A stretch of DNA of 64,000 bases. Origin: Stigmatella ashevillena (GTDB taxonomy: Bacteria > Myxococcota > Myxococcia > Myxococcales > Myxococcaceae). Shown here one piece after another: positions 1 through 64,000 of this stretch. A program made the position numbers and the translations under genes. Numbering within the stretch: the stretch's first letter is position 1; every line of letters starts with the position of its first letter. The notes beneath the pieces were generated by a model. The model worked only from the letters and a program-made list of their open reading frames with translations, did not search any database and had not been told where the DNA came from. The stretch is from positions 7,186,425-7,250,424 of the forward strand of contig NZ_JAQNDM010000002.1 in the NCBI RefSeq assembly GCF_028368975.1, in the 5' to 3' direction.

Positions 1-2
1 AG

Positions 3-182
3 ACGGACAACGGCGGCGCCATCATCTGGCTTGTGGACCAGGACACACCCGAGAACCTCTCCGGGCAGGATGAGGACTCCGCCTCCGGCCAGGGACTGGA
101 GCGGGACGCGCCGAGGCAGGATGATGCGCCCCGGCCGAAGAATCCGGCGGCACCGCCGGACACCCAGGGAGGTTCCTTGTGA
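3..182 (+). CDS. C-terminal end of an unknown protein (partial, left edge)
   Basis: An open frame enters from the left edge and ends at a TGA at 180-182. The last 59 residues start with a hydrophobic strand-like stretch (GGAIIWLVDQD) and continue as an acidic, Pro/Ala/Gln-rich, probably disordered tail. The stop overlaps the GTG start of the next gene (GTGA), which suggests translational coupling. The IIWLVD pattern resembles the C-terminal end of some anti-sigma-factor-like membrane proteins, but this is only an impression and no domain can be identified from the fragment. Confidence 0.6.
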   Translation, partial: TDNGGAIIWLVDQDTPENLSGQDEDSASGQGLERDAPRQDDAPRPKNPAAPPDTQGGSL

Positions 183-634
183 GGACGCACACGCAGGTGG
201 TGCTGACGCTGCTCTCGCTGGCGATGGTGCTGCTGCCCCTGACCGAGGCCCAGGCTCAGCCCCAGACGGTGAAGATCCAGGTGGAGGTGGTGCTCGCCTC
301 CAACAAGGGCGACACGGTGGAGCCCCCCGAGCTGGAGAAGATGAAGGAGCTCTTCCGCAAGCAGAACTTCAGCTTCACCTCCTTCAAGCGGCTGTCGATC
401 GACACCGTCGCCGTCGAGGCCCAGAAGGCCACGGAGATTCGCCTGCCCAACGGCGTCAACGCCTCGCTCAAGTTGCTGGCGCTCAAAGACGGCACCGCCA
501 CGGTCCACGTGGACATTCCCCGCCAGTCCGCCATGGACGTGGAGCTGGGACGTCAGGGCTCGGTCTACCAGAAGGCCGGCCGGCATGTGGGCGGCGAGCT
601 CATTCTCGTGCTCTCCCCGCCCACCCAGAAGTAG
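179..634 (+). CDS. Secreted hypothetical protein, 151 aa
   Basis: This starts with GTG overlapping the upstream stop codon, so it is probably the second gene of an operon entering from the left. Residues 1-27 form a clear Sec signal peptide: a basic start, a long Leu-rich core and an AQA-type cleavage site. The mature part is about 124 aa of mixed beta character without Cys, transmembrane segments or any motif I recognise. It is likely periplasmic or outer-membrane associated. If the upstream partner is an anti-sigma-like protein, this could be an envelope-stress or sensing accessory protein, but that is inference. No function is assigned. Confidence 0.75.
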   Translation: MRTHTQVVLTLLSLAMVLLPLTEAQAQPQTVKIQVEVVLASNKGDTVEPPELEKMKELFRKQNFSFTSFKRLSIDTVAVEAQKATEIRLPNGVNASLKLLALKDGTATVHVDIPRQSAMDVELGRQGSVYQKAGRHVGGELILVLSPPTQK

Positions 635-641
635 CGCGCCC

Positions 642-1418
642 TTAAACGGCCAGGCTCTCTTCGGCCTGCTCGGGCAATGCCGCGGGCGGGGGCTTCGGCT
701 GGAGCGTCAGGGGCAGCACCGCGTTCTGGATGGCCACGGTGGGCGGCAAGGGCTCCAGGACAGTGGCCACTTCCTGACGCAGCCCGTTCATCATCGCGTC
801 AAAGGCGGTGTAGGTGCGCTCCACCAGGGCGAGCCCCTGGACGCGCAGCTCCTCGGGCAGCTCCATGGCGCGCAGCCGCCGCTCCATCTCCTCCTCGAAT
901 ACCTCGTGCTGGGCCTCGACCTGCACGTGAAAGTCCGAGAAGTAACGCAGCCGCTGGCTGCTGCCCTTGGCGGCCACGAGCGTGGCGGTCCGGCTGAAGA
1001 AGACGTGGCTCGTGGCCTCCATCGTCAGCACCAACGCGATGCGCAGCCGGTCATCCATGGGCCGGTACACCTCGGAGATGAGCGCGTACGTCGCATCTCG
1101 CGTGGAGGTGTGTGCCCGGCCGAACAGGGAACTCACCGTGAGCTGCTTGCCCGTCAGCTCCGCGATGTCCTCGAAGAACCACCGGTCGTGGCCAATCTCC
1201 TCCGAGCGGTGCTGCATCGTCAGCTGCTTGAGGGCCGGGTCCGTGATGAAGTGTGCGTTGAGCCGCAGCACGTCTTGAAAGGTCATCACCCAAAAGGCCA
1301 GCTTGGGGGCGAAGGCCATGATCTGCTCGATGGGTCGATCGAGCTTCAGATCCTCGAAGAAAGGGTGTTCGGCGAACAGATGCTGCCGCGCTGCGATGTA
1401 TTCCAGGATGACCTTCAT
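642..1418 (-). CDS. Helical protein of heme-oxygenase/TenA-like fold
   Basis: The start at 1418 is chosen because GGGAGGAAGTCC lies just upstream; an in-frame extension to 1454 lacks such a site. The 258-aa product is almost entirely alpha-helical. It has an E-E-I-G-H-D helix near residue 72 and a second acid/His helix (VEAQHEVFEEEM) near residue 170. Paired ExxH-type helices of this kind supply metal ligands in heme-oxygenase-like di-iron proteins and in TenA-like relatives. The C-terminal 40 residues are Pro/Ala-rich and probably disordered. The stop lies 8 bp from the convergent gene ending at 634. The fold is a reasonable guess; substrate and metal content are unknown. Confidence 0.6.
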   Translation of the reverse strand: MKVILEYIAARQHLFAEHPFFEDLKLDRPIEQIMAFAPKLAFWVMTFQDVLRLNAHFITDPALKQLTMQHRSEEIGHDRWFFEDIAELTGKQLTVSSLFGRAHTSTRDATYALISEVYRPMDDRLRIALVLTMEATSHVFFSRTATLVAAKGSSQRLRYFSDFHVQVEAQHEVFEEEMERRLRAMELPEELRVQGLALVERTYTAFDAMMNGLRQEVATVLEPLPPTVAIQNAVLPLTLQPKPPPAALPEQAEESLAV

Positions 1419-1499
1419 GGACTTCCTCCCGACCTGCCGTTCGTGGCGCCTCACCCGGGTGAGGATGACTGCTATGTAAGGGGGTTCGGGTAAGGGCTA

Positions 1500-2072
1500 C
1501 TACCAGGTGATGATATAGGTGCAGGAAGCGTCACCCCGTCGACGGCAGCTCTTGGGATCGTGCTCGATGCGCACCCAGAGCGCGTCCTTGGGCCGGAAGC
1601 GATCACACACCGCTTCGATCAACCCCAGGTCCAAGTCGCAGGGATACGGGTTGTCACAGACCATCCGCGCGCTCCGGCGGTCAATCTGCTCGTACCGGTA
1701 GTCGCCAATCTTGTCGGTTCCGCGATGATTGAGGTGGTACGCCACGTCGATCGATCGCAGCCCTTTCTCCAGGGAGTCCACGTTCGCTGGGAACCGGGCA
1801 TTGTCTGGAATCTTCCGGCCAATGGCCCGCACCGTGCTGGGGCCGATCTTCTCGAAGATGAGCTGGAAGGAGTTGAGCAGGCTGGACATGGGGTACCACA
1901 CGTCCGCCTTCAGCGGGGAGATCCCATTCTCCTCCAGGATGCGAAGCGCCCGCGCCTGGACCACTTCCATGCCGCCGACAATGGCGAGGATGGATTGTCC
2001 AACCACCTGGGAGTTCGGGTAGGGATCATTCATCACGGACTTGGCCTTGAGGGGGGGCGCGTTCGATTCCAT
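1500..2072 (-). CDS. V4R-like (4-vinyl-reductase-type) sensory protein
   Basis: A 190-aa soluble protein starting at ATG 2072, with GAGG about 10 bp upstream. The C-terminal half carries the pattern expected of small-molecule-binding V4R/heme-NO-binding-like domains: a conserved DRRSAR...CDNPYPCD segment, then a helix, and a terminal Cys-rich strand (KSCRRRGDASCTYIITW). The four Cys in these two segments could bind metal or a ligand. Proteins of this size occur as stand-alone paralogues in myxobacteria. The family call rests on the C-terminal signature only, and the ligand is unknown. Confidence 0.5.
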   Translation of the reverse strand: MESNAPPLKAKSVMNDPYPNSQVVGQSILAIVGGMEVVQARALRILEENGISPLKADVWYPMSSLLNSFQLIFEKIGPSTVRAIGRKIPDNARFPANVDSLEKGLRSIDVAYHLNHRGTDKIGDYRYEQIDRRSARMVCDNPYPCDLDLGLIEAVCDRFRPKDALWVRIEHDPKSCRRRGDASCTYIITW

Positions 2073-2454
2073 GGGTCAAGCACCTCAAGACTCGCCCCAC
2101 ACTCCATTGGAACGGTTAAAGCCGTCAAATGCAAATTGCCCAGGATGTAAGACGTTCTGCCCGGGAACGGGTGGCGCGCTGCGGCGACACATGTGTTGTA
2201 GCAAGCTGTAATGCACCGAATGTTTCTGTGGCCCTCCGCTTGGGGTGATCCGGTCATTCATTCCGATCATCGCCCGCCTTCTGAAAAAATGTCAGTGCTT
2301 TTTCGGCAGGGCTGAACCTCGGATTCCTCGCCAAGCCCAATAAAAACAGGAGGTTGGACCATGGCACACGGGTTGCTGAAGAGTCTCCACGCAAGGCGGC
2401 GGCGGGTAGGCCGCGCAGGGCACAAGCAACCAGCACCCCCAGGGAGAAGCGACC
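2073..2454. other. 382-bp divergent intergenic region
   Basis: This region separates the V4R-like gene (leftward) from the small basic protein gene (rightward). The only strong signal is the sigma-54-type promoter at 2362-2377. The first 250 bp are less GC-rich than the genes. A 38-codon frame (2361-2477) with a good AGGAGG site starts on the ATG that lies inside the promoter match; it is discussed under rejected items. No RNA gene is apparent. Confidence 0.5.
2362..2377 (+). promoter_or_regulatory. Sigma-54 (RpoN) -24/-12 promoter
   Basis: TGGCAC-ACGGG-TTGCT is an exact match to the RpoN consensus TGGCAC-N5-TTGCW, with the GG and GC dinucleotides separated by 10 bp. Transcription would begin near 2388, about 65 bp before the ATG at 2455. 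It probably drives the small basic protein and perhaps the phospholipase D gene behind it. Sigma-54 promoters with enhancer-binding activators are common in myxobacteria. The match overlaps a possible small ORF start, so the two readings compete. Confidence 0.6.
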
Positions 2455-2694
2455 ATGGCAAAGGCTCAGCGGCGTGATCAGGTCATTCAGCGGAAGTCGC
2501 GGCAGACGAAGGCGAAGGTGGTTCGGGCGGCCCAGCGGGTGGCGCGCCCCGTGCGCCGGGTGCAGGTGACGTTGGGAGATTTGATCGCGGCGGCCTTCGA
2601 TACCGTGGGGGACGAGGTGAAGAAGGTGGCCAAGGTGGTCTCCTCTCCGAACATGACGCTCGCCACGGGCAAGAACATCGTCGTCGTCGGCTGA
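2455..2694 (+). CDS. Small basic hypothetical protein, 79 aa
   Basis: ATG start with GGGAGAAG upstream. The first 35 residues are strongly basic (RRDQVIQRKSRQTKAK and VRPVRR-type patches), which suggests nucleic-acid or acidic-surface binding. The remainder is a short amphipathic region (LGDLIAAAFDTVGDEVKKVAKVV) ending in a hydrophobic strand. There is no signal peptide. It lies 65 bp upstream of the phospholipase D gene on the same strand and downstream of a sigma-54-type promoter, so co-expression is likely. I do not recognise a family. Confidence 0.65.
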   Translation: MAKAQRRDQVIQRKSRQTKAKVVRAAQRVARPVRRVQVTLGDLIAAAFDTVGDEVKKVAKVVSSPNMTLATGKNIVVVG

Positions 2695-2759
2695 GTCGGC
2701 TGAGTCGGGGCGCCGCGCAGGCCGGTGCCGCGGGGGCAGGCCATCGGGAGAGGTTCACC

Positions 2760-4352
2760 TTGAAACGCATCCTGGAACCCGGACGCAACTGCTGGACACA
2801 AACCGAAGCGCATGACGCGGGAGTGCTCGTCGACGGACGGGATTACTACAAGGCTTTCTACCGCGAAGCGCTCCGGGCCAAGAGCTACATCGCCATCGCC
2901 GGATGGCAGTTCGACAGCGATGTTTCGCTGCTGCGAGGAGAGGACGCGCACCACGCCTCGGGCGAGCTGCGGATGCTTCCGCTGCTGCGAGAGCTGTGCG
3001 AAAAAAATCCGGACCTCCACGTCTACATCCTGGCGTGGGACTTCAACGTGCTGCTCGCGATGGAACGCGAATGGATGCAGCACACGCTCTTCAATGGGCA
3101 CAGCGAGCGGCTGTCCTTCCGCTTCGATGCCTCCGCGCCCCTCTATGCGGCGCACCACCAGAAGCTCGTCCTCATCGATGGGCGGGTGGCCTTCACCGGG
3201 GGCATGGACATCTGCGACTGCCGCTGGGATGACCGCAACCACCCGGCGAGCTCCACCCTGCGCTGTGACAACGGCAGGGATCCGCACGGCCCCTACCACG
3301 ACGTGCAGGCCGCGCTCACGGGCCCCGTGGTGGAGAAGCTGGCGGAGCTGTTCGAGGCGCGCTGGTTCAACTCGGGGGGCGGCGTGCTGCGCCTGCCCGC
3401 GCCAGTGTCGCGCGACGACGTGGACTTGAAGCCCACGGTGCCGCTGCCGCCCGGGCCGGTGGCTATCTGCCGCACCTTCGGCAAGACGCTGGTGCCCTTC
3501 CAGGAGCAGGTGCAGGAGATCCGCGAGCTCTACCTGGATGCCATCGACGCGGCCGAGCACTTCCTCTACTTCGAGAACCAGTACTTCTCCTCGCGCATCC
3601 TCTTCGATGCGCTGGTGCGCCGCATGCGCGCCAAGGACCGGAGCCGGCTGAACATCGTCTTCATCCTGCCGCGGATGCCCGAGGCGCTGCGCGAGCAGCT
3701 CGCCATGGGCGTGGCCCAGGTGCGCCTGCTGCGCCTGCTGAAGCACGTGGCGGCGGAGACGGGCCACTCGCTGGGCGTCTATTGCTCGGTGTCGTGCGAT
3801 GAGGAGGGCAAGGACGTCTACACCTATGTCCACTCGAAGCTGCTCGTGGTGGATGACCGCTTCCTCACGCTCGGCTCGGCGAACACCACCAACCGCAGCC
3901 TCGGGGTGGACTCGGAGCTGAACCTGGCCTGGGAGGCGGTGGAGGAGGACGGCAAGTCCTTGGGCCGCGCCATCCGGCGGCTCCGGGTGAGCTTGATGTC
4001 GGAGCTCAGTGGCCTGGAGCGTCTGGTGGACCTGCGCCGGCTGGCCCGGACGGACGGACTCGTCTCCTTTCTCGATGACGTGGCCGCCCGGGGCGAGGCC
4101 CGCCTGCGCGCGCACCCCCTGGAGACGGTGGTGGATCAGAACCCGCTCTTCAAGCCGCTGGTGCCCGAGGAACTCGTCTTTGATCCGGAGGACACGCTGC
4201 TGGACGAGAGCCTCTTCGAGTCGCTGAAGCAGGATCAAAGCCTGGTGGCCTCCGGCGTCCGTTTCTTCGCCCGGTGGTTTGGAAGCCTCCCTGCTCGGCC
4301 ACATCCCGCGAGCCTCCCGGCGGTCAACCTGCTGCCCCCCGAGCAGCAGTAA
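2760..4352 (+). CDS. Phospholipase D family protein (two HKD motifs)
   Basis: A 530-aa protein starting at TTG with GGGAGAGG about 7 bp upstream. It has two HKD phosphodiesterase motifs. The first is HHQKLVLIDGRVAFTGGMD near residues 134-152. The second is HSKLLVVDDRFLTLGSANTT near 358-377. Each pairs a His-x-Lys-x4-Asp with a following G-(G/S) segment, and both are needed for one active site in PLD enzymes. No signal peptide is visible, so the enzyme is probably cytoplasmic. Likely reactions are phosphatidyl hydrolysis or transphosphatidylation; a cardiolipin-synthase-like role is less likely because there are no N-terminal membrane helices. The substrate is uncertain. Confidence 0.88.
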   Translation: MKRILEPGRNCWTQTEAHDAGVLVDGRDYYKAFYREALRAKSYIAIAGWQFDSDVSLLRGEDAHHASGELRMLPLLRELCEKNPDLHVYILAWDFNVLLAMEREWMQHTLFNGHSERLSFRFDASAPLYAAHHQKLVLIDGRVAFTGGMDICDCRWDDRNHPASSTLRCDNGRDPHGPYHDVQAALTGPVVEKLAELFEARWFNSGGGVLRLPAPVSRDDVDLKPTVPLPPGPVAICRTFGKTLVPFQEQVQEIRELYLDAIDAAEHFLYFENQYFSSRILFDALVRRMRAKDRSRLNIVFILPRMPEALREQLAMGVAQVRLLRLLKHVAAETGHSLGVYCSVSCDEEGKDVYTYVHSKLLVVDDRFLTLGSANTTNRSLGVDSELNLAWEAVEEDGKSLGRAIRRLRVSLMSELSGLERLVDLRRLARTDGLVSFLDDVAARGEARLRAHPLETVVDQNPLFKPLVPEELVFDPEDTLLDESLFESLKQDQSLVASGVRFFARWFGSLPARPHPASLPAVNLLPPEQQ

Positions 4353-4450
4353 GGCAGGCAAGCGGGCCGGGGGCGTTGCCGGGCGGGGGGCGTGGGCATT
4401 TTGTCCGAGCGCCGCTTTCGGGCACGGATGGGGCGGGTAGAGTGGCGCGG

Positions 4451-5773
4451 ATGAATGCCGCCCCCTTCTTGCTCTTGCTTGCCGTGCTCCAGCAGACCTC
4501 TTCCGTGGAAGAGCTTCCCCCCGAGGCGTCAGAAGACTCCCGCATCCAGTTCCGCGCGTTGCTCGAGCTGGGGCCCTTGAGCTTCCCCTCGGGAACTCCC
4601 GGGGGCGGGCAGGATCTCTTCGCCGCCGCCATGCCGGTGCTGCGCGTCGAGGCAGGGGAGAGCTTCGCCCTCGAGCTGGGCGCCACGCTGCGCTTCCGCC
4701 TCCTCGACGAGGCGCCCAAGCAGACGGCGGACGACTACGGCGGGCACCTGCGACGCCAGGACTGGGACACGCCGAGTGATCTCGGACAGCTTCTCCGGGA
4801 GCTGCGGGTGGGCCGAGAGGATGGGACGCTGTTCTTCCGGGCGGGCCCCCTCACCACCTTCACGCTGGGCGAGGGCCACCTGGTGGACCGCTACATCAAC
4901 CAGCTCTCCGCCGACTATCACCCCGCCGGCGCCGTGGCCACCGGGTACTTCGGCCCCTTCCGCGTTCAGGTGGCCGCCAGTGACGTGCTGGCCATGCGGC
5001 TGTTCGCCGGGGAGCTGCGCCTGGACATCGGCCGCCTCGCCAGCACGGACGCGGCGGTGTTCGACCGCTACCACGTCGTCGCCTCTGTCGCGCACGACTT
5101 CGGACGGGTGGGCGAGGAGCGCACGGAGCCCCTCTCCGCCGCGCTCGTGGGGGGCAACGCCGCGCTCTACAAGGGCGAGCGCTTCCAGCTGTTCGCCATT
5201 GGCGGCGCGGGCACCCGCGTGGACGAGAGCCCCCTGGACTTCGGTGGCTTCGTGGGTTTGTCCGCGCGGGGCATGAGCGATTCGCTCGACATCAGTGGCC
5301 GTCTGGAAGGGCGCTCCCAGGGCGGCAGCTTCCGCTTCGGACTCTTCGGACCCTCTTACGAGTTGGCGCGCTTCTCCGCCACGGGGCTCTCCGAGGAGCC
5401 CCTCGCCGAGGAGCGTTTGGAGCGGGGCTTCTCTGGGTATGGCGAGCTGCGGCTCGGGCTGGGGGGCGCCGAAGATTCGCTGTACGTCTCCGCCAGCGCC
5501 GCCGCCGAGTACTTCGCCTTTGGCCGCATCGATACGGATGTGGCGTTGATGTTCCAGCTGCCGGGCGGAAGGACGCGCATCACCGCCCGCGTCATCGCCG
5601 TGGGCCTCAAGACCCACCCGCGGTACTCCCTGCTGGCCGAGCTGCGCCAGCGTCTGCTCTCCTCGCTCTACGTGTGGGGCTCCACCGGCACCGTTCACTT
5701 CCCACAGTCCGAGGGCACGCTGGTCCGCGGCTTCACCGCGGGCGCCGGGGTGGGGGTGGACTGGGCGCGCTGA
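4451..5773 (+). CDS. Secreted beta-barrel-like outer-membrane protein
   Basis: The start at ATG 4451 is chosen because it begins directly with a signal peptide (MNAAPFLLLLAVLQQTSS); the open frame extends upstream without signal character. The mature part, about 420 aa, is rich in alternating hydrophobic/polar strands with aromatic residues. It has the repeated two-residue periodicity typical of transmembrane barrels (LRFRLLDEA, RFQLFAIGGAG, SLYVSASAAAEYFAFG), ending in a hydrophobic strand near GAGVGVDWAR. It is probably an outer-membrane protein of unknown cargo. The stop is 5 bp from the convergent cupin gene. Confidence 0.6.
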   Translation: MNAAPFLLLLAVLQQTSSVEELPPEASEDSRIQFRALLELGPLSFPSGTPGGGQDLFAAAMPVLRVEAGESFALELGATLRFRLLDEAPKQTADDYGGHLRRQDWDTPSDLGQLLRELRVGREDGTLFFRAGPLTTFTLGEGHLVDRYINQLSADYHPAGAVATGYFGPFRVQVAASDVLAMRLFAGELRLDIGRLASTDAAVFDRYHVVASVAHDFGRVGEERTEPLSAALVGGNAALYKGERFQLFAIGGAGTRVDESPLDFGGFVGLSARGMSDSLDISGRLEGRSQGGSFRFGLFGPSYELARFSATGLSEEPLAEERLERGFSGYGELRLGLGGAEDSLYVSASAAAEYFAFGRIDTDVALMFQLPGGRTRITARVIAVGLKTHPRYSLLAELRQRLLSSLYVWGSTGTVHFPQSEGTLVRGFTAGAGVGVDWAR

Positions 5774-5778
5774 GCCCG

Positions 5779-6183
5779 CTACTCCGCGCCGTTCTCGGCG
5801 ATGTTGAAAAACGACTTGATCACGCGCTCGCAGTGGACTTCCCAGATGACCACCTGGCCCTGCTGGATGAAGTAGCTGTCCCCGGGCCGGTAGGTGTGGG
5901 TTTGTCCACTTTCATCGGTGAGGGTGACCTCGCCCTCCAGGATGGTGGCGTGCTCAGTGAAGGGAAACGTCACTTCTACCCGTCCCTGGGTCGCCATGAA
6001 GAGCCCCGCAGTCATGGGCCCTGCCCGGAAATCGACGCGCGTGAAGATTTCCGGTCGGCCTCTCAAGGTTTTTCCGCCGAGGTTCTCGGGAGGGCCCAGT
6101 GAGACGAGCTGAGAGATGTCCTGGATGCTCCCAGGCGAGCACACGTTCATCCGGCGCGCACGTACCGCATTGCTCGAGGTCAT
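5779..6183 (-). CDS. Cupin-domain protein (EutQ/DUF861-like)
   Basis: A 134-aa single-domain cupin. Strands TFPFTEHATILEGEVTLTDESG and YRPGDSYFIQQGQVVIWEV carry the two cupin motifs. The first lacks the usual HxH pair, having only one His and an acidic E-G-E turn, as in the DUF861/Cupin_3 group found in ethanolamine-utilisation EutQ and ureidoglycine-related proteins. The C-terminal W-E-V-H segment matches that subgroup. GGGAGGAGTC lies directly upstream of ATG 6183. It is probably a small enzyme or ligand-binding protein; the substrate is not predictable. Confidence 0.75.
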   Translation of the reverse strand: MTSSNAVRARRMNVCSPGSIQDISQLVSLGPPENLGGKTLRGRPEIFTRVDFRAGPMTAGLFMATQGRVEVTFPFTEHATILEGEVTLTDESGQTHTYRPGDSYFIQQGQVVIWEVHCERVIKSFFNIAENGAE

Positions 6184-6307
6184 GACTCCTCCCTACGTAA
6201 AGCGGCGAGGATAATCTTTTTTTCAATCAGGTGACGATTGGCCACCAGCGGTTGATGACGGCTAGTCAAGGGCTTGCCTGATGCGACGGCCCTAAGTCCA
6301 GGAACGT

Positions 6308-6952
6308 TCATTGGGAACTCGTACCATTGCCGTACGCGCGTGCGATTGCGCTGTCGGTGATGAGAAGGTGCCTGGGTTGAGCGCGGATCCGCTCGAACCA
6401 GGCGTGCAGGGCGGGGTAGCCGCTCAAGTCGAAACGCCCTTCATGCGCTACGTGCGTATAGGCATACAGTGCGATGTCAGCGAGGCTGTAATGCTCACCT
6501 GCGAAGAAGGCATGTTGCTGCAAGTGTCTCTCCATGAGGCCCAGCGCGGCATAGCCCTTCCGGGTGCGCTCTTCCACTTCGTGCTCCTTGCCTGAGGGCA
6601 CGCCGAACAAGGAGAGCCACGCACGCACCACGGCGATGTAGGGCTCGTGGCTGTACTGCTCGAAGAACATCCACTGGAGCATCTGCGCACGTTCCAGTCG
6701 GCCGGTAGGAATCAAGGGCGTCCCTTCCGCGAAGTACCAGAGGATGGCGTTGGACTCGGTGAGGAAGACGTCCGGCTCCAACTCCACGGTAGGAACGAGG
6801 GCGGCGGGGTTCTTGGCCTTGAATTCGGGCGTCTTGGCCGCGCCGGCCAGCAGGTCCATCTCTACCGTCTCGAAGGGAACACCGAGCTGGTGCAGCAGCA
6901 GGCGGACCTTGTAGCAATTTCCAGAGGGCTGGTATTGATAGAGCTTGATCAT
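6308..6952 (-). CDS. Glutathione S-transferase family protein
   Basis: A 214-aa protein of normal length for cytosolic GSTs. The N-terminal thioredoxin-like domain (1-80) has LYQYQPSGNCYKVRLLL, with Ser/Asn-Cys in the catalytic-residue area, followed by a cis-Pro segment (VPTVEL) and the glutathione gamma-Glu-binding TESNAIL motif. The helical C-terminal domain contains the conserved folding motif SLADIALYAYTHVA near residue 155. It probably conjugates glutathione or reduces a xenobiotic or oxidised substrate in the cytoplasm. It lies 34 bp downstream of the antiporter-regulator pair on the same strand and may share its transcript. Confidence 0.9.
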   Translation of the reverse strand: MIKLYQYQPSGNCYKVRLLLHQLGVPFETVEMDLLAGAAKTPEFKAKNPAALVPTVELEPDVFLTESNAILWYFAEGTPLIPTGRLERAQMLQWMFFEQYSHEPYIAVVRAWLSLFGVPSGKEHEVEERTRKGYAALGLMERHLQQHAFFAGEHYSLADIALYAYTHVAHEGRFDLSGYPALHAWFERIRAQPRHLLITDSAIARAYGNGTSSQ

Positions 6953-6986
6953 GTTGGCGCGACGGTACGCCCCCGCCGGGCCGCCG

Positions 6987-8120
6987 TCAGCGTCCGAAAA
7001 GCCCCTTTCGTTTGACGGCGGGCGTGCCGACCTGGGCGCGCGAGAGGCGCTGGCCGAGGATGCGGCTCATCTCCAGCGCCACCGAGGGGTTGGCCATCAC
7101 CACCCCCCGGAAGTCCTCGCGCCCCACCGCCGCCAACTCGCATGCGCTGGCGGCCAGGGCCGTGGCCATGCGCGGCTCGCCGGTGAGCAGCGCCAGCTCG
7201 CCGAAGAAGCCGCCCGGGCCCACCATTCCCATCACCTGGCCCCCGTCGCCCACCAGCTTCACCTCGCCGGCCAGCACCACGAAGAAGGTCTCTCCCGGGT
7301 CTCCCCTCTTGAAGATCTCCGCGCCCGCGGGCCGTTGGAGGAACTCCGCCCCCCGGGCCACCCCCGTCAGGTGTTCGTCGCTCAGGGGGGTGAGGAAGTC
7401 CACCTTGCGCAAGGCCTGCGTGAGCGGGGTGATGCTGGCGGCCAGAGAGGGCTCCGCCGTGAGGAACTCGACCACCTGCGCGAGCTGGGCGCGGCGCGCC
7501 ACGAGGATGACGGTGTGACCGGCGCGCAAGAGCGTGCTCCCGTCGGGCACCGCCGTGTGGCCTTCGGGATCCACCACGCCGATGAAGAGGCTCTCCTTGG
7601 GGAAGCCCTCCATGGCGCGCACCTGGGCCACCGTCTTGCCCGACACCAGGGCCCGCCCGGGAATGGACAGCTCGAACAGGAGCGTGTGCCCGTCGGCCAG
7701 GGGCAGCGAGCCCTCCACCTGCGGGAAGTCGATGGCCGTGGTCATCTTCGCCACCACCACCTCCGCCTCCGCCACCAGCTCCTTCACGCCGGCCAGCCGG
7801 TACGCCTCGCGGTAGCGGGTGTCCAGCATGCGCACCATGAGCCGCGCCCCGGACATGCTGCGCACCAGCATGGCGAAGGCCAGGTTCTCCGGATCCCTCG
7901 CCAACACCCCGGCGGCCACGTCCGCCGTGGCAATGCCCGCGGACTCCAGCACGTGCGGGTCGGTGGCATCGCCGCAGACCGTCACCACCCCCACCTCATC
8001 AAAGAGCCGGGTGCAGATGGCGGCGTCCCTCTCGATGACCGTCACGGTGTGCTGCTCGGCGATCAACCGCGCCGACAGGACCGAGCCCACCCTGCCTCCT
8101 CCCGCGATGACGATCCTCAT
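6987..8120 (-). CDS. RCK (TrkA-N/C) plus cyclic-nucleotide-binding regulator
   Basis: 377 aa. Residues 1-120 form an RCK-N/TrkA Rossmann domain with the dinucleotide loop GGGRVGSVLSARL and a following acidic ERD. A TrkA-C domain lies around 140-215. Residues 235-360 are a cNMP-binding domain with the phosphate-binding cassette FFGELALLTGEPRMATAL. Its start overlaps the stop of the antiporter gene by 4 bp (ATGA), so the two are translationally coupled. RCK domains gate K+ channels and CPA antiporters by sensing nucleotides and ions. The extra cNMP domain suggests dual control of the neighbouring antiporter. It has no membrane segments. Confidence 0.88.
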   Translation of the reverse strand: MRIVIAGGGRVGSVLSARLIAEQHTVTVIERDAAICTRLFDEVGVVTVCGDATDPHVLESAGIATADVAAGVLARDPENLAFAMLVRSMSGARLMVRMLDTRYREAYRLAGVKELVAEAEVVVAKMTTAIDFPQVEGSLPLADGHTLLFELSIPGRALVSGKTVAQVRAMEGFPKESLFIGVVDPEGHTAVPDGSTLLRAGHTVILVARRAQLAQVVEFLTAEPSLAASITPLTQALRKVDFLTPLSDEHLTGVARGAEFLQRPAGAEIFKRGDPGETFFVVLAGEVKLVGDGGQVMGMVGPGGFFGELALLTGEPRMATALAASACELAAVGREDFRGVVMANPSVALEMSRILGQRLSRAQVGTPAVKRKGLFGR

Positions 8121-9706
8121 GAAGCCTTGTGTCCTCCCCCAGCCTCCCCATGCGGGGTGCCGCGCAGTGCGTGTTCCAGCTCCAAGGTCCGCTCATCCAG
8201 CCGCGCGAGCATCTCTTCCGCGGTGGCATCGGGGATGAGCCCGTTGCGCCGCGCCCCCAACAGGGCGGTGCGCTCGGCGTCGATGAGGCGCCGCCGCACA
8301 GTGATCAGACTCCGCGCCCCCTGGGCCAGGTGCTGCTCGTTGAGCCGCCGCAGCTCCCGCTCCGCCCGGGCGATGTTCACCTGGTAGTCCCCGCGCAGGT
8401 GGTCATACGCCCCCCGGGGGATGAGCCCCTGGCCGTGCAGCGTTTCCAACTCGTGGTGCGCGGCCCGGCTGGCGATGAGGCGTGCCTGCTGCTCGGCCAC
8501 CTCGAAGGCCACCGGGTCCTGCTCCAGCAAGCCCATGCGCCGCAGAAATCCGCCCAGCATCAAGCCCTGGAGCACCAGGGACAGGAAGGTGACGCCGAAG
8601 GCGATGGCCACCAGCAGCTCGCGCGAGGGGGTGTTCGCTGGCAACCCGAGCACCAGGCCGATGGAGATGGCCCCCTTGATGTTGCCCACCAGGAACACGT
8701 GCTGCCAGCGCAGGGGGATGGCCTCCGCGGGGCGGAACCAGCGCAGCAGCAGGAAGGGGCCATAGATGGCCACCGCACGGCCGATGAAGATGCATACCAC
8801 GGCGATGAGCGTCTGCGGCATGTACGCCAGCAGCGTCTCTGGCGGCGTGGACAGCCCCATCGAGAGGAAGAGGAAGGTGTTCACCCCGAAGGCGGCGTAC
8901 TCCCAGAAGGTGTGGATGGCCACCTGGCTCTGGGGGGACACATCCCGGCGCAGCGTGCCGCCCACCGTCAGCCCGGCGGTGACGGCGGCGATGGCGCCGG
9001 AGAGGTGGAACTGCTCGGCGGCGGCAAAGGAAGCGAAGGCCAGCGCCGTGGTGGCCATGATTTCGGCCAGGGGGTCCTCGGTGCGGCGGATGACGAAGCT
9101 GGCCAGCAGGCCCAGGGACAGGCCGATGACGGCTCCGCCCAGACTGGCCAGCACCACCTGGCCGCTCATCAGCGCCAGCGAGGGGCTGTGCCCCCCGGCC
9201 ACCACCGCGCTGATGGCGGCATAGACGACGAGCGCCGTGCCATCATTGAAGAGGCTCTCGCCCTGCATGATGCCGGACAGACGCTGGGGCACCGGGGCGC
9301 GGCGGAAGGCGTACAGGATGGACACGGTGTCCGTGACAGCCAGCACAGAGCCCAGCAGCAGCGCGGGTCCCCACGCCAGTGCCAGGGACCAGTGGAGCGT
9401 CGCGCCCGTGGCCCCGATGGCCAGCAACATCCCCAGCGTGGCCAGCAGGGCGATGGGCACCGCGTTGGCGCGCACGTTGGCCAGGTCCGCGGTGATGCCT
9501 CCCTCGAAGAGCAGCGCGGGCAGGCAGACCAGGAACACCACCTCCGCGCTCAGCGGGGGAATTCCGGGCAGCAGGCCGCTCACGGAGATGAGGAGCCCGC
9601 CCACCACCAGCGCCACGTTGTAGGGCAGACTCGCACGCTTGGCGGCGATGGCCACGATGATGGCCACGACCATCAGGCCAATGATGACGGGCATCTCCAA
9701 GTGCAC
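8117..9706 (-). CDS. CPA1-family Na+(K+)/H+ antiporter
   Basis: 529 aa with about 12 hydrophobic segments over residues 1-400, then a 125-aa cytoplasmic helical tail rich in charged residues. The CPA1 signature GESLFNDGTALVVYA (residues about 150-164) carries the conserved Glu-Ser and Asn-Asp of NhaP/NHE exchangers. The tail matches those of NhaP-like proteins in which it regulates activity. It would exchange Na+ or K+ for protons across the inner membrane. The GTG at 9706 is taken as start; an ATG at 9694 is an alternative. The overlapping RCK/cNMP gene is the probable gating subunit. Confidence 0.88.
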   Translation of the reverse strand: MHLEMPVIIGLMVVAIIVAIAAKRASLPYNVALVVGGLLISVSGLLPGIPPLSAEVVFLVCLPALLFEGGITADLANVRANAVPIALLATLGMLLAIGATGATLHWSLALAWGPALLLGSVLAVTDTVSILYAFRRAPVPQRLSGIMQGESLFNDGTALVVYAAISAVVAGGHSPSLALMSGQVVLASLGGAVIGLSLGLLASFVIRRTEDPLAEIMATTALAFASFAAAEQFHLSGAIAAVTAGLTVGGTLRRDVSPQSQVAIHTFWEYAAFGVNTFLFLSMGLSTPPETLLAYMPQTLIAVVCIFIGRAVAIYGPFLLLRWFRPAEAIPLRWQHVFLVGNIKGAISIGLVLGLPANTPSRELLVAIAFGVTFLSLVLQGLMLGGFLRRMGLLEQDPVAFEVAEQQARLIASRAAHHELETLHGQGLIPRGAYDHLRGDYQVNIARAERELRRLNEQHLAQGARSLITVRRRLIDAERTALLGARRNGLIPDATAEEMLARLDERTLELEHALRGTPHGEAGGGHKAS

Positions 9707-9889
9707 GGTGAGTCGGTACCTCCCCGAGAGGCGGATGGCCTGAGCCTCTCATCCTTCCGGGGCCGCCGCACGCCCGGAGATGGAGCGCATCTCCGCCCCG
9801 CGGGCGACTGTACGGACTGCAAGTGAATCTGTCATCCTTCCGGGACATCCCCGAAATACATCGTGATGGTGCAAATAGGAGGAAGGCCG

Positions 9890-12800
9890 ATGTCCACGTC
9901 GCCTCGAACCCTCGCCGCCCTGCTGGGTGCAGGCATGCTGCTCTCGTGTGGAGAGCGTCCCGATCCGGGGCCCGCGCCCGGGGCGGGGGTGTCCTCCTCT
10001 TCTCGGGCGCTCGACGCGGCTCCGGTCCGGGGCGCCCGGCTGCACCGGGCCGGGGAGGCGGGCGTTCCAGGCCGCTACATCGTCGTCTTCTCCGACAAGG
10101 AAGCCCAGCGGTTGAGGGCCTCGCCCATGGAAGTGCGCAAGGCCTCGGAGACGCTCTCGCAGAGCTACGGCGCCTCCGTGCGGCGCGTGTATTCGAGCGC
10201 TCTCAAGGGCTTCTCCGCCGAGCTTTCGGAGACCGAGGCGCTGCGCCTGAGCGAGGATCCGCGGGTGCGTTACGTCGAGCAGGAGCGCATCTTCACGATC
10301 CAGGGCACGCAGAGCGGCGCCACCTGGGGCCTGGATCGCCTGGACCAGCGCGAGCTGCCGTTGGATGGCCAGTATCATTATGAGTACACGGGGGCAGGGG
10401 TCCACGCGTACGTGCTCGACACGGGCATCCGGGACACCCACACCGAGTTCACCGGACGGATGGGCAACGGCTTCGATGCCGTCAGCGGTGAGAACCCCAC
10501 GGACTGCCATGGCCATGGCACCCACGTGGCGGGCACGGTGGGCGGAACCACCTACGGCGTGGCCAAGGACGTGACGCTCCACGCGGTGCGGATGATCGAC
10601 TGCTCGGGAGAGGGGACCCTGGAGCAGTTGCTGTCGGGCATCGACTGGGTCTCCGCGAACCACGTGAAGCCGGCCGTGGTCAACATGAGCCTCGGGGCCG
10701 AGGGCACCCAGGCCGTCGATGACGCGGTGACGGAGTCCATCGCCCAGGGCATCACCTACGTCGTCTCGGCGGGCAATGAGGGCTGGGATGCGTGCGCCAA
10801 GTCGCCCGCGCGCACCCCTCAGGCCCTCACCGTGGGGGCCACGGACAGCCTCGACCAGCGCTCCTTCTTCTCCAACTTCGGCACGTGCGTGGACCTGTTC
10901 GCTCCCGGCGAGGAGATCACCTCCGCCTGGCACACCTCGGACACAGAGTCCGTGGCCGAGAGCGGCACCTCCATGGCCTCCCCGCACGTGGCGGGCGCCG
11001 TCGCGCTCTACCTGGAGGGGCACCCCCAGGCCACCCCCGCCGAGGTCAACGAGGAGATCATCGCCCGCTCCACGCGAGGGCTGGTGGTGGACCCTGGAGA
11101 TGGCTCGCCGGACGTGCTGCTCCATGCGGCCTGCATGGGCTCGAGCGATGCGGTGAAGCCTCAGGCCACGCTCACCTCGCCGGCAGAGGGCGCGGTGCTC
11201 ACCGGCTTGGTGACGCTGTCGGCCACGGCCAGTGACGACGTGCTCGTCGCCCGCGTGGAGTTCTACCTGGATGGGAAGCTGCTCGGCACCGTCACGCAGG
11301 CCCCCTACACGTTGAACTGGGACAGCAACGCAGCGGACAACGGGGCCCACGCGCTGGGCGTGAGGGCCTTCGATGCGGGCTGCAACAGCCACTTCGCCTC
11401 GGTCAACGTCACCCTCCAGAATGCAGGCAAGGCGGCCTTCGACGAGGCCCTGGGGGCGCCCCACTGCGCGGAGGTGACCAGCCAGTGTGACTCGGCGGGC
11501 CTGCTGGTGGGCCGTGGGGCGATGGGCCCCGAGGCGCATGCGCCCAATACCTTGCTGGGCTCCTGCCCGGATGGTGACGAGGGCTGGTACCAGTTCGATG
11601 GCTCGCTCGAGCGGCTCAGGGTGGTGCGGCAGGATGGGACGCTGTTCGCCGGGGGCAAGCAGGTGACCATCGAGACGACCTTCTATGCGGGGCTCTTCGG
11701 TGAGGTGGAGCGGTTGGATCTGTACTCCGCCGCCAACATCCATGCGCCTGACTGGAGGTACATCACCACGGTGCTGCCGGTGGACTATGGGCTCAATACC
11801 CTGTCCACCCGCTTCATCCTCCCGGGGGGCAGCGCGCAGGCGATCCGGGCCGTCTACCGGACGACGGGAGTCCTGGGCCCCTGCGTGGTGGGCCCCATGA
11901 ATGACCACGACGACCTGGTCTTCCAGGTGGGCGAGGAGCAGGACGCGGTGCCTCCCACGGCCACGCTCACCGCGCCCGCGGCGGGCGCGACCCTCAAGGG
12001 CACCGTCAAGCTCTCTGCGGCGGCGAGCGACAACTTTGGCGTCACCCACGTGGAGTTCTATTCCGGGAGCACGCTCTTGGCGTCCACCTCCACGGAGCCC
12101 TTCTTCTTCGTCTGGAACACGACGGTGGTCCCCAATGGGCCCACGGCGCTGTCCGTTCGGGCCTATGACGCGGTGGGGCAGGTGGGCAGCTCGCCCCCGG
12201 TCACGGTGATCCTCGACAATGACCTGACCCCTCCCGAGGTCAGCTTCACGGCCCCCGCGGCAGGCGCTGTCATCAAGGACTCGGTGACCCTGTCCGTGAC
12301 GGCCACCGACAACGTGAAGGTGAGCCGCGTGGACTTCTACAAGGACGGCACGAAGCTGGGGAGCGACAGTTCCTCTCCCTACAGTTACACTTGGTCCACC
12401 CGTTCGAGTGCCAATGGTCCCAGCACCTTGAGAGCCCTGGCCTACGATGCGGCGGGCAACGTCGGAACCGCCGAACGGACGGTCACGGTCGAGAACGACT
12501 ATGTCCCGCCCACCGTCTCCCTCAACAGCCCGGCGGCGAGCCAGGTCGTGAAGGGAACGGCGACCTTCTCGGCGTCGGCCAGTGACAACGTGGGCGTGGT
12601 GCGCGTGGCCTTCTTCATCGACGGCGTCCAGGTGGGGTCGGACAGTTCGTCTCCCTACTCGCTGAGCTACAACACCCGGCTCAAGGACAACGGGGCCCGG
12701 CTCCTCCAGGCGAAGGCCTACGACGCCATGGGGAACGAGGGAAGCTCGGAGCCGGTGAGCGTGACGTTCGATAACGACTTCACGTCTCCCACGGTCGTCC

Positions 12801-13336
12801 TGACGGGTCCTGGGGAGGGCGCGACGTTGACCGGAACGGTCACCTTCACGGCCGATGCCAGCGACAACGTGACGGTCACCTGGGTGAGCTTCTGGATCGA
12901 TGGGTCTCAGGTGGGCACGGACAGCACCCCGCCGTTCAGCCTGAGCTACAACACGCGCAGCAAGCCCAGCGGGGTGAAGGTCCTCACGGCGAAGGCCTAT
13001 GACGGGGTGAACGCCGTGAGCGTCTCGCCGGAAGTCCGGGTGACGTTCGACAATGATCTGGTGGTGCCCACCACGAGCATCCTCTCCCCGGTGAGCAGCG
13101 CGACGGTGTCGGGCACGGTGCTGATCGAAGCAGCCGCCAGTGACGACCGTGCCGTCACCCAGGTGGAGTTCTACGTGGGAGGCTCATTGAAGGGCTCCTC
13201 CACCACGCCGCCGTATACCTATTCCTGGGACACCACCAAGTCGTCTGTCGGAACCGTGCAGTTGATGAGCAAGGCTTGGGACGCGGCGGGCAACTTCAAG
13301 ACCAGTACGACCGTTGCGGTGAAAGTGGTCCGCTGA
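9890..13336 (+). CDS. Subtilisin-like (S8) serine protease lipoprotein with six Ig-like repeats
   Basis: The start at ATG 9890 is set by GGAGGAAGG six bases upstream; an earlier GTG at 9863 lacks one. Lipobox LLSC puts the lipidated Cys at residue 20. An I9 propeptide follows (about 57-127). The peptidase S8 domain, proteinase K-like, has catalytic Asp in VLDTGI (~175), His in GHGTHVAG (~208) and Ser in [11 protein letters not shown] (~358). One Big_9-type Ig-like repeat (~423-515) precedes a 165-aa unassigned beta domain, then five more repeats (~685-1148), each with a (V/A)EFY-DG...AYDAAGN pattern. It is probably a surface-attached predatory or processing protease. Self-cleavage of the propeptide would activate it. 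Confidence 0.92.
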
Positions 13337-13468
13337 GGACGGACGGTGGGTCTCGGTCGCAGAGCAGGCCTGCGGCCGAGGCACTGGTTGCTTGGGCAGA
13401 GGCCCTCCGTTGTCGCCTCCTGGGGCGTGGGCACCTTCTTGGGAGGACCCACTCACCCGGAGGCACGC

Positions 13469-14035
13469 ATGGCTCGGATCATGTTCATCGTGGCGGCTGA
13501 CTTCGAGGATTCGGAATTCCGAGTTCCCTATGACCGGGTGAAAGAGGCGGGGCACGAAGCGGTCATCGTGGGTTCCGAGGCGGGCAAGAAGCTCAAGGGC
13601 AAGAAGGGCAAGGAGTCCATCCTCGTGGACCGGGCCGCCCGTCATGTGTCCGCGGAGGAGTTCGACGCGCTCGTCATTCCGGGAGGCTACTCGCCGGACC
13701 ATCTGCGGATGGATGCGGACGTGGTGGGGCTGGTCAAGGGCTTCTTCCTGGCGCGCAAGCCCATCGCCGCCATCTGTCACGCGGGCTGGATGCTCGTTGA
13801 GGCGGGCATCGTCTCGGGGCGGACGGTGACGTCCTACCCCTCTATCAAGACAGACCTCATCAACGCGGGCGCACACTGGGTGGATCGCGAGGTGGTGGAG
13901 GACGGCAACCTCATCACCTCGCGCAAGCCGGATGATCTGGAGGTCTTCTGTGATGCGCTGTTGCGCCAGGTGGATCAGGGGCTCACGTCCCGGGTGGACT
14001 CCTCCCTGGCGGAAGCGCCGCCCTCTATTCACTGA
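13469..14035 (+). CDS. DJ-1/PfpI family protein (type 1 glutamine amidotransferase-like)
   Basis: The start at ATG 13469 has GGAGG five bases upstream; upstream in-frame sequence is noncoding in character. The 188-aa product shows the PfpI fold: an N-terminal MARIMFIVAADFEDSE strand with the conserved acidic residue, PGGYSPDHLR, and the nucleophile elbow AICHAGW with catalytic Cys near residue 105. The C-terminal region (TSRKPDDLEVFCDALL) is the usual end of the family. Members act as deglycases, chaperones or intracellular peptidases; the specific activity is unknown. Its 3' end overlaps the convergent MerR gene by 7 bp. Confidence 0.9.
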   Translation: MARIMFIVAADFEDSEFRVPYDRVKEAGHEAVIVGSEAGKKLKGKKGKESILVDRAARHVSAEEFDALVIPGGYSPDHLRMDADVVGLVKGFFLARKPIAAICHAGWMLVEAGIVSGRTVTSYPSIKTDLINAGAHWVDREVVEDGNLITSRKPDDLEVFCDALLRQVDQGLTSRVDSSLAEAPPSIH

Positions 14036-14793
14036 CCGAGGGCACGCGCGGCGTTCGCCTGAAAGGCCTCCTGCGTGAATTGCGCGAGCCCGGGGCGGAC
14101 CCGGTCGATGTTCTGCGTGAAGCGTGAGTCGCTCACGTAGAGCTCGCCGAGGCCCCCGTGCATCTCGTGGGAGCAGGGGTAGAACCACCGCGAGATGTAC
14201 TGGCGGTGCTGCTCCGCGAGATCCATCACCCCTTCGTCCGTGGGAGGGGTGCCCGCCGCGAGCTGGGCCGCCATTCGTTGTTGAAGTTCATCCCCCTCGG
14301 CTTTGAGTTGCTCCCAGTCCTTGCGGGTGTAGCCGGAGGTCCGCTTCGCGGATTCCCGGTAGGCCTCGGTGTTTCCCCACCGCTCGTGGACCTCGTCCTC
14401 GTACTTCGAGGGATCAAAGTCCCCGAACACCTCGAACATCTCTTCTTGTGGCATGGGCGTTCCTTTCTCGATCGAGTCGAGCGCTGCATCCACCGCGCGG
14501 ACGAGCGCCTGGAGGTGTCCGGTCTTTTCGAGGAGCAGCCGCCGTTGGGACTTCAATGCGGCCCGGAGATCAAAGTCCGGGTCGTTCAAGACACGGATGA
14601 TCTCCTCCAGCGGGAAGCCAAGCTCCTTGAAGAAGCGCACCTGCTGAAGCCGTTGAAGGTCCTTCGTTTCATAGAGCCGGTACCCTGCCTCGCTTCGCCC
14701 GGACGGCTTGAGCAGGCCGATCTCGTCGTAGTGGTGCAGTGTCCGGATGCTGATCTTCGCTAGCCTGGCGACCTGGCTCACCGTCAGGGCCAT
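14029..14793 (-). CDS. MerR-family regulator with TipAS drug-binding domain (TipAL-like)
   Basis: The start is taken at 14793 (MALTVSQVARLAKIS) because GGAGGTGAGG lies just upstream. Residues 1-70 are a MerR winged helix (TVSQVARLAKISIRTLHHYDEIGLLKP split over recognition helix and wing), followed by a dimerising coiled coil (about 78-115). Residues 125-250 form a TipAS domain (FDPSKYEDEVHERWGNT and HRQYISRWFYPC), the thiopeptide-binding globin-like fold of Streptomyces TipAL. It probably activates its own or neighbouring genes when it binds a thiopeptide or other hydrophobic drug. No obvious target promoter was recognised. Confidence 0.9.
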   Translation of the reverse strand: MALTVSQVARLAKISIRTLHHYDEIGLLKPSGRSEAGYRLYETKDLQRLQQVRFFKELGFPLEEIIRVLNDPDFDLRAALKSQRRLLLEKTGHLQALVRAVDAALDSIEKGTPMPQEEMFEVFGDFDPSKYEDEVHERWGNTEAYRESAKRTSGYTRKDWEQLKAEGDELQQRMAAQLAAGTPPTDEGVMDLAEQHRQYISRWFYPCSHEMHGGLGELYVSDSRFTQNIDRVRPGLAQFTQEAFQANAARALGQ

Positions 14794-14919
14794 CGTCCTC
14801 ACCTCCGCGAGAAGAGATAGGGCCTCACGTGGCGTGAGGGTCAACCCCCTGTGTGCCGGCCCCCTGCGAAATGGGGCGAGAGTGCGCTAGAAAGGGGGTA
14901 TCCGCACGGAGGTGACCCA

Positions 14920-15147
14920 GTGGCCACGGACACGAACCGCCGCACCATCGCCGCCCGAGCCGTGGGCCGCGTGCTCAGCGGGCAGGACCGTTACGAGAAA
15001 GAGGCCCTGGAGGGAGATCCCGCCAGCCCGCTCGCTGAAACGGTGAGGGAGCAGCGCCGGGCGTCGCTCCCGGCTCCTCAAGCCAAGGGGAGCTTCGCGG
15101 ACAAGCTCCAGCAGCAGGTGGACGCAGGCAAGAAGCGCAAGCCCTGA
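14920..15147 (+). CDS. Small hypothetical protein, 75 aa
   Basis: The start GTG at 14920 is preceded by GGAGGTGA at 14908-14915, which decides it over the longer frame from 14851. The product is hydrophilic, Ala/Arg/Lys-rich and Cys-free, with a helix around SGQDRYEKEALEGD and a basic C-terminus (AGKKRKP). It has no signal peptide or membrane segment. It is convergent with the histidine kinase gene (12 bp between stops). The family is not recognised. Confidence 0.6.
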   Translation: MATDTNRRTIAARAVGRVLSGQDRYEKEALEGDPASPLAETVREQRRASLPAPQAKGSFADKLQQQVDAGKKRKP

Positions 15148-15159
15148 GCGGGCGTGCCC

Positions 15160-17013
15160 TCACACCACGGAGCGCTGGGCGGGGGGCGCGATGGGCAGCT
15201 CGATGGTGACGGTCGTTCCGACCCCCTCGTCGCTCTGGATGGAGATCTTCCCACCGTGCACCTCGATGACGCGGTGACACACGGCCAGGGACAACCCCTT
15301 GTCGGACCACTGCTGCTTGGTGGTGAAGAAGGGGTTGAAGAGCCGGTCGAGGTGCTCCCGGGGGATGCCCCGCCCAGTGTCGCTCAGCTCGACACGCACC
15401 GCCTGCCGCTCGATGACATGGGTGACGAGGGTGATGCGGCGCTCCGGGCGGCCTTCCATGGCGCTGAGGGCATTGCCGAGCAGCCGGTGGAAGACATCGT
15501 CCAGCGCCTTCCCATCGCCCAACACCAGGGCCTGTCCCGCGTGGAAGCGGCACACCACGTGGACGCCCGCAGTGTCCAGCTCCTGGATGCGGGCCTCCAC
15601 GGCGCGCTCCACCACGGGGTGGAGATCCACGGGGGCCATTTCGCCGCGCTGCCGAGCCTCCAGGGCCCGCAGCTCGCGGATGATCTCCGCCATGCGCAGC
15701 GCCTGCCGGTGCGCCGCGGTGAGCATGGGTCGCGCCGGTGAGCCCTCGGGTTCCTCGACGAGCAGCAGTTGGAGGTTCGCCGTGATGACGGACAGCGGCG
15801 TGTTCATCTCGTGGGCCATGCCGGCGGCCAGGTCCCCTACGGCCACCAGGCGCTGGCTGCGCAGCAGTTGCTCCTGGGCCTGCTTCAGGTCCCGCGTCTG
15901 TTCCTCCACCTGCGCCAGGAGCTTGCCGTTGACGTGGATCAGCTCGCGGTGGGCGTTCTCGAGGCTGCGGCCCATCTCGTTGAAGGCGCCCGCGAGGTCT
16001 CCCAACTCGTCCTTGCGCGCCAGGTCGATGCGGTACTTGAGGTTGCCCTGGGCCAGTTGCCGCGCGCCGTTGGCGAGCTGGGCCAGGGACTGCGCCATGG
16101 AGCGGAACGTCATCAGCGCCAGCGCCAGGCCCCCCGTCACCACCAGGCCGAGCAGCCAGGGGGTGGCGGGGCTCAGCCCGCGCAGGGAGGCGAAGGGGGC
16201 CTCTTGGGGATGCGCGGCCACCGCCATCCAGCCCAGCTCCGGCACCGGGCTGAAGGCCGCGAGCCAGGGACGGCCTCCCTCCTCATAATGGAAGGTGCCC
16301 CCCTGGCGCGCGAAGGACGTGGCCTGGAAATGGGCGGAGTGGCCATCCTGGACGGCGCTCCCGTCGAGCAGGAGCCTGCCCGCGCCATCCAGGATGAACA
16401 GGCGGTTTTCCCCCTGGTTCGTGGTGGCGAGGCGGTGGGACAGCTCGTCCAGGCTCAACTCGGCGACGAGGCTCGGGCCCTGGCCCCCCGGGGCATGCCC
16501 GGCCACGAGCACGGCGGGGTGTTGCTGGATGGCCGTCATGTAGGGCTCGGAGACGGAGTACGCGCGGCCCAAGGGGGCTCGTTCCAGCAACGCCTTCGTC
16601 CGGCGTTGGAAGTCCGCCGCCTCCTGGGGCTCCAGCAGGGGCCGTCCGCCGCGAGGGGTCTCCTGCCGACCGCTGGTGGAGACGGCCGCGGTCATCCGCG
16701 CGTGGCCATCGAACAGCCCCACCACCCGGATGCGCTCCTGGTTTCCGTAGAGCGAGGTGAGCCACTCCTCCGCCTGCGCGGTCTCGCGTGGGAGGTTGTC
16801 CGGAACGGCGAGCGACTCCGAGAGCCGCTCGGCCACCGCGCGGATGTAGGTGGCCACATGCTCCGCCTCCCCGTGGGCGGTCCGCAGGTGTTGCTCGGCA
16901 CGCGCCTGCGCGAGCTGCTCCTCCATGTCGCGCCGGATCAACAGGCCCGTGACCAGGGCCGGCGCCGCGGCGGTGACGGCAAGCAGCAGCAGGAACTTGT
17001 GACGGAGGTTCAT
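15160..17013 (-). CDS. Membrane sensor histidine kinase (dCache-like sensor, HAMP, HisKA, HATPase)
   Basis: 617 aa from ATG 17013, which places the first TM helix at residues 6-27. A better ribosome site (GGGGGAGG) precedes ATG 17097, so a 28-residue N-terminal extension is possible. A periplasmic Cache-like domain (30-275) ends at a second TM (about 278-300), followed by HAMP, then HisKA with phospho-acceptor in GMAHEMNTPL (~399). HATPase_c follows, with N box HRLLGNALSAM, G1 DTGRGI and F box LFNPFFTTK. The G2 box reads DKGLSLAV instead of the usual G-x-G-L-G-L, a notable deviation near the ATP lid. No response regulator is adjacent, so it is an orphan kinase. Confidence 0.9.
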   Translation of the reverse strand: MNLRHKFLLLLAVTAAAPALVTGLLIRRDMEEQLAQARAEQHLRTAHGEAEHVATYIRAVAERLSESLAVPDNLPRETAQAEEWLTSLYGNQERIRVVGLFDGHARMTAAVSTSGRQETPRGGRPLLEPQEAADFQRRTKALLERAPLGRAYSVSEPYMTAIQQHPAVLVAGHAPGGQGPSLVAELSLDELSHRLATTNQGENRLFILDGAGRLLLDGSAVQDGHSAHFQATSFARQGGTFHYEEGGRPWLAAFSPVPELGWMAVAAHPQEAPFASLRGLSPATPWLLGLVVTGGLALALMTFRSMAQSLAQLANGARQLAQGNLKYRIDLARKDELGDLAGAFNEMGRSLENAHRELIHVNGKLLAQVEEQTRDLKQAQEQLLRSQRLVAVGDLAAGMAHEMNTPLSVITANLQLLLVEEPEGSPARPMLTAAHRQALRMAEIIRELRALEARQRGEMAPVDLHPVVERAVEARIQELDTAGVHVVCRFHAGQALVLGDGKALDDVFHRLLGNALSAMEGRPERRITLVTHVIERQAVRVELSDTGRGIPREHLDRLFNPFFTTKQQWSDKGLSLAVCHRVIEVHGGKISIQSDEGVGTTVTIELPIAPPAQRSVV

Positions 17014-17377
17014 GCTCGGACGCAGCTCTCTGCGTTCACAGGGACGCCCGGCGAAGGTGGCGGCTTCCCACGCGTATCCTGCCTGAGTCTTCATCATGTG
17101 GCCGGCCTCCCCCGTGCGCACCCGTGCGGCGTGCGCTCCCCACTCGTCCGGTCTTTGGTGTGAGGTCCTTCAAGGATAACCGGTTTACCTCGTTTCCGCA
17201 GGAGAGGCTACCCTGGAAGTCGTCTAGAAATGGTCAAAAGCGGGGCCGTTCTGCCAGATGGCGCACGAAGCGGCACCCGAGGGTGGAGCCAGGGACCTGC
17301 CCGGTAGGCAAGCGCTGCCAGGAGCGGCACGAAGAGAGGGTGCGCGGGCCTCTGGATTCGGCTAGCACTTCAGGCGC
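17014..17377. other. 364-bp divergent intergenic region
   Basis: This lies between the leftward histidine kinase and the rightward 293-aa membrane protein. The left 85 bp may be coding if the kinase starts at 17097. The rest has lower coding character. I see no clear hairpin, consensus promoter or RNA gene. Promoters for both flanking genes presumably lie here. Confidence 0.4.
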
Positions 17378-18259
17378 GTGCGAGATCGTGAAGGTGTGGG
17401 AGTCGCCAGCAGGAAGGCCGCCCGGTCAGCGGGGCGGTCCGCCCAACTGCTCAACGCCCGCTCCTGGGCCCTCACGCTCGTCATCGCCGCGGGGCTGGGA
17501 CTGCTCCTGGCGGTCGCGACGACCAGTTTGCCCTACCTTGTGTCCTCTCCGACCACAGACCCTCACTTTGGTGCACTGAACCATTGCCTCACGGAGGCCC
17601 TGCGAGGCCCGCGGCTGGGGTGGGCGGTGGCTCCGGATGCATCGCGTGCGGCCATTTTCGATGCCCAGGCCGTGGCGGTCTGCGGTCCCCAGGGGCGCCC
17701 CACCGTCAGTGTGCTGGCCGGGGTGACGGCCGTGACGTTCGATGGGACGGGACGGCTCTGGGTGGCCACGGGGGAGCGGTTGCTGCGCGAGGAGGCCGGG
17801 CAACTGCGCGTGCTGGGAGAGCTGGGCGCGGTGGCCCTGGCGGGGCAGGGGGAGGGGGTTCTGGCCCTGGACAGCAAGGGGGAATTGGTCTCCATCTCTC
17901 CGGCGGGAGAGGTCCTGGCCCAGGTGGCGCTGCCTGCCGGTGGGACCCTGTCCGTGGGGCCCGGAGGAGAGCTGGCCGTGGTCCTCGCCGAGGGAGGGCT
18001 GTGGGCTTTCGAGGCGCGCACCCTCACCCCGCTGGCGGTCCAGGCGCCCTGTCCCGTCGAGGGGCTCTGGTGGCTGGCGGAGCCTGGGCGCATCTTGGTG
18101 TTGTGCGGAGCCACCGGTGAGGCGTTCACGCTTGATCTGAAGGGGGGCGGACGAGCGCCTGCTTTCCGCCCTCCCCAGCCCCCTGCGCGCCTGCTCCTCG
18201 GCCGGGCGCTCTATGTTCAGGGCTGCGAGGGGCTTCCCTGTACAGCCTCCCCCCCGTAA
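17378..18259 (+). CDS. Membrane-anchored beta-propeller-like hypothetical protein
   Basis: 293 aa with a GTG start at 17378; a GTG at 17396 is an alternative and neither has a strong ribosome site. A basic N-terminus is followed by one TM helix at about residues 28-52 (SWALTLVIAAGLGLLLAV), then a periplasmic domain. That domain has repeated short strand units such as VTFDGTGRLWVATG, VLALDSKGELVSISPAG and SVGPGGELAVVLAEG, which look like blades of a beta-propeller (NHL/PQQ-like). Three or four Cys near the C-terminus could form disulfides. Function unknown. Confidence 0.65.
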   Translation: MRDREGVGVASRKAARSAGRSAQLLNARSWALTLVIAAGLGLLLAVATTSLPYLVSSPTTDPHFGALNHCLTEALRGPRLGWAVAPDASRAAIFDAQAVAVCGPQGRPTVSVLAGVTAVTFDGTGRLWVATGERLLREEAGQLRVLGELGAVALAGQGEGVLALDSKGELVSISPAGEVLAQVALPAGGTLSVGPGGELAVVLAEGGLWAFEARTLTPLAVQAPCPVEGLWWLAEPGRILVLCGATGEAFTLDLKGGGRAPAFRPPQPPARLLLGRALYVQGCEGLPCTASPP

Positions 18260-18416
18260 AGCGTTATGGAGGACATGTCCCAGCCCGGTGCGGGTGTACG
18301 TCCACGCGGGTCCACGTCCAAAAACGAATGGGGTTGAGTTTTGAACCGTTGTCCTGAGCGGCTTCGCTCAGGAGTCGACAAGACACTCCACTCCTCGGAA
18401 GTTGAGCCCATCGGAC

Positions 18417-21400
18417 ATGCGCCCCCCTGAGGCGGCGCGTTCCTCATCCTTGCAGAGGTTCCATCTCGTGAACGCGAACGACAACGACTCTTCCCCTGAA
18501 AAGAAGCGCGGCCCGCGGCGTAAGGACAGGGCGCAGGGGACGGAGGCTGTGCCTTCCGCACCACCCGTGAACCGCTTGAAGTCCCGGCTCTCGGGGGGGC
18601 TGCCCGCCGAGGCAGAGGCCGCCACCGCGTCTCCGGGGGCCAAGCGCACTGGGAATGGGAGGCCCGTGGCTGGTGGCGGCACCCGGGGCCGTCTCCCCGC
18701 CGCGCGTGCCGGCCGGGACGAGCAGCCCCTCTTGGAGCTGCTGGCCGCGCTTCAGTCGGCCGAGTCCGGGGACTTCAGCGTTCGGCTCTCGCGCCCGCCT
18801 TCGGGCGAGGTGATGGAGGACATCGCCCAGGCCTTCAACGCCCTGGTGAGCCGCAACGCGGCGCTCGCGAGTGAAATCGTCCGCGTGGAGCGGGTGGTGG
18901 GCCGCGAGGGCCGGATGGGTGAGCGCGTCTCGCTCGGAGAAGTCCGAGGCGGCTGGGCCGCCAGCGTCCACTCCATCAACGCGCTGATCGGCGATCTGGT
19001 GCTGCCCACCACGGAAGTGGCGCGCGTGCTGGTCGCGGTGGCCGAGGGAGACCTGACGCAGAAGATGGCCCTGGAGATCGACGGCCAGTCGGTGAAGGGC
19101 GAGTTCCTGCGCATCGGCACCACGGTGAACGCCATGGTGGATCAGCTGCGTGCGTTCGCCGCCGAAGTGACGCGTGTCGCGAAGGAAGTGGGCAGCGACG
19201 GCAAGCTGGGAGGCCAGGCGGATGTGAAGGGCGTGGCCGGTACGTGGAAGGACCTCACGGACAACGTCAACATCATGGCCTCCAACCTCACCACCCAGGT
19301 GCGCAACATCGCCGAGGTCTCCACGGCGGTGGCCCGGGGGGACCTGTCCCGCAAAATCACGGTGGATGCCAAGGGGGAGATGCTCCAGCTCAAGGACACC
19401 TTCAACACGATGGTGGACCAGCTCAACTCCTTCTCCGCCGAAGTGACGCGCGTCGCGAAGGAAGTGGGCACCGAGGGCAAGCTGGGCGGTCAGGCCGAGG
19501 TGAAGGGCGTGTCCGGCGTGTGGAAGGACCTCACGGACAACGTGAACTTCATGGCCACCAACCTCACCGCCCAGGTGCGCGGCATCGTCAAGGTGGTGAC
19601 GGCGGTCGCCAACGGCGACCTGTCTCAGAAGCTCCAGGTGCCCTCTCAGGGAGAGATTGCCGCGCTCGGCGAGACGCTCAACAACATGACGGACACGCTG
19701 AACGTGTTCGCGCAGCAGGTGACGAGCGTGGCGCGCACGGTGGGCGTGGAGGGCAAGCTGGGCGCCCAAGCGCAGGTGCCCGGCGCGGCCGGCACGTGGA
19801 AGGACCTGACGGACAACGTGAACCTGATGGCCAACAACCTCACGGCCCAGGTGCGAAACATCGCCGAGGTGACGACGTCCGTCGCCAAGGGCGACCTGTC
19901 CAAGAAAATCACGGTGGACGTGAAGGGCGAGGTGCTGGAGCTGAAGAACACCATCAACACGATGGTGGATCAGCTCAACTCCTTCGCCGCCGAGGTGACG
20001 CGCGTGGCGCGCGAGGTCGGCACGGACGGCAAGCTGGGCGGTCAAGCCGAGGTGAAGGGCGTGGCCGGCACGTGGAAGGACCTCACGGACAACGTCAACA
20101 TCATGGCCTCCAACCTCACCACCCAGGTGCGCAACATCGCCCTGGTGACGACGGCGGTGGCCAAGGGGGACCTGTCCAAGAAGATCTCCGTCGATGCGCG
20201 CGGCGAGATGCTGGAGCTGAAGAACACCATCAACACGATGGTGGATCAGCTCAACTCCTTCGCCGCTGAGGTGACGCGCGTCGCGCGCGAGGTCGGCACG
20301 CACGGCAAGCTGGGCGGTCAGGCCGAGGTGAAGGGCGTGGCCGGCACGTGGAAGGACCTCACGGACAACGTCAACATCATGGCCTCCAACCTCACCACCC
20401 AGGTGCGCGGCATCGCCAAGGTGGTGACGGCGGTGGCCAACGGCGACCTGAACCAGCGCCTCAAGGTGGACGCGAAGGGCGAGGTGGCCGAACTCGCGGA
20501 CACCATCAACGCGATGACGGAGACACTCTCCATCTTCGCGCAGCAGGTGACGGACGTGGCGCGCACGGTGGGCGTGGAGGGCAAGCTGGGCGCCCAGGCG
20601 GTGGTGCCCGGAGTGGCCGGCACGTGGAAGGACCTCACCAACAACGTGAACCTCCTGGCCAACAACCTGACCGATCAGGTCCGTAACATCGCGGAAGTCA
20701 CCACCGCGGTGGCCAAGGGAGACCTGTCCCGGAAGATCACGGTGGACGCCAAGGGCGAGGTGATGGAGCTGAAGAACACCATCAACACGATGGTGGACCA
20801 GCTCCGAGGGTTTGCCTCGGAAGTGACGCGCGTCGCGAAGGAAGTGGGCACCGAAGGCAAGCTGGGAGGCCAGGCGCTGGTGCCCGGGGTGTCCGGCGTG
20901 TGGAAGGACCTCACGGACAACGTGAACTTCATGGCCACCAACCTCACCACCCAGGTGCGTGGCATCGTCAAGGTGGTGACGGCGGTCGCCAACGGCGACC
21001 TGTCCCAGAAGCTCATCGTCGAGGCGAAGGGGGAGATCGCCGCGCTCGCGGACACCATCAACGCGATGACGCAGACGCTCTCCATCTTCGCGCAGCAGGT
21101 GACGGACGTGGCGCGCACGGTGGGCGTGGAGGGCAAGCTGGGTGCCCAGGCCGAGGTGCCGGGCGTCGCCGGCACGTGGAAGGACCTCACCAACAACGTG
21201 AACCTGCTGGCCAACAACCTTACGGCCCAGGTGCGAAACATCGCCGAGGTCTCCACTGCGGTGGCCAATGGCGACCTGTCGCGCAAAATCACGGTGGACG
21301 CCAAGGGCGAGGTGCTCCAGCTCAAGGACACCATCAACACGATGGTGGATCAGCTCCGGGGCTTTGCCTCGGAAGTGACCCGCGTCGCCAAGGAAGTGGG

Positions 21401-24400
21401 TACCGAGGGCAAGCTGGGTGGGCAGGCGGATGTGAAGGGCGTGTCGGGCGTCTGGAAGGACCTCACCGACAACGTGAACGCCCTGACTGGCAACCTGACC
21501 GATCAGGTGCGAAACATCGCCAAGGTCACCACCGCGGTGGCCAATGGTGACCTGTCGCAGAAGATCACCGTCAGCGTAAAAGGCGAGGTGCTGGAGCTGA
21601 AGAACACCATCAACACGATGGTGGACCAACTGCGCGCCTTCGCCTCGGAAGTGACCCGCGTCGCCAAGGAAGTGGGTACCGAGGGCAAGCTGGGTGGGCA
21701 GGCGGACGTGAAGGGCGTGTCGGGCGTCTGGAAGGACCTCACCGACAACGTGAACGTACTGGCCGGCAACCTGACCGATCAGGTGCGAAACATCGCCAAG
21801 GTCACCACCGCGGTGGCCAATGGCGACCTGTCGCAGAAGATCTCCGTCGAGGCCCGCGGCGAAATCCTCGAACTGAAGAACACCATCAACACGATGGTGG
21901 ACCAGCTGCGCGCCTTCGCCTCGGAAGTGACCCGCGTCGCCAAGGAAGTCGGTACCGAGGGCAAGCTGGGAGGCCAGGCCGAAGTGCCGGGAGTGGCCGG
22001 CACCTGGAAGAACCTCACGGACAACGTGAACTCCATGGCCAGCAACCTCACCGCCCAGGTGCGCAACATCGCCCTGGTGACGACGGCGGTGGCCAACGGC
22101 GACCTGTCCAAGAAAATCACCGTGGATGTGAAGGGCGAGATGCTGGAGCTGAAGAACACCATCAACACGATGGTGGACCAGCTCAACTCCTTCGCCGCCG
22201 AGGTGACGCGCGTCGCGCGCGAAGTGGGCACCGAGGGCAAGCTGGGCGGTCAGGCCGTGGTGGCGGGAGTCTCCGGCACCTGGAAAGACCTGACGGACAA
22301 CGTGAACTCGATGGCTCGCAACCTCACCACCCAGGTGCGCGGCATCGTCCGGGTGGTGACGGCCGTCGCCAACGGGGACCTGCGCCAGAAGCTGGTGGTG
22401 GACGCCAAGGGCGAGGTGGCCGCGCTCGCGGACACCATCAACAGCATGACCGACACGCTGGGCACCTTCGCCGAGCAGGTCTCCACGGTGGCCCGCGAGG
22501 TGGGCGTCGAGGGGAAGCTGGGCGGACAGGCCCGGGTGCCCGGGGTGGCCGGCACCTGGAAGGACCTGACGGACAACGTGAACTTCATGGCCTCCAACCT
22601 CACCACCCAGGTGCGCGGCATCGTCAAGGTGGTGACGGCGGTGGCCGATGGCGACCTCTCGCAGAAGCTCATCGTGGACGCCAAGGGTGAGGTGGCCGCG
22701 CTCGCCGAGACCATCAACAGCATGACCGACACGTTGGGCACCTTCGCCGAGCAGGTCTCCACGGTGGCCCGCGAGGTGGGTATCGAAGGAAAGCTGGGCG
22801 GTCAGGCCCGCGTGCCCGGCGCGCGCGGCACGTGGCGGCAGCTCACGGACAACGTGAACCAGCTGGCCGGCACGCTGACCTCACAGCTGCGCGCCATCTC
22901 GGATGTGGCCACCGCGGTGACCAAGGGTGACCTGACCCGCAGCATCACCGTCAGCGCCGAGGGCGAAGTGGCGGCGCTGAAGGACAACATCAACCAGATG
23001 ATCTTCAACCTGCGTGAGACGACGCAGAAGAACCAGGAGCAGGACTGGCTCAAGACGAACCTGGCGAAGTTCAGCGGGATGATGCAGGGCCAGAAGAACC
23101 TGGAGGCCGTCAGCCGCCTCATCATGAGTGAGCTGACCCCGCTGGTGGGCGCGCACCATGGCGCCTTCTTCCTGATGGAGCAGGATGGCAGCCTGCCCGT
23201 GCTCAAGCTCACCAGCACCTACGCGTACCGGGAGCGCAAGAGCCTGGCCAACCGCTTCCGGTTGGGCGAGAGCCTGGTGGGGCAGTGCGCCCTGGAGAAG
23301 AAGACCATTCTTCTGACCAAGGTCCCGGCCGACTACATCACCATCTCGTCCGGCCTGGGCGAGGCCACCCCGCTCAACATCATCGTCCTGCCTGTCCTCT
23401 TCGAGGGCGAGGTGAAGGCCATCATCGAGCTGGCCTCCTTCCACCCGTTCAGCGCCATCCACCAGATCTTCCTGGATCAGCTCACCGAGAGCATCGGCGT
23501 GGTGCTGAACATGATCATCGCCAACATGCGCACCGAGCAGCTCCTGCTCCAGTCGCAGGGGCTCACCCAGGAGCTTCAGAGCCAGTCCCGGGAGCTCACC
23601 CAGCAGCAGGAGGAGCTCAAGCGCACCAACACCGAGCTGGAAGCCCAGGCCCTGGAGCTGGAGGAGAAGGCCAAGCAGCTCGAGGAGCAGAACACCCGGG
23701 TCGAGGAGAAGAACGCCGAAGTGGAGCTGGCGCGCTCCTCCTTGGAGGAGAAGGCCGAGCAGCTCAGCCTCATCTCCAAGTACAAGAGCGAGTTCCTGGC
23801 CAACATGAGCCACGAGCTGCGCACCCCGCTCAATTCCTTGCTCATCCTCGCCAAGCTGCTGGCCGACAACAAAGAGGGCAACCTCAGCGGCAAGCAGGTG
23901 GAGTACGCCAACACCATCTACGCGAGCGGCGGGGACCTGCTCAGCCTCATCAACGAAATCCTCGACCTGTCCAAGGTGGAGGCCGGCAAGATGCAGGTGG
24001 AGCCGCGGGACATCGTCCTGACGGAGCTCAACCAGTTCGTGGACCGCTCCTTCCGCCCGGTGGCGGAGCAGAAGAGCCTGTCCTTCGACGTGGAGCTGCT
24101 GGCCAATGCGCCGCGGCAGATCCGCACCGATCCGCAGCGGCTCCAGCAGGTGCTCAAGAACCTGCTGTCCAACGCCTTCAAGTTCACCGACGAGGGGGGC
24201 GTGCAACTGACGGTGAAGCTGGCGGACAAGGGCGCTCGCTTCGAGCACGAGGTGCTCAAGCGCGCCAAGCGCGTCATCGCCTTCGTGGTGACGGACACGG
24301 GCATCGGCATCGCCAAGGACAAGCAGAAGCTCATCTTCGAGGCCTTCCAGCAGGCCGATGGCTCCACGGCCCGCAAGTACGGCGGCACCGGCCTGGGCCT

Positions 24401-25916
24401 GTCCATCTCGCGGGAGATCGCCAAGCTGCTCGGGGGCGAGATCCACGTGGAGAGCACGCTGGGCAAGGGCAGCACCTTCACCCTGTTCCTGCCCCCCGAG
24501 TACGTGGGGCCCGAGGACGAGGCGCCGCAGATCCCCACGCCGTTCCTGGCGCCCATTCCCCAGCTCTCCTCGCTGCGCCCCGCGGAGCCTGCCCCCGCCG
24601 CGCCGGTGACGCAGGTGCCCGTGCCTGCCCCCGCTGTTCCCAGCGCGCACGTGCTGGACGCCGCGTTGCCTCCGCCCTCCGACTCGGTGCTCGCCCCGCT
24701 CGCGGTGGAGGACGACCGGGAGCACATCCGCGAGGGCGATCGCATCCTGCTCATCATCGAGGATGACCTGAAGTTCGCCCGCATCATGGCGCAGATGGCG
24801 CGTGAGAAGGGCTTCAAGGTGCTGGTGGCCAGCCGCGGCGACAGCGGCCTGGCCATGGCCAACGAGTACCTGCCGCACGCCATCACCCTGGACATCCAGC
24901 TACCGGTGGTGGACGGCTGGAGCGTGCTGGAGCGCCTCAAGCGCAACGGCCGTACGCGCCACATCCCCGTCCACGTCATCAGCGTGATGGACAAGCACCT
25001 GGGCAACACCCACGGCGCCTTCGGCTACCTCACCAAGCCCGTCAGCAAGGAGGGGCTGGAGCGCGTCTTCTCCCAGCTCTCCCACTTCCTGGAGCGCAAG
25101 GAGCGGCGGCTGCTGCTCATCGAGGACGACGACATTCAGCGTGACAGCCTCGTCAAGCTGCTGAGCGAGGGCAGTGACGTGGAGGTGACGGGCGTGGCCA
25201 CGGGCCAGGAGGCCCTGCACAAGCTGGAAGAGGCCGAGTACGACTGCCTCGTCATCGACCTGCTGCTGCCCGACATGGATGGCACCAAGCTGGTGGAAGA
25301 GGTGAAGACCCAGCCGCGCTTCCGGGACCTGCCCATTGTCATCTACACGGGCAAGGAGCTGACGGCCAAGGACGAGAGCCGGCTGCGCCGCTACACCGGC
25401 AGCGTCATCCTCAAGAGCGAGCCCAAGAGCCCCGACCAGCTCCTGGGCGACACGGCGCTCTTCCTCCACCGGCTGGAGCAGAACCTGTCTGCTCGCACCA
25501 AGCAGGCGCTGGCCGAGCGCAGGGGCGACGCGGATGCGGACCTGTCGGGCAAGAAGGTCCTCGTCGTCGATGACGACATGCGCAACATCTTCGCGCTCAC
25601 CAGCGTGCTGGAGAACCAGGGCCTCCAGGTCATCTTCGCCGAGAACGGCCGCGCGGCCATCGAGATGCTGGAGAAGAACCGCGACGTGGATGTCGTGCTG
25701 ATGGACATCATGATGCCGGAGATGGACGGCTACGAGACCATGCAAGCCATCCGCCAGAACCTCCAGTACGCCCAGCTCCCCATCATCGCCATCACCGCCA
25801 AGGCCCTGAAGGACGACCGCGAGAAGTGCATGGCCGCGGGCGCCAGCGACTACCTCCCCAAACCTGTTGACACCGATAAACTCATTGAACTCATCCGCTT
25901 GTGGGTGAACGCCTGA
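18417..25916 (+). CDS. Giant soluble hybrid histidine kinase: HAMP array, GAF, HisKA, HATPase, three receivers
   Basis: About 2,499 aa from ATG 18417; TTG 18402 and a GTG inside the next 70 bp are alternatives. No TM segment is present, so it is cytoplasmic. After a basic, disordered N-terminus and one or two divergent HAMP units come fourteen HAMP repeats of exactly 92 aa, each with (N/D)GDLS-(K/Q)KI and W-K-D-L-T-D-N-V-N. Next are GAF (about 1545-1700), a coiled coil, HisKA with His in [11 protein letters not shown] (~1799) and HATPase_c with DTGIGI and GTGLGLSI. Three receiver domains follow, with phospho-acceptor Asp in LDIQLP (~2158), IDLLLP (~2280) and MDIMMP (~2429). The architecture recalls fungal Nik1 osmosensor kinases but with a far longer array. 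It leads a tandem of three kinase genes. Confidence 0.93.
19137..23000 (+). repeat. Fourteen in-phase 276-bp coding repeats (HAMP array)
   Basis: The conserved Trp codon of the W-K-D-L-T-D-N-V-N motif recurs at 19245, 19521 and so on to 22833. That is 13 intervals of exactly 276 bp, with no insertion or deletion over 3.6 kb. Units alternate between NIAEV/GDLSRKI-type and GIVKV/GDLSQKL-type variants. Adjacent units around 21360-21820 are almost identical for roughly 190 bp, indicating recent duplication or gene conversion. This is a coding tandem repeat, not CRISPR. Confidence 0.95.
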
Positions 25917-26013
25917 GTTGGATAGCACACGGCTTGTTTTCTGGGCCTTTTGCCCGGCCCCGGAGCATGCCTAGCGTTCGCTTGTCATCCTCCAGGGCCA
26001 CTGCTTGCTCAGC

Positions 26014-27999
26014 ATGATTCCCACCGAAGCCACCGCCGATCGCAGCCCCGAGAGCGCCCCCCGCTCGCGGGCCAGCATCTTGATGGTGGATGATCACCCC
26101 TCCAACCTGCTGGCGCTCGAGGCCATCCTGGAGCCCTTGGGGCAGGAACTGGTCAAGGCCACCAGCGGCGAGGAGGCCCTCAAGTTTCTGCTCCAACGGG
26201 ATTTCGCCGTCATCCTCATGGACGTGCAGATGCCGGGACTGGACGGTTTCCAGACGGCGGCGCTCATCAAGCAGCGCGAGCGCACCCGCACCATCCCCAT
26301 CATCTTCCTCACCGCGCTCAGTCGGGACGCCGCCCACATCTTCAAGGGCTATGAGCATGGCGCGGTGGACTACCTGCTCAAGCCGTTCGACCCGGAGATC
26401 CTCCGCTCCAAGGTCGGCGTCTTCGTGGACCTGTCCCTCAAGGAGCAGCAGCTCCAGCGCCAGAGCGCGCTCTTGCGGCAGAAGGAGCGCGAGGCGCTGG
26501 AGCGCGAGAGCGAGCTGCGCTACCGGCGGCTGCTCAACGCGCTGCCAGAGGCCATGTGGGCGGCTGGCGCGGACGGGAAGCTCAACTACGCCAACCAGGT
26601 CTGGCGGGAGTACACCGGCCTGGAGGCCGAAGAGCCGTCGCTGGAGTTCTTCCTGAAGGCGGTCCACCCGGCGGACCGCGAAATCATGCGCCGCGAGTGG
26701 ACCGATGCGGTGCGTCAGGTGTCCCGGATGGAGCGCGAGTTCCGCATGCGGCGCCATGACGGCACCTGGCGCTGGCACCTGGGGCGCGCGGTGCCCGAGC
26801 GGGACGGGACGGGTCGGCTGGTGGGCTTCATCGCCGTGGCCACGGACATTGATGACAAGAAGCGGGCCGAGGCGACGCTGGAGCGCTTCAAGGCCACGCT
26901 GGATGCCACGCTCGACTGCGTCCTCATGTTCGAGCCCGAGCACCTCACGCTCACCTACGCCAATGTGGGCGCCACGAAGCAGCTCGGCCTGGAGCGGGAG
27001 CAGCTGGTGGGCACCCGCATGCTGGACGTGGAGGACTCCTTCGATGAGGAGGGCTTCCGCAAGCTCCTGGCGCCGCTGCAGAGCGGAGAGCAGCCCAGCC
27101 ACACCTACTCCACCACGCACCGGCGGCGGGATGGCGCCGAGATTCCCGTGGAAGTGGTCCTCCAGTACGTGGCGGCGGGAGGCGGCCCCGGCCGCTTCGT
27201 CTCCGTGGCGCGTGACATCACCGAGCGCAAGCGGGCCGAAGAGGCCTTGCTGCTGGCCAGCGAGGCGAAGGATGCCTTCCTGGCCGCGGCCAGCCACGAG
27301 CTGCGCACCCCGCTGGCGGCCGCCAAGGGCCACGCCCACCTGGCCCTCCTCAAGTTGGGCGGAGAGGGGGAGACGGGCACGGGCAAGTCTCTGAAGATCA
27401 TCAACCGGCAGATCGACCGGATGACCAAGCTGGTGGAAGACCTGCTGGACATCAGCCGGCTCCAGGCGGGCCGGCTCTCGTTGGATCTCGAGCGCTTCGA
27501 CATGGGCACGTTGATCCAGGAGACGTGCGACCGCATGGGGGTGCTCTCCCAGGTGCACTCGCTTCGGGTCGACCTCCAGGAGCACCTGGAGGGGCTCTGG
27601 GACCGCGGGCGCCTGGACCAGGTGCTGACGAACCTGCTGTCCAATGCCATCCGGTACTCCCCCGAGGGGGGAGAGGTGGTGGTGAAGGCAGCGGCCGACG
27701 GAGAGGGCGTTCAACTGTCGGTCAAGGACTGCGGGGTGGGCATTCCGCCCGAGAAGCAGGGGCTCATCTTCGAGCGGTTCGGGCGTGCGCATGGCTCGAA
27801 GTACGGTGGGCTGGGCCTGGGGCTGACGATCAGCCAAGGCATCGTCGAGCAGCACGGGGGCCGCATCTGGGTGGACTCCCAGGGCTGCGCGGGCGATGGT
27901 TCCACCTTCCATGTCTGGCTGCCCCGAGAGGCGGCCCAGGCAGGCCCGGAGACGCCCGCTGCGTCCTCCGAGGAGCACTCCCGAGCGTCGGTGGTCTGA
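26014..27999 (+). CDS. Soluble hybrid kinase: receiver, PAS, PAS, HisKA, HATPase
   Basis: 661 aa from ATG 26014; an in-frame TTG at 26005 is possible. A receiver domain (about 22-140) has phospho-acceptor Asp in LMDVQMPGLDGF (~70) and the Lys in LLKPFDP. Two PAS domains follow (about 172-290 and 300-410), the first with a PAC-type W-R-W-H segment. HisKA carries [11 protein letters not shown] (His ~427). HATPase_c has N box NLLSNAIRYSPEGG, G1 DCGVGIPPEKQ, F box IFERFGRAH and G2 GGLGLGL. With an N-terminal receiver it probably takes phosphate or a signal from an upstream kinase. It lies 97 bp after the giant kinase and 4 bp before the next kinase gene. Confidence 0.92.
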   Translation: MIPTEATADRSPESAPRSRASILMVDDHPSNLLALEAILEPLGQELVKATSGEEALKFLLQRDFAVILMDVQMPGLDGFQTAALIKQRERTRTIPIIFLTALSRDAAHIFKGYEHGAVDYLLKPFDPEILRSKVGVFVDLSLKEQQLQRQSALLRQKEREALERESELRYRRLLNALPEAMWAAGADGKLNYANQVWREYTGLEAEEPSLEFFLKAVHPADREIMRREWTDAVRQVSRMEREFRMRRHDGTWRWHLGRAVPERDGTGRLVGFIAVATDIDDKKRAEATLERFKATLDATLDCVLMFEPEHLTLTYANVGATKQLGLEREQLVGTRMLDVEDSFDEEGFRKLLAPLQSGEQPSHTYSTTHRRRDGAEIPVEVVLQYVAAGGGPGRFVSVARDITERKRAEEALLLASEAKDAFLAAASHELRTPLAAAKGHAHLALLKLGGEGETGTGKSLKIINRQIDRMTKLVEDLLDISRLQAGRLSLDLERFDMGTLIQETCDRMGVLSQVHSLRVDLQEHLEGLWDRGRLDQVLTNLLSNAIRYSPEGGEVVVKAAADGEGVQLSVKDCGVGIPPEKQGLIFERFGRAHGSKYGGLGLGLTISQGIVEQHGGRIWVDSQGCAGDGSTFHVWLPREAAQAGPETPAASSEEHSRASVV

Positions 28000-28003
28000 A
28001 CCC

Positions 28004-30937
28004 GTGTCTGTCGTGAAGGCTGCCGTTTTTCCCGGCCCCAGTGAGATGCATGCGCGCGTGAGCGCCCATGACTGGCCTGAGACTTCGCTGGGGCCCCCCG
28101 GGTCCTGGCCCCCCAGCCTCCGGGCGGTGATCCGCACGCTGCTCTCATCGAGCTACCCCATGGTGCTCACCTGGGGGCCGCGGTTCGCCCAGTTCTACAA
28201 CGATGCCTACTCCAAGCTGATCGGCAACAAGCACCCGGCGGCGCTGGGCGAGGACATCCGCGTCACGATGGCCGAGTCCTGGGACACGCTGGGGCCGATG
28301 ATCCAGAAGGTCATGGCCACGGGCATCGCCAACTGGACGCCCGCCCTCATGTTGTTGATGGAGCGGGGGGGCTATCGCGAGGAGGCCTACTTCAGCGTCT
28401 CGCACGCGCCGGCGGAGGACGACACGGGCGCCATCGCGGGGATGCTGGCGGTGTGCAGCGAGGTGACCCAGCAGGTGATTGGCGACCGGCGCCTGCGGCT
28501 GCTGCGGGACTTGAGCGCCAAGGCCGGGGAGGGCCGCGGCGTCCAGAAGGCCAGCCAGGAAGTGCTGGCGGCGTTGTCCGCCTCTCCGCTCGATGTGCCC
28601 TTCGCGCTGCTCTACCTGCGCGCGGAGGAGGGCAGCCCGGTGACGTGTGCCGGTGCCGTGGGCGTGGCGTGGGAGGCGGCCACCCGCCCCTGGCCCCTGG
28701 AGCAGTCCCTGGCGGGCGAGACGGTGCGGGTGGACGATGTGGCCCAGCACCTGCCGTTGCCCGGAGGCCCCTGGGGAGATCCGGTCCGCTCGGCGCTCCT
28801 CATGCCCATTGCCTCGTCCGGACAGGGCGCCCCGCTGGGCGTGCTGGCCGTGGGCGTCAGCCCCAACCGCGCGCTGGATGAGGGCTACGCCTCCTTTTAT
28901 GAGCTGCTGGCCAGCCAAGTGTCCGTGGCCTTGGGCAATGCCCGGGCCTACGACGAAGAGCGCAAGCGGGCCGAGCAGCTCGCGGAGCTAGACCGCGCCA
29001 AGACGGCCTTCTTCAGCAACGTCTCCCATGAGTTTCGCACGCCGCTGACCTTGATGCTGGGGCCGCTGGAGGACGTGCTGGCCTCGGGCACGCTGCCGGA
29101 AGCCGCAGCGCGGGAGCTGGACGTCGTCCACCGCAACGCCACGCGGCTGCTGCGCCTGGTCAACACGTTGCTGGACTTCAGCCGCCTAGAGTCGGGCCGC
29201 CTGGAGGCGAGCTTCGAGCCGACGGACCTGGCCGCGTACACCGCCGAGCTGGCCAGCAGCTTCCGCTCGGTGGCGGAGCGGGCGGGGCTCACGTTGACGG
29301 TGGACTGTCCTCCGCTCCCGGAGCCGCTCTACGTGGACCGGGAGATGTGGGAGAAGATTGTCCTCAACCTCCTGTCCAATGCCTTCAAGTTCACCCTCCA
29401 AGGCACCATCACCGTTCGCATGCGGGCGAAGGCCGGGCAGGTTCGGCTGGAGGTCCTCGACACCGGGACGGGCATCCCCCCAGAGGAGCTGCCCCACCTC
29501 TTCGAGCGATTCTACCGGGTGAGGGGCGCCCAAGGCCGGACCCACGAGGGAACGGGGATTGGCCTCGCGCTCGTGCAGGACCTGGTGCGGCTGCACGGTG
29601 GAGAGGTTCGCGTGGAGAGCGTGGAGGGCCGGGGGGCCTGCTTCACCGTGGTTCTTCCCGAGGGCCGTGGGCACCTGGCGCCAGAGCAGGTTCGCGTTCC
29701 CCGGCACCTGGCCTCCACGGCCACGGGTGGGGGCGCCTTCCTGGCGGAGGCCCAGGGGTGGCTGAAGGACTCTTCCCAGGAGGTGCCGCGCCAGACGCCC
29801 CACCTGCCGTCAGGCGCGGGCCCGGAGCCGGGGCGTCTCCTGGGCCGCCTCCTCCTGGCGGATGACAATGCCGACATGCGCGACTACGTCCGGCGTGTCC
29901 TGTCCTCCTCCTTCGAGGTGGAGGCGGTGGCGGACGGGCAGGCCGCGCTGGAGGCGGCGCGGGCGCGCGTGCCGGACCTCCTCCTCACCGATGTGATGAT
30001 GCCGCGACTGGATGGCTTCGGCCTGCTGCGGGAACTGCGCAAGGACCCCCTCACGCGCACCGTGCCGGTGGTGATGCTGTCGGCCCGCGCGGGCGAGGAG
30101 TCCGCCGTCGAAGGGCTGGAGGCCGGCGCGGATGACTACCTGGTGAAGCCCTTCAGCGCCCGGGAACTGGTGGCCCGGGTCCGCTCCTCGCTGGAGCTGT
30201 CGCGCATGCGCCGGGAGTCCAGCCTCCAAGAGGCGCGCGCGGAGGCGCTCAAGCGCGCCGTCCAGGTGCGCGATGAGTTCCTGTCCGTTGCCAGCCATGA
30301 GCTGAAGACGCCCTTGATGGCCTTCCGGCTGCAAATGGAACTCATCGAGCGCAACCTGAGTCCGGAGAGCCGCCTGCACTTGGCCTCGCGCCTCTCCTCC
30401 GCGGGCCGCCAGGTGCAGCGCCTGAACACCTTGGTGGAGACCTTGCTGGATGCGTCCCAGCTCTCCATGGGCAGGCTGATGCTGCACCTGGAAGAGGTGG
30501 ACCTGGCGGAGGTGGTGGGGGAGACGGTGGAACAGCTGCGCGGCTCACTGGAGCGGGCGGGCTGCTCCCTGACGCTGGAGATGGAGCGGCCGCTGGTGGG
30601 CCGGTATGACCGGGTCCGGTTCGAGCAGGTGGTGATGAACCTGCTCGACAACGCGCTCAAGTACGGCGAGGGCAAGCCCCTCCGGGTGCGCGCCTGGAAG
30701 GATCAGGGCGTCTCGCGGCTGACGGTGGCGGACCAGGGGATGGGAATCTCCCCGGAGGACCAGGCCCGTATCTTCGAGCGGTTCGAGCGCGCGGTGTCTG
30801 GCCGCCAGTACGGAGGGCTCGGACTGGGACTGTGGATTGCCCGTCAGGTGGTGGAGGCCCATGGGGGCCACATCCAGGTGGACAGCACCCCCGGACAGGG
30901 CACCACGTTCACCGTTCAGATTCCCCAGGGTGGGTGA
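28004..30937 (+). CDS. Hybrid kinase with two complete kinase cores flanking a receiver
   Basis: 977 aa from GTG 28004, four bases after the upstream stop. The order is a PAS-like N-terminal sensor (HDWPETSLGPPGSWPPSLR signature, ~20-135) and a GAF domain (~150-320). HisKA-1 (SNVSHEFRTPLTLML, His ~341) and HATPase-1 ([29 protein letters not shown]) follow. A receiver (~617-735) has Asp in LTDVMMPRLDGF (~662), then come HisKA-2 (SVASHELKTPL, His ~764) and HATPase-2 (NLLDNALKYG, DQGMGI, GGLGLGL). Both cores keep their catalytic boxes. No DNA-binding output is present. The tandem placement suggests the three kinases form one phosphorelay. Its 3' end overlaps the convergent transporter gene by 29 bp. 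Confidence 0.92.
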   Translation: MSVVKAAVFPGPSEMHARVSAHDWPETSLGPPGSWPPSLRAVIRTLLSSSYPMVLTWGPRFAQFYNDAYSKLIGNKHPAALGEDIRVTMAESWDTLGPMIQKVMATGIANWTPALMLLMERGGYREEAYFSVSHAPAEDDTGAIAGMLAVCSEVTQQVIGDRRLRLLRDLSAKAGEGRGVQKASQEVLAALSASPLDVPFALLYLRAEEGSPVTCAGAVGVAWEAATRPWPLEQSLAGETVRVDDVAQHLPLPGGPWGDPVRSALLMPIASSGQGAPLGVLAVGVSPNRALDEGYASFYELLASQVSVALGNARAYDEERKRAEQLAELDRAKTAFFSNVSHEFRTPLTLMLGPLEDVLASGTLPEAAARELDVVHRNATRLLRLVNTLLDFSRLESGRLEASFEPTDLAAYTAELASSFRSVAERAGLTLTVDCPPLPEPLYVDREMWEKIVLNLLSNAFKFTLQGTITVRMRAKAGQVRLEVLDTGTGIPPEELPHLFERFYRVRGAQGRTHEGTGIGLALVQDLVRLHGGEVRVESVEGRGACFTVVLPEGRGHLAPEQVRVPRHLASTATGGGAFLAEAQGWLKDSSQEVPRQTPHLPSGAGPEPGRLLGRLLLADDNADMRDYVRRVLSSSFEVEAVADGQAALEAARARVPDLLLTDVMMPRLDGFGLLRELRKDPLTRTVPVVMLSARAGEESAVEGLEAGADDYLVKPFSARELVARVRSSLELSRMRRESSLQEARAEALKRAVQVRDEFLSVASHELKTPLMAFRLQMELIERNLSPESRLHLASRLSSAGRQVQRLNTLVETLLDASQLSMGRLMLHLEEVDLAEVVGETVEQLRGSLERAGCSLTLEMERPLVGRYDRVRFEQVVMNLLDNALKYGEGKPLRVRAWKDQGVSRLTVADQGMGISPEDQARIFERFERAVSGRQYGGLGLGLWIARQVVEAHGGHIQVDSTPGQGTTFTVQIPQGG

Positions 30938-31910
30938 AGGCCGGGCGGCCCTCCGGGGCCGTCTGGCTCTTCGCGGGGACGGGCCGGGGCGTGGGCACCT
31001 TCCGGGTGATGAGCATGACCGCCCCGAGGATGGCGACCATGGCCACCAGCGTGTAGGGGCCCGGCGTTTCTCCGGCCAGGAGCCACCCCAGCAGCACCGC
31101 CACCATGGGGTTGACGTAGGCATAGCTGGTGGCGAGCGCGGGCCGAGCGTGCTTCAGCAGGTAGCCGTAGGCGCTGAAGGCGATGAGCGAGCCGAAACCC
31201 ACCAGGTAGAAAAAGGCGAACAGGGCCCGAGGGGTGGGCAGGGCCGTCATCCGCTCGCCCAGGAGCGTGCTCAAGCCCAGCAGCATGACGCCCGCGCACA
31301 GCATCTGCGTGGCGGTGGCCATCAGCCCTGGGGCCATGTGGGGCTGGCGCTTGCTCCAGATGGAGCCGAAGGCCCACGAGATGGGGGCCAGCACGAGGCC
31401 CGCGAAGGGCAACCAATGCGTGCCCAGGTCTCCACCCCGGTTGAGGACGGCGATGCCGAAGAAGCCCAGGGCCAGCCCCCACCGCTCCAAGGTGCCCGGC
31501 CACTGCCCGTCGGCGAGGCCTCCGAAGAGCGCCGCCCACAGCGGCATGCTGCCCACCACCAGCGCGGCCACCCCCGAGGGCACCCATTGCTGGGCGATGG
31601 CGACGCCCCCGTTGCCGATGACGAGCAGCAACAGGCCGGTGAAGGCTCCGGCGGCCCATTGACGCCCCGTGGGCGCGCCAAAACCCTTCAAGCGCAGCAG
31701 CGTGTAGAGCAGGACGCCGGCCAGGATGAAGCGCGTGCCGCCCAGCATCAGCGGGGGGAAGCCCCCCATGAGGGCGAAGCGCATTCCCAGGTACGTCGAG
31801 CCCCAGATGACGTACAGGGCGAACAGACAGAAGAAGAGCCACTCCCGGCGGGGCGCGGGGGAGACGGACTCCGTGGACAATGAAGAGGCAGCCGAAGGGA
31901 CGGAGGACAA
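30909..31910 (-). CDS. EamA/DMT-family transporter
   Basis: The conserved region begins at REWLFFCLFALYVIWGSTYLGMRFAL. It shows ten hydrophobic segments in two five-helix EamA repeats (second repeat from about WLPFAGLVLAPISWAFGSI), typical of YedA/RhaT-like drug/metabolite exporters. The GSTY/WGSTYLG motif in TM1 and the PMVAVLLGWLLAGE motif in TM9 are characteristic. No ATG precedes TM1. TTG 31910 is used here, but GTG 31973 (two bases after the upstream stop) and GTG 32012 (inside the upstream gene) remain possible. It probably exports an amino acid or small metabolite. It follows the NTF2-like gene on the same strand. Confidence 0.85.
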   Translation of the reverse strand: MSSVPSAASSLSTESVSPAPRREWLFFCLFALYVIWGSTYLGMRFALMGGFPPLMLGGTRFILAGVLLYTLLRLKGFGAPTGRQWAAGAFTGLLLLVIGNGGVAIAQQWVPSGVAALVVGSMPLWAALFGGLADGQWPGTLERWGLALGFFGIAVLNRGGDLGTHWLPFAGLVLAPISWAFGSIWSKRQPHMAPGLMATATQMLCAGVMLLGLSTLLGERMTALPTPRALFAFFYLVGFGSLIAFSAYGYLLKHARPALATSYAYVNPMVAVLLGWLLAGETPGPYTLVAMVAILGAVMLITRKVPTPRPVPAKSQTAPEGRPAFTHPGESER

Positions 31911-31975
31911 GGCGCGACGTTGTAACGCGTCCCCTGGGGGGGCGCGATGTGCGCAAGCGTCCTGAAGTCCCACCC

Positions 31976-32452
31976 TCAGAGCGGGTAGACGTGCGTTCCC
32001 GACAGCCGGCACATCTCGAAGATGACGTCCATGCGCTCGAAGAGGGTCTCGGGGCGCAGCAGCACCTGGGCTTCCAGCCGGCCCACGCTCAGCAGGTCCA
32101 CCTCCCCCTCGTCCACGGCATGGTAGACGGCGTAGTTGGCCCGTACCAGCACGCGCCCCGTGCTGCCCTGCTCCACCTGGACGTTGGTATAGAGGTGGCG
32201 GCAGGCGTACGGCACCGTGGCCTGCACCCGGTACAGGGACTTCACGCGCTCCTCCATGACGGCGCGGGAGGTGCAGTGCAGGAGCGCCACGGGGACGCCC
32301 TGAAGGAAGTTCTCCCGGGGGATGAGCCGGTAGTGGCCGTCTTCGGTGAAGCAGCGCGGCCAGTGCGCCAGGGGCCCGTCGTCCAGGCTGGTGGCATACC
32401 GGTACAGCAAGGAGGCTGCGGCCTGGTGTGTTTCGAGGGGGTCATCGTACAT
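31976..32452 (-). CDS. NTF2-like protein of the ring-hydroxylating dioxygenase beta-subunit family
   Basis: A 158-aa single-domain protein from ATG 32452. It begins with a helix (LLYRYATSLDDGPLAHWPRCFTEDG), then alternating strands with YRLIPRENF, RVQATVPYACRHLYTNVQVEQ and RLEAQVLLRPETLFERMDVIFEM. This is the order of the beta subunit of aromatic-ring-hydroxylating dioxygenases (SnoaL/NTF2 fold). No alpha subunit with Rieske motifs is adjacent, so it may act alone as a small-molecule binding or isomerase-like protein. It probably shares a transcript with the transporter downstream. Confidence 0.7.
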   Translation of the reverse strand: MYDDPLETHQAAASLLYRYATSLDDGPLAHWPRCFTEDGHYRLIPRENFLQGVPVALLHCTSRAVMEERVKSLYRVQATVPYACRHLYTNVQVEQGSTGRVLVRANYAVYHAVDEGEVDLLSVGRLEAQVLLRPETLFERMDVIFEMCRLSGTHVYPL

Positions 32453-32665
32453 GGTCCGCCATCACAGGCTGTTCTGCCGCCCCGCTTCAAGGGTGGAAGG
32501 CTTTCTGACGGGCGGGGAGCACCCCCAAGAGCCATTGCTTGACTGCCTGGTGGCGGGGCCGGGATTGAACCGCTCCGAAGACCTTCTTACACTTCGGGTC
32601 CTCGTCGTCCTTGCGGCCCTCCTGGCCGACGGGCGGATCGTGGCAGTTCGGGACTGTGAGCCGGG

Positions 32666-33703
32666 ATGTCGGAAGAGATAGGCGATCGCGAAAAGGAAGT
32701 CCTCCGGGCCGTCGTGCAGGAGTACATCACCACGGGCGGACCGGTGGGCAGCCATCAGCTCAGCCGCAAGCCGGGGTTTGATGTCTCTTCGGCCACGCTG
32801 CGCAACGTGCTGGCGGACCTCGAGGAGCTGGGCTTCCTGGAGAAGCCCCACACCTCGGCGGGGCGGGTGCCCACGGACCAGGGGTACCGCTTCTACGTGG
32901 ACACCTTGGTACGGCTCAAGGAGCCGGCTCCCAGAGACCGGGAGTTCATCCACGCGGGGCTCGGCCAGGAGAAGAACGTCGGGGAGATGCTCTCCGAGGC
33001 CAGCCGGGTGCTGCACTCCCTCACCCGGCACGCCAGCGTCGTCATCACCCCCCGCCCGGATGCCTCGGTGTTTCAACGCATCGAGTTCGTCCGGCTGCGC
33101 GAGGACCGGGTGCTGGCGGTGCTCGTGGGCAACGGCGGGCAGGTGCAGAACAAGGTCATCACCGTCGATTTCCCCATCACCTCGGACGAGCTGCTCAAGG
33201 CCTCCAACTTCCTGTCGGAGTTGCTGCGCGAGGTGCCCCTGGAAGAGGCCCGTGAGCGCATCCGCCAGGAGATGGACCAGGAGCAGGCGCTCTACAACGT
33301 GCTGACCTCCAAGGCGCTCAAGCTGGGCGCGGCGGCCACGGACCTGCAGACGCCCGAGTCCGAGCGCGTGCGCATCGAGGGCACCAACTCCTTCCTGGAG
33401 CAGCCCGAGTTCGCCGACGTGGAGCGCATGCGCGCGCTCTTCAAGATGCTGGACGAGAAGCACAAGCTGCTTCAGCTGCTCGACCGCGTCCAGCGGGCCC
33501 GGGAGATGCAGATCTTCATCGGCGCCGAGAGCGAATTCTCCGCCGCCGGGGATCTCACCGTCATCGCCAGCCCCTACGGCAGCCGCGAGCAGGTGCTCGG
33601 CTCGGTGGGGGTGATCGGGCCCACGCGGATGAACTACCAGCGCGTCATCCCCTTGGTGAACTTCACCGCCCAGGTGCTCTCGCGGGTGCTGGGGCAGGAC
33701 TAG
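32666..33703 (+). CDS. hrcA: Heat-inducible transcription repressor HrcA
   Basis: 345 aa, the usual HrcA length. The N-terminal winged helix (1-75) contains VLRAVVQEYITTGGPVGS and the recognition region SSATLRNVLADLEELGFLEKPHTSAGRVPTDQGYR, which is diagnostic and conserved across HrcA proteins. A GAF-like dimerisation domain follows (about 100-330), with the family's C-terminal segment VIGPTRMNYQRVIPLV. HrcA binds CIRCE inverted repeats upstream of groE/dnaK operons and depends on GroEL for folding. Here it stands alone, without grpE/dnaK/dnaJ within the window and without a CIRCE element that I can see in its promoter. Confidence 0.96.
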   Translation: MSEEIGDREKEVLRAVVQEYITTGGPVGSHQLSRKPGFDVSSATLRNVLADLEELGFLEKPHTSAGRVPTDQGYRFYVDTLVRLKEPAPRDREFIHAGLGQEKNVGEMLSEASRVLHSLTRHASVVITPRPDASVFQRIEFVRLREDRVLAVLVGNGGQVQNKVITVDFPITSDELLKASNFLSELLREVPLEEARERIRQEMDQEQALYNVLTSKALKLGAAATDLQTPESERVRIEGTNSFLEQPEFADVERMRALFKMLDEKHKLLQLLDRVQRAREMQIFIGAESEFSAAGDLTVIASPYGSREQVLGSVGVIGPTRMNYQRVIPLVNFTAQVLSRVLGQD

Positions 33704-33716
33704 CCGCCGGAACTTC

Positions 33717-33749
33717 CTCCACCGGGAGGCACAAGGCCCCCCGGTGGAG
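33717..33749. terminator. Hairpin between convergent hrcA and GH16 genes
   Basis: CTCCACCGG at 33717-33725 pairs perfectly with CCGGTGGAG at 33741-33749, and the stem extends inward through G-C pairs with one mismatch to a 7-nt loop. It sits between two convergent stop codons, the expected place for a bidirectional terminator. There is no U-tract, so intrinsic termination is plausible but unproven. Confidence 0.5.
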
Positions 33750-33761
33750 CGCTGCACATGC

Positions 33762-34967
33762 CTACTGGCGCTGCCACACCCGGACGTAGTCGACCTTCAT
33801 GTACATCGGGAAGTCGGCCGGGTTGGGCTCCAGGTAGCCGGTGAAGATGCCGCTCAGGGCCAGGTTCAGGATGATGTGGAACGGCTTCTGGAACTCCTCC
33901 TTGTTGCCGGCGGTGATGTCCACGGTGTGAACCGGCGAGGGATTGGTTTCCCGGTCCACGTACCAGCGGATCTGCGTGGGCTCCCACTCGATGCTGTACA
34001 GGTGGAACTGGGTGACGTTGCCCACATTGATGTTGCTGGGCTGCTCGTTGTTCTGGCCATCGCCCCAGGGGAACAGCCCGGTGCGCGAGTCCCAGAACAC
34101 GTTCTGGAAGGTGCGCGTCTCGGTGTTCTTGTGCTCCATGATGTCGATCTCTCCGCAGCTCGACCAGTTGGAGGCCATGGTGTCGTAGCGGTCCGCCGCG
34201 GGGGTGTAGGTGGTCGTCACGGTGTCATCGCACGCGGTGCCCATCATCCAGAACGCAGGCCAGGTGCCCACGGCGCTGGGCATGGCGATGCGGGCCTCGA
34301 CGCGGCCGTACTTCCAGGACTTCTTGCCCTTGGTCGTGATGCGGCCGGAGAACTGGAACCAGTCCCGGTTCTGGAGCCGCGTGGCGGTCTTGTTGTAGTC
34401 GGCGCGGATGACGAGGTTGCCGTCCTGCACGTACGTGTTCGACGGCCGGTACCACTCCCACTCGCCGTTGCCCCAGCCCGAGAAGCTCTGGTTGCCCGGG
34501 TTGAAGCCGTTGCCCGCGTGGTAGTTCCAGTTGGCGGAGTTGGGCTGCCCATTGGTGCTGAAGGTGTCTTCCCAGACCACGGCCCAGCCGCCCGTGGGGG
34601 GCGGCGTGGTGCCCCCGCCCATCGTGAACTGTGCCCACGCCGTGTCCGAGGCGCCGCCGCTGGTGTTGCCAATGGTGAAGAAGTAGCGCACGGCCGCGCC
34701 GCTCGGCACGCCCGTGACGGTGTAGAGGTTGTTGTTGCCGCTGCGCGTCATCCGGAAGTTGAGCTGGCTACCGCCGTTGATCTGGTAGTGCAGGTCGGCC
34801 CAGGGCGCGTCGTTGACATAGAACTGGATGCTGCTGCTGGAGGGCAGGGTATAGCCCGACGTGGCCGCCGAGGCCCCCGTCGCGAACAGCAGACAGAGGG
34901 CCAGGGCAATCCCTTGGGCCGTCAAAAGCCGTTGGCTCCTGACTTGGAGTGCTTTGCTACCACGCAT
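33762..34967 (-). CDS. Secreted GH16 endo-beta-1,3-glucanase (laminarinase-like) with N-terminal CBM
   Basis: The start at ATG 34967 has TGAGGAG upstream, and the protein begins with a signal peptide (about 1-36, ending ATGASAAT). Residues 37-115 form a beta-sandwich carbohydrate-binding module resembling CBM56 (SSSSIQFYVNDAPWADLHY), known for beta-1,3-glucan binding. A Gly/Thr/Pro linker follows. The GH16 catalytic domain carries the signature GEIDIMEHKN, with nucleophile and acid/base Glu about five residues apart (~268-273), and W-P-A-F-W-M substrate-cleft residues. It would cut beta-1,3 or mixed-linkage glucans such as fungal walls, fitting a predatory lifestyle. The C-terminus (KVDYVRVWQRQ) is the typical domain end. 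Confidence 0.93.
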   Translation of the reverse strand: MRGSKALQVRSQRLLTAQGIALALCLLFATGASAATSGYTLPSSSSIQFYVNDAPWADLHYQINGGSQLNFRMTRSGNNNLYTVTGVPSGAAVRYFFTIGNTSGGASDTAWAQFTMGGGTTPPPTGGWAVVWEDTFSTNGQPNSANWNYHAGNGFNPGNQSFSGWGNGEWEWYRPSNTYVQDGNLVIRADYNKTATRLQNRDWFQFSGRITTKGKKSWKYGRVEARIAMPSAVGTWPAFWMMGTACDDTVTTTYTPAADRYDTMASNWSSCGEIDIMEHKNTETRTFQNVFWDSRTGLFPWGDGQNNEQPSNINVGNVTQFHLYSIEWEPTQIRWYVDRETNPSPVHTVDITAGNKEEFQKPFHIILNLALSGIFTGYLEPNPADFPMYMKVDYVRVWQRQ

Positions 34968-35171
34968 GGAAAACTCCTCAGATGAAGCGGTGGAGCGCGA
35001 GCTGGAAACACAGACAGCCGGTCCGTGACTCAGCTCCCGTGCAACATCCGCTTTTTGGATTTTGGCTTGGAGTACAGCAAGAGCTACTGTTGCATGTTTT
35101 AAGGCTTTGGTCACGTTTTAAACGAAACCGAGAAGACGTCTGCGAATGACCCGGTGTGTCATGGGCAGGCG

Positions 35172-36146
35172 TTAGCCTTCGCCGCGTTTCACCTGCTCCC
35201 AGGCCGCCAGCACATAGGCCCGCTCGGCCTGGCTCAGGGGCGGCCTCCAGGCAGAGGCCACCCCCGAGGGGGTGTGTTTCAGACCCAGGCCAATCTCCTC
35301 GACGAGGCTGGCTTGCTGCTCGGGGTTGAGCTCCAGGAAGGACTGGCCCCGCGCGAAGCCCTGACGCCAGGCGTAGGCCCCGCTGCGCGAGCCTGTGCGG
35401 AGCGTGGCGAGGAGCTGGGCCAGCAGCGCGCGATGGACGAAGCTTCCGCCGCTGTTCTGGTTCTGCCAGACGTGGGCGGCCTCGTGGATGAACGTCTCCC
35501 GGCACGCCTCGGTGAGCGTCCCGTCCGGATGAAACAGGGCGCCGCCCCAGGCACAGGGCAGGTAGAGGGTGTTGCCCACCACGTGCGGGGCCAGGCGGGC
35601 CCAGTCTGTGGCGCCGCCCCGCTTGAGACGCACCACCGTGCAGTCGAGGGCGTCCCCGAAGATGCGCGCCAGCAATTGGCGCTCGGCGGGGTGGAGGGGG
35701 CGTGAAGGGGGTTCCAAGAAACCCAGGGTGAGCACGGCGTTGGCGGTGCCTTGGAGGGCGCGGATGAAGATGTCCACGGCGCCCCCCGTCAGCCGGAGGC
35801 CTGTCTTCCAGAGGCTGTGCCCGAGCTGTCTTCCGGCGCCGCGCCACTGGCCCCGGGCGGCCATCCGCAGGGAGTCCGTCATTCCCCGGGCGAGGCCCAG
35901 CGGTGCTTCAACGAGGGTTCGGAGCACATCCCGGAGGATGCCCGTGGCTGCGTCCACGAGTGTCAGGGTGGCATCCAGGAGCCGCGTGCCGAGCGCCCGC
36001 GCGGGCTGGCCCAGCGGCCCCAGGGCGGGGCTGTGTTGTTCGAGCAGGCGCTGGGCGGCTTCGAGGACATGGGCGGCCCCCCGGAGCGGCGCCTGGAGCA
36101 ACGCCTTGTCAGCTTCGCGCACGAGCGATGGAAAGGGCTTCGCCAC
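35172..36146 (-). CDS. HExxH (DUF4157-like) putative metallopeptidase
   Basis: 324 aa from a GTG start. The N-terminal 140 residues are helical, Ala/Leu/Arg-rich and repetitive (RLLDATLTLVDAATGILRDVL). The C-terminal half holds ETFIHEAAHVWQNQ (~216-229), a zincin HExxH motif. Before it comes a strand (VVGNTLYLPCAWGG), the arrangement seen in DUF4157/Vgr-related proteins that are toxin-processing or effector domains in polymorphic systems. A third zinc ligand is not certain. There is no signal peptide. It could be an effector-linked peptidase or a domesticated catalytic remnant. It lies 25 bp downstream of the lipid-kinase-like gene on the same strand. Confidence 0.65.
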   Translation of the reverse strand: MAKPFPSLVREADKALLQAPLRGAAHVLEAAQRLLEQHSPALGPLGQPARALGTRLLDATLTLVDAATGILRDVLRTLVEAPLGLARGMTDSLRMAARGQWRGAGRQLGHSLWKTGLRLTGGAVDIFIRALQGTANAVLTLGFLEPPSRPLHPAERQLLARIFGDALDCTVVRLKRGGATDWARLAPHVVGNTLYLPCAWGGALFHPDGTLTEACRETFIHEAAHVWQNQNSGGSFVHRALLAQLLATLRTGSRSGAYAWRQGFARGQSFLELNPEQQASLVEEIGLGLKHTPSGVASAWRPPLSQAERAYVLAAWEQVKRGEG

Positions 36147-36175
36147 CCTGTGCAGGTAACCGAACCGAGGGCCGG

Positions 36176-37207
36176 TCAGTTCGGGGACGTGGGCGGGGCC
36201 GGGGCGAAGACACGCAGGGCGGAGGGGACCAGCTCGAAGCGCATGGGCGTCTGGCCGAAGAGCTCGCCGTCCGCGTTCACTTCCTGCGAGGGCTCTGCCT
36301 CCACGAACAGCCGGGAGGTGCGCCAGGTGGTGACGGAGGGATGGTCCACGTGCTCACCGCTGCGCAGCGAGAAGGCCACGCGCGCCAGGGTGGAGAGATC
36401 CTGGATGTGGCCGAGCCCCGTGCCCTCCCGGCCGGATTCGACGGAAGGGGCGGCGATGGCATAGACGTGCAGCATCCGGTCATCGAGCGCCGCATCGGGC
36501 GCCACCATGTTGCCCGCGCCGTGGTAGCGGCCATTGCCCACCACGAGTTGCAGCACATCCAGTTCGAGGGAGTCCGTATCGGTCTTCAGCCGGACGCGAA
36601 AGGGTTGATGCTCCCAGGCCTCGGCGGCGGCGGCGACGGGATAGGCCAGCTTGCCGATCCGCTGCTTGAGCTGCTTGTTGAGCCGCTTGGCGATGGCGGT
36701 GGCGAGGCCGAGGCTCGCCGCGTTGAGGAAGGGTCGGCCATTGGCGAGTCCCACGTCCACCCGGGCCGTGTATCCCTGGGCGATGATTTCACAGGCCGCC
36801 TCGATGGAGGCGGGGATGCCCAATGAGCGCGCGAAGTCATTGCCCGTGCCGAGCGGCAAGACGCCCAGCGTCACGTCCCGGCCCAGAAGGGGAGAGATGA
36901 CGCCACTCAGGGTGCCGTCTCCCCCGCCAATGAGGATGCGCCGGGCGCCCCGCTGCACGGCCTCGGCTAGCACCTGGGGCATGCGGCGCGGCTGGGTGAG
37001 CGCATGGCAGTCCATCAGCTCAACGCCTTGGGCGGCCAGCGCCTGGCGGGCTGCTTCGAAGGCCTCCCGTCCCGAGCGGGACTTGGTGTTCACGACCAAC
37101 ACTGCGGGTCCCTCGTTGAGAGTCCGCCGCCGCGGGGGAGCGATGAGAGCCGTTTCCAGGGTGAGACCCTCCTTCTTTTCGGCAATAGAAGGTGCGCACG
37201 CCCACAC
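36176..37207 (-). CDS. Diacylglycerol/sphingosine-kinase-like lipid kinase (YegS/LCB5 family)
   Basis: 343 aa from GTG 37207. The conserved part starts about residue 33 (PAVLVVNTKSRSG), a strand/phosphate-loop start of DAGK_cat domains. The ATP-binding motif ILIGGGDGTLSGVISPLL (~90-107) and the signature LGVLPLGTGNDFARSLGIP (~116-134) are both intact. A YegS-type C-terminal beta-sandwich follows (DVLQLVVGNGRYHGAGNMVAPDA split over strands; DGELFGQTPMRFELVP). It would phosphorylate diacylglycerol or a related lipid alcohol at the inner membrane. Confidence 0.9.
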   Translation of the reverse strand: MWACAPSIAEKKEGLTLETALIAPPRRRTLNEGPAVLVVNTKSRSGREAFEAARQALAAQGVELMDCHALTQPRRMPQVLAEAVQRGARRILIGGGDGTLSGVISPLLGRDVTLGVLPLGTGNDFARSLGIPASIEAACEIIAQGYTARVDVGLANGRPFLNAASLGLATAIAKRLNKQLKQRIGKLAYPVAAAAEAWEHQPFRVRLKTDTDSLELDVLQLVVGNGRYHGAGNMVAPDAALDDRMLHVYAIAAPSVESGREGTGLGHIQDLSTLARVAFSLRSGEHVDHPSVTTWRTSRLFVEAEPSQEVNADGELFGQTPMRFELVPSALRVFAPAPPTSPN

Positions 37208-37351
37208 TGAAGGAGAAGGGGGGGACAGCGGATGTTGCTCCTCAAGTGGTTTTTTCAGTTCTTTACGAGAATCCGAAGATGTGCAGGGTGTAGGGAGAGA
37301 GGGGAACGCTCAGAGGTGTAAGATCCTGCACCCAAGGACAAAGAGGATCCC

Positions 37352-38426
37352 ATGAGAGGGGCATACCTGCTGGGGCTGAGCATATTGGCGGCAGCCTGTG
37401 CTACGGGCAGCGGGCGCGCGGGGATGCCCCATGCATCGGACACTGGCTCACGTGTCTCGCGCGTCGCAGACGGGACACCTGCATGGGTCGCCGTTCGGTC
37501 TCCGACGGGTCGAGGCCCAGTGCAGATCTCCCAAGCTGAGTTCGAGACCGCGATGAGGCGGTTCTCCCTGCAACTTCGAGACAAGTTGCCTCGTCGGCCG
37601 GAGTAACGGCTGGACGTCGTCACTTGGAAGAGCCCAGGAGAGAAAGACGAACACATAGAACTGGTGGGAGACTATCGCCAATGGTGCGAGCGCCGGGGTA
37701 CTCCTGGCGACTGTTTGGGATTGCTTCAGGGCAGGCTCTACCTGAGCGATGAGGCCAAGCGCTCCCTCGCTTTCACGTTGGCTACCCAGGGCGTTTGGGA
37801 AGGCACCGCAGCGGTCATTGACGAGGTGTTGGATCCGGTGCAACTCCAGATAGCCCTCGTGAGTACCCTGACAATGACCCTGGCGCTTCTGGCGATTCCC
37901 GAGCCCATCTCGAAGACCATCGTTCTTGTCCTGATCTGCTCCTTGGTGGCCTACGTAGGCTGGGACACGCTGGTAGGCCTCATTGGTGGGTGGAGGCGGC
38001 TGGACGAAGCGTTGGTGATGGGAGAGAAGGCTACCCGATTGCTCATTTTGGCTGCCACGGCAGCGCTAGGTTCAGGAAGGGGGGAAGGCCATCAACGGCG
38101 GGTTGCCAGGCCTGCCCCAAGCTTCGCGGATGGCAGCAGCCGAAGGGTTCTCGTTCGGGGTGTTGGGTCAGGCTCGTTCGATGAGGGTGACAGGCCGGAT
38201 TTTGACTGTCTCCATATTGGCTGTCTCCATGGAGTCCAATGCCCTGTTCATGGCAAACCAAGGAATGAGCAGCGGTGGACGTCGAGGTCCACGCTACGGC
38301 TCACTCTCTGCCGCTGATTCCAAGTACAGGCTGCGCTCGATTGAGTCATGGCGCAAGCCGCGCCTCACCGAGGACGGGTGGGTCCTCCCTTTGTATTCGC
38401 TCACGTGGGTCTCCATTGACGGGTAA
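37352..38426 (+). pseudogene. Disrupted SitA-type lipoprotein polymorphic toxin
   Basis: ATG 37352 (AGAGGATCC upstream) opens a lipoprotein signal with LAAACATG (lipobox Cys at about residue 16) and a QISQAEFETAMRRFSLQL helix, then hits an in-frame TAA at 37604-37606. The same frame resumes with DYRQWCERRGTPGDCL, a long hydrophobic pair (TMTLALLAIPEPISKTIVL and SLVAYVGWDTLVGLIGG), and ATRLLILAATAALG. At a six-G run (38079-38084) the homologous sequence moves to the next frame: GLPGLPQASRMAAAEGF, GQARSMRV, ILTVSILAVSMESN, ending at 38426. This is the order of SitA5/6-type outer-membrane-exchange toxins of myxobacteria, which pass between kin by TraA/B. The C-terminal toxin is not recognisable. 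One stop plus one G-run frameshift make it a probable pseudogene. Confidence 0.7.
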
Positions 38427-38532
38427 GGTGTTCTAGGGTGTTCGCCTGTCGACTAGGTACAAAAGGGAGGGGTGCCTCGTTTTTCAGGAACGTCTATCCT
38501 GGGATTGCAGTCAAACCGTCGTAGGAGGCGTT

Positions 38533-39090
38533 ATGCTTCAGCATCTTCCCGTCACAGTTTACATTCGTGCCGTCATGCTGGCCGGGCTGGTGGGCCTCTT
38601 CTCCCTGCCTGGGAAAGCCTGGGCTCAGGATGGATCCACCCCCATTTGGATTCCTGGGGGACCGTTCATGACGTTCAAGTTCCCAAGTTACTATGGGGAG
38701 CAAATCTACGCGGGCGCAAGTGGCGATCCGGACGGCATGCAAAACTTCCATTTCATGCCGGAAACCAGAGACATCACGCTGATCAAGGGCTTGTATAACG
38801 GTTGCCTCAATCTGACGAGCGACAACACATTCGTTACAGGGAACTGCCTTCCAACGGATCCCAAAGCGCAGTTTACGGTTACTCCCAACTATTTGTGGTG
38901 GAACGCGCCTCCTGAGATGAGGAGGTACCGGTACACCATCACCTCAAAGGCAGCCCCGGTAGGAACCTGCGTTGGTTTCAACTCTTCAGGATTATTGTCA
39001 AACGTCCCTTGCAACGCGTCGCAAGGCCAGCACGTAGAACCCTGGGTTATTGGAAGCGGAATGGCGCCGCACCCCTTTTTCTCTTTCTGA
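38533..39090 (+). CDS. Secreted protein, possibly ricin-type lectin-like
   Basis: 185 aa with a very good ribosome site (TAGGAGGCG) before ATG 38533. A signal peptide spans residues 1-32 (ending KAWA-QDG). The mature protein has paired Cys-Leu-(N)-Leu...C and C-V-G-F...PC patterns, GCLNLTSDNTFVTGNC and GTCVGFNSSGLLSNVPC, followed by Q...EPW. These resemble two blades of a ricin-B/beta-trefoil lectin. GC is about 50%, well below the flanking genome, like the whole 37.3-40.5 kb patch. It could bind glycans, or be the cognate immunity or partner of the neighbouring toxin gene. The fold call is tentative. Confidence 0.6.
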   Translation: MLQHLPVTVYIRAVMLAGLVGLFSLPGKAWAQDGSTPIWIPGGPFMTFKFPSYYGEQIYAGASGDPDGMQNFHFMPETRDITLIKGLYNGCLNLTSDNTFVTGNCLPTDPKAQFTVTPNYLWWNAPPEMRRYRYTITSKAAPVGTCVGFNSSGLLSNVPCNASQGQHVEPWVIGSGMAPHPFFSF

Positions 39091-39171
39091 GACGCCCAGG
39101 CGTAGTGCTCTTGGGCTCGGTTCCTATTCAGGGGCTGAGCCTTTTCCCATTCTGAGTGCAACTACTCCGCG

Positions 39172-39369
39172 ATGACCGCTCCAACTTCACCGGCTCAGAT
39201 AGCAGCGCTCTCGATACCCCTGTTGCTTGACGAGGAAGGCGATATGTCTGAGGAGTTCCTCTACGTCGCGTTTGCTGCTATAACTCTGCCTGAGAGGTCT
39301 GAGTTCGACGAAATCATAGGCCAAAGTAAGGAAGCGAGTTGGGTCACCACGTCCGAGCACGGGAGCTGA
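39172..39369 (+). CDS. Small hypothetical protein or gene fragment, 65 aa
   Basis: A short acidic frame with low GC. The first half is hydrophobic-helical (AQIAALSIPLLLDEEGDM) and the second acidic/polar (ERSEFDEIIGQSKEASW). No clear ribosome site precedes ATG 39172 and no family is recognised. Its position between a decayed SitA-like gene and an orphan toxin domain makes a truncated immunity gene one possibility. Confidence 0.3.
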   Translation: MTAPTSPAQIAALSIPLLLDEEGDMSEEFLYVAFAAITLPERSEFDEIIGQSKEASWVTTSEHGS

Positions 39370-39480
39370 CGACTGGGGGCGCCGACCGAGCGAGTGCCAT
39401 GCTGAATCCGAAACTTGCCCTAGTGGTCAACGTCATCATTGAAATCGTTAAGATGTCCTTGCATCAAATAGGGCTCTATC

Positions 39481-39876
39481 GTGACCGGGTACCTCCCTTT
39501 TAAGGGCACTCGTGAGCCTGCCAATCTCATCCCGAATCTGGGACAGAACCGTGCTGGTCAGTCCATCACGGATGGCAAAACCATCATCTGTTTCGATAAG
39601 AACGGCTTTCCTGAATTTGAGTCGAAATTTGAAACCTTATTGGAGGGAAGCAACATTGGCAGCGGACGTCCAGACTTGCACTTTAGAGAAGCAAATCAGA
39701 GGCTCTTTGACGCCATTCAAGCGGATCCCGCTCTGGCACAGGCGTTGAGGCTGAGCCAAGAGCAGGTCAGGAAACTGTCTGCTCGCCGAGCCCCGGTTGG
39801 CTACGCTTGGCATCACCATCTCGCGATTCCCCATATAGGTGGCATGGCCATCTGGGGAGGTGGATACCCTCCATGA
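39481..39876 (+). CDS. Orphan WHH/HNH-type nuclease toxin domain, probably internally deleted
   Basis: A 131-aa frame from a GTG, bounded upstream by an in-frame TAG. It contains the segment order of toxin C-termini of the WHH nuclease group: LPFKGTREPANLIPNLGQN, ITDGKTIICFDKNGFPEFESKFE, DLHFREANQRLFDAIQADP, then PVGYAWHHH and HIGGMAIWGGGYPP. In intact members roughly 20 residues with a G-x-M-Q-L-V...H motif lie between WHH and the H-x-GG. Here only HLAIP separates them, so catalytic residues are probably missing. No secretion or delivery domain is fused. The stop overlaps the start of the SUKH gene by 4 bp (ATGA), the normal toxin-immunity arrangement. Target would be nucleic acid. Confidence 0.7.
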   Translation: MTGYLPFKGTREPANLIPNLGQNRAGQSITDGKTIICFDKNGFPEFESKFETLLEGSNIGSGRPDLHFREANQRLFDAIQADPALAQALRLSQEQVRKLSARRAPVGYAWHHHLAIPHIGGMAIWGGGYPP

Positions 39877-40310
39877 CTGTTTTTTGGGAGCCCTACCTCA
39901 GTCTTGCGCTGCAACCGGTAAGCGCTGCAGATTTGGCCCAGCTAGAACAGGAATGGGGTGTTGCTCTTCCTGGGGAATATAAAGACCTGGTCACTGCCTG
40001 CCAAGGCATGGCGCCGACACCTGACATCTTCAATGTTGGCAAGAAGAGCACTAACGTATTCAACGTCCTCTTGACCATCAAGCGCCACGAAGGATACGAG
40101 AGCTACTCGATTCCCCGGGCTTATGAGGTTTTGAGGCCTCACGTGCCTCCAGGAGTCTTTCCCTTCGCGAAAACTCCATCAGGAGAGTTCATTTGCTTTG
40201 ACTATCGAGATCGCCCCACGGACCCTCAAGTCGTCCTTGTCTCTGTGGAGATGGCTGTTTATCCTATTTCGAATGACTTTGGCAGTTTTCTGAATGGGTT
40301 GCATCATTAG
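39873..40310 (+). CDS. SUKH (SMI1/KNR4) family immunity protein
   Basis: 145 aa from ATG 39873, overlapping the toxin stop (ATGA). The protein follows the SUKH-1 pattern: an initial helix with LEQEWGVALPGEYKDLV, Q-G segment, a central FPFAKTPSGEFICFDYRDRP strand pair, and a final helix ISNDFGSFLNGL. SUKH proteins neutralise diverse nuclease toxins by direct binding. The reading frame is intact although the toxin appears deleted, so it could still protect against related toxins from neighbours. Low GC matches the toxin. It has no signal peptide, consistent with a cytoplasmic target. Confidence 0.82.
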   Translation: MTVFWEPYLSLALQPVSAADLAQLEQEWGVALPGEYKDLVTACQGMAPTPDIFNVGKKSTNVFNVLLTIKRHEGYESYSIPRAYEVLRPHVPPGVFPFAKTPSGEFICFDYRDRPTDPQVVLVSVEMAVYPISNDFGSFLNGLHH

Positions 40311-40664
40311 CCAATGGCTCGCACAGCCCATCCGCAAGGGGCTCAATCCTCATTCGCCAGGTCGCGGGGATGAAGCGTTCCTGACAGATCACGGAAGACC
40401 ACCTCCACGTTGGACAGCAAGTCCCAGTGCGCGTCACTCAGGGTGATGCCGAAGCCCCTGGCCGCTTATCCGACCGCCGCGCGAACCCGTTCCCCGACGG
40501 ATCATGTTTCGACAAGGCCTTGACGCGTGTGCCCTGTGCTAGAGGCTGGCGGCCAGGGTACTGCTCAGAAAACCCGTCGCATCTGTCATCAGGGCAGAGA
40601 CATGTGTCGAGCCATTCTCGCTTGAGCGGCGGTGAGGCCCATTGCCTGCTGCCTACACCTCCCC
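40311..40664. other. 354-bp region with a gene remnant
   Basis: This stretch between the SUKH gene and the hydrolase holds a remnant frame on the minus strand (40343-40465) and otherwise no supported gene. GC rises back to the genome average toward the right, marking the probable right border of the accessory patch. Confidence 0.5.
40343..40465 (-). pseudogene. C-terminal remnant of an unknown protein
   Basis: On the minus strand a 40-codon frame ends at TGA 40345-40343. It reads like real protein with high-GC codon use: GFGITLSDAHWDLL, then NVEVVFRDLSGTLHPRDLANED. Upstream it runs into a TAA at 40468-40466 and the sequence loses coding character, and there is no start codon with a ribosome site. 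It looks like the tail of a truncated gene left at the edge of the accessory patch. Family unknown. Confidence 0.35.
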
Positions 40665-41495
40665 ATGCTTCTTCATTATCGTCAGCTCACGAAGTCTCCC
40701 CAATCGGACTGGATTGTCTTCTTCCACGGAATGGGAGGGGATTGCTCGATCTTCTACAAGCAGATCCCCGCCTTCCAAGAGCACTACAACCTGCTGCTCA
40801 TCGATCTGCCCGGGCATGGCCAGTCGGCCAGCCTCAATGGGGAGGAACCCGTGGAGTTCGCGGCCCGGAAGGTCATCGAACTGCTCGAGCACCTGCGAAT
40901 TCCGCCCGCTCATTTCATGGGGGTCTCGCTGGGGACGATCGTCATGCAGTCCGTCGCGCTCCTGCGGCCTGACCGGGTCAAAGCCATGGTGCTCGCTGGG
41001 GCCGCGGGCCGGTTTCTGCCTTGGGGCCAGTGGCTGGTGAAGACCTCTCTGACCTTTCCCCTGGTACATGTCCTGCCCGCCCGGGTGGCGTACATCCTGT
41101 TTGCGCACATTCTGCTGCCCAGGAGGAACCACCGCACGTCTCGGGCCTTGTTCATCCGGGTGGCACGCGGGCTGCGGACGGCCGACTATCGGGCCTGGGC
41201 TTCCGTGGCCTATCTGCCAGACAGGACGTACGTCCAGCTCGCTCAGCGCAAGAACACCATCCCCAAGCTCTATGTCTCCGGGGCCCAGGACCACATGTTC
41301 CTGCCCACCACCCGCAGCTTCGTGGAGCGGGAGGCGCTGGCAAACCTCGTCGTCCTCCCAGCGTGTGGGCACGTCTGCAACATCGAGCAAGCCCCTCGGT
41401 TCAATGAACTCGCCTTGGCCTTCCTCCAGAAGTACGGCGCCCTGCACGGCCATGGCAATGACACGAAAGAGGTATGCTTGGAACCTTCCAAATAG
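40665..41495 (+). CDS. Alpha/beta-hydrolase
   Basis: 276 aa from ATG 40665; a GTG at 40632 is an alternative. It shows the classical hydrolase order: oxyanion-hole strand VFFHGMGGD, LLLIDLPGHGQS, nucleophile elbow MGVSLGTIV (Ser in G-x-S-x-G, ~92), cap region (~115-190) with several helices, Asp in VSGAQDHMF (~212) and His in CGHVCNIEQ (~235). It probably hydrolyses an ester or related bond in the cytoplasm. The substrate is not predictable from sequence. Confidence 0.88.
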   Translation: MLLHYRQLTKSPQSDWIVFFHGMGGDCSIFYKQIPAFQEHYNLLLIDLPGHGQSASLNGEEPVEFAARKVIELLEHLRIPPAHFMGVSLGTIVMQSVALLRPDRVKAMVLAGAAGRFLPWGQWLVKTSLTFPLVHVLPARVAYILFAHILLPRRNHRTSRALFIRVARGLRTADYRAWASVAYLPDRTYVQLAQRKNTIPKLYVSGAQDHMFLPTTRSFVEREALANLVVLPACGHVCNIEQAPRFNELALAFLQKYGALHGHGNDTKEVCLEPSK

Positions 41496-41523
41496 GTGAG
41501 CATGAGCCTGGAGGAAGTGCACA

Positions 41524-42807
41524 ATGGGCTTTCGCTTGAGTCGCAGGGTGAAATTGCTCCCCGGTGTTCGCATCAACATGGGGTTGCGTGGAGCATCCCT
41601 GAGCGTGGGCGGCCGCGGAGCGACCCTCAACTTTTCAAAACGCGGTGTACGTACAACCTTGGGAGTCCCCGGCACTGGGCAGTCATGGACCAGCAGGTCC
41701 GCAAGCCTCAGTCACCAAACGCCTGTAGCTAAATCCGGAACGCGCAAGAGCGCAGCGGCTGCCGAACGGGCCCTTCGAGCGGCAGAGGCGCAAACCTTTG
41801 TCGAAGCCGCAGAGTTGGAGCGCGAGGCGCAGGTCAGCGCATGGAGAGCCATGCCCGCTATTCCGTCGGAGGCGGACTACGCGCATGCCACACGTGCAGC
41901 GCCATGGCCGCACGCGACTCCGTCGCGACCTGAGGAGGGGCCTGCCCGTGCGGCCTTCCAAGCCGAATGCGAGCAGCGCGCGAACAAAGAAGAGACGGTA
42001 TCCGTCCCGAAAGTCGTCATGGGCCTTCTGGTACTTGCCTGCTCGCTTTCTCTTGGCATTGGCATGGGGAGTCTCTGCACAGTCATTGTAGGACTCATCG
42101 TCTCGTTCATTCTCGTGGTGCCTGAACTCAGCAACCTGCGCCGCCGCCGTCCCGTGGCACAGATGTACTTCACCCAGCAATGGCCGTTGCGCTGGATGGA
42201 GATCCAGGCCAACTGGACCGCGTACGAGGCATGGCCCGAGCAAGAACGTGAGCGGGCGGCATTCGCCGCCAGACTGGTAGGAGGCGACCTCGCAGCGTTG
42301 GCTGAGTCTCTGGAAGATTCCCTCGCCGACCTCGAATTTCCATTCGAGGCATCCTGTAGCGTTGCGATTCCTGAGCAATACGAAGCTTTCGTGCTGCTCG
42401 ATCTGCCCGAAATCGAAGACGCCATTGCGGAGGAAAAGCAGCGCGCCTTGAAGTCGGGCGAGGTGAAGGAAGTGCGCCGCACGCAGAAGGAGCGCCAAGC
42501 GGAGTACGCGAGTCTGGCAACAGGCTTGGCGTTGTGGGTGGCCCGGACTGCCTTCGCTGCAGGGCCCACCCTCCAGCGCGTGCACGTGGCTGCCTACACG
42601 CAGCGTCGACGCCCAGGTACGGGGGAACTCATCGATGACTATGTGTATGAGGTGTGCTTTGAGCGCACGGTGGCCTCACGATGGCGTCCGGACGAAGTGG
42701 ACCCGATCGAGGTACTGCGCAGCGTGCCCAGCCGAATCGATCTCCGTGCGGATGGCCAACTCAAGGCCATCCGTGCGCCAGAATGGGAGCACGTCGCGAA
42801 CGCGTAG
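41524..42807 (+). CDS. DUF4236 membrane protein
   Basis: 427 aa from ATG 41524 with GGAGGAAG upstream. The N-terminal 55 residues are a DUF4236 module (MGFRLSRRVKLLPGVRINM, then GLRGASLSVGGRGATLNFS and GTRTTLG-like VRTTLGVPGTG). Charged helical segments lie around it. Two hydrophobic segments (about 160-200, VVMGLLVLACSLSLGIGMG and LCTVIVGLIVSFILVV) form a membrane hairpin, followed by a long charged C-terminal domain with coiled-coil character. DUF4236 proteins have no established biochemical role. Codon use is nearer the genome norm than the patch to its left. Confidence 0.8.
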   Translation: MGFRLSRRVKLLPGVRINMGLRGASLSVGGRGATLNFSKRGVRTTLGVPGTGQSWTSRSASLSHQTPVAKSGTRKSAAAAERALRAAEAQTFVEAAELEREAQVSAWRAMPAIPSEADYAHATRAAPWPHATPSRPEEGPARAAFQAECEQRANKEETVSVPKVVMGLLVLACSLSLGIGMGSLCTVIVGLIVSFILVVPELSNLRRRRPVAQMYFTQQWPLRWMEIQANWTAYEAWPEQERERAAFAARLVGGDLAALAESLEDSLADLEFPFEASCSVAIPEQYEAFVLLDLPEIEDAIAEEKQRALKSGEVKEVRRTQKERQAEYASLATGLALWVARTAFAAGPTLQRVHVAAYTQRRRPGTGELIDDYVYEVCFERTVASRWRPDEVDPIEVLRSVPSRIDLRADGQLKAIRAPEWEHVANA

Positions 42808-42876
42808 AACTGTGGCCTTCGACTCGGCCTGTACGGCCCCTCTTTCCGACGATGGGAACGAGGGGCCGGTTTTGGT

Positions 42877-43596
42877 TCAGCGGGGCTCTTCGTCTTCGGG
42901 CGCCGCGTTCAGGCCCGCCTCGCCCCATGGCCACGTGCGCGGCGAGGCCTCGTAGCGCTCCAGCAGCTCCGCCGGATCCTTCATCAGCACCCGGCAGCCC
43001 GCGGCTTCGAGATCCCGGGCGGCAAAGCCTCCACACAGCACGCCCACCACGGGCAGGCTCAGCTTGCCGGCGGCGAGCGCGTCATAGGGCGTGTCCCCGA
43101 TGACCCCGGTGGTGCTGACATCGGGACGGCCCAGGCGCTGAAGCGCCGCCTCGAAGATGTCCGGATGCGGCTTGCTCTTCTCCGCGTCGTCCTTGGACGT
43201 GGCCTCTTCGAACAGCCCCTCGATGCGGCACAGCGACACGTAGTGCTTCAGCTCGTCGCCCTTGGCACTGGAGGCCAGGGCGGTGCGTACGCCGCCCTCG
43301 CGCAGCCGTTCGAACAGCTCCCGCACCTTTGGAAAGGCGCGCACCTTGGGCAGGAACTCCTTCAGGAAGAGCTGGGCGCGGTACTCGTCCAGGTCCTTGC
43401 CGAAGCGCTCCAGCTCTTCGTCCGTGAAGAACACAGGCAGAAGCTGATCGGCGCCCTTGCCGATCTGGCTGCGCACGTGCGCGAAGGGCACGTCCCGGCC
43501 GAACTCCAGGAACGCCCGCCGCCATGCCTCGGCATGCTCATCCACCGAGTCCACCAACGTCCCATCCACGTCGAAGATGATGTTTTCCACCATCAT
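42877..43596 (-). CDS. HAD-superfamily phosphatase (phosphoglycolate-phosphatase-like)
   Basis: 239 aa; ATG 43596 is chosen over GTG 43602 because GGGGAGG is properly spaced from it. Motif I is FDVDGTLVDS with nucleophile Asp and acid/base Asp. The four-helix C1 cap covers about 15-85. Motif II is the Ser in ALASSAKGD, motif III the Lys in EKSKPHPD, and motif IV GDTPYDALAAG. This is the complete HAD phosphatase set with a subtype IA cap, as in Gph and beta-phosphoglucomutase-like proteins. It would dephosphorylate a small phosphorylated metabolite. Confidence 0.9.
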   Translation of the reverse strand: MMVENIIFDVDGTLVDSVDEHAEAWRRAFLEFGRDVPFAHVRSQIGKGADQLLPVFFTDEELERFGKDLDEYRAQLFLKEFLPKVRAFPKVRELFERLREGGVRTALASSAKGDELKHYVSLCRIEGLFEEATSKDDAEKSKPHPDIFEAALQRLGRPDVSTTGVIGDTPYDALAAGKLSLPVVGVLCGGFAARDLEAAGCRVLMKDPAELLERYEASPRTWPWGEAGLNAAPEDEEPR

Positions 43597-43652
43597 CTGC
43601 ACCTCCCCGGCGGGAAGGTGGGGATGGGTTCATCCATTGACAAGGTGGGAGT

Positions 43653-44435
43653 CTATTTTACCTCGGAGTTCACGAGTGTCCGGGTCTGCACGTCGTAACC
43701 CTCGGGAGCCACGAGGATGAAGGTGTCATTGGGCAGCACGGGGTTGAGTTCGATCCGGGAGAGGGTTGTCTCGCCCACCTGCTGACCCCCCGCCCACCGG
43801 GTGAGGCGCTTGGGGACGCAGAGCTGGAGGGCCTCGTCACAGCTCTCCTCCTCCATGCGCACCTCCAGGGTGGTGCCATCCGCCAACTGGGAGCTTCGGG
43901 CCAGGAAGTCCAGCGAGGGCCACCGCAGCGTGTAGGTGACGCGCAGCCCCTGGGAGGCGGGCTCACTCCCCTTCGCCGCCAGCTCCACGGCCTCGGGGGC
44001 CCGTGCGTGGGAGACGCGCTTCACGCTCAGGCCGCCGGGCAAGAGCGGGGCCCGGAGCCCTTCGGGCGTCAGGGGCGCGAACACCTCGGTGAGAAAGCCT
44101 GCCTGCCGCTCTGGAGACAGCTCGGTTTTGAACGTGGTGAAGCGCCGGTCCGCGTCGCTCTGCTCGAAGAGGCGCTCGCCATCCCACGAGAAGGTCCGCA
44201 GCAGCGGTGCGCCCAGCCAGGCGCGCAGCCGCTGGGGGGCCCGGTAGGCGAAGGCGTAGGCCACGGGGGCCGCCTCGCCCTCCCGGGTCTGCCCTTCCAA
44301 GCGGTAGCTGGCAAGCCGCGCGTCCCGCTCGGACAGGCGCCGCTTCACCTCGGTGAGCAGGGCCGCGGAGGCATCCCCCGGCTTGGAGCAACCGGCCAGG
44401 GCCAGCAGGACGAGGGGCGGGAGGAGAAGGCGCAT
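43653..44435 (-). CDS. Lipoprotein, LolA/LolB-like fold (DUF4292-like)
   Basis: 260 aa. The signal peptide ends in lipobox LAGC (Cys at residue 16), so it is a lipoprotein. The mature part has long alternating strands (ASYRLEGQTREGEAAPVAYAF split, RLRAWLGAPLLRTFSWDGERLF, TTLEVRMEEESC) typical of the half-barrel LolA/outer-membrane lipoprotein-sorting superfamily. One Cys pair (CDEALQLC) could form a disulfide. It probably sits at the outer membrane; its cargo or partner is unknown. It is followed by the HAD phosphatase gene on the same strand. Confidence 0.65.
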   Translation of the reverse strand: MRLLLPPLVLLALAGCSKPGDASAALLTEVKRRLSERDARLASYRLEGQTREGEAAPVAYAFAYRAPQRLRAWLGAPLLRTFSWDGERLFEQSDADRRFTTFKTELSPERQAGFLTEVFAPLTPEGLRAPLLPGGLSVKRVSHARAPEAVELAAKGSEPASQGLRVTYTLRWPSLDFLARSSQLADGTTLEVRMEEESCDEALQLCVPKRLTRWAGGQQVGETTLSRIELNPVLPNDTFILVAPEGYDVQTRTLVNSEVK

Positions 44436-44452
44436 GGGAGGAGGGGGCAGGA

Positions 44453-44488
44453 GACAAAAGAAAAGGCCCCGCTGTCACCAGGGGGCCC
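44453..44488 (-). terminator. Rho-independent terminator
   Basis: On the minus strand GGCCCC, a 10-11 nt loop, GGGGCC, then TTTTCTTTT form a stem followed by a U-rich tract, directly downstream of the lipoprotein gene ending at 44517. This is the clearest intrinsic terminator in the window. Confidence 0.75.
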
Positions 44489-44516
44489 TGACCGGAGGAA
44501 CAGCGGCTCCGGATGC

Positions 44517-44867
44517 TTACTTGACGGCGACGCCCACGGCGGACGAGCTGGTCACGCCGATGATGGTGCCGGCCAGCGCGAAGATGCCGTGGCGGGGCGT
44601 GGTGCCCGCGCCCTTCAGGTCCACCTTCGAGGCGCCCATGGCCTTGGCCTCGGCCACCAGGAGCTTGTTCACCACGGTGTCGAGGTCGCTCTGGACCAGG
44701 TCGACGATGTGGAAGATGGCCGTCAGGCCCAGGGCCTTGGCCTGGATCACCGCGATGGCCTCACCGCCGGTGGCGGAGAACTCAGTGCCCGAAACCACCG
44801 CGCTCTCAACGCTGGTGCACGCTACGAGGCTGCTCGCTGCAACGGCGGACAGAATGGCCTTCTTCAT
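44517..44867 (-). CDS. Small lipoprotein, 116 aa
   Basis: ATG 44867 is preceded by GGGAGAAAACGCA. A short signal peptide ends at SLVAC, so Cys16 or so is lipidated. The mature part has TGGEAIAVIQAKALGLTAIFHIVDLVQSD split into helices, VAEAKAMGASKVDL, and a Gly/Ser-rich hydrophobic C-terminus (GIFALAGTIIGVTSSSAVGVAV). That tail could insert in or lie on a membrane. It is flanked by its own candidate promoter and a strong terminator, so it appears monocistronic. Family not recognised. Confidence 0.7.
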   Translation of the reverse strand: MKKAILSAVAASSLVACTSVESAVVSGTEFSATGGEAIAVIQAKALGLTAIFHIVDLVQSDLDTVVNKLLVAEAKAMGASKVDLKGAGTTPRHGIFALAGTIIGVTSSSAVGVAVK

Positions 44868-44958
44868 TGCGTTTTCTCCCAAAATGGACGGCTTGAAGGA
44901 GTGACGGGGAGGCAATGAAGCGGTCCCCCTCTTGAGTGGTACCTCCAAGCGCGCGGCG

Positions 44959-44986
44959 TTCGTAGCAGAAGCTTGGTGTGTGTCAA
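44959..44986 (-). promoter_or_regulatory. Candidate sigma-70-type promoter for the 116-aa lipoprotein
   Basis: On the minus strand a perfect -35 (TTGACA, 44986-44981) is followed after 16 bp by TACGAA (44964-44959), a partial -10 match. It lies about 90 bp upstream of ATG 44867. The -10 is weak, so the assignment is tentative. Confidence 0.4.
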
Positions 44987-45083
44987 GCGCGGTTCAGGAG
45001 AAGGTCGGCTGGTACCCACGAGGCTGGGGGCCGCATTGCAAAGCAGGGGTCCCCTTGGTACCCACCGACCCTTGGCGCCCTCC

Positions 45084-46073
45084 ATGGAGACCGCTCTCGT
45101 CCGACCCATCGCACGGCCCTGGTTTCACCTCCTCCTGCTGGTGGTGACGTTGGCCTCGGCGTTTGTCTCATTTGCTTTTTTTCTTGGAGGACAAGGAGAA
45201 GAGCTGGGCTTGCCAGGGTGGGTGGGCGGCTCCCTGGGCTTTGCCCTGGCCTTGCTGTCCATTCTGGGGGCCCACGAGATGGGCCACTATGTGTTGGCCC
45301 GTTTTCACGGCGTGGACACGTCGTTGCCATACTTCATCCCCTTGCCCTTGTTGAGCATGGTGGGGACGCTCGGCGCCGTCATCGTCATCCGGGGGCGCAT
45401 TCCGCACCGCAATGCCCTGGTGGACATTGGGGCCGCGGGACCCTTGGCGGGGCTGGTGGTGGCCGTGCCCGTGCTGCTGTGGGGGTTGGCACACTCGCCC
45501 ATGGTGGACGCGCCCTTGCTGGAGCCGGGGCTCGTGGGCGAGGGCTCCTTGTGGGTGTTGTCGCAGCGGTTGTTCGGGTGGCTCATGCTGCAACTCACCC
45601 AGGCCTCGGCCCCGACAGGGCTGGAGTCCGAGGGCCTCTGGCAGGTGATCTTCGGGGACAGCTTGCTGATGCAGGGCCTGCGCTGGGTGGCGGTGGGGCC
45701 TCTGCCGGCGGGCAAGCAGCTCTACGAGCACCCCGTGGTGGTGGCGGGTTGGTTCGGTCTGCTCGTCACGATGCTGAACCTGATGCCCGTGGGGCAGCTG
45801 GATGGAGGGCACCTTTCGTTCGCGCTGTGGGGGCGGCATGCCCGTTGGGTGGGGCGGTGCGTGGCGCTGGTGCTGCTGCTGCTCACCGTGTTCGCCTCGG
45901 CCTCCTGGGGAGTGTGGTTGCTGGTGACGGTCAAGCTGGTGGGCTTTGGTCATCCGGAGGTGATAGAGCCCGGGGTTCCGCTGAGCCGGGGGCGCAAGTG
46001 GCTCTGCCTCCTGTGTTTCCTCGCATTGGTTGGCTGTGCCATGCCCATTCCCCTGCGTCAGGTGCTGTCATGA
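45084..46073 (+). CDS. M50-family site-2 intramembrane metalloprotease
   Basis: 329 aa from ATG 45084. The first TM is at about 10-32. The zinc motif GAHEMGHYVLARF lies in the next membrane segment (HExxH at ~63-67). The third-ligand region NLMPVGQLDGGH (~232-243) supplies the conserved NxxPxxxLDG Asp. About seven hydrophobic segments are present. Such proteases cut transmembrane anti-sigma factors or other membrane substrates. The stop overlaps the next gene by 4 bp (ATGA). It leads a cluster with a zinc-ribbon membrane protein and a RegB/RegA-like redox system, so a signalling role is an attractive inference. Confidence 0.88.
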   Translation: METALVRPIARPWFHLLLLVVTLASAFVSFAFFLGGQGEELGLPGWVGGSLGFALALLSILGAHEMGHYVLARFHGVDTSLPYFIPLPLLSMVGTLGAVIVIRGRIPHRNALVDIGAAGPLAGLVVAVPVLLWGLAHSPMVDAPLLEPGLVGEGSLWVLSQRLFGWLMLQLTQASAPTGLESEGLWQVIFGDSLLMQGLRWVAVGPLPAGKQLYEHPVVVAGWFGLLVTMLNLMPVGQLDGGHLSFALWGRHARWVGRCVALVLLLLTVFASASWGVWLLVTVKLVGFGHPEVIEPGVPLSRGRKWLCLLCFLALVGCAMPIPLRQVLS

Positions 46074-46804
46074 GGTTCCTCTGTGATGTGTGTGAGCGGC
46101 TCGCGCCCCCGGCCGCTTTCCGGGTGGAGCTGGGGGTCCTGGTGATGACCTGCGCGCGCTGCGGCAAGGAGAGCCGCGCGCGGCCCGAGGAGGCGCTCGT
46201 GGTGGCGGTTACCCAGGAGAGTGAGTCCGTGGCGTCCGTGCAGCAGCGGCTCACCCCGGTGCCGGCCTTGAAGGTGGTGACCCTGCGGCCCTCTGACGAG
46301 CAGGTGCGTGGGGCGGCGGCCATGGCACGCTCGGAGGATCCCTTCGCCGTGCCCCCGGGTTTTTGCCCCAAGTGCATCGCGGTGCGCCGGGCGGGTGCGG
46401 AGTCCTGCGCCGCCTGTGGGCTGGTCTACGCCAACTTCAGTCCCGAGGAGCAGCGTCCCTCGGAGGACTTGCAGGCCGCGTGGCTGTCCGTCCTGGGCCG
46501 CTGGGACGACCGCGATGCGCACGACCGGTTGCTGTCGCTGGCGGTGGGGCGCGGCGAACTGGCCATGGCGGGGCGCCTGTACCGCATCCGCCTGGCCCAG
46601 GCGCCCGAGGACCTGTATGCCCAGCGCGGACGGGACGAGGTGGTCCGGCTCGCCTCGGCCTCGCCGGTGGCGTTCGCGCCCACCTCCCCGGCCGGCTTGT
46701 CCTCGAGGACGCAGCTCGTGGTGGCGATCATCTTCTTTCTCTTTCTCCTGGTGTCGGCGCTGCTCATCTTCCGGCAGTTCCGGCTGACGTTCGGGAGGCC
46801 TTGA
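46070..46804 (+). CDS. Zinc-ribbon membrane protein
   Basis: 244 aa from ATG 46070, overlapping the protease stop. Two CxxC pairs occur at the N-terminus (FLCDVCERLAPP and TCARCGKESRA) and another pair further on (FCPKCIAV and SCAACGLVYANF), forming two zinc ribbons. A helical, TPR-like middle (WLSVLGRWDDRDAHDRLLSLAV; ELAMAGRLYRIRLAQAPED) precedes one C-terminal TM (VVAIIFFLFLLVSALLIF), so the ribbons face the cytoplasm if tail-anchored. The overlap with the protease and the one-base gap to the sensor kinase suggest a common operon and possibly a common complex. Confidence 0.75.
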   Translation: MRFLCDVCERLAPPAAFRVELGVLVMTCARCGKESRARPEEALVVAVTQESESVASVQQRLTPVPALKVVTLRPSDEQVRGAAAMARSEDPFAVPPGFCPKCIAVRRAGAESCAACGLVYANFSPEEQRPSEDLQAAWLSVLGRWDDRDAHDRLLSLAVGRGELAMAGRLYRIRLAQAPEDLYAQRGRDEVVRLASASPVAFAPTSPAGLSSRTQLVVAIIFFLFLLVSALLIFRQFRLTFGRP

Positions 46805-46805
46805 G

Positions 46806-48125
46806 GTGCGGGACGCGCACGCCATCAACCTGTCATGGTTGCTGCGCCTGCGGTGGGGTGCCGTGGTGGCGCAGGCGGCGCTCATCCTGGGCGCGCACTT
46901 CGTGCTGGAGATGCATCTGCCGCTGGTGCCGCTGTTCGCCACCATCGGCGTGGCGGTGCTGAGCAACGCGGCGCTGGGCGTGTGGAGCCGGAAGCCCCGA
47001 GCGGTCCACGGGTGGACGCTGTGGGGGGTGATGGCGCTGGACGTGGTGCTGCTCACCGTGCTGCTGGCCTTCAGCGGTGGGCCGTTCAATCCCTTCAGCA
47101 CGCTGTACCTGGTGCACATTGCGCTGGCGGCGGTGGTGCTGCGGGCCCGGTGGACGTGGACGCTGGTGGCCCTGGCCCTGGGGTGCTTCGGCGCGCTTTT
47201 CGTCCGCCACCTGTGGATGCCGGGGGAGGATGCGCACGCCGCGCACCACCACATGGATGCGGTGCGCATGCACCTGGAGGGCATGTGGGCGGCCTTCGGG
47301 CTGGCCGCGGCCGTCATCGTCTACTTCGTCCAGCGCGTCACCCGGGCGCTGGCCGAGCGCGAAGCTGAGCTGGATGCCTCCCGCGAGGTGACGGCCCGCA
47401 ACGAGAAGCTGGCCGCCCTGGCCACGCTGGCCGCCGGGGCCGCGCACGAGCTGTCCACGCCGCTGTCCACCATCGCCGTGGTGGCCCGGGAGCTGGAGCG
47501 CCGGGGGGAGCTGTCGCCCGCAAGCCGCGAGGATGCACAGCTCATTCGCCAGCAGGTGGCGCGCTGCCGGGACATCCTCGTCCAGATGGCCGCCGATGCC
47601 GGGGCGAGCCACGGCGAGGCCTTCGTTCCCCTGTCCCCCGCACTGTTGGTGGACGGGGCCTTGGAGGGGCTGAGAGGCCGCGAGCGGGTGCAGGTGGACG
47701 TGCAAGGCGCTCCGCCGGGCGAGGTGATGTCGGTGCCCGCACGGGCCCTCACCCACGCCATCCGGGGGGTGGTGAAGAACGCCCTCCAGGCCTCCTCCGA
47801 GAGCGCGCGTGTGGAGCTGGTGTTGACCCGGCAGGAGGCGGGTTGGCGGCTGCTCGTGAAGGACGAGGGCTCGGGGATGGCCGCGGAGGTGCTGTCCCGG
47901 GCGGGCGAGCCGTTCTTCACCACGAAGCCGCAGGGCGAGGGGATGGGGCTGGGCCTCTTCCTGGCCCGCGCCGTGCTGGATCAGCTCGGAGGGAGGTTGG
48001 AGGTCCGCTCGGTGCCGGGGAAGGGGACGCACGTGGAGCTGACGTGGCCGGCGCGGAGCCTGCGACAATTTGACCCGTTGTCCCCCGTGGCGCGGGGGGC
48101 GAGCCTCCTGGAGCCGGGCACCTGA
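46806..48125 (+). CDS. regB: RegB/PrrB-type redox sensor histidine kinase
   Basis: 439 aa from GTG 46806, one base after the upstream stop. The N-terminal half has about six TM helices, and residues 91-97 read GGPFNPF, matching the GGxxNPF quinone-site heptapeptide of RegB/PrrB. The H-box AAGAAHELSTPLSTIAVV puts the phospho-acceptor at His214. Cys254 in QQVARCRDIL is exactly 40 residues later, the spacing of His225 and redox-active Cys265 in Rhodobacter RegB. HATPase_c (NALQASS, DEGSGMAAEVL, FFTTKPQGEGMGLGL) completes it. It should phosphorylate the regulator encoded 13 bp downstream when quinone or thiol redox state falls. Confidence 0.88.
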   Translation: MRDAHAINLSWLLRLRWGAVVAQAALILGAHFVLEMHLPLVPLFATIGVAVLSNAALGVWSRKPRAVHGWTLWGVMALDVVLLTVLLAFSGGPFNPFSTLYLVHIALAAVVLRARWTWTLVALALGCFGALFVRHLWMPGEDAHAAHHHMDAVRMHLEGMWAAFGLAAAVIVYFVQRVTRALAEREAELDASREVTARNEKLAALATLAAGAAHELSTPLSTIAVVARELERRGELSPASREDAQLIRQQVARCRDILVQMAADAGASHGEAFVPLSPALLVDGALEGLRGRERVQVDVQGAPPGEVMSVPARALTHAIRGVVKNALQASSESARVELVLTRQEAGWRLLVKDEGSGMAAEVLSRAGEPFFTTKPQGEGMGLGLFLARAVLDQLGGRLEVRSVPGKGTHVELTWPARSLRQFDPLSPVARGASLLEPGT

Positions 48126-48138
48126 GCCTGGTCTCGCC

Positions 48139-48696
48139 ATGGCCCCTTCTCGCAACCCCGACGCCCCTTCGCTGCTGCTGGTGGACGACGACACGGTCTT
48201 TCGCGAGCGGCTGGCGCGTGCCTTCCGGGAGCGGGGCTTCGAGGTGGCGACCGCGGGTTCCGTGGAGGAAGGGCTCGCGGCGGCCCAGCACGAGTCCCCG
48301 GAGCTGGCGGTGGTGGACCTGAGGATGCCGGGGCGGGGCGGGCTGGAGCTGGTGCGCGAGCTGCGGGCGCTGGATGCCTCCACGCGCATCATCGTCCTCA
48401 CGGGCTACGGCAGCATCGCCACCGCCGTGGAGGCGGTGCGGCTGGGGGCGCTCAACTACATTCCGAAGCCCGCCGACGTGGATGATCTGCTGGCGGCGCT
48501 GGCCCGGGGCCTGGGAGCGCCCAGTCCTCCGGTGGCAGAGGATTTTCATGCGCCCTCTCTCGCCCGCGCCGAGTGGGAGCACATCCAGCGCGTGCTGGCC
48601 GACTGCGAGGGCAACATCTCGGAGGCGGCGCGGCGGCTGGGGCTCCACCGGCGCTCCCTCCAGCGCAAACTCCAGAAATATCCCCCCGCGCAGTGA
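48139..48696 (+). CDS. regA: RegA/PrrA/ActR-type response regulator
   Basis: 185 aa from ATG 48139. The receiver domain (about 10-125) carries the acidic pocket LVDDDTVF, phospho-acceptor Asp in VVDLRMPGRGG (~57), the switch Thr in VLTGYGS and Lys in IPKPADVDDLL. The C-terminal Fis-type HTH (about 145-180: CEGNISEAARRLGLHRRSLQRKLQK) is the hallmark of RegA/PrrA, with the conserved HRR-LQRKL recognition helix. It is the cognate partner of the upstream RegB-like kinase and probably controls genes for respiration and redox balance. Confidence 0.9.
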   Translation: MAPSRNPDAPSLLLVDDDTVFRERLARAFRERGFEVATAGSVEEGLAAAQHESPELAVVDLRMPGRGGLELVRELRALDASTRIIVLTGYGSIATAVEAVRLGALNYIPKPADVDDLLAALARGLGAPSPPVAEDFHAPSLARAEWEHIQRVLADCEGNISEAARRLGLHRRSLQRKLQKYPPAQ

Positions 48697-48827
48697 AGAG
48701 GGCCCTGGGGTGGCCCTGGGGCCCCTGGGCGCCTGGTGGCCACCCGGTCAAGCGGGGAGCCACCGAAAAGGAGATCGTCCGTGTTCCGGACCTGGGCACG
48801 GAGGGCTGTTATCCTCTCCGCTCCCGA

Positions 48828-50792
48828 ATGGCGCTCTCCCTCGTCCGCTCGTACAACGTCGATACCCTGCTCGGTCCAGGAGGTGCCCTTCAGGCGGCGC
48901 TGCCTGCCTATGAGCACCGTCCCGAGCAGCTCCAGATGGCGCGTGCCGTGGAGCGCGCCTTCTCCGAGCGCAGCTACTTGCTGGCCGAGGCGGGCACCGG
49001 CACCGGCAAGACGCTCGCCTACCTGGTTCCCGCGCTGCTCTCCGGGCGGCGCGTGGTGGTGTCCACGGCGACGAAAACCCTGCAGGAGCAGATCTTCTTC
49101 AAGGATCTGCCGCTCCTGAAGGAGCAGATGGGGCTGGAGTTCGAGGCCGCGTACCTTAAGGGCCGGGGCAACTACCTCTGCTTGCACCGGTTCAACAGCT
49201 TCTCGAAGGACCCCACGTTCGGCTCCCGTGAAGAGGCCCGTCAGTGGCCCCACATCCAGTCATGGGCTTCGCGCACCGAAACGGGGGACCGGGCCGAGCT
49301 CGAGCTGCCCGAGAACTTCAGCGCCTGGCCCCGGTTGTCCTCCACGGCGGAGACGTGCCTGGGCTCGCAGTGTCCGCTGTACGAGCAGTGCCATGTGACG
49401 CGCATGCGGCGGGAGGCGGAGCAGGCGGACCTGCTCGTGGTGAACCACCACCTCTTCGTCGCGGACCTCTCCCTGCGGGGCGCGGGGCGCCGGGGCGAGG
49501 GCGTGCTGCCGCTCTACGAGGCCGTCATCCTCGACGAGGCCCATGCGCTGGAGGACGCGGCGAGTGGGTACTTCGGTTGCGGTGTCTCCAACCACCGGCT
49601 GGAGGAGCTGGCGCGGGATGCAGTGGCGGCGCTGCCGGAGACGGACTCGCGCTTCACCACGCTGCGTGCCCTGGCGGCCCGGGTGAGGACGCACGCGGAG
49701 GTGCTCTTCACGCAGGCGCCCCGGGTGTTGGGGCTCGCGGGCAGCGAGGGCGGGGTGGCGCTGAAGCAGGACCGCATGGCGATGTTGGCGGGGCCGATGG
49801 AGCAGGTGCGCCAGGGGGTGGCGGCGCTGAGCGCGTTCTCCGCGAGCGCGCGTGAGCCAGAGCTGGCCGCGCTGACACGCCGGGGCGCCGAACTGGTCGA
49901 GGAGCTGAGCTTCCTAGAGAAGGTGGAGTCCTCGGACCACGTGTACTGGGCGGAGGCGCGTGGACGGGGCGTCTTCCTGCGCGCCAGCCCCATCGACGTG
50001 GCCCGGGAGCTGCGCGTGCGGCTCTATGATGCCGTGGACACGGTGGTGTTCACCTCGGCGACGCTGGCAGCGGGGGGACGGTTCGACTTCTTCGCCCGGC
50101 GGATGGGGCTGTACGACGACGAAGGGACGCCCGTGGCCGAGGTGCGCACGCTCGCGGTGCCCAGCCCCTTCGACTTCGAAACGCAATCCGCGCTCTACCT
50201 GCCCACGCACCTGCCGGATCCGGCGGCGCCCGGCTTCATCGAGGCCGCGGCGGAGGAGATTGTCCAACTGTGCGAGGTGTCCGGAGGCCGCGCCTTCGTG
50301 CTCTTCACCTCGCTGCGCAACATGGAGCGCGCGTACGAGCTGACCAAGGCGCGGCTGCCGTACCAGGTGCTCCGGCAGGGAGACCGGCCCAAGCAGCAGC
50401 TCCTGGAGGCCTTCCGCGAGCTGCCCAGCGTGCTCTTCGCCGCGCACAGCTTCTGGGAGGGCGTGGACGTGCCGGGAGAGGCGCTGAGCCTGCTCATCAT
50501 CGACCGGCTGCCCTTCGCCTCTCCGGGGGACCCGCTGGTGGCGGCGCGCATCCGCCAGATTGAATCGCGGGGGGAAGGAGCCTTCGAGCAATACCAGCTT
50601 CCGCAGGCGACGCTGGCGCTTCGCCAGGGCTTCGGGCGGCTCATCCGGACGCAGAGCGACCGGGGCGCGGTGGCGCTGTTGGATCGCCGCATCGTGACGA
50701 AGCCGTATGGCCGGGCGTTCCTGGAGAGCCTGCCCTCGGCGCACCGGGTGAGGGACTTGGAGGGGCTGCGAGACTGGTTCTCCGAAGGGTAG
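48828..50792 (+). CDS. DinG/XPD-family Fe-S ATP-dependent DNA helicase
   Basis: 654 aa from ATG 48828; upstream in-frame sequence overlaps the regulator and is rejected. Motif I is EAGTGTGKTLAYL (~52-64). Motif Ia and Fe-S region follow, with Cys in GNYLCLHR (~117) and CLGSQCPLYEQC (~176-187), giving four Cys for a 4Fe-4S cluster. Motif II is DEAHAL (~234). Motifs III-VI include TSATLAAGG, SFWEGVDVPGE and the final QGFGRLIRTQSDRG. It should unwind DNA or RNA-DNA hybrids 5' to 3' in repair or replication-restart. Confidence 0.92.
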   Translation: MALSLVRSYNVDTLLGPGGALQAALPAYEHRPEQLQMARAVERAFSERSYLLAEAGTGTGKTLAYLVPALLSGRRVVVSTATKTLQEQIFFKDLPLLKEQMGLEFEAAYLKGRGNYLCLHRFNSFSKDPTFGSREEARQWPHIQSWASRTETGDRAELELPENFSAWPRLSSTAETCLGSQCPLYEQCHVTRMRREAEQADLLVVNHHLFVADLSLRGAGRRGEGVLPLYEAVILDEAHALEDAASGYFGCGVSNHRLEELARDAVAALPETDSRFTTLRALAARVRTHAEVLFTQAPRVLGLAGSEGGVALKQDRMAMLAGPMEQVRQGVAALSAFSASAREPELAALTRRGAELVEELSFLEKVESSDHVYWAEARGRGVFLRASPIDVARELRVRLYDAVDTVVFTSATLAAGGRFDFFARRMGLYDDEGTPVAEVRTLAVPSPFDFETQSALYLPTHLPDPAAPGFIEAAAEEIVQLCEVSGGRAFVLFTSLRNMERAYELTKARLPYQVLRQGDRPKQQLLEAFRELPSVLFAAHSFWEGVDVPGEALSLLIIDRLPFASPGDPLVAARIRQIESRGEGAFEQYQLPQATLALRQGFGRLIRTQSDRGAVALLDRRIVTKPYGRAFLESLPSAHRVRDLEGLRDWFSEG

Positions 50793-50802
50793 AGTTGGGG
50801 GC

Positions 50803-52782
50803 ATGCTCTTCCCCTTCGCCGTGACGGCGTGGTTGGCCACCGCGCCATCCCCGGACTTTCTCGAAGTGAGGCAGGTGGGCTCGGACCATCAGGTGCTGGC
50901 CACGGGCGGACTGGTGTACCGCTGGACGGGACGCGGGGCGGTGAGGCTGGAGGCGGAGCTGGGAACGCCCATGGCGGCCCTGCACACGTGCGAGGCGCGG
51001 CGCAGCGTGGCCGTGGGCCCCGGCGGGCGCGTGCGCATGTCTTTGCCGGGCGGTCTGGGGTGGCGGCCCGTTCCATTAGAGGGCGCCAAGGACCTGTGGG
51101 CCGTGGACTCGGCGAGCTGCGCCCAGGTGCTGGCGGTGGGGGAGGAGGGGGCCTTGTGGGAAGGCTCGTTGGAGGAGGCCGAACCCCGGTTCCGGCGGCT
51201 GCCTTCGCCCACCCAGTTGCCGCTTTATGGTGTCGCGGTGGAGCAGGCCCAGGCGGTGGCGGTGGGGGCCGGCGGTACGGTGCTCATCCGGCGCGGCGCG
51301 GAGGCCTCCTTTGAGAAGATGGCCTCGGGCACCGAAGCCCCCTTGTTGGCGGTGGCGTGGGTGGACGGGGAGCGCTTCGTGGTGGCGGGCGCGGGAGGGT
51401 TGTGGTTGGGACAGGGCACTTCGCTGCGGCAGGTGCTGGCGGATGAGCAGGATGTCTTCACGCGGGTGGTGTTCTCGGACCGCAACACGGGCGTGGCGCT
51501 GGGGCAGGACCGCCTCTTCACCACCCCGGATGGTGGGCAGACGTGGCGGCCAATGGGGGTCGCGGGCGCGCTGGGCGTGGTGCCGCTGTCCGGCCCGCGG
51601 TTTCTCGTGGTGGGGCGCGAGGGGCTGTGGCGCTACATCGAGGTGACGCCTCCCGAGCCCTCGGGCGCTCCCGTGGGTGAACCGAAGCGCGCGGTGTCAG
51701 AAGCGCCTCCGAAGCCTGCCTCTGCGAAACCCGCGCCCCCGCCTCCGTCCGAGGTAAAGGACGCGCCGCCCCCCGCTGCTCAGAAGGGAGTGCCGCCTCC
51801 CGTGGAGGCTCGCTGCCGACTGAAGCTCGAGAAGCAGTACATGCGAGAGGGGTTCGTGGACCTCAAGACGGCCGTCGGCGGCACCTTCGTGGCGAGTGGA
51901 GATGGCACGGTGCGCCGCGTGGAGGGCAATGAGCTGAAGGTCGCGCACCGCACCGGTGAGCCGATGCTCGGCGTGGCGGTCTCCCAGGAAGGCGCGCTCG
52001 TCACCGTCACGGGTTGGGGCGTGCTGGCGCGCTCGGAGAACGGGGGCCGCTCTTTCCGCACCGTCCGGGCCCCGAGCAACACGGTCTTCTTCGCCGCGGG
52101 CTATGCGGGTGACGCGCTGCTCGTCTTCGATGCGCAGGGGCAGGGTTGGCGGAGTGGCGAGGGCGAGACCTTCCAGCCGGTGAGCCTGCCGCGGCAGGTG
52201 ACGTACTACGGCCTCTCCTTCGTGGACGCGCAGAGGGGCTATGCCTCGGGAGAGTGCGGCACGCTGCTGGAGACGTCGGACGGGGGACGCTCCTGGAAGG
52301 TGCTGGGCACGCCGATGAAGAAGGACATCTCCGGCGTGCTGGCCTTCGGTGACAACGTCTATCTCAGCGGCAGCGAAGGGGTGTTCCGCAGCGATGACCG
52401 GGGCGGCACGTTCAAGCAGGTCCTGGACGCGGAGCAGGGCTGTATCCGGTTGGCGCGCCGGGGGCCCGAGGTGGTCGTGGCCTGCCACCGGGGCCTGCAC
52501 TACGCACCGGAGGGAGAGACCTTCTCCCAGGTCCCGGTGCCCCATCAATCTGCCCTGCTGGCGGCGGCGTTCCTTCCCTCGGGCGAGCTGGGGGCGGTGG
52601 GGGCTCACGAACTCTTCATCCGTGCCCAGCCCACGGGCGGCGCCATCGTCAATCGCTCGCCCGCCGTGGAGCGCTGGCTCAAGCTCTCCGAGCGGTGGCA
52701 ACTGGAGCTGCGCCGCGAGGCTCCCAAGTCTCCGCCCAAGGTGGTGACCGTGCAGGCTCCGGCCAAGGTGCCAGGGAACTGA
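50803..52782 (+). CDS. YCF48/HCF136-like repeat (beta-propeller) protein
   Basis: 659 aa from ATG 50803, 10 bp after the helicase stop. A weak signal peptide or N-terminal hydrophobic segment (1-15) precedes blades with the YCF48/BNR pattern: AVGAGGTVLIRRGAEASFEKM, FSDRNTGVALGQDRLFTTPDGGQTWRPM (split), and FVDAQRGYASGECGTLLETSDGG-W. Two propeller halves (about 15-275 and 340-640) are joined by a Pro/Ala/Lys-rich linker (PPKPASAKPAPPPP). Proteins of this type assemble or bind partners outside the cytoplasm. Function here unknown. Confidence 0.7.
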   Translation: MLFPFAVTAWLATAPSPDFLEVRQVGSDHQVLATGGLVYRWTGRGAVRLEAELGTPMAALHTCEARRSVAVGPGGRVRMSLPGGLGWRPVPLEGAKDLWAVDSASCAQVLAVGEEGALWEGSLEEAEPRFRRLPSPTQLPLYGVAVEQAQAVAVGAGGTVLIRRGAEASFEKMASGTEAPLLAVAWVDGERFVVAGAGGLWLGQGTSLRQVLADEQDVFTRVVFSDRNTGVALGQDRLFTTPDGGQTWRPMGVAGALGVVPLSGPRFLVVGREGLWRYIEVTPPEPSGAPVGEPKRAVSEAPPKPASAKPAPPPPSEVKDAPPPAAQKGVPPPVEARCRLKLEKQYMREGFVDLKTAVGGTFVASGDGTVRRVEGNELKVAHRTGEPMLGVAVSQEGALVTVTGWGVLARSENGGRSFRTVRAPSNTVFFAAGYAGDALLVFDAQGQGWRSGEGETFQPVSLPRQVTYYGLSFVDAQRGYASGECGTLLETSDGGRSWKVLGTPMKKDISGVLAFGDNVYLSGSEGVFRSDDRGGTFKQVLDAEQGCIRLARRGPEVVVACHRGLHYAPEGETFSQVPVPHQSALLAAAFLPSGELGAVGAHELFIRAQPTGGAIVNRSPAVERWLKLSERWQLELRREAPKSPPKVVTVQAPAKVPGN

Positions 52783-52783
52783 A

Positions 52784-53404
52784 ATGGACAGCGCCCTGGT
52801 CATACTCATCGTCGTCGCCATTGCCCTGGCCGTCATCGTTCTCGGCCCCCTGCGGCAGGGCCAACAGCGGGAGGAGCGCTGGGGCGCCCTGGCCGAGGCC
52901 CTGGGGTTGCAACTCCAGAGCGGCGGGCTTCAGGGAGAGCTCCAGGGCCTTTCGGTCCGGATGGGCATGGAGATGCACACCGTGGGAGGGGAAGGCCTCA
53001 TTCAGTTCTGCGTGGTGCGAGCGAAGGCGCCAGGCCCGCTTCCCCGGGGGTTCGTCGCCGCGCCGCGCCGCTGGACGTCGGGGTTGAGCCGGAGGCTCGC
53101 CGACAATCTCTTCGCGTCGGGAGATCCCGCGCTCGATGAGATGTACCTCTTCCAGAGCGATGAGCAGGACAAGGGCCAGGCGTTCGTCGAGGACGCCCAG
53201 GTGCAGCAGGCCCTGCGCGGCGTCCTGGGCTCCGGTCAGGTGGCCTTCGTGGAGAAGGGCTGGGTGGGCATCGCGTCGGTGGGCCTCATCACGGAGACAG
53301 AGGAGGCTCGGCGCAAGTTCGAGGCCGTGGTTCGCTCGGCGCAAAGCCTCGCGGACTCCCAGGAGAGACGCTCCCTCGCTCAGCCTCGCGCCACGGAGGA
53401 GTAA
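52784..53404 (+). CDS. Membrane-anchored hypothetical protein, 206 aa
   Basis: ATG 52784 begins one base after the upstream stop. A single N-terminal TM (SALVILIVVAIALAVIVL) is followed by a soluble alpha/beta domain with EERWGALAEALGLQLQSGGL, VRMGMEMHTVGGEG, a VVRAKAPG-PLPRGF strand region and KGWVGIASVGLITETEEARRKFEAVV. This helix-strand organisation recurs in conserved myxobacterial membrane proteins of unknown function. It is probably co-transcribed with the propeller protein upstream. The stop is 6 bp from the convergent gene. Confidence 0.65.
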   Translation: MDSALVILIVVAIALAVIVLGPLRQGQQREERWGALAEALGLQLQSGGLQGELQGLSVRMGMEMHTVGGEGLIQFCVVRAKAPGPLPRGFVAAPRRWTSGLSRRLADNLFASGDPALDEMYLFQSDEQDKGQAFVEDAQVQQALRGVLGSGQVAFVEKGWVGIASVGLITETEEARRKFEAVVRSAQSLADSQERRSLAQPRATEE

Positions 53405-53410
53405 GCCCCC

Positions 53411-55636
53411 TCAGGCCAGCTCCTTCTTTCCCAGGAGGGAGTCCGCCAGTCCGGCCACGGTGCTGAAGGCGGCCTGGTGGAGGCCCAGCCCCCAGAGCAA
53501 AGCGGTGGCATGGGCCGTCCAGCCGCCCCACGTCGCGTCGGTCTGCCAGAGGGCCAGGACCCCCAGGATGCCCGCGAGGAGGGCCAGGAAGGCGGAAATC
53601 CCCACATCGCTCATCCTTCGCCAGGAAGTGACGGAGCCGAGGGGAGCGCGGGTGCGATCCTTCGCTGCTCCCAGCGGGGTGGGCCTGCCCGCCAGGGGGA
53701 GCTCCAGCGCCGCGGGGCTCGCCTCCGCGAGGGCGAGCCGCTCCGTGACTTGTCCCCGGATCTTCACCCCCAAGGTGGCTTGCCGCAATTCCGAGAGGGC
53801 CGCGTCGTACTGGGTGACGGCCTCGGAGAGTTGCCCTAGCCGGATCTTCTCCAGGATGGCTTGGAGCAGGGGCTCCAGCTTGCCGATGCGCTCCTTGCGT
53901 TCGGTCCTCTGGGAGGGGCTCAGCTCGGCGCTGCGATCCACGTCCTTCTTGAGCTCGTCGAGTGCGTTGGAGAGCGCCCGGGTGATGCCCGTGAGGAACA
54001 GCCGGTGGGCGCGCGGGTAGGCCTCGAAGGCCATGTCCAGGTTCATCGTTTGTCCCCGCGCCGCCTCGAGCCCCGCCAGCACCCGCCCCCGGAGCTCTTC
54101 CCAGTCGTTGGCGCTGAACCCGAGCGGCGGATTGCCACGAACCTGCGAGGCCAGCTCCTCCGCGAGCAACTCCACGTAGGACTCGCGCGCCCGGTCATAG
54201 GCGGTGAAGGCCTCTGCGGTCTGGTTCTCCGCCAGGAGCGCCTGGGCTTTCTCCAACTCGGGGGCCACCTCCGCGCTCAGCCTTCTGCCGAGCTTGGAGG
54301 CGGGCAGGTCTCGGCGGGCCTTCACTTCGGTGTCCAGGGCCTCGAGCGCCTCCCGGAGGGCGCCGCGCGCGGCCAGGGTCATCTCCTCGGGAATCTTCTC
54401 CAACGTCTTCAGCGCGGCGTCGATCGCGGCGGGCGCGGGGGCTGTTCCCGTGAAGAGGTTCTCCACCTGCGTGAGTGACTCCTGGAAGGGCGCTCGCAGC
54501 GGGGCGGGCCGGAGCGCTTGAACCTGGTGGCGGATGGCCAGCCACAGGGGAAAGAGGCTCCGCTTGCCTTGGAGCGCATCCAGCCCGGCTTGGGCCTCCT
54601 GGGCCTTGAGCGCGCCTGCGCCCGAGCGCATGACGAGGAGATCCGCTTCCCCCAGCATCCCGGCGAGCACCCGGTGCCCCAGGGGGTCTTGAGGCTCCAG
54701 CGCCTGAGCCTCCAGGCCGAGCTCCTGGCGCAGCAGCAGGGCCGCGCGCTGGGTCTCCAGCCGGGGACGGACGCTCTGGACGAGCCAGCGGAACAGCAAG
54801 GACACGGCAATGCCCGCGCAGATCCACCCGAAGGCCACCCACCAGCCCTCCTTGAGGAACACGTGAAACACCTGGTCCACGGGCTGCAAGGTGGACGAGG
54901 AGAGACGCAGCGTCCCCTTGTACTCGCCCGCGCCGTCCAGCCCCTCTACGGTGAGCGTGGTGGGAAGGGACGCGCCTCCTGCCAGTTTCAGCGAAGGGGC
55001 CGCGAGCGAGAGAAAGGGCGCTTGGACCTCGAACTGGCCGCGGGTGACACGGCTCAGCTCCACCACGGAGGGGGTGACGAGAAGCGCCTCTCCGGAGGTC
55101 TCCTGGACCGAGAGCCGCACCTGGACGCTGCTGCTGCCAAAGGCTTCCGCGGTCCCCTGTACCGGCTTGAGCTCCAGGACTTTCACGGGAAGGGGCGCTG
55201 GCGCGCGCGTGATGACGAGGCGTGTGCGCGACGGCTCTCCGGTCGAGAGAAGGAGGATGTCTCCCGTATAGGTTCCATCCGCGGGCAGGCGGCCCTTTAG
55301 GGTCAGGGAGACGTTGCCGAACGGGGTGACGACCACCGACGGCTCCGGGGGCTTGCCCCCCACCTCCCAGGCGATGTCCCAGAGTCGGCCCGCCTCATCC
55401 CTCAACGGGGTAACGACGATCTTCGCCGACACCGGCGTGGAGAAGGTGGACTGGATGTGCAGCTCGCGTTGGAACTCCGCGCCGGTCACGGCCAGCTTCA
55501 CGCCTTCGAAGGGGAGCGCTCCCTGCAACTCCAGAGAAGGGGCAAGGCCCAGGTCGCCCGGAGGGGCTGCCGTGGCCAGGGACCCCAGGGTGAGTGTGAG
55601 CAGCACGAAGGCCTGGGACAGTCGGTACAGCCACAT
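53411..55636 (-). CDS. Large secreted-N-terminus, multi-TM hypothetical protein, 741 aa
   Basis: The start at ATG 55636 is preceded by GGAGGAAG and opens with a signal peptide (LYRLSQAFVLLTLTLGSLATA). Residues 25-270 are beta-rich Ig-like domains (VSAKIVVTPL; GEALLVTPSVVELSRV; GEYKGTLRLSSSTL). A TM lies near 275-300 (WWVAFGWICAGIAVSLLFRW). A long helical cytoplasmic region (300-670) with coiled-coil stretches precedes two C-terminal TM segments (ISAFLALLAGILGVLALW and HATALLWGLGLHQAAF). The layout suggests a periplasmic sensor joined to a cytoplasmic helical domain. It lies 60 bp downstream of the TonB receptor on the same strand. No family is recognised. Confidence 0.65.
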   Translation of the reverse strand: MWLYRLSQAFVLLTLTLGSLATAAPPGDLGLAPSLELQGALPFEGVKLAVTGAEFQRELHIQSTFSTPVSAKIVVTPLRDEAGRLWDIAWEVGGKPPEPSVVVTPFGNVSLTLKGRLPADGTYTGDILLLSTGEPSRTRLVITRAPAPLPVKVLELKPVQGTAEAFGSSSVQVRLSVQETSGEALLVTPSVVELSRVTRGQFEVQAPFLSLAAPSLKLAGGASLPTTLTVEGLDGAGEYKGTLRLSSSTLQPVDQVFHVFLKEGWWVAFGWICAGIAVSLLFRWLVQSVRPRLETQRAALLLRQELGLEAQALEPQDPLGHRVLAGMLGEADLLVMRSGAGALKAQEAQAGLDALQGKRSLFPLWLAIRHQVQALRPAPLRAPFQESLTQVENLFTGTAPAPAAIDAALKTLEKIPEEMTLAARGALREALEALDTEVKARRDLPASKLGRRLSAEVAPELEKAQALLAENQTAEAFTAYDRARESYVELLAEELASQVRGNPPLGFSANDWEELRGRVLAGLEAARGQTMNLDMAFEAYPRAHRLFLTGITRALSNALDELKKDVDRSAELSPSQRTERKERIGKLEPLLQAILEKIRLGQLSEAVTQYDAALSELRQATLGVKIRGQVTERLALAEASPAALELPLAGRPTPLGAAKDRTRAPLGSVTSWRRMSDVGISAFLALLAGILGVLALWQTDATWGGWTAHATALLWGLGLHQAAFSTVAGLADSLLGKKELA

Positions 55637-55696
55637 CGGTTCTTCCTCCAGCGGACCTTCCCTTATAATGCCGCCTTGCGCTGAGTGCACTGCGGC

Positions 55697-57766
55697 TCAC
55701 AATCCCCCACGCAACCTCAGGCCCACGCGCACCAGCAAGGGTTGGCCGATGGTGTCCACCCCCGCACGTCCCACCAAGTACTCCCGGTCGAACAGGTTCT
55801 CCACCGCGGCGAACAGCTCCAGCCCTCGCACGAGGCGGCGGCTCACGGAGGCATCCACGACGGCATAGCCGCCCATCTCCCGCGCGTTGAGATCATCCTC
55901 GAACTGGGGCCCGATGACGCGAAGCTGGACCGTCGCGGTGAGCAGCGAGGGCTCGTCGAAGGTGACAAGGGCGGTGCCCCGGTGCCGCGGGTCCTGCGCG
56001 AGCTGCTTGCCCACGAGTTCTTCGTTGCCGGGCGCGTCGCGGACCTCCGAGTCCACGAAGGTGTAGGCGAGCAGCACCGTCCACGCACGGGCCACGCGCC
56101 AGTCCGTGCTTGCCTCGAGGCCCCGGACCCGCGCCCGGCCCAGGTTCTGGCGCTGGCGTGCCGTGCCGTCGGGCAGGGGCGTGGCCAGGGTGGCATTGAT
56201 GATGGGGTCCTCCAATTCGTTCCAGAACCCGGTGACGCGGGCGGTGAGGCCCCGGGGGCCCTGCACCTCGGCACCGGCTTCACCGCCCACGAGGCGCTCG
56301 GCGCGCAGTCCCTCGTTGGCGGCGGTGAGCACGGTGCCCACCTGGAAGGGCCGGTACAGCTCATTGAGCGTGGGGGCGCGGAAGGAGCGGTAGCCCGAGG
56401 CTCGCAGGGTGAGCCACTCCAGGGGACGCAGCCGCGCGCCGAGCCGGGGGCTGAGCTGGTGCTCACTCCGGCCCTCGAAACGCACGGGGGTGACGGTGCC
56501 GCCCACCTGCTCCAGGCGGCTCTCGCCGTTCACGTTCTGCCACGAGTCCCACCGGAGCGCGGCCATGAACTCCAGCGCCGGTGTCACGGTGTAGAGGTCC
56601 TGGAGGAAGAGTCCGCCAAAGCGTTGCTCGCCTCCCGCGCTGCGCAGGGCCGTGGAGGAGGGGGAGGGATTGGGGACGAAGAGGCGCTCGTCGGAGGTGC
56701 CCTCCACCCGCCGCACGTCCGCGCCCGCCGTCAGCACGTGGGCTCCGCCCAGCGTCCAGGAAGGGCCTGTCCACACGAGCGAGGCGCCCTGCTCGTTGGC
56801 GGGAACCTCTTGAATGGCGGAGAGCGCCTCGGTCGAGCGGTCCGCCGCCACGCGCGCCCGGCGCTGCTCGAAGCGCTGGAGGCGCCCGAAGAGCTGGAGT
56901 TCGAACTGGCCCGCTTCCTCCGTGGCGAGCTGGGCCCCGGCGCTGGCGAGACCGGACTCCGCGCGGGCCGTGGTGTAGGTGGTTCCGCCGTTCTGGTTCT
57001 CGCGGAAGAGGCTCAGGCGCGCATTCAGCCGCAGGGAGGGGCTGGCCTCCACTTCCACCCGGCCATTGAGGGTGGCGTGGTTGCCGGGGGTGTTCCGGTC
57101 GATGGCCCCCCGCTGGGCGGAGGCCACGACAGGATGGCCCCGGGTGGTGAGCAGGTCGGTCTCCACGGCCGCGCCCACGGGGCCCCAGCGGTGGGCTCCG
57201 CGCGCGGAGAGCTGGCCGGTGTTCAGCAAGCCATACGCCACGTCTCCTTCGAGGAGGGGACCCGTGATGGGACGGGAGAAGAGCTGCACCACGCCCCCCA
57301 GGGCCGCGCTCCCATAGAGGGCCGAGCCTCCGCTGGGGACGACTTCGACCCGGTCCAAGCCCAGGCGGGGCAGGGATCGCCAGTACACCCAGCCTCCAAA
57401 GGGATCATTGGCGGGCACGCCATCGACCAGCACGAGGCTGCGGGAGACGCCCGACGGAGCCAGCCCGCGCAGGTTGAGCCCCTGGGCCGTGGGATCCGAC
57501 ACGAGGCTCGAGGTGCGGCGGAACGTGGCCACGGAGGGCACGGTGCGTAGCAGTCCGTCCTGGGTCAGCGAGGGGCTGCGGTCAATCTCCGCGCGGGGCA
57601 GGACGATGACGGTGGCGGGCACATCCCGGACGGGTCTCGGCAAGCGGGTGGCGGTGACGACGGTGCCCTGAGGGGAGGGGGATTCCTCGGAGGAGGGGGG
57701 CGGGGGCTCGGGGGCGAGGGTTTCCGGGCTGCCCATCAGAAGCAGCACGAGGGAGAGGGGGAGCAT
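55697..57766 (-). CDS. TonB-dependent outer-membrane receptor
   Basis: 689 aa from ATG 57766; a GTG at 57772 is equally possible. A signal peptide ([15 protein letters not shown]) is followed by a Pro/Ser-rich stretch and a TonB-box-like GTVVTATRL. The plug domain (about 40-155) contains [27 protein letters not shown] and [19 protein letters not shown]. The barrel then runs to the C-terminus, ending in an aromatic/Arg strand ([13 protein letters not shown]). The size and plug sequence are nearest to BtuB/CirA-like receptors for siderophores or cobalamin. No cobalamin-riboswitch core is apparent upstream, so the ligand stays open. Confidence 0.9.
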
Positions 57767-57874
57767 CGGCACGGCCGGAGGTTCTCAGCCAGTGGGACGG
57801 TTCACCACTGGAGAGATGAGATGTGGCAGGTGGTGGACAGGTGCCTGCCTCCTCCGCTCTTGGTACAAAGGGCC

Positions 57875-59104
57875 ATGCCAGAGAATCTCACGCAACGGGC
57901 CATCGCCCTCGAAGAGCGATACGGAGCACACAACTACCACCCTCTGCCCGTGGTCCTGACCCGCGGCGAGGGCGTCCACGTCTGGGACGTGGAGGGCACG
58001 CGGTACCTGGACTTCCTGGCGGCCTACTCCGCGGTCAACCAGGGCCACTGCCATCCGCGGATCATCGCCGCGTTGACGGAGCAGGCGCGGCAACTGACGC
58101 TCACGTCGCGGGCGTTCCACTCCGACCGGCTCGGGGAGTGTGAGAAGTACCTGGCGGAGTATTTCGGGTACGACAAGGCCTTGATGATGAACACGGGCGT
58201 GGAAGGGGGCGAGACGTCCCTGAAGCTGACCCGGAAGTGGGCGTACAAGGTCAAAGGCGTGCCCGCCAACCAGGCGAAGACGGTCTACGCGGCCGGGAAC
58301 TTCTGGGGCCGCACCCTGGCGGCCATCTCCGCCTCGACGGATCCAGACAGCACGAATGACTACGGTCCCTTCCTGCCGGGCTACGTCATCATTCCGTACA
58401 ACGACCTGGCCGCGCTGGAGCGCACGTTTGCCGCGGATCCAACGATCGCCGGCTTCATGGTGGAGCCGATCCAGGGCGAGGCCGGCGTGGTCGTTCCAGA
58501 CGCGGGGTATCTGAAGGGTGTCCGCGAGCTGTGCACGAAGTACAACGTGTTGTTCATTGCGGATGAAGTCCAGACGGGCCTGGGCCGGACGGGCAAGCGG
58601 CTCGCCTGTGACCATGAGTCCGTTCGCCCCGACATCTTGGTGTTGGGCAAGGCGCTCTCGGGCGGCACGTATCCGGTCTCCTGCGTGCTCGCCGATGACG
58701 CCATCATGCTCACCATCAAGCCGGGGGAGCACGGCAGCACCTATGGTGGCAACCCGTTGGCGTGTGCGGTGACGATGGCAGCCCTGAACGTGCTGCGCGA
58801 GGAGAAGCTCGCGGAGAACGCCGAGCGGATGGGCAACCTGTTCCGCCAGCGGGTGAACGCCTTGGTGCAGAAGGGCGGACTGGTGTCGCTGGTGCGTGGG
58901 AAGGGGTTGCTCAATGCCATGGTCATCAATGACACGGAGGAGAGCAGCGCGGCCTGGAAGCTCTGCTTGAAGCTGAAGGACCAGGGCTTGTTGGCCAAGC
59001 CCACGCAGGGCAACAAGATCCGCTTCGCGCCGCCGCTGGTGATCACGGAGGCCCAGATGAACGAGGCCTGCGACATCATCGAGCGGGTCATCAAGAGCGC
59101 CTGA
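57875..59104 (+). CDS. rocD: Ornithine--oxo-acid aminotransferase
   Basis: 409 aa from ATG 57875, the normal length for ornithine aminotransferase. The PLP-binding Lys lies in [13 protein letters not shown] (~258), and the preceding [16 protein letters not shown] segment has the conserved Asp that pairs with the pyridine nitrogen. Other family signatures are [28 protein letters not shown] and [16 protein letters not shown]. The [11 protein letters not shown] and [10 protein letters not shown] sequences favour ornithine over acetylornithine or GABA aminotransferases. It moves the delta-amino group of ornithine to 2-oxoglutarate, giving glutamate semialdehyde for proline/glutamate metabolism. 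Confidence 0.93.
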
Positions 59105-59124
59105 AGCGCGCGGTTTGACCTGGA

Positions 59125-59526
59125 CTACTCGTCTTCATCGCTGGATGGGTACGCAGACACGACCAACATGAGGCCTCGCTCCGAAAACCATGCGAGCGCC
59201 TCGGGGGGAAATCGGGCGCTTGGAGCAAAGGACTTCTCCTCGCCCACGGTCATCCCGAAGTCGATCTCGACCTCAATGTTGAGCCCAGCAAGCTCCTGAA
59301 GCGCGGGCTCGAGCCGTTCTGCGGCGTGACGGGTCTGCGCGAGCACCTCCTCGAAGTTTTCGCCTTCGGCCAGTGAAACGTTGAACCCGGAGGTGTCACT
59401 CGTGCGCTTGGCGGTCTCTCTTTCACCTTCTCGCCATACCGCGTCGGGTTGAAGAGCGGGATGCCGTTTCAAGAAGCTGTCCACATTGAACTGAGCCGCG
59501 CTCGTGCGGAAGATGGCCCAGATCAT
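59125..59526 (-). CDS. DUF4279-like small protein
   Basis: 133 aa from ATG 59526, with AGAGG about 9 bp upstream; ATG 59535 is too close to that site. The pattern is an initial strand (IWAIFRTSAAQFNVDSFL), TSGFNVSLAEGENFEEVLAQT, a helix with LEPALQELAGLNIEVEIDFG, and a final AWFSERGLMLVVSAYPSSDEDE. This follows DUF4279, a family of small proteins sometimes encoded beside polymorphic toxins and thought to include immunity proteins. No toxin is adjacent here, so the role is open. Confidence 0.55.
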   Translation of the reverse strand: MIWAIFRTSAAQFNVDSFLKRHPALQPDAVWREGERETAKRTSDTSGFNVSLAEGENFEEVLAQTRHAAERLEPALQELAGLNIEVEIDFGMTVGEEKSFAPSARFPPEALAWFSERGLMLVVSAYPSSDEDE

Positions 59527-59690
59527 GACCGGCATCCTCTGCGTCCAACTCGGTGCATCGGTTCTCCCTTTTGAAGGGAGTCCGGTATGCCGTCTTCCTG
59601 TCCTTCTGTCATGGGGGATGGCAGATGCCTACGCAGCGGGTAGGATGCGCTAAAGCAGAGAGGGCTGCTCTCCGGACACCGAGGGATGCG

Positions 59691-61094
59691 ATGACGGACG
59701 TACAGGGCCTCGACACTCTGGGCGTGGGCAGCCGGGTGGGTCTCTGGCGATTGGAGCGGCTTGCTGGACGTGGCAGCTTTGGGAGGGTGTTCCAGGCTCG
59801 CCGAGACGGGGAGCCCCAGTCCGAGCCCGTGGCGTTGAAGGTGGCGCTCGCGCCTGAGGACGCGCGCTATGCTCGCGAGGTGGAACTGCTCTCGCGGCTC
59901 CGTCATGCGGCCGTGCCCGCCTTGGTGGACCGAGGGCAGTGGCACCCGGAGGGAGGAGCCCAGTATCCCTTTCTGGTCATGCAGTGGGTGGAGGGACTGA
60001 GGCTGTACGACTGGGCCCGGGTGTATGACCCCACGTCCCGGCAGTTGATGAAGGTGTTGGCTCAGGTCGCCCGGGCGCTGGAGGCATTGGAGGCGGTGGG
60101 TGGGGTGCACCGGGATGTTAAAGGCGACAATATTCTGGTGGGGAGTGATGGGCGGGCGAGCTTGATGGATTTCGGTTCGGGGACCTGGATGGGGGCGCCC
60201 TTGTTGACCCAAGGCATGCCGCCCAGCACGGCGGAGTATCAGGCGCCCGAGGCCATCCGGTTCTCCTGGTACCTTCGTTGGGATTGTCACACGCATTACG
60301 AGGCGAGGGCATCGGATGACATCTATGCGCTGGGAGTAACGGCGTACCGGGTGGTGACTGGGAGGTATCCCCCTCCTGGAACGGATCCGATGGGTCGGCA
60401 TCAGGGGCAACAGGTGCCCGTGCCGAAGCGCTCACCTGTGCGGTCGCTGAATGCCTGTGTGGCTCCGGAACTGGAGGCACTCATCGAGCGGATGCTGTCA
60501 CCGGTGGCCGAGGCGAGGCCGCGGGCCCGGGAAGTGGCGGAGGCTGCGGAGGCCGCCGCCGCACAGGCGGGGACCGAGGCCGATGTCCCGATGCTCGCAG
60601 GCAATCGCTTCATGGCGAAGGGGGATACGGGACAAGCCCGTTTGCGGTTGACCGCCCCCCGTGTGATGGAATGGCTGGCTGCTGCCTCCGTGAGCGCGCT
60701 CATGATTCTGGGAGCGTGGTGGGGCGTGCACGAACGGCGGTTCGAGGCTGCTCCGCTGGCGATGGACGAAGAATGGGGAGAGGGAGGACCACAGGAGGCA
60801 CGAACCACAGGGTTGGCGGATGCGGGGCTGAGCGAACTGGCAGGCTCAGCAGGACAACCTGTCACATTGTCTGCCGTAGGGCTCGACATGCCCCGCAAGC
60901 CCTTCCGGGGGCAGATCCGGCCGGATGGAAATGGAAGTTGTCCGCGCAAGGCCCAGCTTGCCGTCAATGGCGGATGCTGGGTTGCTTTGCGCGATGTCCA
61001 GCCACCATGCGGAGGGGAAGGCTATGAGTGGAAGGGGGGCTGCTACTACCCTGTGTATGACATGCCACGGCAGCCCACCTCCGAGCTGCCATAG
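59691..61094 (+). CDS. Ser/Thr protein kinase with C-terminal membrane anchor and Cys-rich tail
   Basis: 467 aa from ATG 59691 with GAGGG just upstream. The kinase domain has the glycine loop LAGRGSFGRVFQA (~26), VAL-K lysine (~51), catalytic loop VHRDVKGDNIL (~140), DFGSG (~160) and APE (YQAPEAI). All essential residues are present, so it should be active. A TM at about 327-348 (EWLAAASVSALMILGAWWGV) separates it from an extracytoplasmic tail with four Cys (GNGSCPRKAQ; NGGCWVAL; QPPCGG; KGGCYYPVYDMP), a module common in myxobacterial kinases. Substrate unknown. Confidence 0.92.
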   Translation: MTDVQGLDTLGVGSRVGLWRLERLAGRGSFGRVFQARRDGEPQSEPVALKVALAPEDARYAREVELLSRLRHAAVPALVDRGQWHPEGGAQYPFLVMQWVEGLRLYDWARVYDPTSRQLMKVLAQVARALEALEAVGGVHRDVKGDNILVGSDGRASLMDFGSGTWMGAPLLTQGMPPSTAEYQAPEAIRFSWYLRWDCHTHYEARASDDIYALGVTAYRVVTGRYPPPGTDPMGRHQGQQVPVPKRSPVRSLNACVAPELEALIERMLSPVAEARPRAREVAEAAEAAAAQAGTEADVPMLAGNRFMAKGDTGQARLRLTAPRVMEWLAAASVSALMILGAWWGVHERRFEAAPLAMDEEWGEGGPQEARTTGLADAGLSELAGSAGQPVTLSAVGLDMPRKPFRGQIRPDGNGSCPRKAQLAVNGGCWVALRDVQPPCGGEGYEWKGGCYYPVYDMPRQPTSELP

Positions 61095-61116
61095 TCAGTC
61101 CGTCTCCAGGCTCAGC

Positions 61117-61521
61117 TTACCGCCCGACGGGCTGTTTCGCCTCGGGAACCTTTACCAACCACTTTTCACCAGACATTTTGCTTGGTGCCAAGTCCATCAG
61201 TATCTTCGAAAGCTTACTCTCGATCTCCGCAATCGAATCGGCCAGTTTATCAGGGACAAGGTCGGCCACATCCTCGAGTTCACTGGCCAAGTGAAGAGCA
61301 TGGCGGAGTTCAGCATGCGCCTCAAGTTTCTCAATGCGCGCCAGCAGGGCCGGTCCAAAGAGTCGTTGACACGCATACGCAGAGGTCACCGTGCCCGTCG
61401 CCAATGCGCGACACATGCCCAGAGCCGCAATGGAAACCAGGCGCTGCACTTCCACAGTTCCTTCCGCCCGAAGCCATAGTTCCTCTTGCGAAGTCATGCG
61501 AGTTGGCAGGGACTCATTCAT
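61117..61521 (-). CDS. Hypothetical helical protein, 134 aa
   Basis: ATG 61521 is chosen because GTGGAG precedes it at the right distance; the GTG within that site is an alternative. The protein is helical and soluble: EELWLRAEGTVEVQRL, a small Ala/Cys helix (ALGMCRALATGTVTSAYACQRLF), acidic helices (ASELEDVADLVPDKLADS; EIESKLSKILMDL) and a short basic end. Base composition is lower in GC than the kinase to its left, like the adjoining insertion sequence. No family is recognised. Confidence 0.6.
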   Translation of the reverse strand: MNESLPTRMTSQEELWLRAEGTVEVQRLVSIAALGMCRALATGTVTSAYACQRLFGPALLARIEKLEAHAELRHALHLASELEDVADLVPDKLADSIAEIESKLSKILMDLAPSKMSGEKWLVKVPEAKQPVGR

Positions 61522-61617
61522 TGATTGCTCCACCCAGGCTTCATCTTAAGAGTTCCAAACAAAAGTCAGAACTGGAGCGCTCGCCCAGATGGGAATTGCT
61601 CCTCTGAAGGGACTTTA

Positions 61618-61645
61618 GGAGCCTCGCAAAAATAAATTGAGCAAC
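61618..61645 (+). repeat. Left terminal inverted repeat of the IS
   Basis: The outer end is GGAGCCTC, with the inner part carrying AAAAAT and TTGAGCAA. It pairs with 62871-62898 on the other strand. The transposase ATG lies 18 bp further in. Confidence 0.8.
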
Positions 61646-61662
61646 TCAGGTATTATAGAAGC

Positions 61663-62883
61663 ATGAAGAACGTTGACGAACTGCGAACAAAGTACGAGGC
61701 GATAGCGCCGCTCCTGAACGAACGTTCTCGTCGTCGGTGGGCGGCACTAGAGGCACGTGCCTATGGATATGGTGGCATCAGTGCTGTGGCACGCGCGACA
61801 GGACTGACACGCAACACGGTGATGGCAGGACTGCGTGAACTGCAAGGCACTGAGGATGAGCCAATCTCACTGGAGCGCGTACGGCACCAAGGCGCCGGAC
61901 GCAGGCGACTGGCGGTGACGGATAAGCAACTCAAACCACTTCTGGAGAAGTTGGTAAACCCAGTTACACGAGGCGATCCACAACACCCCCTGCGTTGGAC
62001 GAGCAAGAGCACGCCCCATCTTGCTGCTGAGTTGACGAAGCAGGGGCATTCTGTCAGTGCTGGCACTGTGGCGACAATGCTGAAGGCGATGGGCTTCAGC
62101 CTGCAATCTCCTCGCAAGGTACGTGAGGGCGGTTCGCACAAGGATCGAGACAAACAGTTCAGACACATCAACCGACAGACGCAGCTATTCCAAAAGAAGG
62201 TGCAACCCGTCATATCGGTAGATACCAAGAAAAAGGAGCTTGTAGGGCTCTTCAAAAACGGAGGGCGCGAGTGGCAAGTCCATGGAAAGCCCGAGGAAGT
62301 GAACGTCTATGATTTTCCTCCTCTTGCCGAAGGCAAGGCTATCCCGTACGGAGTTTATGATGTAACACTGAACGCAGGTTGGGTGAGCGTTGGTGTCGAT
62401 CACGACACGCCGCAGTTTGCTGCGAATGCGATTCGTGAGTGGTGGAAACACATGGGAAGCAAAGAGTACCCGGCAGCGACGGAGCTACTCATCGTGTCTG
62501 ACTCTGGGGGAAGCAACAGCGCTCGCTCGCGAGTATGGAAGATCGAGTTGCAGCGACTTGCCGATGACATCCGCATGCGCATCCATGTCAGCCACATGCC
62601 TCCGGGTACAAGTAAATGGAACAAGATCGAGCATCGACTCTTTTGCCACATCACGCAAAATTGGCGAGGTCGGCCGCTCATGAGCTATGAGACAGTAGTG
62701 AGCCTCATCAGTCACACAACAACCCGCACAGGCTTGAAGGTCAAGGCAACACTTGATCGACACCTCTATCAGACGGGGATCAAGGCGGCTGATACGGAGA
62801 TGAAGGAATTACAGATCAAGCGCTCAAGATTCCATGGAGAGTGGAACTACACATTCACTCCACGCTCCGACTTGCTCAAGTAA
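61663..62883 (+). CDS. ISAzo13-type DDE transposase
   Basis: 406 aa, full length. The N-terminal HTH region (YGYGGISAVARATGLTRNTV) leads to a linker with RRRLAVTDKQL. The catalytic domain has SVDTKKKELVG (first Asp, ~187), LLIVSDSGGSNS (second Asp, ~280) and SKWNKIEHRLFCHIT (Glu, ~322). The C-terminal part (DRHLYQTGIKAAD; FHGEWNYTFTPR) is characteristic of ISAzo13 transposases. The enzyme cuts and joins the element's ends. GC is about 50%, consistent with a foreign origin. Confidence 0.93.
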   Translation: MKNVDELRTKYEAIAPLLNERSRRRWAALEARAYGYGGISAVARATGLTRNTVMAGLRELQGTEDEPISLERVRHQGAGRRRLAVTDKQLKPLLEKLVNPVTRGDPQHPLRWTSKSTPHLAAELTKQGHSVSAGTVATMLKAMGFSLQSPRKVREGGSHKDRDKQFRHINRQTQLFQKKVQPVISVDTKKKELVGLFKNGGREWQVHGKPEEVNVYDFPPLAEGKAIPYGVYDVTLNAGWVSVGVDHDTPQFAANAIREWWKHMGSKEYPAATELLIVSDSGGSNSARSRVWKIELQRLADDIRMRIHVSHMPPGTSKWNKIEHRLFCHITQNWRGRPLMSYETVVSLISHTTTRTGLKVKATLDRHLYQTGIKAADTEMKELQIKRSRFHGEWNYTFTPRSDLLK

Positions 62884-62898
62884 TTTTTGAGAGGCGCC
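62871..62898 (-). repeat. Right terminal inverted repeat of the IS
   Basis: Read inward on the minus strand it begins GGCGCCTC and contains AAAAAT and TTGAGCAA, mirroring the left end. It overlaps the last codons and stop of the transposase gene, whose TAA lies at 62881-62883. Confidence 0.8.
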
Positions 62899-62954
62899 TT
62901 AGTTAGGAGCCCGTAGTTGGCTGCGCATGGTGTGAAGGCTAGCGCAGAGTGCTG

Positions 62955-63071
62955 GTGTACTTGTCGGCACTTGACGGGGTGCGCGCCATTGCGGAGTACT
63001 TGGCGCTGCCCTCGCGGTCTGTGAAGGTGGCCCCGGAGCAGGGCTACCCCAGCAGGAGTGGTGCTGATCTA
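62955..63071 (+). pseudogene. Possible C-terminal remnant of an IS91-like transposase
   Basis: A plus-strand frame just right of the IS reads YLSALDGVRAIAEYLALP, then SRSVKVAPEQGYPSRSGAD. The Y-L-x-L-P...AP-x-x-G-x-P pattern resembles the last residues of IS91-type transposases (alanine-rich helix, then A-P-A-R-G-P-P). It has no proper start and is cut off to the left by the ISAzo13 element. The similarity is by eye only and could be chance. Confidence 0.25.
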
Positions 63072-64000
63072 TTCGTCGCCGCGCACCGGCCAATCCAGCG
63101 GGATCAGGGCGCGTCCTGAAGCACGCGTCCACCGCTCCCGCGTGGCCTCCACGTACCGAGGATCGTCTGCAAAGTAGGCATGCTCTATGAGTAGCACCTG
63201 AAGATCCGTACGGCACTCGGTTTCGGAAAACAGGAAGTCGATGTGCTTGCGCATTGCCTGAACGTCCTGGTCCTCTTCGCGACCTTCGATTTCCGCCTCG
63301 TCTTCATCCTCTCCGCTGGTCGGGAAGTAGGGACGACTGATCTGGTCCAGAACTAGAAGCCCCGGCACCGGCGACTTCACCATCTCGAAGTAGCGCTGGA
63401 ATGCGAACGAAAGGGCGATGTGGATGGCCAAGTAGTTCTGATCCGAGCCAACGTCGGGCATCCGCAGGACTGCGCCACTCTCTGCCTCGATGACGGTGAC
63501 CTCCGGCTGTCGTGCCGAAAAGTCGAGTTCTGACCCGACGCAAGGAGCCACTGTCGGCAGCATGGAGAATGCCTCGGACGCAAACTGTGAGATCTTTGTC
63601 TCGGCCCGGCGAAGCTTGACCTCCTTCGCCTCCCGGTCCACCCGCCCCTCCAGGTCGGCGATCTCGGCTCGAAGGACGCTGAGATCGCGCGCCGCTTGGT
63701 GTGGCTCATCGACAGATGTCTCAAAGAAGAATGAGATCCGGCCTAGAAGATGGGCTCGAAGCTGAGCTAGGTTAGTTAGACGCTTAGTCTCCTCGCTCTG
63801 ACGCAACGACGTCTGAATCTGGTCGTCGACGCGGCGCAACTCGACATTGAGCGTTCCGATTTCTTGGTCGAGTGCCCGGTCGTGCTCAAGCAGCTTGGGC
63901 TTCACACGCTCGACGGCAGCGCTCTCCGCGCGCACCTTCGACAAAGTCGCCTGCAACGCCTTCGCCATCTCCTTTCCCCGCTCAGACGGCGCTTCGCAGA
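63069..64000 (-). CDS. DUF3732 SMC-like ABC ATPase, C-terminal half (partial, right edge)
   Basis: The frame remains open to the window end, and the ATG at 63968 is internal: the upstream in-frame codons (CEAPSERGKE) continue without a stop, and the domain here lacks a Walker A motif. From the N-side there is a coiled coil (LLEHDRALDQEIGTLNVELR; LRAEIADLEGRVDREAKEVKL). The ABC signature region follows (PDVGSDQNYLAIHIALSFAF). Next come Walker B GLLVLDQISRPYFP and a terminal QVLLIEHAYFADDP...LIPLDW. This is the conserved end of DUF3732 ATPases, which are the ABC subunit of three-component (ABC-3C-type) conflict systems. Partner genes would lie beyond the right edge. Confidence 0.85.
   Translation of the reverse strand, partial: CEAPSERGKEMAKALQATLSKVRAESAAVERVKPKLLEHDRALDQEIGTLNVELRRVDDQIQTSLRQSEETKRLTNLAQLRAHLLGRISFFFETSVDEPHQAARDLSVLRAEIADLEGRVDREAKEVKLRRAETKISQFASEAFSMLPTVAPCVGSELDFSARQPEVTVIEAESGAVLRMPDVGSDQNYLAIHIALSFAFQRYFEMVKSPVPGLLVLDQISRPYFPTSGEDEDEAEIEGREEDQDVQAMRKHIDFLFSETECRTDLQVLLIEHAYFADDPRYVEATRERWTRASGRALIPLDWPVRGDE

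Follow-up and report, generated by a model that had tools for sequence, protein, structure and literature searches.

Two adjacent genes in a 64,000-nucleotide stretch of the genome of the soil myxobacterium Stigmatella ashevillena (referred to here as the window) encode a sensor histidine kinase and a response regulator which, as judged from their sequences, are a real but divergent RegB/RegA-type pair. RegB/RegA, a redox switch known chiefly from purple bacteria that use ubiquinone, has been described as a proteobacterial ubiquinone rheostat. In the present case, it is considered likely that the divergent pair serves as a menaquinone- and thiol-responsive system for respiration-linked genes, with menaquinone being the presumed bound quinone and respiratory genes the putative regulon. 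The features on which this reading is based are listed in Table 1.

Table 1. Positions within the window of the kinase and regulator genes, of the two genes upstream and of the residues discussed in the text.
Feature	Position	Strand	Remarks
M50 (site-2 type) metalloprotease gene, upstream	45084..46073	+	Pfam
CxxC-rich, probably zinc-ribbon protein with hydrophobic C-terminal segment	46070..46804	+	No Pfam match
RegB-type six-TM sensor histidine kinase	46806..48125	+	439 aa, GTG start, stop included; NF033792, HisKA, HATPase_c
GGPFNPF, predicted quinone-site heptapeptide, residues 91-97, between TM3 and TM4	47076..47096	+	
His104 in TM4, candidate quinone-specificity position	47115..47117	+	
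His-rich TM5-TM6 loop, residues 137-157 (H144, H147-149, H156)	47214..47276	+	Presumed periplasmic side
His214, predicted autophosphorylation site	47445..47447	+	H-box AAHELSTPL
Cys254, redox-box cysteine, dimerisation helix	47565..47567	+	RCRDIL; aligned with ActS Cys
RegA/ActR/PrrA-type response regulator	48139..48696	+	185 aa, ATG start, stop included; NF033791
Asp60, predicted phospho-acceptor	48316..48318	+	Present in 56/56 aligned regulators
Fis-type HTH (HTH_8), residues 141-181	48559..48681	+	
Cys156, sole Cys of the regulator	48604..48606	+	Aligned with ActR Cys

Family Identity of the Kinase and the Regulator

The top NCBIfam model for the kinase was NF033792 (ActS/PrrB/RegB; 280.2 bits over residues 4-419, as compared to a curated equivalog cut-off of 350 bits), while that for the regulator was NF033791 (ActR/PrrA/RegA; 195.5 bits over residues 11-183, as compared to a cut-off of 250 bits). 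Because both proteins lie under these cut-offs, they are assigned to a divergent lineage rather than to canonical RegB/RegA. The anatomy of the pair lends good support to a RegB/RegA-like mode of action, although canonical membership is not claimed. As such, the RegB/RegA system named in the initial annotation is borne out by the near full-length model matches, the gene pairing, the heptapeptide, the cysteine and the HTH, but not at the level of the two curated cut-offs. With scores that fall under the naming cut-offs, automatic annotation probably hides the pair; even better-matching plasmid relatives carry only the name 'ATP-binding protein.' In this genome, the kinase model yielded one match at 1e-40 (8 of 200 candidates scored) and the regulator model one match at 1e-30 (150 of 241 candidates scored).

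Direct comparisons were made with Sinorhizobium (S.) meliloti ActS/ActR and Azospirillum RegB/RegA, with likeness to the Rhodobacter proteins being taken from published descriptions. The kinase is 29% identical to S. meliloti ActS, whereas the regulator shares 54% identity with ActR (97/181 columns) and 51% identity with Azospirillum RegA. The earlier assignment of a RegA-type Fis HTH to the regulator was upheld, given the receiver and HTH_8 domains and the identity to ActR; the receiver with its Asp, a Pro-containing linker and a Fis HTH with HRR(T/S)LQR are all present, and Pfam detected no sigma-54 AAA+ domain. A full-length relative of the regulator has been solved (3rqi).

For the kinase, an AlphaFold2 model prepared from a 30-row alignment (mean pLDDT 84.3, pTM 0.58) predicted six N-terminal helices, corresponding to residues 4-32, 40-61, 69-90, 96-111, 114-135 and 147 onwards, with loop residues 137-145 being modelled at a pLDDT below 50. 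The heptapeptide, confirmed at residues 91-97 as given in the initial annotation, aligns with that of RegB and sits where the third predicted helix gives way to the fourth. Among 38 sequence matches to solved structures, none corresponded to the RegB membrane domain, and the best 50 of 519 Foldseek fold matches likewise covered kinase cytoplasmic or soluble parts, with no RegB membrane domain among them.

The descriptions of the Rhodobacter capsulatus system (RegB/RegA; PrrB/PrrA and ActS/ActR elsewhere) in PMC9147068 and PMC8191878 point to shared features at each level, namely, six TM helices, GGxxNPF, the H-box and the redox-box cysteine in the kinase, the receiver, linker, Fis HTH and Cys156 in the regulator, and adjacent genes. 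Going by these literature descriptions, kinase Cys254 would be the counterpart of R. capsulatus Cys265. By contrast, the present pair differs from canonical RegB/RegA not only in its scores and in its low identity to ActS but also in its His-rich TM5-TM6 loop with His156, and, unlike the hosts described for RegB/RegA, its myxobacterial host is without recognisable ubiquinone genes. Moreover, no SenC/PrrC-type domain was found in the four neighbouring genes scanned with Pfam.

Among the open-licence papers listed, none dealt with a myxobacterial RegB/RegA system or with a RegB that senses menaquinone; in the passages considered of PMC3534657 and PMC11406998, RegB is named only in the reference lists. 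The Myxococcus xanthus NmpRSTU system, described in PMC11841059, is likewise an oxygen- and respiration-linked two-component control in a myxobacterium but relies on a haem protoglobin sensor and a multi-component relay; neither RegB nor quinone is mentioned in the main text of that paper. The pair considered here would also give fruiting-body-building myxobacteria a membrane-based respiratory sensor beside the haem sensor NmpU.

Conservation and Distribution of the Pair

With both strands of the 10.95 Mb genome considered, DNA able to encode GGxxNPF was found at three sites, one of them in the kinase gene, as compared to five for the reversed pattern that served as control. When 20 other kinases of this genome were examined (ranks 2-19 of 145 matches, 144 of them besides the query kinase, together with the lower-ranked L203 and L204, included as their matches extended into the N-terminal part), the heptapeptide was seen in none, whereas a Cys at the position aligned with Cys254 was seen in two (L190 and L197). 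Given these counts, the cysteine on its own says little and the combination of heptapeptide and cysteine says much.

Conservation was assessed in 50 myxobacterial loci, comprising the present locus and 49 others chosen by us so as to represent most of the genera for which places were listed, with one to three genomes each and with both copies being included in four genomes. GGxxNPF was exact in 47 of these kinases, and Asp79 was found in all 50. Cys254 is also conserved, being present in 47/50 and absent in 3/50. The earlier statement that this cysteine lies 40 residues past His214 is true of the present protein, but the value itself is not diagnostic, as it was found in only 6 of the 50 kinases. 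Spacing of exactly 40 was hence rejected as a marker, with the distance ranging from 38 to 49 in the myxobacterial kinases and from 36 to 49 across all groups. In the 30-row alignment, whose rows were picked by us from five phyla, D79, G91, G92, N95-F97, H214 and C254 are invariant. One kinase, L041 of genome G048, has lost the heptapeptide (GHDARVF) and kept the redox cysteine, meaning that the two inputs are separable. At this locus, the RegA-like gene is found on the opposite strand; in the remaining 49 of the 50 loci, it is on the same strand (with that of L053 being partial).

At regulator position 156, Cys was found in 39 of the 50 myxobacterial loci, with Ser (7), Ala (2) and Val (2) accounting for the others. 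In the Pseudomonadota among the best 80 named loci, this position is mostly Thr in the alpha group (11/14, as opposed to 5/20 in the beta/gamma/zeta group), with Asn in 9/20 of the beta/gamma/zeta loci and Cys in only 3/34 overall. R. capsulatus RegA Cys156, described in PMC9147068 as invariant in group 1 orthologues and placed just before the HTH, forms a Cu2+-promoted intermolecular disulfide, with the covalent dimer being able to bind DNA.

The view that the system is mainly alphaproteobacterial and odd in one myxobacterium did not hold. The RegB model at an E value of 1e-40 matched 123 of 193 Myxococcota genomes, with none of the 193 exceeding the curated cut-off, and further phyla are represented as well. 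Specifically, relatives in Planctomycetota, Acidobacteriota and Verrucomicrobiota were found among the best 80 of at least 594 matching stretches from named genomes. Both heptapeptide and cysteine are present in each of the 16 kinases attributed to these phyla, a count that is not an unbiased rate because the kinases were kept for their similarity to the query. A RegA-like gene directly follows the kinase in 74 of these 80 loci; of the other six, none was seen in L107, L129, L140, L142 and L145, with the sequences of L107 and L142 ending shortly after the kinase, while L171 gave a weak unrelated hit. Many genomes of genus g6, presumably Myxococcus, contain two kinase copies, and in two g6 genomes, two RegB/RegA-type pairs each (L042/L043 and L044/L045) were seen on different tree branches.

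A quick tree was calculated for 84 of 136 kinases, picked by us; it is unrooted and relies on SH-aLRT values only, with no bootstrap, and 27 of its 81 inner branches are open, with L087, L144 and L071 being long branches. In this tree, the kinase lies inside the Myxococcota group beside L035, to which it is 95% identical, a position that argues against a recent alphaproteobacterial origin; a recent transfer from Alphaproteobacteria was thus not supported. The canonical alphaproteobacterial kinases L084 and L085 are set apart on a separate long branch. A second type of pair found in Pseudomonadota, which is probably RoxS/RoxR-like, is confined to one side of a branch with a support of 97. Pairs of this second type (Azospirillum, Agrobacterium, Thioclava) share GGxxNPF, the redox cysteine, kinase His156 and an adjacent regulator with the present pair, with their kinases being 29-35% identical to that considered here, but differ in having Thr at regulator position 156 and Gln or Pro at kinase residue 104. 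Separately, the kinases of L106, L124 and L108 are 43-53% identical to the present protein, i.e., at the Myxococcota level; these records, from Comamonas sp. KCTC 72670 and an 'Alphaproteobacteria' MAG, are possibly mislabelled or contaminated.

Quinone Biosynthesis Genes and the Predicted Ligand

The genome encodes MenD (477 bits, cut-off 244) and, some 1.3 kb away, MenA (344 bits, cut-off 264). Of its eight UbiA-superfamily matches, the six scanned (all except L094 and L097) included no UbiA, with the best UbiA score among them, 65.9 bits, being obtained with haem O synthase. Direct searching of the genome with the UbiA model gave no match at 1e-30, none of 30 UbiG matches exceeded the cut-off (best, 60 bits), and the same was true of 18 Ubi-hydroxylase matches (best, 127.5 bits). 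The host would accordingly be one that lacks ubiquinone, as called from gene models at their cut-offs. Since menA and menD are present and no UbiA, UbiG or Ubi-hydroxylase exceeds the cut-off, it is most likely menaquinone that the conserved quinone site encounters, and ubiquinone, the ligand described for RegB, is probably not the ligand here. In this respect, the ubiquinone-using host associated with RegB/RegA is replaced here by one with menA and menD, and ubiquinone use would characterise the hosts examined to date and not the RegB/RegA proteins themselves.

This situation is not confined to the present genome. UbiA exceeded the cut-off in only one of the 193 Myxococcota genomes, namely, G017, a genome outside the set of 123 that carry the kinase; weaker UbiA matches (109-118 bits) were found in three more, two of which (G094 and G136) carry the kinase. 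Across 20 kinase-bearing named genomes, UbiA exceeded the cut-off in 6/6 Pseudomonadota and in 0/14 others, with sub-cut-off UbiA-like matches (87-135 bits) in 10 of these 14, several of which are MAGs and may be incomplete. The quinone site of RegB is thus retained in hosts that would not be expected to contain ubiquinone. In RegB, the heptapeptide is reported to be where quinone binds, and in RoxS, it has served as the site for docking ubiquinone (PMC8191878 and PMC10525716). The occurrence of the pair across several phyla in tested genomes without UbiA over the cut-off raises the question of whether GGxxNPF is a general quinone site, and makes testable the question of which residues choose between ubiquinone and menaquinone.

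In the latter regard, residue 104 is His in 36, Asn in 35, Gln in 12 and another residue in 13 of 96 kinases from a Myxococcota, Planctomycetota, Acidobacteriota and Verrucomicrobiota set in which a few hosts are mislabelled or unplaced, as opposed to Gln in 21 and Pro in 19 of 40 Pseudomonadota kinases. The contrast at Trp11 is larger, with Trp being found in 91 of the 96 and not being among the three commonest residues in the 40 Pseudomonadota kinases. Because these differences track ancestry as well as quinone type, residue 104 and Trp11 are candidates only. It is tentatively proposed, with rather more doubt than conviction, that the pairs from the four phyla form a distinct menaquinone-tuned RegB/RegA lineage, in which the same GGxxNPF turn is retained and residue 104 helps read the lower-potential menaquinone pool, leading to a different redox set point. 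Were this so, then the presence of regulator Cys156 also in canonical RegA would make the quinone-plus-thiol switch older than its ubiquinone version.

Proposed Mechanism, Other Explanations and Gene Neighbourhood

In RegB, the quinol-bound kinase is active, whereas oxidised quinone or an oxidised Cys lowers activity (PMC9147068). By analogy, a reduced menaquinone pool, as expected when respiration is limited, would lead the kinase to autophosphorylate at His214, from where the phosphate would pass to Asp60 of the regulator. Autophosphorylation would fall with oxidised quinone and also when the dimerisation-helix residue Cys254 is oxidised. Once phosphorylated, the regulator would bind DNA via its Fis HTH and adjust respiratory and energy genes, with Cys156 possibly making dimerisation responsive to oxygen or copper as a further input, in the manner of R. 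capsulatus RegA. Published RegA DNA sites are degenerate (PMC5506826).

Other explanations of the same features were considered. A pair of RegB/RegA-type by descent might take its main signal, be it oxygen, copper or disulfide stress, from the cytoplasmic thiol of Cys254 together with regulator Cys156, with the heptapeptide being a structural TM3-TM4 turn for packing. This is deemed unlikely, even though the Gly/Pro-rich turn and the invariant D79 are kept also in genomes without UbiA over the cut-off, which fits a structural turn, and each of the two cysteines is retained in most myxobacterial loci. Such a reading has to contend with the reported assignment of the heptapeptide as a quinone site in RegB and RoxS, with the invariance of its N, P and F, which matches that of catalytic residues in the 30-row alignment, and with the L041 kinase, in which the cysteine persists where the heptapeptide does not. 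Considerably less probable is that a RegB-shaped kinase now senses periplasmic copper, zinc or haem via the TM5-TM6 loop, with quinone and thiol being secondary. The loop contains His144, 147, 148, 149 and 156, and His156 is found in 45/50 myxobacterial kinases, with an i/i+7 His pair ending at this residue in 33/50; the canonical alphaproteobacterial kinases L084 and L085 do not present this feature. Nonetheless, His156 also occurs in 15/20 beta/gamma/zeta and 6/14 alpha kinases and so is not specific to myxobacteria, while the rest of the loop is variable in length and, at residues 137-145, modelled at low confidence. It is possible that the His-rich loop, with its His pair seven residues apart, is a metal or haem site.

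Finally, there is very little to be expected of the idea that the genes encode an ordinary kinase/regulator pair of another family, such as one that is PilS-like or ZraS-like, with the heptapeptide having arisen by chance. A sub-threshold Pfam match to 6TM_PilS (24.1 bits, cut-off 27) and the cytoplasmic part of ZraS as nearest solved structure could be cited in its favor. Yet, the ActS/PrrB/RegB model is by far the best NCBIfam match and runs nearly the length of the kinase, the motif lies at the aligned position, and the regulator combines the lack of a sigma-54 AAA+ domain with 54% identity to ActR. The preferred reading remains that of a divergent RegB/RegA-type system, probably responsive to both menaquinone and thiol state.

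Immediately upstream of the kinase gene, the stop codon of the CxxC-protein gene (46802-46804) ends one base before the kinase start, and this gene in turn overlaps the M50 gene. The two upstream genes are found beside the pair in only 7 of the 94 loci listed (the present locus and the near loci L035, L036, L047, L048, L055 and L057; phmmer E 1e-8). Elsewhere, the neighbours vary, with 20 neighbouring proteins from eight loci yielding, for example, a MauG-type peroxidase, an AhpC/TSA fragment, a RoxA-like cytochrome and AbiE genes. No respiratory operon conserved among myxobacteria was found, there being no consistent respiratory theme among the neighbours scanned. For this reason, the putative respiratory regulon is one carried over from relatives. 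Support for a respiratory role in the wider family comes from the second-type pairs, since three of these (L086, L088 and L089, from Azospirillum, Thioclava and Agrobacterium replicons) adjoin cyoABCD-SURF1, cydDC or cytochrome genes; a fourth second-type record, from Pseudoalteromonas, has no respiratory neighbour. The pairs of L086, L088 and L089 are annotated merely as 'ATP-binding protein' and 'response regulator.'

Follow-up and report, generated by a model that had tools for sequence, protein, structure and literature searches.

Genes and insertion elements at the locus

The window, i.e. the whole stretch of 64,000 nucleotides of Stigmatella ashevillena DNA that was analysed (G000:C2:7186425-7250424), ends within a minus-strand open reading frame (63069-63998) that is open at the right edge, and it was read together with the continuation of the contig to its right (L002; window coordinates equal L002 coordinates plus 60575). 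In the edge fragment, Pfam DUF3732 was matched over the C-terminal 186 residues (113-298; E=1.1e-43), and in the continuation the gene, lmuB, is complete (L002 2494-4455, 653 aa, zero internal stops). The following features were identified, with window-equivalent coordinates given beyond position 64,000:

61615..62902, plus strand: ISAzo13-type element (DDE_Tnp_ISAZ013, Pfam 6.4e-136) with its transposase at 61663-62883, downstream of lmuB and outside the operon
63069..64000, minus strand: in-window 3′ part of lmuB, an intact gene for a DUF3732 SMC/Rad50-like ATPase that reaches position 65030 (Pfam, PADLOC, PDB, motifs)
65027-65512 (L002 4452-4937), minus strand: lmuC, MC3 middle component, 161 aa (Pfam MC3, PADLOC)
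65509-66726 (L002 4934-6151), minus strand: lmuA, Cap4-like nuclease with a CTD7 tail, 405 aa (CTD7, PADLOC, nuclease residues, fold)
66751-67648 (L002 6176-7073), plus strand: IS5 insertion (NCBIfam transpos_IS5_3, 2.2e-73)

The three genes are arranged on the minus strand in the order lmuA-lmuC-lmuB, and neighbouring genes overlap by 4 bp (ATGA). An alternative GTG start of lmuA at L002 6949 (671 aa) was rejected, because the resulting reading frame crosses the IS5 element and the alignment with many relatives begins at the ATG at 6151. The initial annotation had described the edge reading frame as a DUF3732 SMC-like ATPase, which is borne out by the Pfam DUF3732 match, the hook, the signature region and the Walker B motif. 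It had placed the N-terminal half and the partner genes to the right of the edge; the Walker A half was found there on the same contig, the ATPase being full-length (653 aa) and not truncated just past the edge, and reading beyond 64,000 revealed both companions, an MC3 gene and a CTD7/Cap4 gene, adjoining upstream on the same strand with 4-bp overlaps.

Assignment to type II Lamassu and predicted mode of action

LmuB displays the architecture of type II Lamassu ATPases: it is a Rad50/SMC-like ATPase of about 650 aa with a Walker A motif (GASGTGKST), a short coiled coil, a CPxC zinc hook as present in many members (CPVC, 342-345), a DUF3732-type C-terminal half with the signature region VGSDQNY, and an E-to-Q Walker B motif (LLVLDQ; LDQ at 561-563). 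The full-length protein was matched by Pfam DUF3732 (6.5e-43), by the PADLOC LmuB model (3.9e-106, 355 bits) and by the solved DUF3732 chains of 9ny5, 9nyg, 9uxh, 9uxk, 9uxl, 9hqu and 9hqx (E ~1e-40 to 1e-42). The composition of the Lamassu family, the E-to-Q Walker B and the CPxC hook of LmuB have been described previously (PMC10586767), and the natural E-to-Q exchange was therefore rejected as a novelty of the present protein. LmuC is a middle component whose gene lies between lmuA and lmuB and overlaps both; it was recognized by Pfam MC3 (5.8e-29) and PADLOC LmuC (4.8e-8), and by sequence it matched a solved LmuC marginally (E 0.048). LmuA combines an N-terminal enzymatic domain, the Cap4 nuclease, with an ABC-3C C-terminal domain, as supported by Pfam CTD7 (2e-24), PADLOC LmuA (4.7e-50) and sequence matches to 9hqu/9hqx/9hr5 (4e-12) and 9nxx/9ny5 (1e-5). 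The Cap4 HMM match is weak and below the model cut-off (0.0039), but both the fold and the conserved residues E43, D46, D47, Q60 and K62 agree with a Cap4 nuclease. Among NCBIfam models, none scored above its cut-off for lmuA, lmuC or lmuB.

For the fold comparison, LmuA was modelled with AlphaFold2 from a 27-sequence alignment (pLDDT 88.7, pTM 0.67). The top sixteen Foldseek matches of the model were all Lamassu LmuA chains (best E 2.4e-16). Superposition on 9hr5_C gave a Z score of 27.0 with 373 aligned residues at an rmsd of 14.6, a high value which probably reflects different domain placement, and the C-terminal domain alone aligned with 9hqu_C over 133 residues at an rmsd of 2.9 (Z 14.8). 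The next matches, to HerA-DUF, Avs3, Cap4 SAVED receptor and Hachiman nuclease domains, had Z scores of about 15 or less and were restricted to the N-terminal 250 residues. Even the closest solved homologues are only remotely related, LmuA sharing 13-20% identity with them in the structural alignments.

Relatives from 41 public loci were sampled for the analysis of conservation. The order lmuA-lmuC-lmuB was the same in every one of these loci with intact upstream DNA; residues E43, D46, D47, Q60, L61, K62, H63 and S64 of LmuA were invariant (33/33), the CPxC hook was present in 40/40 LmuB proteins, and D562-Q563 was retained in 39 of 40.

On this evidence the locus is almost certainly a type II Lamassu defence operon of the ABC-3C, DdmABC-like kind, complete with lmuA, lmuC and lmuB, which, judging from its homologues, would act by the mechanism known for the family. 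The three-component ABC conflict system proposed initially was thus right in substance, the current name being type II Lamassu or DdmABC. A different SMC/Rad50-type system, either Wadjet or a housekeeping SbcC/Rad50-like repair complex, might be considered in view of the weak generic SMC/Rad50/RecN matches in the N-terminal half of LmuB. However, such an assignment is highly improbable given the DUF3732 C-terminal domain and the MC3 and CTD7/Cap4 partners, which stand where Wadjet (JetABCD) would have JetA, JetB and JetD; neither a Mre11/SbcD-like nor a JetABD partner was found in the operon. Jet proteins, including the JetC models, reached only ~15-18 bits as compared with 355 bits for the LmuB model, and DUF3732 is patchy in the family, where 6 of 96 genomes carry any such protein, which also speaks against this alternative.

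The mechanism and the family of Lamassu are already established elsewhere by structures and genetics. Release of LmuA, its assembly into a homotetramer and abortive infection against P1 and lambda have been reported (PMC12409362), as has the sensing of DNA ends and stem-loops (PMC12904381); in homologues the liberated LmuA tetramer cuts DNA nonspecifically, leading to abortive infection and plasmid toxicity (PMC12409362, PMC12904381). All components required by this mechanism are present in the operon. By analogy, LmuB would be a short Rad50-like ATPase that dimerizes via its heads and the CPxC zinc hook and, together with LmuC, prevents the LmuA nuclease from acting. Contact of LmuB with DNA ends, or with hairpin or stalled-fork structures arising from a replicating phage or plasmid, would release LmuA, which would then form a homotetramer, whose Cap4 (PD-(D/E)XK-type) nuclease would cut DNA including the chromosome, so that cell death or arrest would end the infection. 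The Cap4 activity of the effector is predicted from homologues, and sensing, LmuA release, tetramerization and phage protection would likewise be expected here from the behaviour of related systems.

Of the characterized systems, type II Lamassu of Salmonella enterica (PDB 9hqu, 9hqx, 9hr5) likewise contains a DUF3732 LmuB with a CPxC hook, a Cap4 LmuA with a C-terminal domain, and LmuC; it is the best sequence and fold match for the present LmuA, but sequence identity is low and the host belongs to a different phylum. The operon composition is shared with Vibrio cholerae DdmABC/type II Lamassu LmuACB (PDB 9uxl, 9uxh), whose LmuB type matches the present LmuB end to end (150 bits) and has the DQ Walker B, whereas the CPxC hook has no CPxC counterpart in the aligned V. 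cholerae-type sequence. The V. cholerae system is located on the VSP-II island (PMC12409362), in contrast to the present operon, whose site is not recognized as an island.

Origin of the operon and genomic setting

Many proteins of Alphaproteobacteria share 74-77% identity with LmuB, and in the tree LmuB falls within a Pseudomonadota clade (support 100/98). The nearest relatives are the Lamassu operons of the Alphaproteobacteria Pleomorphomonas (L005), Nitrobacter (L036) and Salinarimonas (L034), with identities of 76-77% for LmuB, 60-66% for LmuA and 65-66% for LmuC; gene order and overlaps are as in the present operon, whereas the host lineage is different. The present gene is the only DUF3732 gene of its genome, and DUF3732 was absent from all 14 control genomes. 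In five related genomes the DUF3732 proteins lie outside the Pseudomonadota clade, at 25-31% identity to LmuB; the Pfam triad CTD7-MC3-DUF3732 also occurs in the related genomes G037, G041 and G028 (LmuB 28-31% identical and outside this clade), at different loci. The GC content of the operon is 59-62% as compared with 66.7% for the window.

At the same site of the sister genome G037, Lamassu is absent and ~1.4 kb with a DUF2379 protein lie between the same neighbours, namely the kinase and DUF3969 genes on the left (87%) and the efflux RND gene on the right (94%); in G038 the aminotransferase gene is ~1 kb from the RND gene. The Pseudomonadota-nested position in the tree and the empty site in the sister species argue that the operon was very probably acquired horizontally from a Pseudomonadota source at a variable site. 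In this way the Pseudomonadota-type Cap4 Lamassu subfamily would be extended into another lineage by horizontal transfer. Relatives on plasmids were found in 43 records, 25 of them predicted to be conjugative, with a best identity of 62%.

Copies of the 3′ end of a Ser/Thr kinase gene flank the operon as a direct repeat (window 60879-61141 and L002 7787-8053; 75% over ~265 bp). This repeat was rejected as a trace of integration, because in G037 the left copy is present at the corresponding site although the operon is missing, and because the divergence between the copies is too great for them to have arisen by duplication in recent times.

Two minor observations concern the relatives: distant LmuB relatives (~28%) on many Agrobacterium plasmids are annotated just as DUF3732 domain-containing protein, and Porphyrobacter sp. 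SLTP carries two identical related Lamassu operons (L016, L040) ~76 kb apart on one contig, which suggests a recent duplication or a mobile carrier.

The genes nearby encode a TonB-type receptor and an aminotransferase (from translations), the kinase, an RND efflux protein with a HlyD partner, and a peptidase M56. The IS element and a possible transposase remnant had initially been regarded as fitting a defence island. This reading was rejected as supporting evidence: PADLOC on ten neighbours returned generic hits only, i.e. the Ser/Thr kinase (generic similarity to mad6/PD-T4-6) and weak AAA hits on a T2SSE ATPase, and the IS elements are multi-copy genomic insertions. The setting is one of metabolic and efflux genes with two IS insertions and not a defence island. 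A small DUF3969 protein (window 61117-61533; 1e-11) is kept with its neighbours in G037 (L081 2942-3346).

IS insertions and expression of the operon

Both IS insertions are recent, and neither breaks a gene of the operon. The ISAzo13-type element has five further copies in the genome at 100% identity, defined ends and a 3-bp target duplication, and three other near-full copies of the IS5 element occur at 93-97%. IS5 ends 24 bp upstream of the start codon of lmuA (ATG), and its insertion is accompanied by a clean duplication of TAA; the alphaproteobacterial operons seem to lack such an insertion upstream of lmuA, which would make it peculiar to the copy described here. In a weak scan of L002 6100-7500 for one promoter type, a sigma-70-like promoter was not found on either strand. 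Because IS5 probably separates lmuA from its native promoter and the scan gave no sigma-70-like match, expression of the operon may have been lost or rewired.

One possibility is that the operon is Lamassu by descent and silent here, IS5 directly upstream of lmuA having removed the promoter. The short distance to the start codon, the clean target duplication and the result of the promoter scan favour such silencing. However, all three reading frames are intact and every catalytic residue is kept, so that no sign of decay is visible, IS elements often have outward promoters, and the scan covered a single promoter type; silencing is thus regarded as somewhat unlikely. It is put forward with similar caution that a transferred Pseudomonadota-type Lamassu had its expression rewired, that is silenced or brought under IS control, by the IS5 element. 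If true, rewiring would illustrate how an IS can tune the autoimmunity cost that an abortive-infection system imposes soon after its acquisition. The intact copy with its 5′ IS lends itself to studying how such a costly operon is expressed once it has been transferred.

Upstream of IS5 a degraded fragment was observed (L002 7104-7770, window-equivalent 67679-68345) that is 82-84% identical to part of the gene of a 504-aa predicted lipoprotein (G000:C2:7364765-7366279; L087 266-1780). Pfam gave zero matches, and a resemblance to the variable lipoprotein toxins of myxobacteria may exist.
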